From positions 1-48,842 of the forward strand of contig JACPAH010000003.1 in NCBI GenBank assembly GCA_016180925.1: a DNA stretch of 48,842 nucleotides, written 5' to 3'. Source of the stretch: Candidatus Aenigmatarchaeota archaeon. GTDB lineage: Archaea; Aenigmatarchaeota; Aenigmatarchaeia; GW2011-AR5. This document shows positions 1-48,842 of the stretch, in pieces; position 1 is the first letter of the stretch; each line of letters starts with the position of its first letter. Below the pieces are notes generated by a model. That model was given only the letters and a program-made list of their open reading frames with translations, had not been told where the DNA came from and searched no databases. A program made the translations under genes and the position numbers.

Positions 1-1
1 C

Positions 2-994
2 CTGCCCAGGCACGGCATAGAGCCTGTCCTAATAACATCCCTGGGGAAGGAATACGACCCAAGCATAAGGACGGTAAAAGCCAGCGACCCAACGATATCG
101 GTACCTCCAAAGAGGCTTTACGGAAATTGCATAAAATACTCGATAAACACGGCAAGGCTTGCATCATCTGGATACGACATAATAGACGCCAACGGCCATT
201 TGTCACTGTTCCCGTGCTTCATGGCATCAAAACTGTCAGGCAAACCGCTCGTGGCCACCATACACGATATTTACGGCAGCAGCTGGAAGTCGATGTACAG
301 GAGCCCCCTGTCCTTCGCCGGGAAATACGCCGAGCGCTTCCTTTGCAAGCTGCCATACAAAAAGCTCGTGGTTCTGAACAATACTGTAAGAAAATTCATG
401 ATATCCATTGGAGTTCCGGAAGAGCGCCTAGAGGTTATCTACAGCGGCATAGACATCAGGAAAATCGACAGGACAAAAGCCGGGAAAAGAGTGGAGGGCC
501 GCATAGTCTATGTCGGCCGCCTTGCCCCGCAGAAAAACCTTGACATCCTCTTCAGGGCCTTTTCCATGCTGGAGGGCGAGGGCAGCGAGGCCGGCAAGCT
601 CAAGTCTCTTTCGAACTCCCTGGGTATTGATGTCGAGTTCACAGGAAAAGTCTCCAATGAGCAGGCGATAAGGGAGATGAAGGAGGCCTCTATACTTGCG
701 CTTACATCGTCAAGGGAGAATTTCGGTATCGTCCCTTTAGAAGCTATGAGATGCGGCGCCGTCGTGGTGTCGACAAGGACTGAAGGTCCTGCGGATTACA
801 TAAGAAGCGGGGAAAACGGGTTTCTGGTGGACATAGAAAGCGCCGAGCAGATGGCGGAAAAGCTGGATATCCTTCTTTCCGACAGGAACCTTATGTCGAG
901 GATGAGGAAGAAGGGGCTCGGAACGTCTTCCAAATTTGACTGGGATAAAATAGTCGGCGAAATAGCGCGGCTTTACAAGGAAATACTAGGATGA
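2..994 (+). CDS. Glycosyltransferase family 4 (GT-B), 5'-truncated by window edge
   Basis: Frame is open from base 2 upstream of the listed ATG at 200; motifs IVYVGRLAPQKNLDILFRAF and SREGFG-like SSRENFGIVPLEAMRCGAVVVSTRTEGP typical of GT4. Confidence 0.88.
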   Translation: MPRHGIEPVLITSLGKEYDPSIRTVKASDPTISVPPKRLYGNCIKYSINTARLASSGYDIIDANGHLSLFPCFMASKLSGKPLVATIHDIYGSSWKSMYRSPLSFAGKYAERFLCKLPYKKLVVLNNTVRKFMISIGVPEERLEVIYSGIDIRKIDRTKAGKRVEGRIVYVGRLAPQKNLDILFRAFSMLEGEGSEAGKLKSLSNSLGIDVEFTGKVSNEQAIREMKEASILALTSSRENFGIVPLEAMRCGAVVVSTRTEGPADYIRSGENGFLVDIESAEQMAEKLDILLSDRNLMSRMRKKGLGTSSKFDWDKIVGEIARLYKEILG

Positions 995-1999
995 CTCGGG
1001 GAACGTCACCCTGTAAAGTTTTACTTCGCCGCCCCAGTTGTTGACAAGCTTGAAATTGCCCAGACCGGAGCCGTCAAGGAACATGAGTCGGGTGTACATG
1101 GAACCCTGGAGCTCCGACGGCACGAATATGACACTCGACTTGTCTGGCGACTGTATCAGGAGGCCGGGCACTTCTGCGTTTTCATTCCTTGATATGATTC
1201 CGCTGTTCTGGCTGAAGAAAAGGAGGTTTTCCACTGTTCCGACGGTACTGCCCTGCTGCACGAAGGCCCGCCTGCTACTGTTTATTTCGTATATCAGGAA
1301 CGACTGCTGGGTGGAGAACGGGTAGGAATAAATTATGGCGTTGTCTGCCGGGGATGGCCTGGCCTGCTGCAATCCAACCGTTATGTAGTTGTAGCAGCTT
1401 CCCTTGTTGAGCTCGGAATTGCATGGCCTTGGGGAGCCTTCAGGGCTCCAGGTGGCGAAATATGTCCACCACGTGCTTTTTCCTATAAGGTCTGACGATG
1501 CTATATAGTAGAATTCGCTGCATCCCGGCTGCCTGTAGTCCTCAAGGTATTTCAGGGCGAGGCTTTCATTTGATGTGAAAAGTGATATGGCGATGTCCTT
1601 TATCCTGGCCCTGAAGAGCGTGACATCGCCGGTCTCGGAGTTGTATGCCTTGTTTATTATCTGCACTATTCCGTTGTCGTAATTTTCCAGGCGTATGTCA
1701 TTTTCTTCCATGTCTGAATACCTGGAGTCGTCAAAATAAAGCGTGTCGCTCTGGTGCGCGCCGTCGAAAACCACGGGCCTTCTTGCAAGTCCTGTTATGA
1801 AGTGCCCGGGGTCCCAGTATGTGGCGATGACAGCACACTCTTCCGTGTTCTGGCTTATCCATGTCAGGGCCTGGTACCAGTTGTCGTCAAGGACGGTCCC
1901 CTGGTTCTTCGCGATGAATGACGCGGGCGTGAAGTAGTAGAAATTGGCGACCAGGAGTATGAATGCCATGACAATTGCGACCAAGACTGTTCTTTTCAT
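986..1999 (-). CDS. C-terminal part of a split STT3/AglB oligosaccharyltransferase (last TM + soluble domain)
   Basis: N-terminal TM helix then TYWDPGHFITGLARRPVVFDGAHQ, matching the WWDYG...RP...D..HQ region of STT3/AglB; overlaps upstream ORF's ribosome-binding context. Confidence 0.7.
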   Translation of the reverse strand: MKRTVLVAIVMAFILLVANFYYFTPASFIAKNQGTVLDDNWYQALTWISQNTEECAVIATYWDPGHFITGLARRPVVFDGAHQSDTLYFDDSRYSDMEENDIRLENYDNGIVQIINKAYNSETGDVTLFRARIKDIAISLFTSNESLALKYLEDYRQPGCSEFYYIASSDLIGKSTWWTYFATWSPEGSPRPCNSELNKGSCYNYITVGLQQARPSPADNAIIYSYPFSTQQSFLIYEINSSRRAFVQQGSTVGTVENLLFFSQNSGIISRNENAEVPGLLIQSPDKSSVIFVPSELQGSMYTRLMFLDGSGLGNFKLVNNWGGEVKLYRVTFPESS

Positions 2000-2003
2000 A
2001 TCA

Positions 2004-3281
2004 TCAATCCTCTATTTTGGCGTCCTCTCCGGTAGCCATGCGTATTAGCTTTGACAGTATTATGCCGGAGCCTATCGCCATCGGCGCCGTAAAAAGTATT
2101 GAAAAACGGACAGCGACAAGCGTGGCGGCAAACGGCCCGACGAACCATATAAACAAAAGGAAAAGCGTGTCGATATGCTGCCTCTTCCTTATGAAGGAGT
2201 AGAAAAGATACATAAGGCAGTATAGCATGAGGAAGAACGGCGATATCAGTATTCCTATTCCCTGCACGGCGCTGGTCCTGGATATTATTTCCCTTGCTCC
2301 GCCACTCTGCTGAAGCTCTGCCACGGATACATAAACGTTCGGAAACACGATTTTCTCCTCGCCCTTTATGCTCTGGAACTCGAAGGGCCCTCTAAGGACA
2401 TACAGGTTCTTGTCGGCGCCGTATATCATTGTCAGTATGAACGACATTATTAGGATGTATATAATGAAGCTCGCCAGGATATACTTTACGCCGCTGAATG
2501 TGTTTCTTAGGTTTTTGTTCTTGTATCCTATGATAATTGAAATAGGAAATATCAGTGCTGATATGAAAGCCAGCAATGGATGCAAGTTTTTGCTCATTTC
2601 GTAAGAAACTTTCAGTATGATGAGGCCGAAAATTATCCATATGATGTACCAGTAGCCTATCCACGTGTTTGCCCATATCCCCAGGAGTATTCCAAGGGTG
2701 ATGGAATACGAGAGGAATTTCTTGTCGAATTTTCTTGTGCGTTCTATGTATTTGTATGAATAGATGAAAACAGCCATGACTATCATCGGGATGAGGAGCA
2801 CGAAGCCGTCGTTGTCGGGGTCGCCGGCAAGGGTTCTTGCCACCAGTGACAGGTCAAAGACGGTGAAGAAGGCCGCGAGAAGCCCCGCCTTTTTGTCGTA
2901 GAGGGCCTTCCCTATGAAATACATCGGAATCGCTATTAGAGCGGCGATAAATGCGGGGAAGTATATGAGATACTGCCACATCTGAATTCCGGGGATGAAC
3001 ATCCTGAGAAGCATGAATGAGTAGGCCCCGAGATATTCGTATGGGTGCAGCTCGAAGTTCCTTGTCGTGCCGACAGGCGACCTGACAAGCTCATCCCTTT
3101 CAGGCAGTGCACCGTTCTCGACTATGTCATCCATGAACCTTGCGAATGTGTAGGAGTCTATGTTCCTGAGATATTGCCATCTGTACTCCTCGACTCTAAC
3201 ATAAAACGTCAGAAGAACTATTATCAAAAGGCATATTGGGGCCCAGTTCTTCTTGATAAACTCAAAAGCCCTTCGCTTCAT
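2004..3281 (-). CDS. aglB: N-terminal membrane catalytic part of split STT3/AglB oligosaccharyltransferase
   Basis: Multi-TM; NIDSYTFARFMDDIVENGALP...RSPVG...HPYEYLGAYSF; LAGDPDNDGFVLLIP (DxD-type STT3 motif). Confidence 0.78.
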   Translation of the reverse strand: MKRRAFEFIKKNWAPICLLIIVLLTFYVRVEEYRWQYLRNIDSYTFARFMDDIVENGALPERDELVRSPVGTTRNFELHPYEYLGAYSFMLLRMFIPGIQMWQYLIYFPAFIAALIAIPMYFIGKALYDKKAGLLAAFFTVFDLSLVARTLAGDPDNDGFVLLIPMIVMAVFIYSYKYIERTRKFDKKFLSYSITLGILLGIWANTWIGYWYIIWIIFGLIILKVSYEMSKNLHPLLAFISALIFPISIIIGYKNKNLRNTFSGVKYILASFIIYILIMSFILTMIYGADKNLYVLRGPFEFQSIKGEEKIVFPNVYVSVAELQQSGGAREIISRTSAVQGIGILISPFFLMLYCLMYLFYSFIRKRQHIDTLFLLFIWFVGPFAATLVAVRFSILFTAPMAIGSGIILSKLIRMATGEDAKIED

Positions 3282-3311
3282 TCTCCAAGTTTTTATATAA
3301 AGTATTAAAAA

Positions 3312-4469
3312 CTACACCAGAAGGCTCCTGAAAAATGAAACCATGTCGATTTCACCGTTTACGTGATTTGCCAGTGCAAGCACTTGCATGAAGAAGAAAA
3401 GGGAGAATATTACGGCAATAGCTATGGACATGCTTCTGGACTTTTCGGAAATTCCGGAAATGGCCGCGAATATCGGGAACATCATAAGCTCGAATCTGGT
3501 GACCGAAGACAGTATTCCGGAGGAGAATATCATGATGAAGCTGAAAACGGCGTACATGGCATATTCCGGGGGTATTCTTTTCCAGAAAAGCGCCAGTATG
3601 GAAATAAACGCCAGGGACATCACTATGTTGAAATAATTGTACATCGCAACGAAAAGGCTTTCTGTCGAGGCTATTTCATTCAGCGTGTTCATGAAGGCGG
3701 TGTGAGGAAGCCCTATTCCCCTGCTGAACTGCCCCTGCGTGTAGAACTGGAGAAATGGGTCTCCCAGTGCTGCGTACTGATACAGCATGACGGTAACAAA
3801 TGCGGCCGGCACGAGAAGCATGAGCAATATTCTCCTGTCAACGTTTCTTATCTTGAAGCCCCTCTCCCTCATGTACATGTAGAGCAGCGGGATGAACATG
3901 GAAATCCCTATGAAGCGCGTCAGCGTGGCGAAATATCCCATCACGCCGGCATAATGCCACCTGCCTTTCATGGCAAAATAGAACGTCATGCATGAAAAAA
4001 ACAGGAATATCGGCTCTGTATAGAGCGCTGTCAGGAAATACGCTGACGGGAACATCAGCATATATATTATAGATTTTCTTGCCCGGCGTTCGCTCCATGT
4101 CTGCCTGAGAAGTATGTACATGGATGCTATTGCAAGGAATGAAAATATCTGGGGCAATAAATAAGCTGCCGTATCATGCCCCACGAACCCGAAAGCCGCT
4201 ATGAGAAACGGATAGAACGGATACCAGCCGAAATTGGTTGTCGTCACGCCATATTCGTAGTTGTACCCCTTGGTGGCTATGTCCAGGTAAGCCCTGGTAT
4301 CGAACTGGTGCCATGGACTTATTAACGGGTTCTGCAGCTCGGTATTCTTGTGGGAAAACTGCTCCGGAACTGCATAATAGGATGCGGTCGCGAACGACAG
4401 CATAAGTATTTTGTATACGATGAATATGACGAGTATTTTTTTCAGCCCGTCGTCCATATGCATTTTCAT
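3312..4469 (-). CDS. PIG-V-like membrane mannosyltransferase
   Basis: WHQFDTRAYLDIATKGY and FPSAYFLTALYTEPIFLFFSCMTFY; start probably MKMHMDDGLKK (ca. 4469) rather than 4517 because a TATA-like TTTTTAAGCC lies between. Confidence 0.7.
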   Translation of the reverse strand: MKMHMDDGLKKILVIFIVYKILMLSFATASYYAVPEQFSHKNTELQNPLISPWHQFDTRAYLDIATKGYNYEYGVTTTNFGWYPFYPFLIAAFGFVGHDTAAYLLPQIFSFLAIASMYILLRQTWSERRARKSIIYMLMFPSAYFLTALYTEPIFLFFSCMTFYFAMKGRWHYAGVMGYFATLTRFIGISMFIPLLYMYMRERGFKIRNVDRRILLMLLVPAAFVTVMLYQYAALGDPFLQFYTQGQFSRGIGLPHTAFMNTLNEIASTESLFVAMYNYFNIVMSLAFISILALFWKRIPPEYAMYAVFSFIMIFSSGILSSVTRFELMMFPIFAAISGISEKSRSMSIAIAVIFSLFFFMQVLALANHVNGEIDMVSFFRSLLV

Positions 4470-4515
4470 TATTCTGTGTTTGAAAAATAGGCTTAAAAAT
4501 GCACGACCGGGGCGC

Positions 4516-4624
4516 ATTTATTTTCATGTTCAGAATACACTATGATTCATCATAGAGATGAACGCCATACTGGACGTGAAAAGGATATCGCACTATTCAT
4601 GGTGCGGTTATTCATTTCGTGTAT
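4516..4624 (+). ncRNA. Candidate structured RNA, copy 1 of a two-copy family
   Basis: Homologous to 21960-22071; paired P1 ATACAC/GTGTAT, P2 TATG-TTCATC/GATGAA-CATA, P3 ATCGCACTA-TTCA-TGGTGCGGT with G-U pairs on + strand. Confidence 0.5.
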
Positions 4625-6102
4625 CCGGCGGCTATCTTGGCTATTCTTATCGTGCTTCTGGGATGCCTGACAAGGATCTTGACATCCCGCAGAAGCTTGG
4701 AAGGGTTCTGTATCTTGCGCATCAGGTAGATCTTCCTGACCTTTTTGTAGAACTGCACGGAGAACTCTCTGAGATCTTCCGGAGTGAAGTGCTCCGTCTT
4801 TATCCTTCCCATTCCCTGTATGAAGCCTTCCGTATAGTCCTCGCTGGTAAGATAGCCGTTCTTCTTGGCTATCTCGTACATTTCCGTCCCTACAAGCGGT
4901 ATGGCGATATGAAGATGGGGCGTGACATTGTACTTCTTCATCATTTCGAATGCAAAGTTCAGGGTGCCCTTTATGTCTTCTTTTGTTTCGCCCGGAAATC
5001 CTATTATATAGAAGGCGCTGAGCGGTATCTTGAGTTTGTGGCAGTTCTTCATGGTCTCGACAATCTTCTCCAGGTCGAGTTTCTTCTTCACTATGTCGTT
5101 AAGGACATGGGTATTTGATGACTCCACGGCTATCCTGAGCTCTCTGACTCCGGAACGCTTCACCTTTTCGAGAAGCCTGAAATTAAGGGCGTCTGCCCTG
5201 ACCCCGTTGGGGGTGTCCCACTCGAATCTGAGGCCGCGCTCCCAAATTATGTCCAGGATGGACTCGAACCGGGGCTGGTTAAGCGTCAGATTGTCATCCT
5301 CGAAGTGTATAAGCTGGACGCCATATTTTTTTATCAGGAGCTCTAAATGTCCGGCGACATATTCGGGTGACTGGTACCTGAACTTGTATCCCATGGTAGG
5401 ATGTATCGAGCAGAATATGCATTCATAGGGGCATCCCCTGCTGGTTATCACGGTTATCTCGCGTTTGGGATTGTGGAATATGTCGGTGTACCTGGAACCC
5501 AGGCCCTGCATGGCAAGGCTGAAATATTTCTCCATGTCAACCATATGGTATGCCGGATACGGCAGGGAATCGAGGTCCTGTATGTATTCAGGCGGCTTTA
5601 CGCATATTTCCCCGTCTTTCATGTATGCTATCCCGTTTATTTCATCTATGTTTTTTCCTCCCGAATAATAGTCAAGAACATCGCATAACGTGACTTCGCC
5701 CTCGGCCAGAACAACCATGTCTATGCTCCCGGATGAAAGGAACTCGTCGGGCCTCGATGTAGCATGCGGCCCTCCGACGACTATTTTGGCGGCGGGATAT
5801 ACGGATTTTATGTGTTCCGTCACGCTGAGAGCTTTTTTCATCTGGGTGGAGAACAGGTTTGCGATTCCTATCACGTCCGGTCTGAATTCCAGGACGGCGT
5901 TCCCTATCCTCTCGAAGGACGCCCCAAAGTGCGTCTTGTCTTCGGTATCTGACGGATAAAGCAGGGAATCGAATATCTTCACATTATGCCCCGCCTTCTC
6001 GACGGAAGCTGCTATGCCCAATGCCCCCAAAGGTATCCCGACTCTCGGGGGCTCCATCGTCTGCAAATCAAGGTGCGGAGGCCGTATAAACAGGACTTTC
6101 AT
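4612..6102 (-). CDS. B12-binding-domain radical SAM protein
   Basis: MKVLFIRPPHLDLQTMEPPRVGIPLGALGIAASVEKAGHNVKIFDS (B12-binding type) and ITSRGCPYECIFCSIHP (CxxxCxxC). Confidence 0.88.
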   Translation of the reverse strand: MKVLFIRPPHLDLQTMEPPRVGIPLGALGIAASVEKAGHNVKIFDSLLYPSDTEDKTHFGASFERIGNAVLEFRPDVIGIANLFSTQMKKALSVTEHIKSVYPAAKIVVGGPHATSRPDEFLSSGSIDMVVLAEGEVTLCDVLDYYSGGKNIDEINGIAYMKDGEICVKPPEYIQDLDSLPYPAYHMVDMEKYFSLAMQGLGSRYTDIFHNPKREITVITSRGCPYECIFCSIHPTMGYKFRYQSPEYVAGHLELLIKKYGVQLIHFEDDNLTLNQPRFESILDIIWERGLRFEWDTPNGVRADALNFRLLEKVKRSGVRELRIAVESSNTHVLNDIVKKKLDLEKIVETMKNCHKLKIPLSAFYIIGFPGETKEDIKGTLNFAFEMMKKYNVTPHLHIAIPLVGTEMYEIAKKNGYLTSEDYTEGFIQGMGRIKTEHFTPEDLREFSVQFYKKVRKIYLMRKIQNPSKLLRDVKILVRHPRSTIRIAKIAAGYTK

Positions 6103-6225
6103 GTATATAGATTCGCCAGAGCGTTTATAAGTTTTATAAAACGTTAAATCATAAGTATTCTTAGTTTGCCTGCACACTCCATGAAAACTCGCTCTTTAAA
6201 GATTTGCTGCTTTTATTTTTGCATG

Positions 6226-6975
6226 GAATCCTGCGTTGCGGTTTGCACCATAAACAGTGATGATATAAGCCTGGGGGAAGGCAAAGCACTCCTTCGTGGA
6301 ACGTGCAAAACGGAGAATCTTGGCGTCGAAAGCATAGTGAAGGCCGTTATAAACAACCCGAAGGTGAGGTTTCTTCTTCTCTGCGGCGAGGAACTCGTCC
6401 CCAGGTTTGCGGGATTTGCAATAAAATGCCTGTGGGAAAACGGCGCCGAGGAAAACGGGAGGATAAGGGGAGCGAGGGGTCTCATGCCGTTTGTGAAGAA
6501 TCTTAGCGCGGATGAGATTGATTATTTCAGGAAGCAGGTAGTGGTTATAGACTCCATCGGTGAAAGGGACACGAAGAAAATAGAGGGAATTATTGACGGT
6601 TGCAATGCGAAGAATCCGGGCCCGTACGAAGCCCCGGCGCCGAAGTCTGTGGAAACAAGAATCGTGGAAGCCGACTACAATCCGGACAGCGGCTGGACTG
6701 CCGACGAGAAGAACGACGAGAACTGGTTCATTATAGGCATAGAGAGGGAAAAAAGCCGGCTTTTCGCGGAGCACTACATAGGCTACGGGGAGAACATGAG
6801 AAAATGCTGCAGGATAGTCGGCAAAACCACCGAATCCGTTCTCGGAACTATAGTCAGGCTTGGCAAGGTTACGGCACTGTATCATGCCGGATACATCGGA
6901 AAGGAGCTGCAGAAGGCTGAGATAGCCATGAAGAAGGGAATAAAATACAACCAGGAACTGGAATTTGAGATATAG
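6226..6975 (+). CDS. MtrA-like (tetrahydromethanopterin S-methyltransferase subunit A) domain fused to DUF4346
   Basis: ESCVAVCTI...GTCKTENLGVESIVKAVINNPKVRFLLLCGEE...LWENG...RIRGARGLMPFVKNL matches MtrA; C-terminal NWFIIGIE...VRLGKVTALYHAGYIGKELQKAEIAMKKGIKYNQ matches DUF4346. Confidence 0.78.
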   Translation, partial: ESCVAVCTINSDDISLGEGKALLRGTCKTENLGVESIVKAVINNPKVRFLLLCGEELVPRFAGFAIKCLWENGAEENGRIRGARGLMPFVKNLSADEIDYFRKQVVVIDSIGERDTKKIEGIIDGCNAKNPGPYEAPAPKSVETRIVEADYNPDSGWTADEKNDENWFIIGIEREKSRLFAEHYIGYGENMRKCCRIVGKTTESVLGTIVRLGKVTALYHAGYIGKELQKAEIAMKKGIKYNQELEFEI

Positions 6976-6995
6976 ATATCACATCTTCTTTGTAT

Positions 6996-7071
6996 ACCCA
7001 CGGCTATCTTCGGAGAGCATAGCTCTCCGAGAGCACAAACAAGCAATGCTTGTTTGCAGCAAGCCGTGGGT
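6996..7071. repeat. Nested inverted repeats: 10-bp outer stem enclosing two hairpins
   Basis: ACCCACGGCT (6996-7005)/AGCCGTGGGT (7062-7071) enclosing TCGGAGAGC-ATA-GCTCTCCGA and CAAACAAGCA-A-TGCTTGTTTG. Confidence 0.85.
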
Positions 7072-7251
7072 TTGCAAGAAAGAATGAAATTCCTTCTGCA
7101 CTGAAGGAACGAAGTTCCTTCATGTGTGAGAAGATGGGATCCCGAAGGCGTCCCTAATACATGCCGCCTAAAGGCGACAGTTTTGGACGCCTTCAAGATA
7201 AGAGCCGCCGGCCGCAGTTTTCATTATCACAAGCATTTTTTAAGCTTCATG

Positions 7252-7369
7252 CATGTGAATATCTTCAAAGAAATTACATTTCTTTGATATCCTCAAAAGA
7301 GAAACTTTTGAAGGACTTTGACATCAGAGAGTATGGCTTAAAAGCCATAATATTCATACTCTCTGCAGA
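7252..7369 (+). repeat. ~120 bp hairpin-containing repeat element, copy 1
   Basis: High identity to 10261-10380 (ATATCTTCAAAGAAATTACATTTCTTTGA...CCTCAAAAG...CTTTTGAAGGACTTT...ATGGCTTAAAA). Confidence 0.85.
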
Positions 7370-8067
7370 TGATAACAGTAATACTGCCTACGTACAACGA
7401 GAGGGAAAATATAGAGGATATGGTCAGGAAGATAGCCCGGGCGGGATTCAAAATACTCATTGTAGACGACAGTTCTCCCGACGGCACGGGGGAACTTGCC
7501 GATAAGCTTGTGAAAAAATACAAAACCGTTTCGGTGATTCATAGAGATGGCAAAAAAGGCCTCGGCTCGGCCATAGTTGAAGGTATGGCCGCTTCTCATA
7601 CCGATATAGTTGGCGTCATGGACGCTGACATGAGCCATGACCCTTCCATACTGCCCGGGATATCGGAACGTTTTGGGGCAGGAGCTGACTTTGTCATAGG
7701 CTCCAGATACGTGAAGGGGGGCGGCATCGGCGATTGGCCGTTTTACAGGAAACTTACATCATTGGTTGCCACCCTGATGGTGAGGCCGATTGCCGGTGTA
7801 AAGGACCCTGTCTCCGGATATTTTTTCGTCAGGAAATCAGTCATAAAGGGCGTGAAGCTCAACCCGGAAAGCTGCAAGATATGCCTTGACATACTTGTCC
7901 GGGGAAATTACAACAGCGTCGCCGAAGTTCCGTATGTATTCTGCGACAGGCGCAGAGGCTCAACAAAAATACTTAACTTGCGGGAAGTGATGAGGTACGT
8001 GAAATACGTGGCTTATCTATACTTTTATAAAATTATGAAACTTAATAATCGTGTTAAGGATGAATAA
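7369..8067 (+). CDS. GT2 dolichol-phosphate mannosyltransferase-like glycosyltransferase
   Basis: MITVILPTYNERENIEDMVRKI...ILIVDDSSPDGTGELADKL...VMDADMSHDP; VIGSRYVKGG. Confidence 0.92.
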   Translation: MITVILPTYNERENIEDMVRKIARAGFKILIVDDSSPDGTGELADKLVKKYKTVSVIHRDGKKGLGSAIVEGMAASHTDIVGVMDADMSHDPSILPGISERFGAGADFVIGSRYVKGGGIGDWPFYRKLTSLVATLMVRPIAGVKDPVSGYFFVRKSVIKGVKLNPESCKICLDILVRGNYNSVAEVPYVFCDRRRGSTKILNLREVMRYVKYVAYLYFYKIMKLNNRVKDE

Positions 8068-9007
8068 AATAAAAATTGTGCCGTTCGCAATAAGCATAAT
8101 AATTATAGCAGCTATAATTTATTTTTCCAATCCATACCAGATATACAGCTCTATTTCCAGGATAAACAAAACTTACATTGTACTGGCTCTTGTTTTTTCC
8201 TGCGTGAATGTTTTTCTTCGTGTCGTAAAGTGGAAGGTTATACTGGAAAACGTGGGGGTTTTCGAGCTTTTTCCGATTCAAATGCTCGGGATGACTTTGA
8301 GCAACTTTACGCCTGGAAAGATAGCAGAACCGGCAAAGAGCATCCTGCTGAGGCTCAGAAAGGGTATTGCGGTGTCGGCATCTCTTCCTACAATTATATG
8401 GGAACGTATAAACGACATCATATCCACCATAATACTGGCCTTCGTCGCCATACAGGCTTTGAGCATAGAGTCAAATCTTCTTTTCTTGGGCGCCGTCAGT
8501 ATGGTTATTTTCCTGGCACTGATAGTCGTTCTGTTGTTTGTCATGCATAGCAGGTCCTTTGGTATCAGGATTTTTTCGTTCATAAAAAGGTTTCCCGGAA
8601 CGAAGGGCATCTCCGAAAGCTTCATGGAGAGTTTTTACTCCATAAAAACAAAGAAGATGGCCGTGCTGAAAAGCTTCGTTGTGACGTTTGCGGCATGGGT
8701 CCTTGAAGGCCTGATATTCCATATAGTCCTGCTTTCAATGGGTGTGCAAATAAACTTCATTCTTCTGGCCGGCATAATATCCCTCTCACTTCTCATAGGA
8801 ATAGCCTCATCGCTTCCGGGCGGCATAGGCTCATCGGAGTTCGTGATGATATTCCTTCTGGGAATAACCGGTGTGGAAGGGGCATTGGCTGTATCCGCCG
8901 TTTTTGTCTACAGGATACTCACATTCTGGTTCGGGGCTTTAATAGGGGGGTTGTCTTTCGTTTATCTGAGCCGGAAGATAAACATGAAAGAATTCAATCT
9001 CAGATAA
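8060..9007 (+). CDS. Lysylphosphatidylglycerol synthase TM/UPF0104-type flippase family membrane protein
   Basis: Multi-TM; LRVVKWKVIL, ..SLLIGIASSLPGGIGSSEFVMIFLLGITGV.. GGIG motif typical of family. Confidence 0.8.
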   Translation: MNKIKIVPFAISIIIIAAIIYFSNPYQIYSSISRINKTYIVLALVFSCVNVFLRVVKWKVILENVGVFELFPIQMLGMTLSNFTPGKIAEPAKSILLRLRKGIAVSASLPTIIWERINDIISTIILAFVAIQALSIESNLLFLGAVSMVIFLALIVVLLFVMHSRSFGIRIFSFIKRFPGTKGISESFMESFYSIKTKKMAVLKSFVVTFAAWVLEGLIFHIVLLSMGVQINFILLAGIISLSLLIGIASSLPGGIGSSEFVMIFLLGITGVEGALAVSAVFVYRILTFWFGALIGGLSFVYLSRKINMKEFNLR

Positions 9008-10082
9008 AGGCTGAATGGATGTTTGAAATGACGAACTTTGCCAGCTTCATTTTTGGCAGATGCCTCCACGACCTGCTGAAATTGTCGTAGTCGAATCCCC
9101 GGAGACTCTCCATATGGCTTCCGAAGTCGCTGAATATCCTGTCTATGTCGTCGTTGTTCATTCTTGCATACGCGCGCCTCATGAGAAGCTGCTTCCTTAT
9201 CTCAAAGGCAATCTCTTTTTTCCACGCTCTTTCGTAAAGGGACAGGATTTTTTTGTCGAATCTGTTCTTTTCGGCGCACATCTTTATCGTGGATGAGGCG
9301 TGTCTTGCGCCGATGAGAGAAAATATTATTCCGCCTCCTGTCAGGGGCTTGTTCTGGCCGCATGCATCCCCCGCCAGAATGCACCTATCTGAATAGCTTT
9401 TGGTCATGCCGGTCGGAATCATGTATGCATACGTCTTCCCAAGGCCTAGCCCTTGCTCGGATGCGAATCTTTCGAGGCACCTGCCGCTTCCGGAGCCCGC
9501 CATCAGTCCGTATTCGTCGCTTTGGGGGATTATCCATGAGAAGAAATCTGGTGAATAGTCTTTGTTGAAGAACGTCCTTATATGGCCGGATTTGACGCCG
9601 CCCCCTTTCACCATGACGCCCACAGAAAGCTTCGGTGGGGATATGCCTACGGCTTTTCTCAGGGCAGACGACGCTCCATCGCAGCCGATTACCACCCTGC
9701 CCTCGTAGGAGCCTTTGTCAGTTGTAACGACAGCCATTTTCTCGGAAATATCGGCCGAAATGATGCTCTCATTCTTGAAATCAGCGCTTTTTTTTGTTTC
9801 CCTCAGGAGGAATTCGGCGAACCTCTCCCTGTGGAGTATGAAAGCGAATGGATTTTCGTCCTTCAGGAAAAATCTCCTGCTTCTTGACACCAGCTCTATC
9901 TCTGTTATTTCATGCCTTATGAATTTCCTGTCATAATGTTCCAGGAATCGCCTTGATACAATACCGGAGTCCTTGGGGACGGCTTTTTTGTTCTTCTCCA
10001 GAACAAGTACGTCGAGCCCGCCAAGGCCTCGCGCGATAGTGCTTCCGGCTATCCCGGAACCGGCTATGATGACGTCGTACAT
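9000..10082 (-). CDS. Geranylgeranyl reductase family FAD-dependent oxidoreductase
   Basis: MYDVIIAGSGIAGSTIARGL (dinucleotide fold), VVIGCDGASSALRKAVG, CILAGDACGQNKPLTGGGI. Confidence 0.88.
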   Translation of the reverse strand: MYDVIIAGSGIAGSTIARGLGGLDVLVLEKNKKAVPKDSGIVSRRFLEHYDRKFIRHEITEIELVSRSRRFFLKDENPFAFILHRERFAEFLLRETKKSADFKNESIISADISEKMAVVTTDKGSYEGRVVIGCDGASSALRKAVGISPPKLSVGVMVKGGGVKSGHIRTFFNKDYSPDFFSWIIPQSDEYGLMAGSGSGRCLERFASEQGLGLGKTYAYMIPTGMTKSYSDRCILAGDACGQNKPLTGGGIIFSLIGARHASSTIKMCAEKNRFDKKILSLYERAWKKEIAFEIRKQLLMRRAYARMNNDDIDRIFSDFGSHMESLRGFDYDNFSRSWRHLPKMKLAKFVISNIHSAFI

Positions 10083-10260
10083 GAAAAGACTAGGCATAAA
10101 ATGGTTAAATGCTCGCCCGAGAGGGGTGCCTTTTAAGATAGCCGGGGATAGTTCACGCCGTAATGTTCATACTTTCTGTGTATCATAAGTATTCTTACTT
10201 ATGTTTGCGAGCTAATCACAATCGAAGATTCTTCAAGACCCCGGAGAACAGAGTTCTCCA

Positions 10261-10380
10261 CTGGTATGTAAATATCTTCAAAGAAATTACATTTCTTTGA
10301 GATCCTCAAAAGCGAAGCTTTTGAAGGACTTTAATCTCAGAAGATATGGCTTAAAAACCGTAATGTTCATAGTCTCCCTA
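10261..10380 (+). repeat. ~120 bp hairpin-containing repeat element, copy 2
   Basis: Aligns to 7252-7369; stems TCAAAGAAAT/ATTTCTTTGA and TCAAAAGC/GCTTTTGA. Confidence 0.85.
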
Positions 10381-10387
10381 GATAAAC

Positions 10388-11233
10388 ATGATATTCGGCG
10401 TGCTGGACAGGCATTATAAAAAACTTGCCCTCATACCGGTTGTTCTGCTCGTCATATCCATCTTCATTTTGGCCGGAAATATCCTGACGCACGGCTCCAT
10501 CCTGGAAAGGGACACCGAACTTGTCGGCGGCAAGATGATAAGCATGAGCGTCGGCGGCCCGGATATACAGGGTGTAAAGAGCATCCTTCCTGAAGCCTCT
10601 GTCAGGCTCACGAAAGGCGTCGGCAGTGTCCTTATAGTGGAAATACCTGTCGGGATGGACGAATTCGACGCATTCAGCAGGATTAAAGGCGCGGCCGATG
10701 CGAGAGGCGAGCCCACATACAGGACGGTGGGGCCGGTCATAGGGGATTTGTTCTTCCAGCAGACCCAGATAGCTCTTGTGGCCGCATTCATCATGATGTC
10801 GATAATAGTTTTTATCGTGTTCCGGAGCCCCGTGCCGTCGTCTATAGTGGTGTTCGCGGCCGCCACGGACATAATAGTGACAGTGGCTGTCATGAGTTTT
10901 CTGGAAATGAAGCTTTCCATGGCCACGATAGCGGCCCTGATGACCCTCATAGGTTATTCGGTCGACACGGACATACTTCTGACCACTAACATGCTGAAAT
11001 CGAAAGACAAGGAAATAAGGGACAGGATAAAAACCGCCATGAAGACAGGCCTGACCCTGACCACGACCACGCTGGTGGCGCTCGCCGCTCTTTACTTCAC
11101 GACAGGCTCATTCATCATAGAACAGATAGCCGTGGTGCTGATAATAGGGCTCGTGATAGATATCTTTGCGACATGGCTGACAAATGCAGGCATACTGAGA
11201 TATTGGATGGAGAGAAAAAATGAAAGTGCTTAA
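10388..11233 (+). CDS. secF: Preprotein translocase subunit SecF
   Basis: SecF membrane core: GPVIGDLFFQQTQIAL...TVAVMSFLEMKLSMATIAALMTLIGYSVDTDILLTTNML; next to secD. Confidence 0.92.
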   Translation: MIFGVLDRHYKKLALIPVVLLVISIFILAGNILTHGSILERDTELVGGKMISMSVGGPDIQGVKSILPEASVRLTKGVGSVLIVEIPVGMDEFDAFSRIKGAADARGEPTYRTVGPVIGDLFFQQTQIALVAAFIMMSIIVFIVFRSPVPSSIVVFAAATDIIVTVAVMSFLEMKLSMATIAALMTLIGYSVDTDILLTTNMLKSKDKEIRDRIKTAMKTGLTLTTTTLVALAALYFTTGSFIIEQIAVVLIIGLVIDIFATWLTNAGILRYWMERKNESA

Positions 11234-12830
11234 AAATATCAGAATAATCATTTTGCTGGCTGCAATAGTTTTGTCACTGCTACTCATATCCCCCAACCCG
11301 TGGCCGGCTGGAGTGAAGATAACATATGTCGGCGAGAACCTTTCTTCCAAGCTGCAGCCCGGGGAGATACTCTATGCGATAAATGACATGCCAGCCACCC
11401 AGGACACCCTGTCAAAGGAATACAGGGGAACGGTGAAATTCGAGACGGGCTCAGGCGTGAAGTTCGCGTCGGTTGACGGGAGGATAGACATGGCGGCGAC
11501 GGGGGCGGACCCCACGAAGCTGAAGTTCGGCCTTGATATAAAGGGGGGAACCCGCGCCTTCGTGAAGGTTAACTCGTCGGACCCCGACATGGTAGCGCAG
11601 GTAATTTCAACTCTTCAGAACAGGATAAACTTTTTTGGCCTGAAAGACGCCTCTTTCAGGCAGGTCGACAGGAACTACGTCGAGATAAGCATGGCTGCCG
11701 GAAGGCCGGATGAGCTGAAGACCCTGATAGAACAGCAGGGCGTTTTCGAGGCAAAGATACCTATACTTCTCTCTGTCAGGAATAACAAAACCCAGCTCAG
11801 GCTCGAAAACCCCCACAACATTTCCGTGGAAGGCGGCGGGATAAGGCTCGGTGAGAAATCCTATGCATGGGGCTCTGTGATTTCCATCGAAGGTGTTGAT
11901 ATAGAGCTGTCCGGTATGGCGAACGGGATGCTCAATATGAGTTCCACGGTGTTCACGGGAGATGACATAAAAACCGTGTTCTCGGACCCCCAGCGCTCCA
12001 GGATACAGCCGGTGGAGGGCGGCGGGTACGTCTGGTCATTTGCAGTGCAGCTGAGTTCGGATGGGGCGTCCAGATTTGCCAAGATAACCAAAAACCTTGA
12101 TGTGGTCCCGGGCAGCCGCGAATCGTACCTGAGCTCCCAGATATATTTCTACCTGGATGACAGCCTGCTCGACTCGCTGAACATAGTTTCATCCCTGAGG
12201 GGGAGGGAGGAAACAGAGATATCAATAACGGGCTCGTCCGACTCTATAGACGAGTCGTCGAAGGAACGGGCGAGGCTCCAGTCCATACTGAGATCCGGAG
12301 CCCTTCCGGCTTCCATAGAGATAGTCCAGGCGGATTCCGTGTCAGCCAGTTTGGGGGAGGAGTTCCTGAAAGGCGCCGTTCTGGCAGGCATTGCCGCAAT
12401 AATTGGAGTCGTCTGTGTTGTCACGATAAGATATAGGAAATTCAAGATCATACTGCCCATGGTTGTGATATCGCTGTCTGAAGTCTTAATAATACTGGGG
12501 ATTTCGGTGCTGATAGGATGGACGATAGATGTCGCCGCTGTAGCAGGTATCATAGCCGCTGTAGGAACTGGAATAGATTCCCAGATAATAATAATCGACC
12601 AGGCTGTAAGGAAGGAAAGGACCGAAAGCATGAGGGAGAAGCTGAGGGACGCGTTCTTCATAATATTCGGCGCCGGCGGCACGGTGATAGCAGCTATGTT
12701 GCCGCTCATGATAATCGGCTTCGGCGCCCTTCGCGGCTTTGCAATAACGACGATGATAGGCGTCCTGGCCGGCATTCTCATCACGCGGCCGGCATTCGGT
12801 GCAATCATCGAGAAGCTCATCAAGGACTAG
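11220..12830 (+). CDS. secD: Preprotein translocase subunit SecD
   Basis: LKFGLDIKGGTRAFVKV; SASLGEEFLKGAVLAGIAAIIGV; AVGTGIDSQIIIIDQAV. Confidence 0.92.
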   Translation: MKVLKNIRIIILLAAIVLSLLLISPNPWPAGVKITYVGENLSSKLQPGEILYAINDMPATQDTLSKEYRGTVKFETGSGVKFASVDGRIDMAATGADPTKLKFGLDIKGGTRAFVKVNSSDPDMVAQVISTLQNRINFFGLKDASFRQVDRNYVEISMAAGRPDELKTLIEQQGVFEAKIPILLSVRNNKTQLRLENPHNISVEGGGIRLGEKSYAWGSVISIEGVDIELSGMANGMLNMSSTVFTGDDIKTVFSDPQRSRIQPVEGGGYVWSFAVQLSSDGASRFAKITKNLDVVPGSRESYLSSQIYFYLDDSLLDSLNIVSSLRGREETEISITGSSDSIDESSKERARLQSILRSGALPASIEIVQADSVSASLGEEFLKGAVLAGIAAIIGVVCVVTIRYRKFKIILPMVVISLSEVLIILGISVLIGWTIDVAAVAGIIAAVGTGIDSQIIIIDQAVRKERTESMREKLRDAFFIIFGAGGTVIAAMLPLMIIGFGALRGFAITTMIGVLAGILITRPAFGAIIEKLIKD

Positions 12831-13106
12831 CTCCTCCAGCTTGCCAACCACCGTTTCCCTGTCCCTGCCCGTCTTCTCCATGACCATCTGTATGTCCTCT
12901 TCGCTGGCCGGGACGCTTTCCTCTACATCGCCAGTTATCTGGTAGACTTCGCGCCCGACCATGTTGGCTATCATTATTTCGGGGTTCTTTATGACTATCT
13001 TCCTGCTCTTCCCCCTGATTACGACTTCCTCGGCCTCTACCTGCCTCACGTTCAGGTTCAGTTTCTTCATCATCTTCTCTATTTTCTTGGGGTCCTTGCC
13101 GAACAT
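12486..13106 (-). CDS. nac: Nascent polypeptide-associated complex (NAC) protein with a C-terminal run-on antisense to secD
   Basis: MFGKDPKKIEKMMKKLNLNVRQVEAEEVVIRGKSRKIVIKNPEIMIANMVGREVYQITG + UBA-like ASEEDIQMVMEKTGRDRETVVGKLEEL; no stop until 12486. Confidence 0.8.
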   Translation of the reverse strand: MFGKDPKKIEKMMKKLNLNVRQVEAEEVVIRGKSRKIVIKNPEIMIANMVGREVYQITGDVEESVPASEEDIQMVMEKTGRDRETVVGKLEELVLDELLDDCTECRPRDENAGQDAYHRRYCKAAKGAEADYHERQHSCYHRAAGAEYYEERVPQLLPHAFGPFLPYSLVDYYYLGIYSSSYSGYDTCYSGDIYRPSYQHRNPQYY

Positions 13107-13183
13107 ATGACTAGTTATTCCTCTTCGTTTAAAAAACCATTGCCGGGCTTGTGTGTTATAAAGGGGCACGCCGATTGTATAGC

Positions 13184-14359
13184 ATGCTGGAGCTTCTTCT
13201 TTTTGCTCTCGCAGGCGTCCTGGCCGGAATAGCGTTCGGCCTGGTTCCGGGGCTTCATCCGAATACTGTGGTCGCATTCACGCCGCTCTTCGCCGGCTTC
13301 GAGCCTGCCGGCGCCGCGGCATTCCTGATAAGCATGGGTGTCTCGAATATAATGGTCGACTTCATCCCGTCGGTCATACTGAGCGCGCCTGATGCCGGGA
13401 GCGAGCTCTCCGTCCTTCCGGCACAGCGCCTTATGTCCCAGGGCCACGGCTACAGCGCCATAAGGTTCATGCTCATAGGCTTTGTCGGCTCCTTCCTGCT
13501 TTTCATCTCGGTTGCGCCGCTCATCGGTTTATTGGTTCCTACCGCCTTCTCGGTTTCGCGCCATTTAATTTTTGCAGTCCTCATATTCATATCATGCGCG
13601 ATGGTGCTTTCGGAGAAGCGCATCGCTTCCGCTGTCCTGGTGTTTTCTGCCGCAGGCGCCATAGGCCTCGCGTCCGGCGGACTGCCCGTCAATCCGGCTT
13701 TCATCCTGTTCCCGATACTGGCCGGGTTCTTCGGCGTCTCATCCATGATTCTGCAGCTCAGGAGCCGCTCCTCTATTGTCCTGCAGTCCATAGGGTATCT
13801 GGCATCTGACAGAAAATCTTATGCGAAATCGTCCATTACCGGATGCGCGGGCGGCATACTTTCCGGATTCCTTCCTGGCGTGGGCTCCAGTGAAATAGCG
13901 TCGCTGTTTTCCCTGAAGAAAGACGAGAAGTCCTTTCTTGTGACATTAGGCGCCATTGCATCGTCGAATTTCATGATGTCCATCTTCGCCGTATGGCTCA
14001 TAGGGAAAACGAGAAGCGGGATTGCCGTCGCCGTCAATAATGTCTACATCCTTTCGTCAGGCGATGTTTTCATGGTGGTATTTGCCTCCATGCTCTCCAT
14101 GGGAATTTCTGCTGTTTTCGTGCTGAAAGCGTCCAGGTTCCTAATGGAAAGACTACAGAAGACCAACTACTCCTGGATAAGCTCTGCTGTCATTTCATTC
14201 GTGGTCTTCATGACGTTCATGTTCTCGGGATTCTATGGCATCGCCATTCTTTTCACATGCACGGCTCTGGGTATCTATGCCATACTTTCCGGCGTGAAGC
14301 GCGGCCTCATGATGGCCGCGCTAATCGTCCCGACGGTGCTGTTCTTCGCCGGCATTTAG
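13184..14359 (+). CDS. TctA/DUF112-type multi-spanning membrane protein
   Basis: GIAFGLVPGLHPNTVVAF, second repeat GILSGFLPGVGSSEIASLFSL; inverted repeat topology typical of TctA-like family. Confidence 0.75.
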   Translation: MLELLLFALAGVLAGIAFGLVPGLHPNTVVAFTPLFAGFEPAGAAAFLISMGVSNIMVDFIPSVILSAPDAGSELSVLPAQRLMSQGHGYSAIRFMLIGFVGSFLLFISVAPLIGLLVPTAFSVSRHLIFAVLIFISCAMVLSEKRIASAVLVFSAAGAIGLASGGLPVNPAFILFPILAGFFGVSSMILQLRSRSSIVLQSIGYLASDRKSYAKSSITGCAGGILSGFLPGVGSSEIASLFSLKKDEKSFLVTLGAIASSNFMMSIFAVWLIGKTRSGIAVAVNNVYILSSGDVFMVVFASMLSMGISAVFVLKASRFLMERLQKTNYSWISSAVISFVVFMTFMFSGFYGIAILFTCTALGIYAILSGVKRGLMMAALIVPTVLFFAGI

Positions 14360-14887
14360 TTATTTCAAAGTAAATTCTTTTATTTCAGTCCATATTTTAT
14401 CTCTCTCGTTGCTGTGAAAGAGGTGTATGCTGTCCGCTTCAAATGGGATGTTGAAGTTCCTGCCTGTTTTTTCCATGATATCATCTTTTGTTTTATCATC
14501 CAGGCTTGCATAAATGAGGCTTAGATGGGGCATATACTTTTCGGGGTCGTACAGTTCGCCGTAGCAGTTGAACATGGCCCTGGCTGCCCCATACGCCGCC
14601 ATGAATTCCGGCGTCTTTTCAACCATGATGAACAACGACCTGAAAAACTCGTCGCGGCGCGAAACGTCTGTCAGCATGACGTTGAAAGGGCGGAGTTTCT
14701 CTGAAAGGCTTTTTGTCTTGCTTATTAAATCGCCCTCGTCGCCGGTGAATCCCCCAACCAATCCTACATGAGGAATGAATCTGGGCGAATTATGCTTTTC
14801 GCTCAGCTCATTGATTATCACGGAAAGCCTTTTGTTTACATCCCCCTTCGGCACAAGCCATATGGAATACGATTGCTCGGGGCGCAT
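14360..14887 (-). CDS. 2H phosphoesterase (2'-5' RNA ligase/cyclic phosphodiesterase-like)
   Basis: Two H-x-[ST/G]-like motifs: PHVGLVGGF and PHLSLIYASL. Confidence 0.65.
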   Translation of the reverse strand: MRPEQSYSIWLVPKGDVNKRLSVIINELSEKHNSPRFIPHVGLVGGFTGDEGDLISKTKSLSEKLRPFNVMLTDVSRRDEFFRSLFIMVEKTPEFMAAYGAARAMFNCYGELYDPEKYMPHLSLIYASLDDKTKDDIMEKTGRNFNIPFEADSIHLFHSNERDKIWTEIKEFTLK

Positions 14888-14937
14888 GAAACCACAATGA
14901 ATTGTATCTTTATAATCTTTTTTGCTTTATGCTAATC

Positions 14938-15791
14938 ATGGATTATCTCAGTGAAGTCGAGTATCTCAAACCGGCTGTGACAGAGGCCGCAGACATGTTT
15001 ATCTTGCCGAGGTTCAGGAACCTGAAAGACGGAGATGTCCTGAACAAAGGCGATTTTGACAAAACCGTGACTGCAGCAGATATCGAAACAAGTACATATC
15101 TTCTCGAACATTGTAGGAAGCGCTTTCCGGGTTCCTTCACCGAAGAAGACATGGACGACAGGAGATTCGAGCACGATGTCCTGTGGTCTATAGACCCGCT
15201 TGACGGCACGGATGAGTTCAGGCATGGTAGGGAAGATTTTGGCATACAGGCGGCACTTCTTGAAAAAAGAGACGGGGGTATTTCCCAGCAGCAGGGCTTA
15301 TTTACCTGCCTCTCCGAAGAACCTTTGTTTACGCCACGCAGTCAGAAGGCCCCTTTGTCGATGACTCGCATAGTATAAGGGAAATAGAAGTTCCATTGGG
15401 ACGCGACATCATAGGTTTCCAGCGCGATATCGACAGGAGCGCGGAGCTTGATGAGTTTTACGGTTTTCTCAGGAAGAAAGGGTATGAAGTAACGTCGATG
15501 GATACCGGCGGCGCTGCCGCCAACGTCGCCATGATGTTTTTGGGCATGCCCCATCCGAACCTCTACATATGCCCGCGTCCTTATACGAAGGAGTGGGATG
15601 TCTCGCCTTTCGAGAACATGGTAGCACAAGCCGGCGGTTGGATTTCGGATATCTACGGCAACCAATTTACTTACAACAGACGGGACGTGAGAAACCTGAA
15701 CGGCTTCGTCATTTGCATCGGCTACGAAAAAGGGCAAGTCATGGGATGGATAAATGAATTCGGCGCCGATAACATACTGAAAGCCGTGTAG
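14938..15791 (+). pseudogene. Inositol monophosphatase-family phosphatase with apparent -1 frame change
   Basis: WSIDPLDGTDEF in frame 1, then GYFPAAGLIYLPLRRTFVYATQSEGPFVDDSH...EWDVSPFENMVAQAGGWISD in frame 0; junction at the GGGGG run near 15272-15276. Confidence 0.8.
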
Positions 15792-15894
15792 TTCAGAGAC
15801 CTTTACAACAGTACAGGTTTCCGCTCCTTTTCATCATTTAACCATCATAACAGTCTTTAAAAATCCAGCCTGTCATGGTTTATTAGGTGATTGT

Positions 15895-16071
15895 ATGGCA
15901 GAAATCCTTATCGTAAGGAGCAAGGTAAAGGGCCTTGTAAAGAAGAAGAAAATGAACATGGGCGCTGATGCTGCCGAGGCTTTGAGCAGGGAAGTCGCAA
16001 ACATGGTAAACAGGGCCGCTGAACGCGCCAAGGCCAACAGAAGGTCCACGATAAAGGGCAGGGACATCTGA
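15895..16071 (+). CDS. Histone-fold-like small protein (58 aa; not in ORF track)
   Basis: MAEILIVRSKVKGLVKKKKMNMGADAAEALSREVANMVNRAAERAKANRRSTIKGRDI resembles histone-fold helices ending TIKxRDI. Confidence 0.65.
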   Translation: MAEILIVRSKVKGLVKKKKMNMGADAAEALSREVANMVNRAAERAKANRRSTIKGRDI

Positions 16072-16097
16072 GGCTTTTTTTGGCCATTTTTATTTTA

Positions 16098-16298
16098 TTA
16101 TCCTATATAATCGTCTTCTTTCTCCTCTTCCTTGTCGTCTTTTTCTTCGACGGTTTCCTCTTCCGCGGCTTCCGCTCTCGCTTTTCTTTTCCGCATCCTT
16201 TCGACGGGTCCGATATACTCAGACGTGACTTTGTCGCCCTTCCTGATTGACCTGTAATAATATTTTCTGCCGTTTATTGTCTTGATATGTTTGCTCAT
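16098..16298 (-). CDS. Small charged protein
   Basis: MSKHIKTINGRKYYYRSIRKGDKVTSEYIGPVERMRKRK + acidic tail; good coding character. Confidence 0.6.
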   Translation of the reverse strand: MSKHIKTINGRKYYYRSIRKGDKVTSEYIGPVERMRKRKARAEAAEEETVEEKDDKEEEKEDDYIG

Positions 16299-16322
16299 GG
16301 AACTATCTGTACGGGGGGATAT

Positions 16323-19022
16323 TTATTGGTTGTGTAGGATGCCATTTTGTTTGGCGACAAGCCTGGTCCCGACGCTTCCATGAAATCCGAAAAGGAGCTG
16401 GCCGCCGCACTCGCAGACGCCGCGGAGCGGCATCCTGGAATACGATTTGCTGCACTTCTTGCACAGAAACTCCTCCCAGCCGGCCAGGGGCTGCTCTGGT
16501 TTATTGTAATCCACGACTATGTCGTGCTTCATTTTCCTCTTTGCGCCGCTCATTATGTCGCCAAGTCTGGACTGCCTCCCGCCGCCGAGGAGTTCCGTCC
16601 GCTCGACGCCGACTGAATTCAGTATCCTTTCTATGGGCGGCAGGAGCTGGCTGGAAATGTAGTATTCCGAGTCTATCTGGAGGCCGTTCTCCGCGACGTA
16701 CTTGGGGTCATCCGCCCTCTTCGAGAGCAGGTGGTTGTTCCCTTTCAATATCACGAATCCTATTCTGTCGCCTATCTTTGGCGGGTCGTGCGGGTTTCTT
16801 GCAGCCAGTTTCTTTGCGACCTCTATATGAGGCAGCATCCCGTCGTAGTTTTCGATGCTCTTTGTTAACCCCTTTATGACAGTCAGTTTTTCCAGCGGGA
16901 TCTCGCCGCGCTTCAGCTTGTCGAGGATTCCCTTGACTTCGTTCATTGCCAGATGTATGTCGCCCTCTTTCAGCATTATGTTTATTATCTTCAGCATGAG
17001 TTCTGACACCAGCGGGCACCAGTCCCTCCTTACCGTCTCTATCCCCTTCATGTCAATGCTGTTTTTCCATTCGGTTCCTGTATGCTCAAATTTCCACCCG
17101 GCGTATCTTTTCTTGGTCAGTATCAGGAATGTCCTGTATATTTTTTCGAACTGGAGTTCAAGATGGCCTTCAAGATTGGATGTGACGAACGATGCTATAT
17201 CCTCCCCGAGTTTTTTTGCATCCTCGAGGTTCGTCATATCGGTCTTCACGAATATCGAGTCTGTGTCACCATATACCACCCTTGCAGGGAAGTTTTTCTC
17301 GACGAGGTTCTTTGTTTTTATTATATTGTCCCTGCCGTAGGCAGTTATGCTTCCGGCGACGTCTATCATGTAAAGCCTCGCGCGTATATATCCGGTATAC
17401 CCGTAGAACGAGTTCGACATGTCCTTTATTGCGAGCTGCTTCGCATTGAGCATCCTCTTCTCTTCCGGCTTTGAGTTCTTCATCTGCTTCTTTACCGCCG
17501 TCCTGGCATCGACAAGCGTGGATAGTATGTCGGGAAGTATGCCGGACTTTGTTTCAGGCCTGACGAAATACGCACCGCTGGGCGAGGCATAGCAATTTTC
17601 CACTGGCGTTTTTATTGCCGTCTCGGGCGATATGTTGAATGTCCTCATTATGCTAGGATACAGGCTCTTGAAATCCAGCACCAGGATACATCCCTCGGCA
17701 TGCAATCCCTTCTCCGGCTCGAGGACGGTGGCGCCCTTGAGGCCCTGTGATTCGCGCTCTTTGGCCCTTCTGGCGAGCTCTCCTTTGGACGGCGCCGGCG
17801 GCATCACAAACCCTCTTTTCCTGAATTCATGAAGGGCCATCGTCTCTACCCTTTTTGTTTGGCCGCCAAAAAGATCCTGGAGAAGAAGCCCGGAGATTTT
17901 TGCGAGCTCCACAAACTTGTCCAGCATGCCCCTTTCTATCACCAGCCTTATGGAAAGGTTCGCATCCTGTCTGGCATATTCAAGAAATGTGGAAATCTGC
18001 TCTTTAGTCCCGTTCCACAGGCCTGCCATCTTCCCGTATTCGACATCATGCTTCTCGTCCCCGAGAAGTATTTTAGAAACCGTATTGAGGTCGTATCTGG
18101 GAAATTTCATCCACGGATCCCTCTTGAGTATCTGGTAAGGGTCTACTACCACCCTTCCGGATATTATAAATTCCTGCAATATGCCGAAAGTCTTGCCGAA
18201 GGACATCTTCTCGGATCTGCCGAAGTTCGTGGGCATTTTGTGGTGCCGGAACCTTTCTGCAAGGTACGGGAGGTCGAAGGAGTTTATGTTGTAGCCTGTT
18301 ATTATGTCAGGGTCGTAGGCATCCAATATCCTTACAAATTCCTCAAGCATCTCCTTTTCCGTCTGAAACCCTTTTATATCGTCGCCGTAGAAGTTCTTCG
18401 CCAGAAGCACCAGGTTTTTCTTGTCCCTGAAATGCGGTGCGAAGGACATGGAGATTATGATGATCGGGTCGTTTTTGGAATCGAGTGGCTTTCTCGGGTC
18501 CGACGGCAGGCATTCTATGTCCACAGACATGTGCCTGAGCGGGACATTGTCGTTCCTGTCAGCGGACCGTATCTCCTCCGTTCTGAAAGCCGGCACTTTC
18601 ACCGTGTTCGTCCTCACTCTCTCGCCGTCAAAATCAATCCACTTCATGCCGTAAAGGCCGTGGTCAACCATAAACCTGTATTTGAACAGTATGTCGGCTT
18701 CATATATGTTCTTGGTGTACGGCGCCAGCGTTTCCCTTATTTTCGGTACATCCTGCGGGTTGGTGACGGTTATTTTCAGCATCTTCGTCTTTTCCTTGCT
18801 GTATCCCAGAGGCTCGAATCTCTCCACCTCCTCTACACTTCTTATCTCAGGTATTTCCTTGAGCTTCCCGGCCGTGCCGGCCGTTGGAACTATGAAGAAG
18901 TATGGGAGAAACTTGTCATAGAATACGCATATTGTGTTGCCGCTCTCGGTCTTTGCAAATATCCTGATGACGGGCTTGTTCCCGTTGAGAAAATAATCTG
19001 CGTCGATTATCTGCGCCTGCAT
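16323..19022 (-). CDS. polB: Family B DNA polymerase with C-terminal zinc-ribbon-like extension
   Basis: MSVDIECLPS (Exo I), LVLDFKSLYPSIMRTFNISPET (Pol A), YGDTDSIFVK (Pol C); C-terminal CKKCSKSYSRMPLRGVCECGG. Confidence 0.97.
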   Translation of the reverse strand: MQAQIIDADYFLNGNKPVIRIFAKTESGNTICVFYDKFLPYFFIVPTAGTAGKLKEIPEIRSVEEVERFEPLGYSKEKTKMLKITVTNPQDVPKIRETLAPYTKNIYEADILFKYRFMVDHGLYGMKWIDFDGERVRTNTVKVPAFRTEEIRSADRNDNVPLRHMSVDIECLPSDPRKPLDSKNDPIIIISMSFAPHFRDKKNLVLLAKNFYGDDIKGFQTEKEMLEEFVRILDAYDPDIITGYNINSFDLPYLAERFRHHKMPTNFGRSEKMSFGKTFGILQEFIISGRVVVDPYQILKRDPWMKFPRYDLNTVSKILLGDEKHDVEYGKMAGLWNGTKEQISTFLEYARQDANLSIRLVIERGMLDKFVELAKISGLLLQDLFGGQTKRVETMALHEFRKRGFVMPPAPSKGELARRAKERESQGLKGATVLEPEKGLHAEGCILVLDFKSLYPSIMRTFNISPETAIKTPVENCYASPSGAYFVRPETKSGILPDILSTLVDARTAVKKQMKNSKPEEKRMLNAKQLAIKDMSNSFYGYTGYIRARLYMIDVAGSITAYGRDNIIKTKNLVEKNFPARVVYGDTDSIFVKTDMTNLEDAKKLGEDIASFVTSNLEGHLELQFEKIYRTFLILTKKRYAGWKFEHTGTEWKNSIDMKGIETVRRDWCPLVSELMLKIINIMLKEGDIHLAMNEVKGILDKLKRGEIPLEKLTVIKGLTKSIENYDGMLPHIEVAKKLAARNPHDPPKIGDRIGFVILKGNNHLLSKRADDPKYVAENGLQIDSEYYISSQLLPPIERILNSVGVERTELLGGGRQSRLGDIMSGAKRKMKHDIVVDYNKPEQPLAGWEEFLCKKCSKSYSRMPLRGVCECGGQLLFGFHGSVGTRLVAKQNGILHNQ

Positions 19023-20105
19023 TTATTCCACCTTGGCAAACTTTGCATCTCTGCTTGCGAAATCTATGATGACGGGCTTGAAATCCGATAGTAGGGAGCC
19101 GGAATTCACCATCGTGACCGATTTATAGTTTATTATCTGGGGTGTGTGGGAATGCCCGAAATGGACTATGTCAGGCACCTCTTCGAGAGCCATATAGTCC
19201 GTGGAGAGGACGGAAGTGGGTTTTCCGATATGCCTTTTTTTCAGCAGTGCCGGCGACATATTATGTGTGATGAGTATTTTAATTCCGTTCATCTCAACGA
19301 GCGCTGGATTGCTGAGTGACGTTATGTTTTTTTGGGTAAATTCCATTGGAGTCTGGGGGTAGTCTGCACCGTCCTTTTCGCCTGGTATTACAAAGAAACT
19401 CTTGTTGTTGTTTCTTCCAGCAAGTTCCTGGAAAGAGTTCCTGTCGCCTATGTCGCCTGCCACGAAAAGGTTCTTTATGTCGCTTCTGTCAAACCACGAG
19501 AAAAACCGCTCAATTTCCTTCTCCGGGGCCGCCTCAAGGTGGAGGTCGGAGACGAAACACGCCTTGCCTGTTCCCTGGGTGGGGGACCTTATTGGTATGT
19601 CCGGAAAAAGGACCTCCTTGCCGAAAAGGACCTTCCCGCCTGTTATGGCATGGACAGCTATGACATCATCTATTTCGACATCCGCTGCCGCAGGGCCATC
19701 GAATATGACGGGTATATTTGTCGTCATGTCTTCGAGCTCGAGTACCTTCTTGCTGCCGTCTTCACGTATCTCACGGACTATACCGATTATGTACGCGTCG
19801 CTGCGCATGGAATCGGTTTTATTGAGCGATATGAAATCTTTCTGGATTCTCGATAATATTATATTCTTCATTTTCTCGTATTTTGATGTGTAAAATTTGA
19901 CAAAATCCTCGGTCGTTACTTCGCTCTTTTTCTCGGTAAAATTCTTCAGTATTTTTATCCTGTCACGTGTTATAAAACTATTCTTGTCAAGAACAAACCC
20001 GCCGGAAGCTATCTCGAAATCATCCTGCTCCTTCGCGATCAGCTCCAGGGCCTCCGGAGTGAGAAGAAATCCCCTGTTGAAGTACTCTGTGACGATATCC
20101 TGCAA
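19023..20105 (-). CDS. DNA polymerase D small subunit DP1
   Basis: OB-fold then phosphoesterase-like: CFVSDLHLEAAPEKEIERFFSWF, LFVAGDIGD, VIPGEKDGADYPQTPMEF, ILITHNMS, VHFGHSHTP. Confidence 0.9.
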   Translation of the reverse strand: MQDIVTEYFNRGFLLTPEALELIAKEQDDFEIASGGFVLDKNSFITRDRIKILKNFTEKKSEVTTEDFVKFYTSKYEKMKNIILSRIQKDFISLNKTDSMRSDAYIIGIVREIREDGSKKVLELEDMTTNIPVIFDGPAAADVEIDDVIAVHAITGGKVLFGKEVLFPDIPIRSPTQGTGKACFVSDLHLEAAPEKEIERFFSWFDRSDIKNLFVAGDIGDRNSFQELAGRNNNKSFFVIPGEKDGADYPQTPMEFTQKNITSLSNPALVEMNGIKILITHNMSPALLKKRHIGKPTSVLSTDYMALEEVPDIVHFGHSHTPQIINYKSVTMVNSGSLLSDFKPVIIDFASRDAKFAKVE

Positions 20106-20154
20106 TTTTCACACCACATCTTCATCTTGGTTTTAAAGGTTATATAATGAAAAG

Positions 20155-21375
20155 TCATATGCCGAATCTCTCGTTCAGCAGAGCGCTTATTTTTTGCATC
20201 GCGTTCTCGTTTATGGCGAGGGATATCTCCCGCGTTCTTCCGTAGCGCCCGTTGGAGATTACCTTCGCAGTTATTATACCAAGCATGTCGAGCTCGGCTA
20301 TGAGATCGCTTATCCTTCTCTGGGTCAGCGGCTTGAGGCCGGTATTTGTGCATATTGCGCCGTATGAATCGAATACGTCTCCGGTGAGCATCCTCTTATC
20401 GGACCATTGTTTTTGCTGCACCGCCTTCTCATGGAGCTTGATGATGGAATACAGGACTACCTGTGATTGTGTTGGTTGTGATTTTACAGTCTCGACCATC
20501 CTGTCGGTGTCTATCTTGTATTCGGCCATGTCGACGTGTTTTTCGGTGACTATCGGCTCGCCGAGCCTGTCTGCGGTCTCCCCAGCAACCCGGAGCAAGT
20601 CCAGAGCCCTCCGTGCATCCCCGTGTTCCTGGGCGGCAAGAGCGGCGCATTTGCTGAGGGCCGAATCACCGACGCTGCCGTATACGAATCCCGTCAGAGA
20701 CCGCTCGGTTAGTATATCCTTGAGCTGGGAGGCGTTGTAAGGCTTGAATATTATTTCCTCCTCGGAGAGGGATGATTTGACCCTGGTATCGAGGTTATCC
20801 CTGAACGAAACGTCGTTTGTTATACCTATTATCATTATATGGGACTGCTTGAGCTCCGTATTGATTCTGGTGAGATTGTACAGGAAATCGTCGCCTATTT
20901 TCTTGAAAAGGGTGTCTATTTCATCGAGCACTATTATTATCTCCTGTTTTTTTGAGTCTATATTCCCGAAAAATTTTCTATACAAAACGTCGGTAGGAAG
21001 GCCTGTGTCTGGTACCAATTCTCCCATTTCCTTCAGGAGCTGGGCAAATAACCTGTATTCTGTGTCTGCAACTTTCTTCATCTTGCAGTTGATATAGATA
21101 GGCCTTACATCCCGGCCGTGGGTTCCGAGTATTTCGACGAGCTGGCCCAGCACGTATTTGGCGCATATAGTTTTCCCGGTGCCGCAGGTGCCGTATATGA
21201 AAATGTTGTTCGAATTGAACCCCTTCAGGACAGGGGCGATGATAGTGCTAAGGAGCTGTATCTCCTCATCGCGGTGCTGTATTTTATCGGGTATAAAATT
21301 AGAAGAAAGGGTTCTTTTATCGGTAAAAACGCTTTGCTTTTGGACATATTGAGAGAATATATTCTTTATTTCCAT
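20155..21375 (-). CDS. cdc6: Orc1/Cdc6 replication initiator
   Basis: IFIYGTCGTGKTICAKYVL (Walker A), IIIVLDEIDTLFKK (Walker B), C-terminal winged helix region. Confidence 0.95.
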   Translation of the reverse strand: MEIKNIFSQYVQKQSVFTDKRTLSSNFIPDKIQHRDEEIQLLSTIIAPVLKGFNSNNIFIYGTCGTGKTICAKYVLGQLVEILGTHGRDVRPIYINCKMKKVADTEYRLFAQLLKEMGELVPDTGLPTDVLYRKFFGNIDSKKQEIIIVLDEIDTLFKKIGDDFLYNLTRINTELKQSHIMIIGITNDVSFRDNLDTRVKSSLSEEEIIFKPYNASQLKDILTERSLTGFVYGSVGDSALSKCAALAAQEHGDARRALDLLRVAGETADRLGEPIVTEKHVDMAEYKIDTDRMVETVKSQPTQSQVVLYSIIKLHEKAVQQKQWSDKRMLTGDVFDSYGAICTNTGLKPLTQRRISDLIAELDMLGIITAKVISNGRYGRTREISLAINENAMQKISALLNERFGI

Positions 21376-21950
21376 GACAACACCCCTTTATCACAGGCAT
21401 ACCATAAAAAAGCGCGTTTTGGTCATCTCCCGACCCATGTTTCATGTGGAAACACCCTGTGTTTCGTATGGAAAGGGCTCATGTTCCGGTGGAAACGCGT
21501 TGTCTGCCTGTGGAATTAGTACAAATTGGTTCCTGTCATATATAAGTATTTTCCAGCTGCAACAGATTCTTCGTAAAATATACAACCGAACAATAAGAAG
21601 ACCCCATCATTTCGTATGGAAATGTAACTGTTGTGAAGTTGTAGTAGAATGGTATAAAAATTCCTAGCAAAACCAAAAAATTGTTCCCTAAAGGTTGTCA
21701 TCATCAATAAAACGCTTGAAAATATATTTTAAAAAGAATATTTTATACAAAATATTTATTAAAAAATATATTAAAAATCATACTTATTGGCAAAATATAT
21801 ACCAAAAAAGTAGAATCTTTAAGTACATGTAAATATAATTAGAAAAGAGTACTGGTTCTTCATTACTTTTGAAAATAAAATGACTGATACATCAAAAAAA
21901 TCTACAACCAACATAACTACACCATTTCATTGGAAATAACGGGGTCTCTG
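21376..21950. promoter_or_regulatory. Predicted chromosomal replication origin (ORB-like repeats + AT-rich stretch)
   Basis: TTTCATGTGGAAACACC (21440), TTTCGTATGGAAAGGG (21462), TTCCGGTGGAAACGCG (21484), CTGCCTGTGGAATTAG (21504), TTTCGTATGGAAATG (21610), TTTCATTGGAAATAACGGGGT (21925); AT-rich 21655-21880. Confidence 0.8.
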
Positions 21951-21959
21951 TGGTGTCTG

Positions 21960-22071
21960 TTTATTTTCATGTCCAGAATACTTTATGATTCATCATAGAG
22001 ATGAATGCCATACTGAACGTGAAAAGGATACCGCACCATGAATGGTGCGGTTATTCATTTGGTGTTCTGGA
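21960..22071 (+). ncRNA. Candidate structured RNA, copy 2 of a two-copy family
   Basis: P1 TCCAGAATAC/GTGTTCTGGA, P2 TATG-TTCATC/GATGAA-CATA, P3 ACCGCACCA-TGAA-TGGTGCGGT; homologous to 4516-4624. Confidence 0.5.
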
Positions 22072-22081
22072 TAATTGACAT

Positions 22082-22477
22082 TTATACAAGCTCAAATTTC
22101 ATGCCGTAGTGTATGAGGCCCTCATCACCGTCTTCGAAAAGCTTCCTGAAGACGGGTTTGACTTTTTTCCCTATGGCGATGTTTGTGGTGTCACCCACAA
22201 CATGGCCGGCTATCATCGGGCCCTTATCGAGCTGTATTATTGCCATGAAGTACGGAACATATTTCTCGAAACCGGCCGGTGCCATGTGGTTTTCAGTGAA
22301 TGTCAGTATCGTGCCATTGCCGGAAAATTTTTTGTCCGTCATGTTTTCATGGCAGTCTGGGCAGTACGTTCTGCCCGGGAAGTAGGCCTTTTCGCATTTT
22401 TTACACTCGGAGCCGGTAAAAGTGTATCTGCCACCCTTCAGCCTCCATGGAATGGAAACGGAAGTCTTATGAGGCAT
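22082..22477 (-). CDS. DUF35 OB-fold/zinc ribbon protein (thiolase partner)
   Basis: GSECKKCEKAYFPGRTYCPDC ribbon then OB fold; adjacent to thiolase as in archaeal mevalonate clusters. Confidence 0.9.
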   Translation of the reverse strand: MPHKTSVSIPWRLKGGRYTFTGSECKKCEKAYFPGRTYCPDCHENMTDKKFSGNGTILTFTENHMAPAGFEKYVPYFMAIIQLDKGPMIAGHVVGDTTNIAIGKKVKPVFRKLFEDGDEGLIHYGMKFELV

Positions 22478-22516
22478 AGCCAATACCCCCAAAATACGAT
22501 GCAGAGTCATTAATTT

Positions 22517-23671
22517 TCATTCTTCCCCACCAAAAATATTTACTACAGCGGTCGCCCCGGAGCCGCCTATGTTAAGGTTCATGCCGTATTTCACACCCTT
22601 CAGCTGGTTGTGCGAATCACCCCTAATCTGCCTTACGATATCCGCTATCTGCCTCACTCCGGTGGCGCCTACGGGATGTCCTATGGCCTTCAGGCCGCCG
22701 GTTGTGTTTACCGGAATGGAACCATCGAGTGATATGGTCCCGCTTTCAACGAATTTGCCGCCTTCGCCTTTCCTGCAAAAGCCAAGGTCTTCTATTGCAA
22801 TTATCTCGTTTATGGAGAAACAATCATGGACTTCGGCAAAATTCATGTCGGTTATTTTGAGCCCGGCCTCATCTAATGCGTTCTTCGCTGCCATTTTTAT
22901 CGCCAATATTTCCGTCAATGAGACCCTGTCATGGAGTGCCAGGGCATCTGATGCCTGCCCGCTCCCCAGTATTTTGACTGGCTTCTCGAATTCCCTCTTT
23001 ATCTTATCTGACACTATAAGCGTGGCTGCGGCCCCGTCGGTTATCGGGGAGCAGTCCAGAACCGTCAGTGGGCTGGATATCACAGGCGATTTAAGGACAT
23101 CATCCACACTGATTTTATTCGGAAACTGGGCGTATTTGTTTCCGGCGGCGTTCTTGTGGTTGTTGACGCTTACAAGTGCCATCTGTTCTCGTGTAGTTCC
23201 GTATTCATGCATGTGCCTTCTTGCCATCAGGGCATAGAGGCTTGCAAAAGTCAGGCCGATTGAAGCTTCCCATTCCTGGTCCCCCGCGGCGGCCAGCGTC
23301 ATGACGGCCTCCGGTGTTTTCACGTCGGTCATCTTCTCCGCTCCGATGACAAGAACGGCATCCATATAGCCCGATTTGACTGCCCTGTACGCGTTCCTGA
23401 AAGCGATGCTGCCAGATGCGCATGCCCCCTCATACCGGCTCGCTTCGGCATGTATGCCGAGGCAGTCTGCTGCAAGGGCGCCAAGATGTTCCTGTCCGGT
23501 GTATCTTCCTGCCGACATATTGCCGACGAACACACCTCCAATGGTTTTTTTGTCTATTCCGGAATCCCTTATGGCGGCTATGCCGGCCTCGGCCATCAAG
23601 TCTCTCAGCGACTTGTCCCAAAGCTCGCCGAATTTGGTCTGGCCGACCCCGGCCACATATGCGTTCGTCAT
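22517..23671 (-). CDS. Thiolase family protein (acetyl-CoA C-acetyltransferase)
   Basis: YVAGVGQTKFGELWDKS, YEGACASGSIAFRNAY, NTTGGLKAIGHPVGATGVRQ, NIGGSGATAVV. Confidence 0.95.
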   Translation of the reverse strand: MTNAYVAGVGQTKFGELWDKSLRDLMAEAGIAAIRDSGIDKKTIGGVFVGNMSAGRYTGQEHLGALAADCLGIHAEASRYEGACASGSIAFRNAYRAVKSGYMDAVLVIGAEKMTDVKTPEAVMTLAAAGDQEWEASIGLTFASLYALMARRHMHEYGTTREQMALVSVNNHKNAAGNKYAQFPNKISVDDVLKSPVISSPLTVLDCSPITDGAAATLIVSDKIKREFEKPVKILGSGQASDALALHDRVSLTEILAIKMAAKNALDEAGLKITDMNFAEVHDCFSINEIIAIEDLGFCRKGEGGKFVESGTISLDGSIPVNTTGGLKAIGHPVGATGVRQIADIVRQIRGDSHNQLKGVKYGMNLNIGGSGATAVVNIFGGEE

Positions 23672-24705
23672 ATATTTATCTTACCTCTCAATTTTGCATA
23701 CGTTCCGTAATCTACATATGCTTTGTTATCAACATACGACGCTGTTTTTGGAGCCTTTCCTACAACTTCCCTTATACCGTCGACCACTACTACGGAGAAT
23801 GCGTCCGACCCCGCCCCGGAACCGTACGATGTCATGAGTATCCGGTCTCCCGGCCCGGCATTGTCGAGTATATGGGTAAGGACCAGCATGGAGGCCCCCG
23901 AATACGTGTTTCCTATTTTCTGCACGAGGAGATTGTATTTGAGCTGCTCCGGCGAGAACCCGAGGAGTTTCCCGGCCCGTAGCGGGAACTTCCCGTTCGG
24001 CGTGTGGAACGCCGTATAAGTGTAATCGGACGGTTTTGTCCCCATCTTTTCCATCATCCCGGCCGCCGAGGATGTGAGGTGGTGGAAGTATGCCGGGTCT
24101 CCGGTGAACCGTCCCCCATGTTTCGGGTATTGTTGCCCCTCCCGCCTCCAGAAATCAGGTGTGTCAGTCGTGTAAGAATACATCCCTTCTATTATGGCAA
24201 CCGGGTTCTTGCCTATAATTACTGCAGCCCCGCCTGCAGCCGCCGTGTATTCTAGCGCGTCGCCTGGCTGGCCCTGCGCCGTGTCCGCTCCTATGGCCAT
24301 GCCGTAGCCGATTTCACCGGATTTCACGAGCCCGTAACATGTCTGCATCCCGGCCGTCCCGGCCTTGCACGCGAATTCGTAATCCGCTACAAGGACATTC
24401 GGGGTCATCTCTAGCGCGTCGGCCACTATGGTGCCTGAAGGCTTCACTGCATACGGGCGGCTCTCGCTTCCTATAAATAGCGCTCCTATCTCGCTTCCGT
24501 TTATACGGGCCCTCTGCATGGCATTTTTTCCGGCCTGATAACTTATAGTTATTGTATCCTCGTCCGCATCCGGGACGCTCTTCTCTTCTATCATAAGGCC
24601 GTTTTTTATCGCCTCTGCATTTTGGCCCCATACTTTGGCGATGTCTTCAACCTTTATCCTGAGCCTGGGTATGTATGCACCGTAGCCCGCTATTCCGATA
24701 TCCAT
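23668..24705 (-). CDS. Hydroxymethylglutaryl-CoA synthase
   Basis: MDIGIAGYGAYIPRLRI...VADYEFACKAGTAGMQTCYGLV...YTAFHTPNGKFP; 4-bp ATGA-type overlap with thiolase. Confidence 0.94.
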   Translation of the reverse strand: MDIGIAGYGAYIPRLRIKVEDIAKVWGQNAEAIKNGLMIEEKSVPDADEDTITISYQAGKNAMQRARINGSEIGALFIGSESRPYAVKPSGTIVADALEMTPNVLVADYEFACKAGTAGMQTCYGLVKSGEIGYGMAIGADTAQGQPGDALEYTAAAGGAAVIIGKNPVAIIEGMYSYTTDTPDFWRREGQQYPKHGGRFTGDPAYFHHLTSSAAGMMEKMGTKPSDYTYTAFHTPNGKFPLRAGKLLGFSPEQLKYNLLVQKIGNTYSGASMLVLTHILDNAGPGDRILMTSYGSGAGSDAFSVVVVDGIREVVGKAPKTASYVDNKAYVDYGTYAKLRGKINI

Positions 24706-24798
24706 AATTAAATTGATTCAGGAAAAGCTTATTAAACGATGTACGATTTTTGGCTTTATGATACCGTGCTTATATGCAGCAGGCAACAAAAGTAAAAT

Positions 24799-25626
24799 AT
24801 GGTTCTCGAGTCGATACTGAACCCCAAGAACGCCGAAGACAAGCCCTGGCATGTGTTCATCATAGCGTTCTTCTATACCCTTGTTGCGGTGTTCTTCGCC
24901 CACAAGCTCTTCCCCGCCCAGGCGTCCATACTGTCAGTCGCGCTTGTCACAATACTTTTTGTGCCGTTTTTCCAGAAACTCTTCGAGGTCGAGGAGGAGA
25001 AGGAGGATGAGGCTGCCCGGAAACGTATAAAGGGAAACCTGTTCTCCAGGCACAGGCAGACGATATCCGTGTTTTCCGCATTTTTTCTTGGAACGGCCAT
25101 ATCAATGACGTTTATCTACATATTTTTTCCCGAATTCAGCGGCGCATTCAGCCTGCAGGCCGATACGGTGAGGCAGCTTAATCCGGCCGCCGCCGCCGGA
25201 GCGGCTTACAATCCAGACGCCAGTTTCTGGAACTATTTCGCAAACAATACCCAGGTCATGATGCTGGTGTTTATAATGTCCGCGATGTTCGGCGCCGGCG
25301 CCATTTTTATTCTGGTGTGGAACGCGTCGATAATATCGGTCTTTTCCGGCTTTGCCATCCAAAAACTCGTGGGTCAGGGCATCCCTTCATACTACGCCTT
25401 CGCTTACGGCATCCCTGCGAGCCTGGGAAGCATAGCACTGCACGGGATACCAGAAATCCTTGCATATTTCATTGCAGGGCTGGCTGGAGGCATCCTGTCG
25501 GTCGGCATAATACGCGAGGATTTCGGCAGCAAGGAATTTCACACCGTCCTGAAGGATTCACTGATATTCCTCGCAGTTGCCGAGCTCATGGTACTCGGCG
25601 CCGCCTACGTCGAGGCTGTTTTCTAA
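24799..25626 (+). CDS. SpoIIM-like (stage II sporulation M family) membrane protein
   Basis: ILVWNASIISVFSGF...YGIPASLGSIALHGIPEILAYFIAGLAGGILSVGI typical family core. Confidence 0.8.
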   Translation: MVLESILNPKNAEDKPWHVFIIAFFYTLVAVFFAHKLFPAQASILSVALVTILFVPFFQKLFEVEEEKEDEAARKRIKGNLFSRHRQTISVFSAFFLGTAISMTFIYIFFPEFSGAFSLQADTVRQLNPAAAAGAAYNPDASFWNYFANNTQVMMLVFIMSAMFGAGAIFILVWNASIISVFSGFAIQKLVGQGIPSYYAFAYGIPASLGSIALHGIPEILAYFIAGLAGGILSVGIIREDFGSKEFHTVLKDSLIFLAVAELMVLGAAYVEAVF

Positions 25627-25656
25627 AGTTTTGAAGGTTGATGACATCATAAATAA

Positions 25657-26214
25657 ATGGAAGAACACATTGTTTATGTGGCGAATATCACTCATGTAGA
25701 TCATCTTGGGTGCTATTATTATTGCAGCATACGTGGCGACGTAACGGATCATTTGAGATGCAATCCCACGATAAATTTGAGAAATCTGGCAGTTTATTTG
25801 TCTGATGAAGCAAGCGCTTACCCGCCGAGACAGGGGGCAATGAGATTAATTAAACACACTCTTGACACGACAGAACGCAGAACGTATAACGGCAGATCAC
25901 GTCTTTCCATGATGAGGCGTAGTGATAACAGGCAATTGACCGAAACAGCGGCGGCAGAACAGTTTTTCTGCAGGGAATATAGGGATGATGGAGAAGGAGA
26001 CTCAGACCCCTTTATGAATCTTTCTTTGATATTGGGTGACTGTGTGGATATGCACGAGACTTACATGGAAGCACAAAGAAAAGCAGGAGAAGATACAAAA
26101 AAAGGTTATTTATTTTTCCCGCTAGAAACAACAGCATTTCATACCGTTGAAATCATCAGGAGAAAAGCAAGAAAAGATCACAAAAAATTTCATATAGGCG
26201 TTTCTTTGCCTTAA
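25657..26214 (+). CDS. Hypothetical protein
   Basis: Open 185-codon frame in otherwise empty intergenic space; no family recognised. Confidence 0.5.
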   Translation: MEEHIVYVANITHVDHLGCYYYCSIRGDVTDHLRCNPTINLRNLAVYLSDEASAYPPRQGAMRLIKHTLDTTERRTYNGRSRLSMMRRSDNRQLTETAAAEQFFCREYRDDGEGDSDPFMNLSLILGDCVDMHETYMEAQRKAGEDTKKGYLFFPLETTAFHTVEIIRRKARKDHKKFHIGVSLP

Positions 26215-26227
26215 CTTTTATCTGTTA

Positions 26228-27499
26228 TTACCGGACTTTGTTGAAACTTTTATTCTTCCTAATATTTTCCAGTATTTCCTTCGCCCTGGAGACGGATATG
26301 TCGCCCTTTTCCACCATTTTTTTGGCCACGTCGGATGCCTCATTTTCCGAGGCGCCTGCAGACATGGCTATATTCTTTGCATGGAGCCTCATATGGCCCT
26401 TCTGTATGCCCTCCGATACCATGGCGCGCAGCGCAGCGAAGTTGTTCGCCAGCCCGACCGAAGCCATGACAGATGCAAGCTCATGCGCGCTTTCTATCCC
26501 CATGATTTTCAATGATGTCTTCGCTACGGGATTGGTTTTCGTGGCGCCGCCGACTATCCCGACGGAAATCGGCATCTCTATGCTCCCGGTGATGTCCCCG
26601 TCGCGGTTTTTCTTGTATGTTGCAAGTGGTTTGTATCCGTCCCTTGCTGCATACGCGTGCGCGCCCGCTTCCAGGGCCCTGAAATCGTTGCCCGTGGCTA
26701 TCGCCACTGCGTCAATACCATTCATTACACCCTTGTTGTTGGTGGCACACCTGTACGGGTCCACCTTCGCAAATTCGTATGCGTCAAGAATACCTTCTAT
26801 CACATCTTCCCCTATCAGCTCTTTTTTCCACGTTGCCTCGGCTTTTACCAGCCGCCTGTCCGAAAGGTTTGAAATGATTTTCAATACGGAGCGCCCGCCT
26901 GTCAGCTTCTCCAGAAACGGGGCCACGCCTTCGCACATGCTGTTGACGCAATTGGCGCCCATGGCATCCTTTACGTCCACGATGAGGTGGACGATGACAA
27001 GAGCCCCTCTGGAGGACGGTATGTCCCTGACTTCCACGTCAATAAGGCCGCCCCCGAGTTTCACCATGACGGAATCCTGGTGGTTTGCATGCTTCTTTAT
27101 CTCGGCAGTTTTCGAGAGTATAGCTTTCATGGACTTTGCGGGCTCCTTTATGTCCATCAGCTGGATCTGGCCTATCATTATCGATGGGGTGTAGGATGTT
27201 TTGAACCCTCCCCCAGGTCTCGCCAGTTTTGCTGCGTGCGAAGCTGCTGCGACAACAGAAGGCTCTTCGATACTCATTGGTATCAGGTAATCCTTGCCGT
27301 CTATCAGGAAATTCGTGGCTATGCCGACAGGAAGTTTTATAGTCCCTATTATGTTTTCCGACATCATTTCGGCTATTTTTATGTCCATATCAGACGAAAG
27401 GGGTTCAATGTCCTTGTCATCAAGGCGGGCCATGTCTTTTATCTTCCCGAGCCTCTGGGAAAGATTCATTCTATGGAATCCTGGAATGTCGCTCTTCAA
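26228..27499 (-). CDS. Hydroxymethylglutaryl-CoA reductase, class II-like
   Basis: MNLSQRLGKIKDMARL...VGIATNFLIDGKDYLIPMSIEEPSVVAAASHAAKLARPGGGF...NSMCEGVAP. Confidence 0.92.
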   Translation of the reverse strand: MKSDIPGFHRMNLSQRLGKIKDMARLDDKDIEPLSSDMDIKIAEMMSENIIGTIKLPVGIATNFLIDGKDYLIPMSIEEPSVVAAASHAAKLARPGGGFKTSYTPSIMIGQIQLMDIKEPAKSMKAILSKTAEIKKHANHQDSVMVKLGGGLIDVEVRDIPSSRGALVIVHLIVDVKDAMGANCVNSMCEGVAPFLEKLTGGRSVLKIISNLSDRRLVKAEATWKKELIGEDVIEGILDAYEFAKVDPYRCATNNKGVMNGIDAVAIATGNDFRALEAGAHAYAARDGYKPLATYKKNRDGDITGSIEMPISVGIVGGATKTNPVAKTSLKIMGIESAHELASVMASVGLANNFAALRAMVSEGIQKGHMRLHAKNIAMSAGASENEASDVAKKMVEKGDISVSRAKEILENIRKNKSFNKVR

Positions 27500-27669
27500 G
27501 TTTCACCACTTTCCATCAGGCAATATATCTGACTATAGAATCCGGAACGGATTTATAGTCATGCAAAGAAACATTTAAGATATTATTTTCTTTGCTGACT
27601 ATATGTGAAACACGTAAATCATATCCTGTTATTTACTTGTTTCACTATAAATGTCGCGAACCGGAGGCG

Positions 27670-28044
27670 TCATATCTGGTTTATTCCTATCCCAACCGCC
27701 TCGGCGAATTTTTTTCCTATGTTCCCGCCTTTCTCCACGACGTTCTTGAGATGGATGAACTTCCATTCTTCCCTTGATATCTTCCACGCTATATACGGCA
27801 TGGCCCCTCCAATATCTTCCCATTGCTTCAGCTGCAATAGCTGGTCTTCCTCTATCTTGAAGGCCTCTTCCCGGGCTTTGCATTCTATGGCTATAACCCT
27901 GCCGTTTTTCACTGCTATTATGTCCGGCGACGCCAGACGAGAGCTCCCTGAATGGGGAGCTCTCATAACCATATATCCCAGCTTGGAGAGCTCTTGGAGC
28001 AATAACCGTTCCGCCCTATACCCCTTGGCGTATTTTTTTACCAT
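27670..28044 (-). CDS. hjc: Holliday junction resolvase Hjc
   Basis: KGYRAERLLLQELSKLGYMVMRAPHSGSSRLASPDIIAVKNGRVIAIECKAR (E...D..ExK nuclease core). Confidence 0.9.
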   Translation of the reverse strand: MVKKYAKGYRAERLLLQELSKLGYMVMRAPHSGSSRLASPDIIAVKNGRVIAIECKAREEAFKIEEDQLLQLKQWEDIGGAMPYIAWKISREEWKFIHLKNVVEKGGNIGKKFAEAVGIGINQI

Positions 28045-28100
28045 ATATCTAATTTGCGCCCCCGAATAAATCTTTTTAATCCCGGCTGGAATATGTAATT

Positions 28101-28511
28101 ATGAAGATAGAGGAAGCCGTGATGGAAAAGAATTTCGTCCTGGAGAAGGACGATCCTTACGGATTCTCCCTGAAATTCATGGACACGGCGTCCGAGATGG
28201 GCCAGGTTTTTGAGAGGAGGAACGAGTACATGACAGACGGCCCGGAGCACAGGAGCACGCTGGAATTTGACATAGTGAGCATGATGGACGAATTCTCCAG
28301 GATTCAGGTGTCAGTCCTTATGCAGAGCGTCCAGAAGAGGCTTTCCGTGAACATAACCGGCAGTTTTGATGTCAATATGGAGGAAAAGGGGTTCATGTCG
28401 TCCGTTTTATCGGAGTTTTACCTCAAAAATTTGTATCCGGCTGTCAGGAAGATTTCGGTCGAAAATCTGAAGAGACTTGATGCGCACATAGAGGAAAGCA
28501 TGACAGCATGA
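28101..28511 (+). CDS. Hypothetical protein
   Basis: Good coding frame MKIEEAVMEKNFVLEKDDPYGF...; no family recognised. Confidence 0.6.
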   Translation: MKIEEAVMEKNFVLEKDDPYGFSLKFMDTASEMGQVFERRNEYMTDGPEHRSTLEFDIVSMMDEFSRIQVSVLMQSVQKRLSVNITGSFDVNMEEKGFMSSVLSEFYLKNLYPAVRKISVENLKRLDAHIEESMTA

Positions 28512-28704
28512 TAATTATTTAATAGTAGTGAAAACAATAGGTTTTTAAACATTTGTGCATTACAATCAATATACAATGATAGTTCATTGTTTAATGGCAG
28601 TCATGATTCACGGAAGGTAATAATTCATGCTGAAGATTCATGAGCCGCTCCAATGCGGCAATGGTGTGCTCTGTTTTTAGTCATACCTATTTCTGCCATT
28701 TATA

Positions 28705-28860
28705 GTGAACCAAATAAATAACCCGAGAGGGTTATTTGGTTCACATATGTGCAAAAATCAGGGGTTTTTGACATCTCAAAAGACCTTGTCTTTTGCAGAT
28801 AGTGCCCAAGAAAACTATATATCGAATGTTTTCTTGGAACACTATAGCCGGAAAACCGGC
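28705..28860 (+). repeat. Five tandem hairpins in the dnaG upstream region
   Basis: 28705-28744, 28752-28770, 28777-28795, 28799-28845, 28847-28860; all perfect or near perfect inverted repeats. Confidence 0.85.
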
Positions 28861-28892
28861 GAATATAACAAGATAACAAGAGGGTGATTTTA

Positions 28893-30071
28893 ATGGCTAA
28901 ATTGGCCCAGAATTTTGCGAAATATGTAATTAAATTGAAGGTGAACGCTAAGGGTGTCGTTGAGAGGCCTGACATAATAGGGGCTATATTCGGCCAAACA
29001 GAAGGCCTTCTCGGCTCCGAGCTCGACCTCAGAGAACTGCAGCACACGGGACGTATAGGTCGTATAGAGGTCGATGTGAAGACGAACAGGGGCAAGGCAG
29101 CGGCCGAGGTTATCATACCGTCAAGCCTGGATGCAAGCGAAACTTCCCTTATAGCAGCTTCCATGGAGACAATAGACAAGATAGGGCCCTGCGACGCGCA
29201 GGTTGATATAATAAGTGTCGAGGATGTCAGAAGCCAGAAAAGGCAGTATGTAATAGAGAGGGCGAAGGAAATACTCAGGTCTGTGATGGACCAGGGAATG
29301 CCTGATTCCCAGAAGATATCCGAGATAGTGAAGGATGCGGTCCGTTCTTGGGAAGTCATAAATTATCAGGGACTCAGTGCCGGGCCTGATGTTGCGATTG
29401 CCGACGAGATTATAATAGTCGAGGGGAGGGCGGATGTTATAAATCTCCTGAAAAACGGCATAAGAAACGTTGTGGCCATAGAAGGGAGCAAGATACCTCA
29501 GGAAGTCTCGGACCTGACGAAGCAGAAGACGACCACAGCCTTCTTGGACGGCGATCGGGGCGGAGACCTGGACTTAAAAAAACTCCTTGCCGTGGCCGAG
29601 ATAGATTTCATCGCGAGGGCGCAGTTCGGGAAGGAAGTCGAGGAGCTTTCAAGGAAGGAAATTTTCAAGGCTCTGCGGGACAGGGTTCCGATAAACCAGA
29701 CAAACATAGACAAGACACCACCCCAGCAGGATGCACAGCCTGAGATACAGGAGCCGAGGGACGAACCGAAGGAGAGAGAGTTCTTTTCTTCAATGTTAGA
29801 GGGACTTGTAGGCACGCGGGCCGCGTATATTGTCGATACCGATATGCAAACATTAAGCAAAGTGCCGATAAGCGAGGTCGGGGATGCCGTAAACAGTTTC
29901 AGCAATATTTATGCTATAATCTTTGATGGTAAGATAAACCAGCCCATAGTTGACATCGCCAACAGACGTAGGATTTCATACGTCGTCGGGATGGGATTCA
30001 AGGAGCGCGTGAGGTCCATGGGAACAAAGCTTCTTACGATACAGGACCTGAAGGCCGAGCCTTTGGCCTAA
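28893..30071 (+). CDS. dnaG: DnaG-like primase (archaeal)
   Basis: Toprim: IIIVEGRADVINLLKNGIRNVVAIEGSKIP, TTAFLDGDRGGDL; start MAKLAQNFAKYVIKL after GAGGGTGATTTTA. Confidence 0.95.
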   Translation: MAKLAQNFAKYVIKLKVNAKGVVERPDIIGAIFGQTEGLLGSELDLRELQHTGRIGRIEVDVKTNRGKAAAEVIIPSSLDASETSLIAASMETIDKIGPCDAQVDIISVEDVRSQKRQYVIERAKEILRSVMDQGMPDSQKISEIVKDAVRSWEVINYQGLSAGPDVAIADEIIIVEGRADVINLLKNGIRNVVAIEGSKIPQEVSDLTKQKTTTAFLDGDRGGDLDLKKLLAVAEIDFIARAQFGKEVEELSRKEIFKALRDRVPINQTNIDKTPPQQDAQPEIQEPRDEPKEREFFSSMLEGLVGTRAAYIVDTDMQTLSKVPISEVGDAVNSFSNIYAIIFDGKINQPIVDIANRRRISYVVGMGFKERVRSMGTKLLTIQDLKAEPLA

Positions 30072-30208
30072 TCGTCCAGAAGCTGCGGAATCTGCGCACC
30101 GGGTTTTTTTACGTATATGACGTCGCCGCATTTTCCGCACATGAGTTCCACGAATCTGGTGCCTTCTGTCTTGATTATCATTCGTTTTTCGCAGCATTTT
30201 GGAAGCAT
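30068..30208 (-). CDS. Small zinc-ribbon-like protein (46 aa; not in ORF track)
   Basis: MLPKCCEKRMIIKTEGTRFVELMCGKCGDVIYVKKPGAQIPQLLDD; AGAGGTGAATTAA upstream; four Cys. Confidence 0.65.
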   Translation of the reverse strand: MLPKCCEKRMIIKTEGTRFVELMCGKCGDVIYVKKPGAQIPQLLDD

Positions 30209-30475
30209 TTAATTCACCTCTATTTTATTGATATTGATGTATAGCATACCGGGGCCAGAGCGGTCATCTTTGGAAAAGAATCATCCCGGATTAGAGTGTG
30301 GTGGGATTACACTTGCACTTTATAGAGAATACATACCTAGAGAAATCTGGTGCCGAGAAAAAACGTTTCCAGAATAGCATATAAATTAATTGTAACCCAA
30401 AGTTTAAATAATCTTCCACCCGGTGGGAAATGCCGGACCGCACGGGTTTTTATTCGTTGCCGGCAAATTCGGATC

Positions 30476-31837
30476 ATGATGCATATATTCAGAAGTTATG
30501 ATATACGCGGAATATATGGCAAGGACCTGACCGATGACGTGATGAGAAGGATAGGGATGTCCTTCACCGCGTTCTCTGGAAGGGATGTCCTGCTTTCCAG
30601 GGATTCCAGGCTTTCCAGTCCGGCCCTGTCGTCGGCTTTCGCCGCAGGCGCGTCATCTGCCGGGGCCAGGGTCATTGACGCTGGAATATTGCCGATGGGA
30701 GTGGGCATGTTCCATGCGTGGAAATCCGGAACGGAGTTCGCATATATAACAGGCTCGCACCTGCCGAAGGAGTGGGGCGGCGTCAAGTTCTTTCATGCGA
30801 ACGGAATAGGGTTCAGGGAGAGCGAGAACGCCGAAATAAGAAATATTTTCCTGAAGAATGATGTTCCTGGAAAAAAGGGCTCCGTCGAGAGTGCCGGAGA
30901 CGGCGCAGTCGATTCTTATGTGAAGTATCTTAATGACAGGATAAAATCTTCCAGGAAATTGAATGTCGCAATCGATAACGGGAACGGGGTTTCATCCATA
31001 GTGACAAAAAAGCTTTTTTCCTGCGCAGGCCACGAAGTGGATGTCATATTTGAGGAGCCGGACGGAAACTTTCCCAACAGGCTTCCTGATCCAATCGACA
31101 GGGAGCTCGGGAAGCTGAAGGAGATAGTCTCTAATTATGACATAGGAATCGCATATGACGGCGACAGCGACAGGATGGCCGTGGTCGATGAGAAAGGCTC
31201 TTTGCTTTCGGCCGAGCAGACATCCTACATAATCCTTTCCAAGCTGATGAATAAGGCAGACGGTCCCATAGTGGCCAATGTCGAATGCACGCGGCTGATA
31301 GACGACATAGCAGGCAGGTTCTCGAGGAAAGTCATACGGGCGCCGGTCGGGCACACGTTCCTCATGCAGTATGTCAATGACAATGCGGCATGCTACGGCG
31401 TCGAGCCGACGGGGCATTATTGCATACCCAGCATAGTCCCGTTCGACGATGCCGTAACGATATCACTTTATCTGGTCTCGGCCATGTCCGAGGCGGAGGA
31501 GACGCTGTCGGAGACGGTAAAGGGGATGCCAGCGCACGAGTTCGAAAGGCTCAGCTTTGAGTGTCCAGACAGCGTAAAGTTTGATGTAATGAATGCGCTG
31601 AAGGAAAAGATAGTGAAAAGATTCGGGAATGTGATAACGATAGACGGCGTCAGGGCCGAGATGGAGAACGGATGGTCGCTTCTTCGGGCTTCCAACACGT
31701 CGCCTTACATACGCCTGACTGTCGAGGGAAACACGAGAAAGGACCGTATGGAAATACGCAAGGAATTTGCCGGCATCATGAAAGAAGAGTTCGACACCCG
31801 CGGGCTTGAGATGAAGGAAGAATACGGCAAAAAATAG
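30476..31837 (+). CDS. Phosphomannomutase/phosphoglucomutase family
   Basis: FRSYDIRGIYGKDLTDD, TGSHLPKEWGGVKFF (active-site Ser region), AYDGDSDRMAVVDE, ASNTSPYIRLTVE. Confidence 0.93.
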   Translation: MMHIFRSYDIRGIYGKDLTDDVMRRIGMSFTAFSGRDVLLSRDSRLSSPALSSAFAAGASSAGARVIDAGILPMGVGMFHAWKSGTEFAYITGSHLPKEWGGVKFFHANGIGFRESENAEIRNIFLKNDVPGKKGSVESAGDGAVDSYVKYLNDRIKSSRKLNVAIDNGNGVSSIVTKKLFSCAGHEVDVIFEEPDGNFPNRLPDPIDRELGKLKEIVSNYDIGIAYDGDSDRMAVVDEKGSLLSAEQTSYIILSKLMNKADGPIVANVECTRLIDDIAGRFSRKVIRAPVGHTFLMQYVNDNAACYGVEPTGHYCIPSIVPFDDAVTISLYLVSAMSEAEETLSETVKGMPAHEFERLSFECPDSVKFDVMNALKEKIVKRFGNVITIDGVRAEMENGWSLLRASNTSPYIRLTVEGNTRKDRMEIRKEFAGIMKEEFDTRGLEMKEEYGKK

Positions 31838-32302
31838 TCATTCATTGAAAGCGAACTTGAACTGGTTCGGGTCCGTAAAAAAAGGTTCTTCCGGCTTAAC
31901 TCCTTTTCCTATTCTATGGCAGGCAGCAACGGTAAGGCCTTCATCGTCTTCTTCCAGAAGTCCTCTGTCAACCAGGCTGTCCGTAATCAGTGATATGTCA
32001 TCGGTTTCGTAGTCATAGTAGCATTTGCAATGCAAATCCAAATAGCCGCTGTTCATGGCGTCAACAACTTCATCTCTGCCAACACAGATGCCGTCTTGGC
32101 ACATCTCGGCAACGAGGCATAGTACTGCCGCGGCATCCATATCTTCATCCGCAAGGTGCTCTGTATCTCTCGTGTACGTTGAAAGTGCCAGTCTTATTTG
32201 TTCTCTGCACACCCTGTCATGTTCATCTTCCATATTAGCGATTATATCGTAATCATCTGTATTCGTCATTCCGGCCCCATAGGAGCCAATATTCGGCTTC
32301 AA
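31838..32302 (-). CDS. Hypothetical acidic protein
   Basis: Coding-like 154-codon frame; no family recognised. Confidence 0.5.
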   Translation of the reverse strand: MKPNIGSYGAGMTNTDDYDIIANMEDEHDRVCREQIRLALSTYTRDTEHLADEDMDAAAVLCLVAEMCQDGICVGRDEVVDAMNSGYLDLHCKCYYDYETDDISLITDSLVDRGLLEEDDEGLTVAACHRIGKGVKPEEPFFTDPNQFKFAFNE

Positions 32303-32423
32303 CGGGCGCTATCCCAACTGAAGTATAGTGCATAGAACCGGCCCGGCACATATTTACAGGAAGACAAAGTTCCCCGGCAACCTTCACAAGATAACTCATG
32401 AAATATCTTTCACATAAAAATAT

Positions 32424-33149
32424 TTATAAATCATTCCCTGATTTCGCCTTCTCAAGGGAATCGAAATCGCCTATGTCGTACCATTTGCCGCTGAATGCGT
32501 ATGCAAAATAGGGCATTTGTCTGTAGAGCCACTGGTTGAAAAAGCCCGGGGAATCCCTGTTGTTGCCCTCATCAATGTATTTTTTCACCAGCGCGGTGGA
32601 AGGTATCACGAAGCAGCAGGTGGCGATGAGGGTCGACTTCGGCTCTGGCGGCTTCTCCACGAATTTGGTTATGAGCATATTTTTGTCGGCCTCGACGTTG
32701 CCGTAGAGCCTGGCCTTTTCTTTGTCCTTCACGTCAAAAACCGCCAGCACCGGATTCTTTCTTTTTTTGTATTCTGATATCAGGTCTTTTATGCTGAAAT
32801 CGAACAGGTTGTCTCCGGCGACTATGAGGCATTCGCCTTCTATGTTTTCCTTCTTTATCGTGAAGTTGATTCCGCCCACAGCCCCCAGTTTTTCTTCCTC
32901 ACTCCCCGTGTTTTCAATGACTATTTTTGTCTTCCTGAATCCGTAATTCCGCAGCCATTCTGAGAACTGGCTTTCGAATTTCTTGTTGGTGGACACGTAT
33001 ATCTGCTCTATGCCGTCTATCTGCTGGAGCTGTTCCATGATGTAGTTTATGACAGGCTTCCCGCCGACTTCCAGGAGCGGCTTTGATATGTCTTTTGTCA
33101 GGGGCCAGAGGCGTTTTGCGTACCCTCCGGCAAGAATGATGGCTTTAAT
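32424..33149 (-). CDS. Sugar-1-phosphate nucleotidyltransferase; apparent AUU start
   Basis: Extending the listed ORF upstream gives (I)KAIILAGGYAKRLWPLTKDISKPLLEVGGKPVINYIMEQ, the conserved NTP_transferase N-terminus; only ATT/ATA available before the in-frame TGA. Confidence 0.85.
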   Translation of the reverse strand: MKAIILAGGYAKRLWPLTKDISKPLLEVGGKPVINYIMEQLQQIDGIEQIYVSTNKKFESQFSEWLRNYGFRKTKIVIENTGSEEEKLGAVGGINFTIKKENIEGECLIVAGDNLFDFSIKDLISEYKKRKNPVLAVFDVKDKEKARLYGNVEADKNMLITKFVEKPPEPKSTLIATCCFVIPSTALVKKYIDEGNNRDSPGFFNQWLYRQMPYFAYAFSGKWYDIGDFDSLEKAKSGNDL

Positions 33150-33499
33150 TATGAATCACCGACAACTATCTTTTCTGCTACTATTTCAAGCTCATTTTTA
33201 TAAACGTTTACCCTGCCGTAAACGGTTGCTTTATCGCCTATATCAGCCCGTATTTTGGCGTTAAACATGACTATTTTTATCGTTCCCAAATCCTCGATGT
33301 ACATGAATGAATTGCCGTCTGATATGCGAGATGAAAGGACGGTGCCATTTACTATTATATTCTTGCCTATCATCTCGTCGCTTATTTCATAAATTTTCGT
33401 CGGTGAATAATCGTTCTGAACCGAAATTATTGCCAGTCCTGCGATGCCTATAACGGCCAATGACAATGAGATTATTTTTATCATTCTATCTTCCATCAT
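33149..33499 (-). CDS. Membrane-anchored OB-fold (tRNA_anti-like) protein
   Basis: N-terminal TM helix; GKNIIVNGTVLSSRISDGNSFMYIEDLGTIKIVMFN...DIGDKATVYGRVNVYKNELEIVAEKI. Confidence 0.7.
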   Translation of the reverse strand: MMEDRMIKIISLSLAVIGIAGLAIISVQNDYSPTKIYEISDEMIGKNIIVNGTVLSSRISDGNSFMYIEDLGTIKIVMFNAKIRADIGDKATVYGRVNVYKNELEIVAEKIVVGDS

Positions 33500-34017
33500 A
33501 TCATCCCGAACGTTCTTACATCTCTGTATGCAGGGCCTTCAGGAGAGAGCTTCGATTCCTTTAATTTCACGCAGGTGAGCTTCATCGTGCCTATCTCGAT
33601 GCCGCTGTTATTTTTGATAATATCAATGATGCCATTTTTATGTTTCTGGGACCTGAGCCTTGCTATGGTAAGATGAGGTGTAAACACTTCTTCGCCAAGG
33701 CCCAGGGCCTTCGAAACGGACTCCTGTAGGTTAATAAGCTTCTGGTTGTGTCTTATGCCTATCCATATCGACCGGACGAAGTTTTCAGACGGAAAGCATC
33801 CCATGCCGGCGAGTTCTATTTCAAAAGATGGTGTTCTGCTTATAAACTCCAGCCTGTCTTCTAATCCCACCAGATCAGTTTCGCCAAGGAATTTAAGGGT
33901 AAAATGAAGGTTCTGCGACTCCACGAGCTTTGTGTTGTAGCCTGAAAACTGCTCTTGGAGCCCTATAATTCGCGGTTTTAATGCTTCCGGGATGTCTATA
34001 GCTATAAAGCAGCGCAT
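33496..34017 (-). CDS. thpR: RNA 2',3'-cyclic phosphodiesterase (ThpR)
   Basis: MRCFIAIDIPEALKPRI...NLHFTLKFLGE...FTPHLTIARLRSQ (two HxTx motifs). Confidence 0.93.
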   Translation of the reverse strand: MRCFIAIDIPEALKPRIIGLQEQFSGYNTKLVESQNLHFTLKFLGETDLVGLEDRLEFISRTPSFEIELAGMGCFPSENFVRSIWIGIRHNQKLINLQESVSKALGLGEEVFTPHLTIARLRSQKHKNGIIDIIKNNSGIEIGTMKLTCVKLKESKLSPEGPAYRDVRTFGMI

Positions 34018-34169
34018 TTACTATCAATATAGCAGTATGACGTATAAAAAGCGAAAGTGAGAAATGACTGTCAGAGTCAGAATTTTGCATCTTTAAGCCA
34101 AATAAGTTCATTTTACTATTTTATGACCAGTGGTTAATTTATTTATATGTATGAGACTAATCATGTGTT

Positions 34170-34478
34170 ATGGGTAGAAAACCGGGTCTAAGCGCGGAAA
34201 AAACAGGGCGTATAATTGGTATTCTTGTGGCAAATCCGGATGGTTTGTGGCTTAGAGAATTGGCCAGAAGATGCGGATGTACGCATGCAACGATATCCAG
34301 ATATCTTAATGGCCCTTCCTTAAAACCATTGATTTTAGATGATGCTATAGGGAATCCGGAAAGGCCTGCTTTACGCCTTATAAGGCTCAAGCCGTTCGTA
34401 ATAGAAAGGCTCCAGCAGGGCCAGAGTTTTGACCAGATAATGAGGTTTTTACGCCTTATGAACAAGATTGAGAAGTAA
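34170..34478 (+). CDS. Helix-turn-helix protein
   Basis: GLWLRELARRCGCTHATISRYLNG is HTH-like; preceded by TATA-like sequences. Confidence 0.6.
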   Translation: MGRKPGLSAEKTGRIIGILVANPDGLWLRELARRCGCTHATISRYLNGPSLKPLILDDAIGNPERPALRLIRLKPFVIERLQQGQSFDQIMRFLRLMNKIEK

Positions 34479-34626
34479 ATATTGCGAAATTACATCTAAA
34501 ATGGCTAAAAATTAGCTTTCTTGAGTTTAAACGTCAAATATGAGACTTTTTATTTTGAATTTTTGGCGGGAGATGTGAGTATTTTATTAGAGATGTATAA
34601 AAATTTCCCTCACGAAAACTTTAGAC

Positions 34627-35012
34627 CTTCACAGAGACTCCGTGAAGTTCACGTGAACTTCATGAACTTCACGTGAAGTAGTTCGTGAACTTCACGAACT
34701 TCATATGAACCTTCATTTTAATATCTCACAAATATTTATAGATTCAAAGAAGCTATATTGATTTAACTCACATAAATACACTTACTATTAGTTTTAATTG
34801 GAGTAAACTAAAAATATCTTCATATGAATATTCATAAAACCTTCACTAAACCTTCACGAACTTCATAGATATTCACGTGAACTTCACGTATAATTCTTGT
34901 GAATTCACCGTGAAACGCGTGAAGTTAGAGATTTTTGGTGAACATTTTAGTGAACACCGTGAAGTTTCCAGTCAAGTTCACAGAAAAACTTTTTATAGCT
35001 GTGAAGTTCATA
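34627..35012. repeat. Cluster of TTCACGTGAA-type palindromes/half sites
   Basis: TGAAGTTCACGTGAACTTCA (34643-34662), ACTTCACGTGAAGT (34666-34679), AGTTCGTGAACTTCACGAACT (34680-34700), TTCATATGAA (34700-34709; 34819-34828), TTCACGTGAA (34872-34881), TTCACCGTGAA (34904-34914) and further single half sites. Confidence 0.92.
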
Positions 35013-35019
35013 TAATTCA

Positions 35020-36204
35020 ATGGAAGAGGAAAGCTTAAATAGCAGCCAGAATATGCATGAAAACACGGAAATTGGGCAGGCTAAACAGCCAGAGAACGCC
35101 GAAGAAACGGCCATTCAAAATAATGTTCAAACAGCCGTTTCTGACCAGAAAACCAAGCCCACGCCTTTGGGTTCAAGAGAGTGGTTCGAGAAAGCCGGCT
35201 GGACTGGAAACCCGTTTACATTTACTATATTGCCTGAATTATTCGTTGGATATGCCGAACAGACCTCGCGACTGCTGTCTGCAGTGGAAGAAAAACACAA
35301 AATAATACTTCTTATCGGGCCCACAGGCTCGGGAAAAACCACAACGCTGAAGTGGATGTCGGCGCATCTCCCCTCAAACTATGAGTATGCTTACATAGGA
35401 AAACCGCCGAAACACAACGAGGAATTTGTCCAGATATTCAATGAAAAATATACTTCATGGATACCATTTTTTCGGCTCCGTAACATGTACCAAATACCGG
35501 GGTTTTTGAACAAAAAAATAGGGAGGAAGCACCTGGTTGTGATGTACGACGAGGCCCAGGAATCGAGCATAGATATCCTGGAATGGCTTCGCGTACTTGG
35601 CGACCAGGTAAATAACATGTCAATAGTGCTTTCCGGCCTGCCTTCGTTCGAGCAGGCGCTGGACAAGCTTGAAACGCTGCGCCGGCGGATAGTCGTGAAG
35701 ATAGGGCTTCTATCCCTCACAAAAGAAGAAACAAAGAATCTTATAAGAAAGCGCATTCAGAACGCCGGCGGCCGCGGGGACGAATTTTCCGACGAGGCGC
35801 TGGATTATGTTTACCACAAGACAGGCGGCTTCCCTCGCGAAATCTTGCGCACGTGCAATGACATGATATATCAGGCGATGAGCGAGGGCAAACCGAGCAT
35901 AACCGCGGAACACATGGAAAAGGAGCCAAAGATGGAAGAACTCGCCCCACCCCTGAGAGTGATGGATGAAATGACGCCGATGCAGAAAGAGGTGATGGAA
36001 ATGCTCCTGAAGCCCATGACGCCTGGCGACATAGCCAACACAATGGACCTTTCGAAGTATAAATCTAGGCAGCATGCCGTGCGTTCCGTGAATAACATCC
36101 TGAAGAGGCTCATGGACGAGGGAATCGTGGAGCGCCGCCGCACGGATCGCGCCTTTGTATACCAGCTTAAGTCTCACATGAAAAATCTGGTCGTCAAAAA
36201 CTGA
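35020..36204 (+). CDS. AAA+ ATPase with C-terminal winged-helix domain (ExeA/TniB/AAA_22-like)
   Basis: NPFTFTILPELFVGYAEQ, LLIGPTGSGKTTTLKWM, LVVMYDEAQESSIDILEWLRVL, GGFPREILRTCNDMIYQAM, C-terminal wHTH MTPMQKEVMEMLLKPMTPGDIANTMDLS. Confidence 0.85.
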   Translation: MEEESLNSSQNMHENTEIGQAKQPENAEETAIQNNVQTAVSDQKTKPTPLGSREWFEKAGWTGNPFTFTILPELFVGYAEQTSRLLSAVEEKHKIILLIGPTGSGKTTTLKWMSAHLPSNYEYAYIGKPPKHNEEFVQIFNEKYTSWIPFFRLRNMYQIPGFLNKKIGRKHLVVMYDEAQESSIDILEWLRVLGDQVNNMSIVLSGLPSFEQALDKLETLRRRIVVKIGLLSLTKEETKNLIRKRIQNAGGRGDEFSDEALDYVYHKTGGFPREILRTCNDMIYQAMSEGKPSITAEHMEKEPKMEELAPPLRVMDEMTPMQKEVMEMLLKPMTPGDIANTMDLSKYKSRQHAVRSVNNILKRLMDEGIVERRRTDRAFVYQLKSHMKNLVVKN

Positions 36205-36232
36205 CGTTTTATAAGTGGAAGAACTGGTGAAT

Positions 36233-36562
36233 TTATTTCTTGGCCAGGCCCAGCGCGCCTCCTATGACACCGAGTATTGTTCCTATGATAAACCCCCCTC
36301 CGATGGAAAGCGATATCAGGGAAAAAACCAATACTAGAATCGAACCCACCGTGAGATTTTTGGGTTTTTGCATGAGCCATGCGCCGACAAGTATTAAGAT
36401 GCCAAATATCAACCCGACTATGGTCATCGCGACTCCGACGGCCGCTAGAAGAGGTACAAATGCAAATACAGCGCTCATCGCGGCAAACAACAGCCCATTT
36501 ATCAGGACTAATATTCCCGCAATCAATGACAAAATAAATGATGCCTTTGCCATATCTGTCAT
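36233..36562 (-). CDS. Small DUF4064-like membrane protein
   Basis: Glycine-rich multi-TM sequence; family assignment tentative. Confidence 0.55.
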   Translation of the reverse strand: MTDMAKASFILSLIAGILVLINGLLFAAMSAVFAFVPLLAAVGVAMTIVGLIFGILILVGAWLMQKPKNLTVGSILVLVFSLISLSIGGGFIIGTILGVIGGALGLAKK

Positions 36563-36621
36563 AAATATTTCAATTGGATAGTATTTAAGATTTCACAGGC
36601 AACTAGTATGAGGTGATTATA

Positions 36622-36879
36622 ATGATGCGAAGCAGGGGAAAAGACCTTCTTGGGAAAGTAATAGTTTCGGAAGAGACTGGGAGGAAGTTCGGCGTCGTCG
36701 GCGACATAAACTTCATCTCCGATACTGGCGAGCTCCTCAACATCGTCCTCACGGAGCCGACAAAACATATAGGCGACCTTACGCTTGACCGCGACGAAAG
36801 CAGCCGCCTTCTTATCCCGTTCTCGTCGGTGAAAAGCGTCGGCGATTTCGTCATAATTTCCGAGAAGGAAATTGTCTAG
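36622..36879 (+). CDS. PRC-barrel domain protein
   Basis: GKDLLGKVIVSEETGRKFGVVGDINFISDTGELLNIVL...IPFSSVKSVGDFVII; GAGGTGATTATA upstream. Confidence 0.85.
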   Translation: MMRSRGKDLLGKVIVSEETGRKFGVVGDINFISDTGELLNIVLTEPTKHIGDLTLDRDESSRLLIPFSSVKSVGDFVIISEKEIV

Positions 36880-36978
36880 AGTTTTTGTTTTTAGTTTTTT
36901 GATGAATGTAGGTTAATTAAATAATTCTTCTTTATCTCTCACATAAGAAACACAATTCTTATTAGTTTTATGAATCGC

Positions 36979-37353
36979 TTACTGCTGACGCCTTGGTTTT
37001 ATGACCACCATTCCGTTTGGGTCTGATACCTCATAACCACTTCCATCTGTTTCTTCACATACCCAAATTTCATCACGTCTTTTCATGACGTATTTATCGT
37101 CGCTCTGGATGGCGCGTCTCAGCATAGCTCTATATTCAGGATTTGTTTGCCAACTGGGAAAAAATCTTATTCCAGCCTCAGCCGATAACCAAGTTTCGTT
37201 TCCTCGTATAGCATCATCATTTGCCAATACAGTTATACCCGGGGTTTGATACTTCTCTCTCATGCGCCGATTAACCTCATGGTATGCATTTGTCATATCA
37301 TCGGCGCTTGCCGTTTCGTCTAGAACCAGTAATGCCATTCTCATGCTAATCAC
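36979..37353 (-). CDS. Hypothetical protein
   Basis: 124-codon frame overlapping the radA stop by 8 bp; no family recognised. Confidence 0.5.
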
Positions 37354-39802
37354 CCAGGCCGCTTTCCGTCACCGTAAAGACGGCTTCGCCTTCCGGAAGC
37401 GACGGACTGTCGATAAGCCTTGCGATCCTGTTGTTGCCCTTGCTTTTGCGTAAATACATCCGATAGCTTGAATTATGCACCACGAATCCGTTCGCTATAT
37501 AATTATGGTTCTTCGGGATGCTTAAGTCATATAATGGCTCGCTGTTGGGCATTTTCCTTATTTTCCTGATTTTTTTCAGCATTATGTCGCCATGCAGAAT
37601 TTTCATCAAAAAGCCGGCAGTATCAGAATATTTTGTATTTTTCAGGGCAGAAGCGACCTTTGCGAGCTCTTTTTTATGGATATGCTTGTATTCAGCAGAC
37701 CTTGGCCTCATATATAATGACGGATGAAGCCCGGCATCTTTTAACATGTCCCATAAAGTATGCCTGTCGAATGGATATATTTCTTTTGTATAAGTGTTCT
37801 CGCAATGCTCTACCCACCTTTCAAGAAGATTGTTTTTGTCTTCGGCAGTAAGACCTATTTCTCTGTGAAATGTTACAATATGCCTTCCTTCTATAATAAG
37901 ATGCCACGACCTTGTTCCGGCATTAATGCAGGATTCTATGCCGTATCTTAGCAGAAGCATCTGGATAAATTTGATCAATTTTTCATCCTTCTGTGCGATT
38001 GTGATGGCAGGCCTGTTGTTGTGCACATAGCCTTCAGCATCCGCAAACCCACGTATAAATGCGCTGACCTGCTCATTTGCCGACCTTGATACAAGAGAAA
38101 ACATATCTTTTTTGGCTTGGGTCATCAGCTTCACTACAGATATTGAATTTAGCCTCATTCTGAAACAATTCTTGTCCTTTACTTTGGAAATTTTGCCATA
38201 AATGCCAAACAGGTCAGATAAAATACCGTTATAATGCTCCAGAACGCTGCGTCTTTGATCTTTGAATTCAATAGAAAATTTGCTTAAACTACCGTCGCCA
38301 ATAAAATAACCCAGAAGCTGCGACATCTCCGCATTTAATTCCGACGGAAAAGTGAGTTTTCTATGCCTTTGAGACTCATAAGGTTCTGTGCAGTTTAGAA
38401 TATCGTCATCTAACCCAATTTCAATCAATTTATGAATGTTTTTCATATTTGTAGCATATTGCTGGTTAAGAATTCGCCTGAAATGCCTAGGCTCAAAGTT
38501 CATATGGCTGCAAAGCTCTTTTCGAGTCAAGTTCATGTTATTAATGCCATTTTTTATGAGTTCGGACCCCTTTCTGTTGACGGTTACAAAGTCATCAACA
38601 TCTATTTCTGGCAGTTTTTGCATTTTGGTGCTGGTTTTGATATCGGATGCATGGGCTATATAATCCCCGGCTCTTATATCTTCGGCTTTAACCTCTTCTA
38701 TCCCGAAATCTTTGACTCTGAAAAATCTATGAAGCCCCGAAGCTTTGATTTTATATCCCGTGTCAATTTCATATATTTCTTTTATCTCTCTGTTGACAAA
38801 TTTTGCGTCGGAATCCATGTTTTCACTTTTTATTTTACTGAAATCAATGGAAACAAACCTCTCTGGCTGCACATCCTTGATTTCCTTTATTTCACCGTCA
38901 GATAGCTGGACCAGTGTATCGCCTGTCACGCATGCGTGACCTAAGACGTGGCCCCCGACCGCCGCCGTGGGATCGCCGAACATCATGTCCGGCCTGGCCA
39001 TCACCTGGTTTGTTATGTATATCGCGATGTTGTGCATGTCGGCAGTTTTCTGCAAGGCGTGCAGGTGCCTGTTGAGTTTTTGCTGCCTGGGCGCAAGCTC
39101 CCCGCGGCCGGAATAATCAGACCTGAAGTGCGACATGAGGGAATCTATTATGATGAGCTTTACATCGTCCTGTTTTATCAGGTCTTTGGCTTTTTCTGCA
39201 AGAACCACCTGATGGTCCGAATTGTACGCTTTTGCGACCAATATATTCTTCAGTACTTTCTTTGAATCCAGTCCCCTGGCTTCCGCCATCTGGATTATTC
39301 GCTCCGGCCTGAATGTGCTTTCGGTGTCTATGAATATACATTTTCCGTTGAGGCCGCCGCCCGCTTTTGGCAGCTGCACGTTTATCGCGAGCTGGAATCC
39401 CAGCTGCGACTTGCCCGAACCAAACGCTCCGTAAGCCTCGGTTATAGCCTGCGTCTCAACGCCGCCGCCGAGGAGCGCATCGAGGGACTTGCTTCCAGTG
39501 GTTATTTTGCCTATCTCCTTTCTCCTGTCAAGAACTTCATATGCGGACTTGAACCCGCCTACATCGGCCATCTGCCTGGCTGCGGCAATTATCTTGTCGG
39601 CCGTGGCTTCGCCTATCTCGCACGCGGCGACTATGTCTCCTGCAGAAGCGGATGCGATGGAAAGAAGTTCCGTATAGCCGGCCTGCCTGAGTTTTTCGGC
39701 GCCTTTCGGCCCGACACCAGGAAGGTCTTCTATGGTTACTTCCTTCGAACCTTCCGCTACAGGCTCAGAAACGTTTTCTTCATCTTGGTTTTTTTTCGCC
39801 AT
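37346..39802 (-). CDS. radA: RadA recombinase interrupted by an intein
   Basis: HhH + [41 protein letters not shown]...[32 protein letters not shown]. Confidence 0.97.
37472..38932 (-). mobile_element. RadA intein (487 aa) with LAGLIDADG-type homing endonuclease
   Basis: Starts [20 protein letters not shown], ends [17 protein letters not shown] followed by S; endonuclease motifs [14 protein letters not shown] and [15 protein letters not shown]. Confidence 0.95.
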
Positions 39803-39826
39803 ATATACACCCCGTTAAAAATCTCT

Positions 39827-40774
39827 CTATGCCAAAAGCGTCTCTATCTCTCTTTTCATGTCGATGCCGCTGACGCCATTGACTACAAATTCCATCCTGT
39901 CGAAAAGCGCGTTCCTGCTCACGCGCCCGTCTATCACGAGCTCCCGTCCGAGAGGTATTTTCTCTATAACGGCCTCCATTTTTTTCTTCATGTCAAACAG
40001 GCGCTTTGCTTCGAATTTGCTCATTCCTATGAGCTTCTCTGCGGCATCGTTGAATGCCACTATGCGTATATTTCCCGTGCCATCGTCGGCAATCCCGGAA
40101 ATCACCAGGCCGTATTCGGGCTGTATGTCCCCATGCTCCTGGCATTTCCATTCTTTGGCCCTGCCTTTGCATACGGGGCATATTTCATAGAATATGTTTC
40201 CGCCGAAAACCTGCACTATGGGCGCTCTTATCTGCCTGTGCTGGCCTTCCGCCAGCTCCGATATGGGAGACCTTTCGTACTCGGTTTTTCTCTCCAGAAC
40301 GTCCTGTATGGTTTCGTCACTTCTCAAAAGTGTGCCGTATCTTCCAAGCCTGAGTTCGGGGCCGAAAAGGCCTTCTTTTACAAACCCTCTCACATGCACC
40401 GTATCCCCCCTGGTAAAGCCGGAGAATTTGTCTATTTCATCATTCCACAGGGAGAGACGTATGGTTCCGGTTCCGTCGCCCAGGATGACGGACATGACCC
40501 TGCCTTTATTCCCGTCCTTTTCGAACGCCTTCTCGGAAACCTTCACGATTTTCCCTATGACATCGGCGTTTTGCATGCCGGTGATTATGTTTCCTATGTT
40601 AAGCCTCTGGATTTTTCTTATGGTTACCCCGAGCTCCTTCGCGACTATGTATGCGGCTCCCTCGTCCGATATCATGCCGGAAAGCTCTAGCTTTTTTTCC
40701 TCTATCTTGTCATTTACCTCGTCCTCGGGCATGCCGGTTTCGGAAGAAATTTTCTGTATTATGTCGGTTATCAT
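39827..40774 (-). CDS. Replication protein A (OB folds + zinc finger)
   Basis: RVMSVILGDGTGTIRLSLWNDEIDKF...YEICPVCKGRAKEWKCQEHG...GIADDGTGNIRIVAFNDAAEKLIG. Confidence 0.9.
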   Translation of the reverse strand: MITDIIQKISSETGMPEDEVNDKIEEKKLELSGMISDEGAAYIVAKELGVTIRKIQRLNIGNIITGMQNADVIGKIVKVSEKAFEKDGNKGRVMSVILGDGTGTIRLSLWNDEIDKFSGFTRGDTVHVRGFVKEGLFGPELRLGRYGTLLRSDETIQDVLERKTEYERSPISELAEGQHRQIRAPIVQVFGGNIFYEICPVCKGRAKEWKCQEHGDIQPEYGLVISGIADDGTGNIRIVAFNDAAEKLIGMSKFEAKRLFDMKKKMEAVIEKIPLGRELVIDGRVSRNALFDRMEFVVNGVSGIDMKREIETLLA

Positions 40775-40831
40775 GATGATAATTATACGTGAAATTATTT
40801 AATCGAAAAATAAATTACGGATGGATTACCT

Positions 40832-41035
40832 TTATTGGTGCTTTACCGCCTGTTTTATGTCGCGCTTCATCACGGTCCGTCTCCCGCCATGTTCCGACAG
40901 TTTCCTTGCCTCATCGAGTATTTTCATGGACCTTTCCTCTAGGACGAGGCCGAGTTCTTCGGCCGCCTTGTCAGATACGCGCTTGGCGCCGGCATTCTTT
41001 AGCATCCTTCGCAGGGGCTGGAGGGTTATTTCCAT
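40832..41035 (-). CDS. Archaeal histone
   Basis: QPLRRMLKNAGAKRVSDKAAEELGLVLEERSMKILDEARKLSEHGGRRTVMKRDIKQAVKHQ. Confidence 0.95.
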   Translation of the reverse strand: MEITLQPLRRMLKNAGAKRVSDKAAEELGLVLEERSMKILDEARKLSEHGGRRTVMKRDIKQAVKHQ

Positions 41036-41274
41036 CAGAATAATTAATCCCGCTTCAATAAAAAGAGGGTAGAAATTTGTATAAAATATATATCATATCA
41101 AATTTTATATATAACATAGAATACAATATATATGAAAAGCCGTAAAATACTGAAGAAAATATATGTCATAAAAAATATTATATGTAAGATATTACAGGAA
41201 ACATTAATTCAAAAAAATATTTGTAACTGATAAAATATATAAAGGGGGAAATCCATACACTTATCAGGTATCTT

Positions 41275-41580
41275 ATGACGCCGAAAATGGATGCTGAAGA
41301 ATTTTTCATCAGAAAAAAACCCGTCCGTCTCCTCTTAAACATAAAAATAGGTGCCGGGCCGAAATACGTATCCATATTGGCGAAGGAAACCGACTGCACG
41401 TACTCCCACACGGTGAAATTGCTGGAAATATTCAAGGATATTGGCGTGGTGGACTTTGACAAGCAGGGACGGATAAAGTACGTGAAGCTCACGCAGGACG
41501 GGATGGATCTCGCCAACGATTTCGAGGCCGTCATGAGGAGATTCTCGAAGCTCAAGCCGAGGAAAAAGCCGGAAAAGTGA
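41275..41580 (+). CDS. Winged-helix transcriptional regulator
   Basis: VSILAKETDCTYSHTVKLLEIFKDIGVVDFDKQGRIKYVKLTQDGMDLANDF. Confidence 0.75.
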   Translation: MTPKMDAEEFFIRKKPVRLLLNIKIGAGPKYVSILAKETDCTYSHTVKLLEIFKDIGVVDFDKQGRIKYVKLTQDGMDLANDFEAVMRRFSKLKPRKKPEK

Positions 41581-41591
41581 TAGTGATATAG

Positions 41592-41840
41592 ATGTGCAAG
41601 ACACCGAAGCAGTGGGGATATGCGATTTTGGCAGCCATCCTCGGCGCTGTATTCGCGATACTGTTCTTTTCTGCTGTCGTCCAGCAGTTCGTGAACAGGG
41701 GCGTTTTATCAAGCAGCACGGAGACATGGTACATCCTGGCACAATATTTCGTTTCGATGCTCTTCTTGGGTGCAGCCAAGCACTGCAAGTGGAAGGCATG
41801 CTGTGATGAAAAACCAGGCGTTGCCAAAAAGAAGCGATAA
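41592..41840 (+). CDS. Small two-TM membrane protein
   Basis: MCKTPKQWGYAILAAILGAVFAILFFSAVV...YFVSMLFLGAAKHCKWKACC. Confidence 0.6.
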   Translation: MCKTPKQWGYAILAAILGAVFAILFFSAVVQQFVNRGVLSSSTETWYILAQYFVSMLFLGAAKHCKWKACCDEKPGVAKKKR

Positions 41841-42281
41841 ATTTTCTTTGGTATTTTATATTTTTAATTAATTATTTTAAAATATATCTATATAATTATA
41901 TATACAATAAAATATGTGAATAAAAATATTATTATATAAAATAATATTTAAAAGAGATATTTTATAGATTATAATTAAAGATTTTCCAACTCTCACATAA
42001 GAATATATAATCCATAAAATATACTAAAAGAAGTAACTTATATATAATATCTGATAAAAAAGATATTTTATTGAGGAGATTAGCATATAAATACGCCCAC
42101 TTGGAGGGAGTTACGCCTTCGGCATTAAATACAAGCTTGGACAAGAAAGAGCAACGGATGCATGGAGGGGTGTTCTATGTATACGACAAGGGAATTCGAA
42201 GACGAAGCCTGATATAATGGGCCGGGAAGGCCTCTCTTTTCTATTTTAGTTTTCACGCACAATAATTAATTGTGGGTAGAT

Positions 42282-42458
42282 ATGGCACAACAGTACGTAG
42301 GCAAACTAAACAGAGAAATGAGGGACGTAGCTGTCTGGATTGAGGCTGTTGGAAACAGTATCGTGTCAGTCGGCTCAATAAAAGGGTACCCTGTTGTTGG
42401 AATACGGGCATATGATGGCAGCAGAGTCACGGCCGGGGACATTATATATCAAGCCTAA
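42282..42458 (+). CDS. Small hypothetical protein
   Basis: MAQQYVGKLNREMRDVAVWIEAVGNSIVSVGSIKGYPVVGIRAYDGSRVTAGDIIYQA. Confidence 0.45.
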   Translation: MAQQYVGKLNREMRDVAVWIEAVGNSIVSVGSIKGYPVVGIRAYDGSRVTAGDIIYQA

Positions 42459-42845
42459 AAACAAGACAGCAACTTTTTTAGTATTCATCACACAAAAATT
42501 TCATTTTAAGAAACTCCTATCCAATTCTGAATAAATTTGACCCATCCCTGACATAAGAAACGACAAAAACAGTCTACTACAGCTTATATCCGGAATTTCT
42601 GCTGTTGTCCATAGAAATCATATTTGCCATGCTCAGGATGACCTTGCCTGCAGGGGAGGTCATATACCAGACATATTCAATACGATGGTTTTGATGGTTT
42701 ACTACATACTAATTCTGAATCAATCAAAAAACATATAATCCGGGTAAAAAATGAAAAATTACAAAAGAATATAACTTTCAGAAGTCATTATATCTCACTT
42801 GAGAAGGCGAACTTCCCTTTTTAGAGGCGGTTCTGCCGCCAATAG

Positions 42846-43337
42846 GTGGTCCAAATGGACAAAGACGTATACAAAAGAGACGGAAAAAGACCCGACTGGG
42901 ACGAGTATTTCATGGATGTTGCCCATGCCATACGGCAGCGCGCCGACTGTACTAGGCGCCATGTCGGCGCCATTCTGGTGAAAGACAGGCGTATCATCTC
43001 AACAGGCTACAACGGCACTCCGAGAGGCACGAAGAATTGCTCTGAGGGCGGCTGTGAGAGGTGCAACAGTTCCGAAGAGAAATATCCAAAAGGAAGCAGC
43101 CTGGAAAAGTGCGCATGTTCGCATGCTGAAGAGAATTCAATAGTCCAGGCAGCTTTGCATGGAGTCTCAACAAAAGGGGCCACGCTATATACCACCAATT
43201 CCCCATGCACAATATGCGCCAAAATGCTAATTAATGCAGGAATAACAAGAATAGTTTTTGAGGGGGAGTATCCGGACGAGCTCGGAACTGCCTTGCTAAA
43301 TGAAGCGAAAATAGAACTGATAAAATTAAAGAGGTGA
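42846..43337 (+). CDS. dCMP deaminase family (Com E-like cytidine deaminase)
   Basis: RRHVGAILVKDRRIISTGYNGTPRG, CSHAEENSIVQAA, TNSPCTICAKMLINAGITRIVFE. Confidence 0.93.
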   Translation: MVQMDKDVYKRDGKRPDWDEYFMDVAHAIRQRADCTRRHVGAILVKDRRIISTGYNGTPRGTKNCSEGGCERCNSSEEKYPKGSSLEKCACSHAEENSIVQAALHGVSTKGATLYTTNSPCTICAKMLINAGITRIVFEGEYPDELGTALLNEAKIELIKLKR

Positions 43338-43882
43338 CAATTATGCCGAAAAAGAAACTTTCTGACATCGTATTTCAGCGCGTGTCGCCACCGGACGGCA
43401 AGATGGACCTGACAGTGGAAGATCTTGCCGACGTCCTCGTGAGGCGCCTCGGAATAAAGAGGAAGGAGTCAAGGGCCAAGCATTCCAAGCTGCTTCTTGA
43501 AATGATAAGATACAAGAAAGAAAGCATACCGCTAAGTATAGAGAAAATATCCAAAATACTCGAGGTTTCGCAGTCTCAGACGTACGAGGAACTGAGAAAG
43601 TGGAGGACTCTGGGCTTCATAGAATTCGTCAAGATACCGGCCGGGGAGGGCTTTGTCAAGGGTTATATGCTGACATCAAACACGGCAAACCGCCTTCTTG
43701 ACCGCGCAGAAAGCGCTGCAAAGAGCTTTTTCCGCAAGACACGCCGGATAGCGAAGGATTTTGACGACCTTCTTATGTTGGAGATGGCGCGCCTCCAGAA
43801 GGACGAAAAGCCATCACCCAAACAGGAACCATCAGAAGAAAATATGGAAATGGAAAACAATGACATGATTCGAGAAGACTGA
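43334..43882 (+). CDS. HTH domain protein
   Basis: SIEKISKILEVSQSQTYEELRKWRTLGFIEFVKI winged-helix-like. Confidence 0.6.
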   Translation: MTIMPKKKLSDIVFQRVSPPDGKMDLTVEDLADVLVRRLGIKRKESRAKHSKLLLEMIRYKKESIPLSIEKISKILEVSQSQTYEELRKWRTLGFIEFVKIPAGEGFVKGYMLTSNTANRLLDRAESAAKSFFRKTRRIAKDFDDLLMLEMARLQKDEKPSPKQEPSEENMEMENNDMIRED

Positions 43883-44215
43883 TTTCTTTCGGTTTTTTCT
43901 GATGTGAGGGATACATGGAAGAATTAAATTATAAGATATATAATAGAAAAAGTATTATCTATACAAACTTTTAGAAAGAAGTAATTTTATAATATATAAT
44001 AAAGAAAATAATTTCTTTTGTGAAGGATAGAAAGCAATAAATATACTTTCTAAAGAATTAATTAAATAATATATGATTAAAAATATATTTTATCATGCAA
44101 GCCAGGTTTTGTGAGGGTTAAAGATAGTATCTATATTATATATTTATCTGAATAACCCGTCTAGATACCTTCTATTGGCGTCAAGTCTCTGGAAATCTGC
44201 CGCGGAGAAATCGGG

Positions 44216-44398
44216 TTATCCCATGAGGTAATTAACAAATCGCGTCAGTTGCGAGGAATGGGGACAACACCCCATTATATGCTGATGAACGCCTGCTAAA
44301 TATGCTTTGTCCCCCGGACCCATGAGATAATAATATTCGTCCATGAGGGCTGCTGTATATATCTCTATATCCGTTCTGGTTATGCCGCAATTTTCCAT
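44216..44398 (-). CDS. Small hypothetical protein
   Basis: MENCGITRTDIEIYTAALMDEYYYLMGPGDKAYLAGVHQH..., same strand as and just downstream of 44405-44833. Confidence 0.4.
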   Translation of the reverse strand: MENCGITRTDIEIYTAALMDEYYYLMGPGDKAYLAGVHQHIMGCCPHSSQLTRFVNYLMG

Positions 44399-44404
44399 TG
44401 AGAA

Positions 44405-44833
44405 TTACCCGGCAGTCGCTGTCTTCTTCGGCTCCCCTTTCGTGAGAAGCGGTATCGTGACTGGCGGCGGAAGCCTTACATCGTCAGAAATCGAGAACGC
44501 CTTTATCGAGCATCTCCTGAATATATGGTTGTATATGTCAAGCGCGATTTCCTCATCAAGGATTTTCTTTTCTTTCCACGTCTTCAACGCCTTCACGGCT
44601 TTCTCGCCCTGGTAAAGGATATGCCCGGAAAAGTCTATCTGGCCTATTTTCGGGTCGTAAGTCATGGAGAGAAAGAATTCTATTGAGATTATATCCTTCA
44701 TGCCGGCAATGTCGTCCTTTTTCTCTACAGATTTTACTGTAGGCAGCAATATGTTGACGTTTATGTTGCCCTTGTAATTCTCATTTTTTATCTCTGCATT
44801 TATTTTGCTGAAATTGAATCCGACTATTGGCAT
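44405..44833 (-). CDS. Conserved-looking hypothetical protein (weak SecB-like feel)
   Basis: NVNILLPTVKSVEKK...IISIEFFLSMTYDPKIGQIDFSGHILYQG...DVRLPPPVTIPLL; no secure family. Confidence 0.55.
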   Translation of the reverse strand: MPIVGFNFSKINAEIKNENYKGNINVNILLPTVKSVEKKDDIAGMKDIISIEFFLSMTYDPKIGQIDFSGHILYQGEKAVKALKTWKEKKILDEEIALDIYNHIFRRCSIKAFSISDDVRLPPPVTIPLLTKGEPKKTATAG

Positions 44834-44973
44834 TCTTTACACCCCGCTGACATAAACATAAAAACCACTTTTAAACGATGATTTTTTATACATCGCAATC
44901 TTATTAAATCTGCAAATTCCATGGTATTTTTTGGAGTTTTGGCAAAAACATTCGATAAAAGAGGGGCGATGAA

Positions 44974-45222
44974 ATGGTTTCGTTGAATCAGGCGGAGAAA
45001 AAAGTTCTTAGAAAGGTGGCGGAAAATAATTTGATGACAAAAATAGAGCTCAGGAGCTTTCTGAAGGGAAGCGGCAATTCTGACAGGGACGTTTCGAACC
45101 TTGTCGACACGGTGACGCGTTCTCTGGTGGAGAAAAAGCTTCTGACGGCCATAAGCCCCGTGGGTTCTACTTGCTATCTCATAACGCAGACCGGAACGAG
45201 AGTTATAGACGACATGAGCTGA
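44974..45222 (+). CDS. Small winged-helix protein
   Basis: EKKVLRKVAENNLMTKIELRSFL...DTVTRSLVEKKLLTAISPVGSTCYLITQTGTRVIDDM. Confidence 0.6.
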   Translation: MVSLNQAEKKVLRKVAENNLMTKIELRSFLKGSGNSDRDVSNLVDTVTRSLVEKKLLTAISPVGSTCYLITQTGTRVIDDMS

Positions 45223-45226
45223 TTCA

Positions 45227-45327
45227 TTTCAGAAGAGTATGACACCATGACTTTCAAGTCATACTCTTTGAAATCAAAGTATTCTGTATACTGCGGGCTA
45301 AAGCCTGAAGATATATAAAGAATACTT
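45227..45327. repeat. Two tandem large hairpins upstream of tRNA-Gln
   Basis: TTTCA-G-AAGAGTATGAC (45227-45243)/GTCATACTCTT-TGAAA (45258-45273); AAGTATTCT (45277-45285)/AGAATACTT (45319-45327) enclosing GGC-TAAA-GCC. Confidence 0.85.
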
Positions 45328-45365
45328 ATGATTCTTTAACGTTTTGCTTGAATATTTAGCAGGAA

Positions 45366-45451
45366 AGCCCTGTAGCATAGAGGCCAAGTGTTCCCGGCTC
45401 TGGAGCATTCGGAGATACCGGGAGACCCAGGTTCGAATCCTGGCAGGGCTA
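45366..45451 (+). tRNA. tRNA-Gln(CUG) with a 13-nt intron
   Basis: Acceptor AGCCCTG/CAGGGCT, anticodon stem CCCGG/CCGGG, T arm CCAGG-TTCGAAT-CCTGG; anticodon CTG at 45400-45402; intron AGCATTCGGAGAT at 45404-45416 restores a 7-nt loop CTCTGGA. Confidence 0.85.
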
Positions 45452-45659
45452 TAAATTCATTTGGAGTAAATAATCGGGAAGGGGTTTTGTTGTAACTGCG
45501 AAGCTTGTGGCAAGTGCACATGATGAAACTTCCAGAAGCATCCATGACGCACGGCGCTTATAGTTCAATCATAGCATTTAAAAATAGAGAACAATTGATT
45601 TATCGGGTTAGAGACGATATCAGGGCGTCGTCTGTTGAATAATTCGGAGGTAATTATTG

Positions 45660-46004
45660 ATGTTGCCTAAAGTGAAGAAAGTAGAGCTTGGAAAGATACT
45701 TGTTGACGATAAGATGTACGGGGAAATGGACCTCCTTCTGCATGCGAATGGCCACGAGGAGATAGACAAGACTCATAACATAGGACTTATGGACTATGAG
45801 ATAATGATGCTTCGCGACCCCAAAGTGCTTATATTCGGCTTGGGTTTCAATAATGAGGCAAAGCTCAGCAGGGATGTACTTGCGGCCGCGAGACGTGACA
45901 AAGTCGAGGTTATTGCGATGTCGTCCCCGGACGCGATAAAAAAGTTTTTTGACCTGGCCAGGCAGAGAACAAATGTAGTCGCCAGGATACATACGACAGA
46001 GTGA
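45660..46004 (+). CDS. Mth938/NDUFAF3-like domain protein
   Basis: PKVLIFGLGFNNEAKLSRDVLAAARRDKVEVIAMSSPDAIKKFFDLARQRTNVVARIHTTE matches Mth938 family pattern. Confidence 0.8.
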   Translation: MLPKVKKVELGKILVDDKMYGEMDLLLHANGHEEIDKTHNIGLMDYEIMMLRDPKVLIFGLGFNNEAKLSRDVLAAARRDKVEVIAMSSPDAIKKFFDLARQRTNVVARIHTTE

Positions 46005-46008
46005 TAAA

Positions 46009-46479
46009 ATGAAAAAATCCACCAGACAGAAGATAGTCGTTCTTTTCATAATAGTCATATTCGGGATGTCGTCAATAGCTTTCTTCTTTATAGGAGTGAC
46101 CAGCAGCTTCGGGGGCCAGGAGGATGCTCAGGATAGTTCTATAAGTTCTCCAGTCGTTGAATACGAGATAAGCCCCTCCGTGGAATCGCTGTACATACAG
46201 AACGGAATAACTTTTCTCAGGTATTACTACACCGAGCCGGATGTTGTTTATGGCTATGTCGGCACCTTGCCGGATATGATGACGACACTGGACGGAAAAA
46301 TACAGTTGGTTGTTGAACGCATAAGCGGGGATTCGAGAAGCCTTTCCATCCAGTCCCTTTATGGAGGCGCCGAGGACATAGAGGACATATCTGCCGGGAC
46401 AATTTTTTCCGCGCTGTGCAGCCATCTTGTCTCAACACCGCCTGAATGCGCCCTGAAGTCAATAAATTCAACTCTCTGA
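46009..46479 (+). CDS. Single-TM hypothetical protein
   Basis: IVVLFIIVIFGMSSIAFFFIGV TM helix plus soluble part; directly downstream of Mth938-like gene. Confidence 0.6.
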   Translation: MKKSTRQKIVVLFIIVIFGMSSIAFFFIGVTSSFGGQEDAQDSSISSPVVEYEISPSVESLYIQNGITFLRYYYTEPDVVYGYVGTLPDMMTTLDGKIQLVVERISGDSRSLSIQSLYGGAEDIEDISAGTIFSALCSHLVSTPPECALKSINSTL

Positions 46480-46575
46480 CAGGTCTTTCTTGAACCTTCG
46501 AAGGGTCTTCGGTATATCCTTCTCGGGCACGCCCAGAATCTTTGAAATCTCTCTCAGTATTTTTCTTTCTTGCAT
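46468..46575 (-). CDS. Possible 35-aa peptide overlapping the 3' end of alaS
   Basis: MQERKILREISKILGVPEKDIPKTLRRFKKDLSES; overlaps alaS stop by 22 bp. Confidence 0.4.
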   Translation of the reverse strand: MQERKILREISKILGVPEKDIPKTLRRFKKDLSES

Positions 46576-48842
46576 GCTGTTCGCCTCACAAATTCCATAA
46601 CATCCTCTATTTTTTCTATTTCTATTCCGAATCCCTGAGCGACGAGCCCTGTGCCGCCGCCCGATCCTTTGAGGATTTTGCACGATTCAAAGACTATTTT
46701 TCCCGCATCCAGGCCGGTGTTTTTTCCCGCGGAGCAGAAGACATATATCTTATCTGACATTCCTGCAAGGAAGATGAAAGTATTGTCGTTTGAAAGCGAC
46801 TTGGAGATTGCTCGGAGTTTCTCCGTGTCCGCAAACTCCACGGCCTCTATGAGCCTGTTGTCCACCATTTTGTACTTCATGTCTTCGACATTTTTTGTTT
46901 TCCGTTCTTTCCTGGATTTTTTCCAGCGGGCGAAAAGGTTCTTCGTTGCTTCTATCGCTTCTTCGCCATTTGCGCCCAATATTTCCTCGACCTCGGCCAG
47001 AAGTTCTTTCTGCTCTTCGGAGAATTTTTCGGCGGCCTTCCATGACACTATGTTTATTCTTACCACACCGTCCTGTATCCTCTCGGTAGATAGAACGGCT
47101 ATTTTGAGTATCTCTCCTGTGTCGTCTACATGCGTGCCGCCGCAGCCTTCTGTGTCGAATCCCGGTATCTCTATTATGTTAATCTCCTTTTCAGGTATGA
47201 CCCCACCCTGATAAATTCTCATTCCGTACATTTTTTCCGCATCGCCTCTGCTGACTTTTGTTTTGACAACTTTCACAGACCTTTTTACGATGTCATTGGC
47301 TATATTTTCTATTTTGTCGGCTTCTTCCTGCGTCAGGGAGTTGAAGTGCGTTATGTCGAGGTGCGCCTTATCGACGCCCTTGTGGGCGCCGGCCTGCCAT
47401 ACATGATTTCCAAGAACTTTTCTGGCCGCCCCGTTTATTATATGAACGGCAGTATGGTTCATTGTGAGCTGCAGTCTCCTTTCCTCGTCTATCTCCCCTT
47501 CGACCGTATCGCCGACGCCGAAATCCGGGTTCTCTACATGGTGAACTATGATATTGCCCATTTTCTCTACACCGTAGACCCTGCATTTGTTTATGAAGCC
47601 GTGGTCCGGCTCCTGGCCGCCGGACCCCCCGAAAAATGCCGTCCTGTCAAGGATTACATATTTCTTTTCTATTATTCTTGTTACCTTTGCCGTGAACCCG
47701 GTTTCTCTGTTCTTGTAAAACAGCAGCTCGGTAGGCTCCAGGCCGTCTATATTTATGCCGGCCTCCTGTGTCCTGGGTTCCTTCATGTGCTTTGATGATA
47801 TCTTCTCGTAGAAATCCTGCGGCATAGACATTTCAATCCCTTTCCTTTTCGAGACGCTTTCCACGAATTCGGGGGTTATGCCGCGCGACTCGTAAAGCTC
47901 CACGAGTTTGTCCGTTTCTATCTTGCTCTTTTTCTCGATTAGAGTTTCAACGAATTCCATATTCTTTTTCTCAGTAGAAATGAATCTTTGCTTCTCCACA
48001 TCCAGTATTTTTCTTATGTCTTCAACAGAGTTGACAAGCCGCGGGTTTAGTTTCTTGAGGTAATCGGCATGCCATTCGCATATGTCTGCCAGGTCCACAT
48101 CGAATCCGTATTCCTGTATGAAGCCCAGGGCCCTTCTGAGTATTATCCTGAGGTTATATCCCCCTCCGACGTTGCTTGGAAGCGCCCCGTCTGATATGGA
48201 AAGCAGAAGCGTCTTGGAGTGGTCTGCTATCGCATATGCGGCCTCGATTGGGGTTGTTTTCCTTATGAGCTCCTTGACCGATATCCCAAGACCGTCAGAT
48301 ATTTTCTTTTTTGCCTTTGTTATGTCAGGAACTTCATCAAGGTTAAGGGCGCCGGCGACCTTTGAGTATTTCATGTAGAAATCCCTGTCATAATCGGTCA
48401 TAGAGAGGAGTTTTTCCGTCACGGGACCGAAAATAGCGTCATAGCATGTCGGTGTCCCCTGCGAGAGCCATGCAAATCTCTCCAGGCCGGCTCCCATATC
48501 CACTATTTTGTCCGCCATGTGCGTGTATTTTTCCGGCGTCCCGAGGAATTCCGTAAATACCGCATTCCCCAGTTCAAGCCCCAGGACGAAATATTCCAGA
48601 GAATATCCGAAAGCATTTGGCCCCAGCCACACATCCTCCACGAATGTCACGTCCTTTTCCGGTATTTTCAAGGCATCTGTCAGAAGCCTGAAATCCAGTT
48701 CTATGCACCTGTCTTTCCAGTATCCGCTTTCGCCGTTATACAGAGAGTGCTGGCCTATCATGACGAAGTTGGTGCCGTGCCTCCCTGTGACGCCTACATT
48801 CGGTATGTCGTTGAATCTGAGGCAGTTCTGAGGTATTATGAG
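46554..48842 (-). CDS. alaS: Alanyl-tRNA synthetase (archaeal type), N-terminus outside window
   Basis: Frame open to window edge (LIIPQNCLRFNDIPNVGVTGRHGTNFVMIGQHSLYN...); editing domain HxxxH LTMNHTAVHIINGA and CGGTHVDDTGEI. Confidence 0.96.
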   Translation of the reverse strand, partial: LIIPQNCLRFNDIPNVGVTGRHGTNFVMIGQHSLYNGESGYWKDRCIELDFRLLTDALKIPEKDVTFVEDVWLGPNAFGYSLEYFVLGLELGNAVFTEFLGTPEKYTHMADKIVDMGAGLERFAWLSQGTPTCYDAIFGPVTEKLLSMTDYDRDFYMKYSKVAGALNLDEVPDITKAKKKISDGLGISVKELIRKTTPIEAAYAIADHSKTLLLSISDGALPSNVGGGYNLRIILRRALGFIQEYGFDVDLADICEWHADYLKKLNPRLVNSVEDIRKILDVEKQRFISTEKKNMEFVETLIEKKSKIETDKLVELYESRGITPEFVESVSKRKGIEMSMPQDFYEKISSKHMKEPRTQEAGINIDGLEPTELLFYKNRETGFTAKVTRIIEKKYVILDRTAFFGGSGGQEPDHGFINKCRVYGVEKMGNIIVHHVENPDFGVGDTVEGEIDEERRLQLTMNHTAVHIINGAARKVLGNHVWQAGAHKGVDKAHLDITHFNSLTQEEADKIENIANDIVKRSVKVVKTKVSRGDAEKMYGMRIYQGGVIPEKEINIIEIPGFDTEGCGGTHVDDTGEILKIAVLSTERIQDGVVRINIVSWKAAEKFSEEQKELLAEVEEILGANGEEAIEATKNLFARWKKSRKERKTKNVEDMKYKMVDNRLIEAVEFADTEKLRAISKSLSNDNTFIFLAGMSDKIYVFCSAGKNTGLDAGKIVFESCKILKGSGGGTGLVAQGFGIEIEKIEDVMEFVRRTACKKEKY

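Follow-up and report, generated by a model that had tools for sequence, protein, structure and literature searches.

The window (the whole 48,842-nucleotide stretch of DNA analysed here) carries a dense array of short half-sites between the gene for a small HTH protein (34170–34478) and the gene for an AAA+ ATPase (35020–36204). The open reading frame of the HTH protein, noted before, is confirmed upstream of the array, and the same window holds orc1/cdc6, DP1 and PolB. The features relevant to what follows are:

20155–21375, minus strand: canonical Orc1/Cdc6, separated from the array by 14 kb
21376–22081, no strand: canonical oriC candidate with six TGGAAA ORB cores and an AT-rich stretch
34170–34478, plus strand: small HTH protein, 102 aa
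34628–34716, no strand: left array block, with the palindromes and 13 TTCAY/RTGAA half-sites
34717–34818, no strand: site-free gap of ~100 bp (102), 21% GC, with two CTCACA boxes
34819–35011, no strand: right block of the array, 19 half-sites, starting with TTCAY direct repeats 11–12 bp apart
34990–34997, plus strand: TATA-like box TTTTTATA of the ATPase promoter, as read from the sequence
35020–36204, plus strand: AAA+ ATPase, 394 aa, with a C-terminal winged helix and, by its model, an Orc1/Cdc6-like architecture
36622–36879, plus strand: PRC-barrel protein, usually directly downstream of the ATPase

A half-site array in helical phase

An earlier note on this DNA had described four palindromes and recurrent TTCAC/TTCAT half-sites in front of the ATPase gene. 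All four palindromes were found where it had placed them: TGAAGTTCACGTGAACTTCA at 34643–34662, ACTTCACGTGAAGT at 34666–34679, AGTTCGTGAACTTCACGAACT at 34680–34700 (of odd length, with the centre base free) and TTCATATGAA at 34700–34709. The half-sites are equally real, with 17 TTCAY and 15 RTGAA between 34628 and 35011, a total of 32 against 4.1 expected from dinucleotide shuffles (z = 14.7). Counted per 450 bp, the array reaches 33 half-sites and the densest other stretch in the window 11. Many of the sites are lone half-sites in direct repeat and not palindromes of the parS kind. The genome, 81% complete at 844 kb, has three copies of the 10-mer TTCACGTGAA, every one inside the array, and the reversed control gave 0 matches in the same 844 kb; five of the eight genomic copies of TTCAYN5CTTCAY also lie in the array.

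The spacing of the half-sites follows the DNA helix. When 48 arrays are pooled, the distances between half-sites on the same strand peak at 11, 20–22, 30–33, 41–43 and 51–54 bp, and half-sites on opposite strands are offset by approximately half a turn. The best common period, fitted with palindromic pairs left out, is 10.4–10.5 bp (mean cosine 0.61, 4765 pairs from the 48 arrays), and the phase score is positive in every array family examined. The window array taken alone gives a resultant of 0.75, compared with a null maximum of 0.53 in 2000 random placements. The earlier likening of the sites to iterons is apt as a comparison, except that the regularity resides in the helical phase and not in the palindromes. 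Such phasing suits many identical subunits docking in register, for example on opposite faces of the DNA according to orientation, and we infer that a filament may form along the array.

The two CTCACA boxes, at 34725 and 34767, are 42 bp apart inside the site-free gap, and their counterparts align within the same family. This hexamer recurs in large arrays (110 occurrences, 9.4 expected), where pairs are often 32, 42 or 84–85 bp apart. The original find is real and understated. The array is more regular than had been described, and the site-free gap, the CTCACA boxes and the helical phasing are all additions to it. The phasing provides a clean case of DNA geometry being kept while the sequence between the sites drifts.

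The ATPase and its arrays across the phylum

The Walker A motif (GPTGSGKT), the DEAQE motif and the C-terminal winged helix previously read in the ATPase are all confirmed. The sequence models that it matches are AAA_22, the MuB-like phrog_296 and, below threshold, TIGR03015 (80.6 bits, cut-off 324.5), whose alignment stops before the winged helix. It fails TIGR02928 (16.5 bits, cut-off 181.3), and within the genome of the window Cdc6_C is found in the separate orc1 gene only. A search for a close relative of solved structure found none. The fold model, calculated from a seven-sequence alignment (pLDDT 77, pTM 0.59), predicts an AAA+ domain, a lid and a confident winged helix at ~314–393, which are the elements of the Orc1/Cdc6 architecture, and a Foldseek search with it places Orc1/Cdc6 chains at the top (2qby_A and 2v1u_A at TM ~0.6). 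As modelled, the protein looks like Orc1/Cdc6 in architecture but does not pass as Orc1/Cdc6. At recognition-helix residue 352, H rather than N goes with large arrays (Fisher p = 4e-11, rank 2 of 336 columns); we have downgraded this link because it involves only 4–5 changes on the tree and 3 usable independent pairs. A defence system was considered and rejected, PADLOC giving weak AAA+ matches only, and no relatives of the ATPase were found in viral contigs when the single window protein was used as query.

A strong match to the ATPase is present in ~110 of the 156 genomes of the phylum, so that the protein is conserved in most of it, and it is mostly single-copy. Within the order this is the case in 27 of the 31 genomes and in all eight of the near-complete ones. 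The named archaeal relative among the matches listed is CP070662.1 ("archaeon isolate bin779"). The PRC-barrel protein is 49–86% identical across the phylum; to tie it to the archaeal cell-division PRC-barrel proteins (CdpB) would be a guess. RadA, beyond it in the window (37346–39802, minus strand), has an intein with a LAGLIDADG domain, and the RadA of CP070662.1 (L059) is without an intein.

Roughly half of the loci examined have a large array of 12–44 sites in front of the ATPase gene, and the others usually have 2–10 sites around its TATA box. Large arrays are found in families f1–f7, f10–f13, f23–f26 and f32 and in single or few members of f30 and f31, while f14, f21, f28, f30 and f31 have mostly compact sets of 1–10 sites. 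Site counts in distant relatives are intergenic; they replaced counts over a fixed 450-bp upstream stretch, which were dropped because TTCAC also arises within the coding sequence of LigT, from the HFT motif. The 15-bp double-site pattern TTCACGTGAASTTCA has 109 matches in the phylum and its reversed control has 0. Tallied by hand from the match lists, 102 of these are upstream of the ATPase, 6 are next to the HTH gene where a contig ends, and 1 is beside PolB/orc1. The earlier note had allowed that orthologs might lack the palindromes, or that an unrelated global regulator might occupy the sites genome-wide. Site arrays do precede the ATPase in relatives, and the sites are not spread over many promoters; with the 10-mer confined to the array and 102 of the 109 double sites at ATPase genes, a global regulator is excluded.

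One genome, G106, has its ATPase 295 kb from orc1 and without an array there, so the protein does not depend on having a large array. Another, G096, has a second full cassette (L279, G096:C1:459500-466500) of HTH gene, 28-site array, ATPase, PRC-barrel protein and RadA, ~200 kb from an array-poor copy near orc1. Four contigs (G148:C2 and C17, G149:C66, G154:C6) end inside arrays; short-read assemblies may therefore break at the locus and under-report arrays.

Promoter layout, replication genes and the possible role of the array

The TATA-like box of the ATPase promoter is flanked by half-sites at 34977, 35001 and 35007. In compact sets the TTCAY repeats usually come right before the TATA box, with RTGAA close to the start codon, so promoter control looks to be the most widespread part of the layout. 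Promoter-proximal half-sites persist in most families without a large array, and sites that overlap or flank the ATPase's own promoter, as expected of an operator, are seen in the window as well as in most relatives with compact sets. The suggestion that the array serves an autoregulator is supported by this layout.

The orc1/cdc6 gene, the six ORB cores and the AT-rich stretch (20155–22081) are likely to be the canonical origin, ~13 kb from the array. The oriC candidate has 6 TGGAAA cores against 0.47 expected and falls to 16% GC over 150 bp; the array has one such core against 0.40 expected. The distance between ATPase and orc1 is usually 2–60 kb, and 40 of the 42 pairs on the same contig are within 61 kb (median 17 kb). 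On 17 of 26 large contigs the ATPase is no more than 60 kb from orc1, where 14% would be expected, the relatives not being independent of each other; in f32 the two genes are close neighbours on the same strand. The presence of the ATPase also tracks that of Orc1/Cdc6. Of the genomes with a completeness of at least 80%, 75 carry the two together, 22 lack both, 5 have the ATPase only and 4 Orc1 only (9 discordant), and the co-loss may represent only a few events. Neither canonical Orc1/Cdc6 nor the ATPase was detected in families f15 and f17–f20 (e.g. G066, G067, G079); most f17/f18 genomes, without both, retain the PRC-barrel protein.

The same half-sites are found at ORB-containing regions of some relatives. 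In ten ORB clusters picked without regard to half-sites, there are 78 masked half-sites against 27 expected. The excess is carried by six of the ten, in f14, f30 and f31, and the remaining four have no clear excess. We infer that half-sites at such putative origins bind the same protein as the array. Small phased clusters lie beside PolB in G116, G118, G120 and G125. Three loci beside PolB near orc1, L277 3996–4205 (G120), L284 4601–4875 (G116) and L296 9500–9800 (G118), combine GTGAA half-sites, several at 11-bp spacing, with ORB cores. The idea that array lineages have lost canonical ORBs was not supported.

The reading that we prefer, and to which we give about an even chance, is that the array is both a binding platform and the operator of the downstream ATPase, which acts in Orc1/Cdc6-dependent replication. 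The winged helix of the ATPase would contact the GTGAA half-sites. With whole-turn spacing between the sites, numerous subunits could line up next to one another in a nucleoprotein complex that would be co-operative and probably dependent on ATP; this complex would cover the TATA box of the ATPase promoter and so limit the ATPase's own expression. In replication the protein might work as a second initiator-type or initiation-control factor. The arrangement, shared by much of the phylum, together with the joint presence and absence of ATPase and Orc1/Cdc6, suggests a DNA-binding machine that is probably self-regulated and linked to replication.

Strong autoregulation without any replication role would account for the TATA-flanking operators, the most widespread part of the layout. 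The linkage and co-loss with orc1 would then be by-products of housekeeping clustering and genome reduction, and the neighbours, including RadA, RPA, DnaG, DP1 and PolB, do make the whole region a replication gene cluster. We think this rather unlikely: up to 44 sites over ~1 kb are more than an operator needs, the half-sites recur at ORB clusters, and the PRC-barrel protein stays where both ATPase and Orc1 are lost. The binder could instead be the small HTH protein, with the array as its operator controlling the ATPase operon. No confident Pfam family was found for this protein, whose gene is kept at the locus throughout the order and lies near it in several other families. It is adjacent in the order, f23–f26 and f32, lies not far away in f11 and f13, and is matched more weakly around the locus in f7, f10 and f14; most genomes with an array have it close by. 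The array fragments at the contig ends of G148, G149 and G154 adjoin it. Its dismissal for non-adjacency in f7 and f10–f13 was withdrawn when a search with a profile turned up relatives close to the locus in several of these families. However, the HTH match is absent in G032, G038 and G044 despite 24–34 sites, f17/f18 genomes without the ATPase still carry HTH relatives, and promoter sites persist beside the ATPase where no HTH gene is adjacent. An HTH operator is accordingly a rather improbable account, and the HTH protein a less likely binder than the ATPase.

The array might also be a second origin, as the earlier note suggested. It would be an origin in its own right, with the ATPase as its dedicated initiator, beside the Orc1/ORB origin 13 kb away. 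The Orc1/Cdc6-like architecture of the ATPase, an initiator-like gene adjoining its sites, the linkage and co-occurrence with orc1, and the two site blocks flanking a 102-bp gap of 21% GC in the window all point this way. On the other hand, the window already has a canonical ORB origin candidate, the GC skew of three relatives (G106, 740 kb; G009, 400 kb; G092, 400 kb) does not turn clearly at either locus, relatives do not consistently have an AT-rich central gap, and several families keep the ATPase without a large array. We consider such an origin unlikely. Less likely again is a centromere-like partition site on which the ATPase loads and organises or segregates the origin region. It would fit with there being one array, near orc1, in the stretches checked and with TTCACGTGAA, a 10-mer that is found in papers, being identical to the core of bacterial parS. 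Against it, many sites are direct-repeat half-sites and not parS palindromes, by Pfam the ATPase is not of ParA type but an AAA+ protein with a winged helix, and whole families are without a large array. Partition of the ParB–parS kind, also raised before, is rejected because ParB_N (PF02195) is absent from 30 of the 31 genomes of the order; the one genome that has it is not that of the window.

The platform-and-operator reading has a stronger form, which we offer tentatively and think probably overstates the case. The ATPase would represent a second initiator family of Orc1/Cdc6 architecture, belonging to one phylum; it would assemble into a helically phased filament both at ORB origins and on the array in its own promoter. 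Replication initiation in these archaea would then involve two AAA+ winged-helix proteins, and the array would be an origin or an initiation-control centre. Few studies deal with replication control in these small archaea, and nothing that describes it was found in open-licence PMC text. The ATPase stands out as a concrete candidate for a replication or cell-cycle factor hitherto missing, and the array offers a ready-made DNA substrate for studying it.

Comparison with known systems

No description of such a layout was found in a search of open-licence PMC text. Like ParB–parS, the array has the palindrome core TTCACGTGAA and lies near an origin; unlike it, the half-sites occur in any orientation with many direct repeats, and the full parS palindrome is not the unit. 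The closest family models by sequence, the XrtA/PEP-CTERM ATPase of TIGR03015 and the MuB-like phrog_296, have the AAA+ core in common with the ATPase, and no transposase or PEP-CTERM genes were identified next to the locus.

DnaA, an AAA+ protein that binds DNA, has sites in the region of its own promoter and clustered short sites near the origin. The present system resembles it in having an AAA+ protein with clustered short sites, putatively bound by it, in its own promoter region and near an origin. A homology extending past AAA+ was not found, however, a winged helix replaces the DnaA DNA-binding domain, and the array sites are far more strictly phased. Passages of PMC8203912 describe DnaA as an autoregulated AAA+ initiator.

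With archaeal Orc1/Cdc6 the modelled ATPase shares the AAA+ domain, lid and C-terminal winged helix and the position of its gene beside a repeat array. It differs in failing Cdc6_C and TIGR02928, in having sites that are GTGAA half-sites in helical phase and not ORBs, and in being accompanied by a canonical Orc1/Cdc6. The system would be one of the initiator-plus-site-array kind, with a helical phasing of its sites that had not been noticed before.
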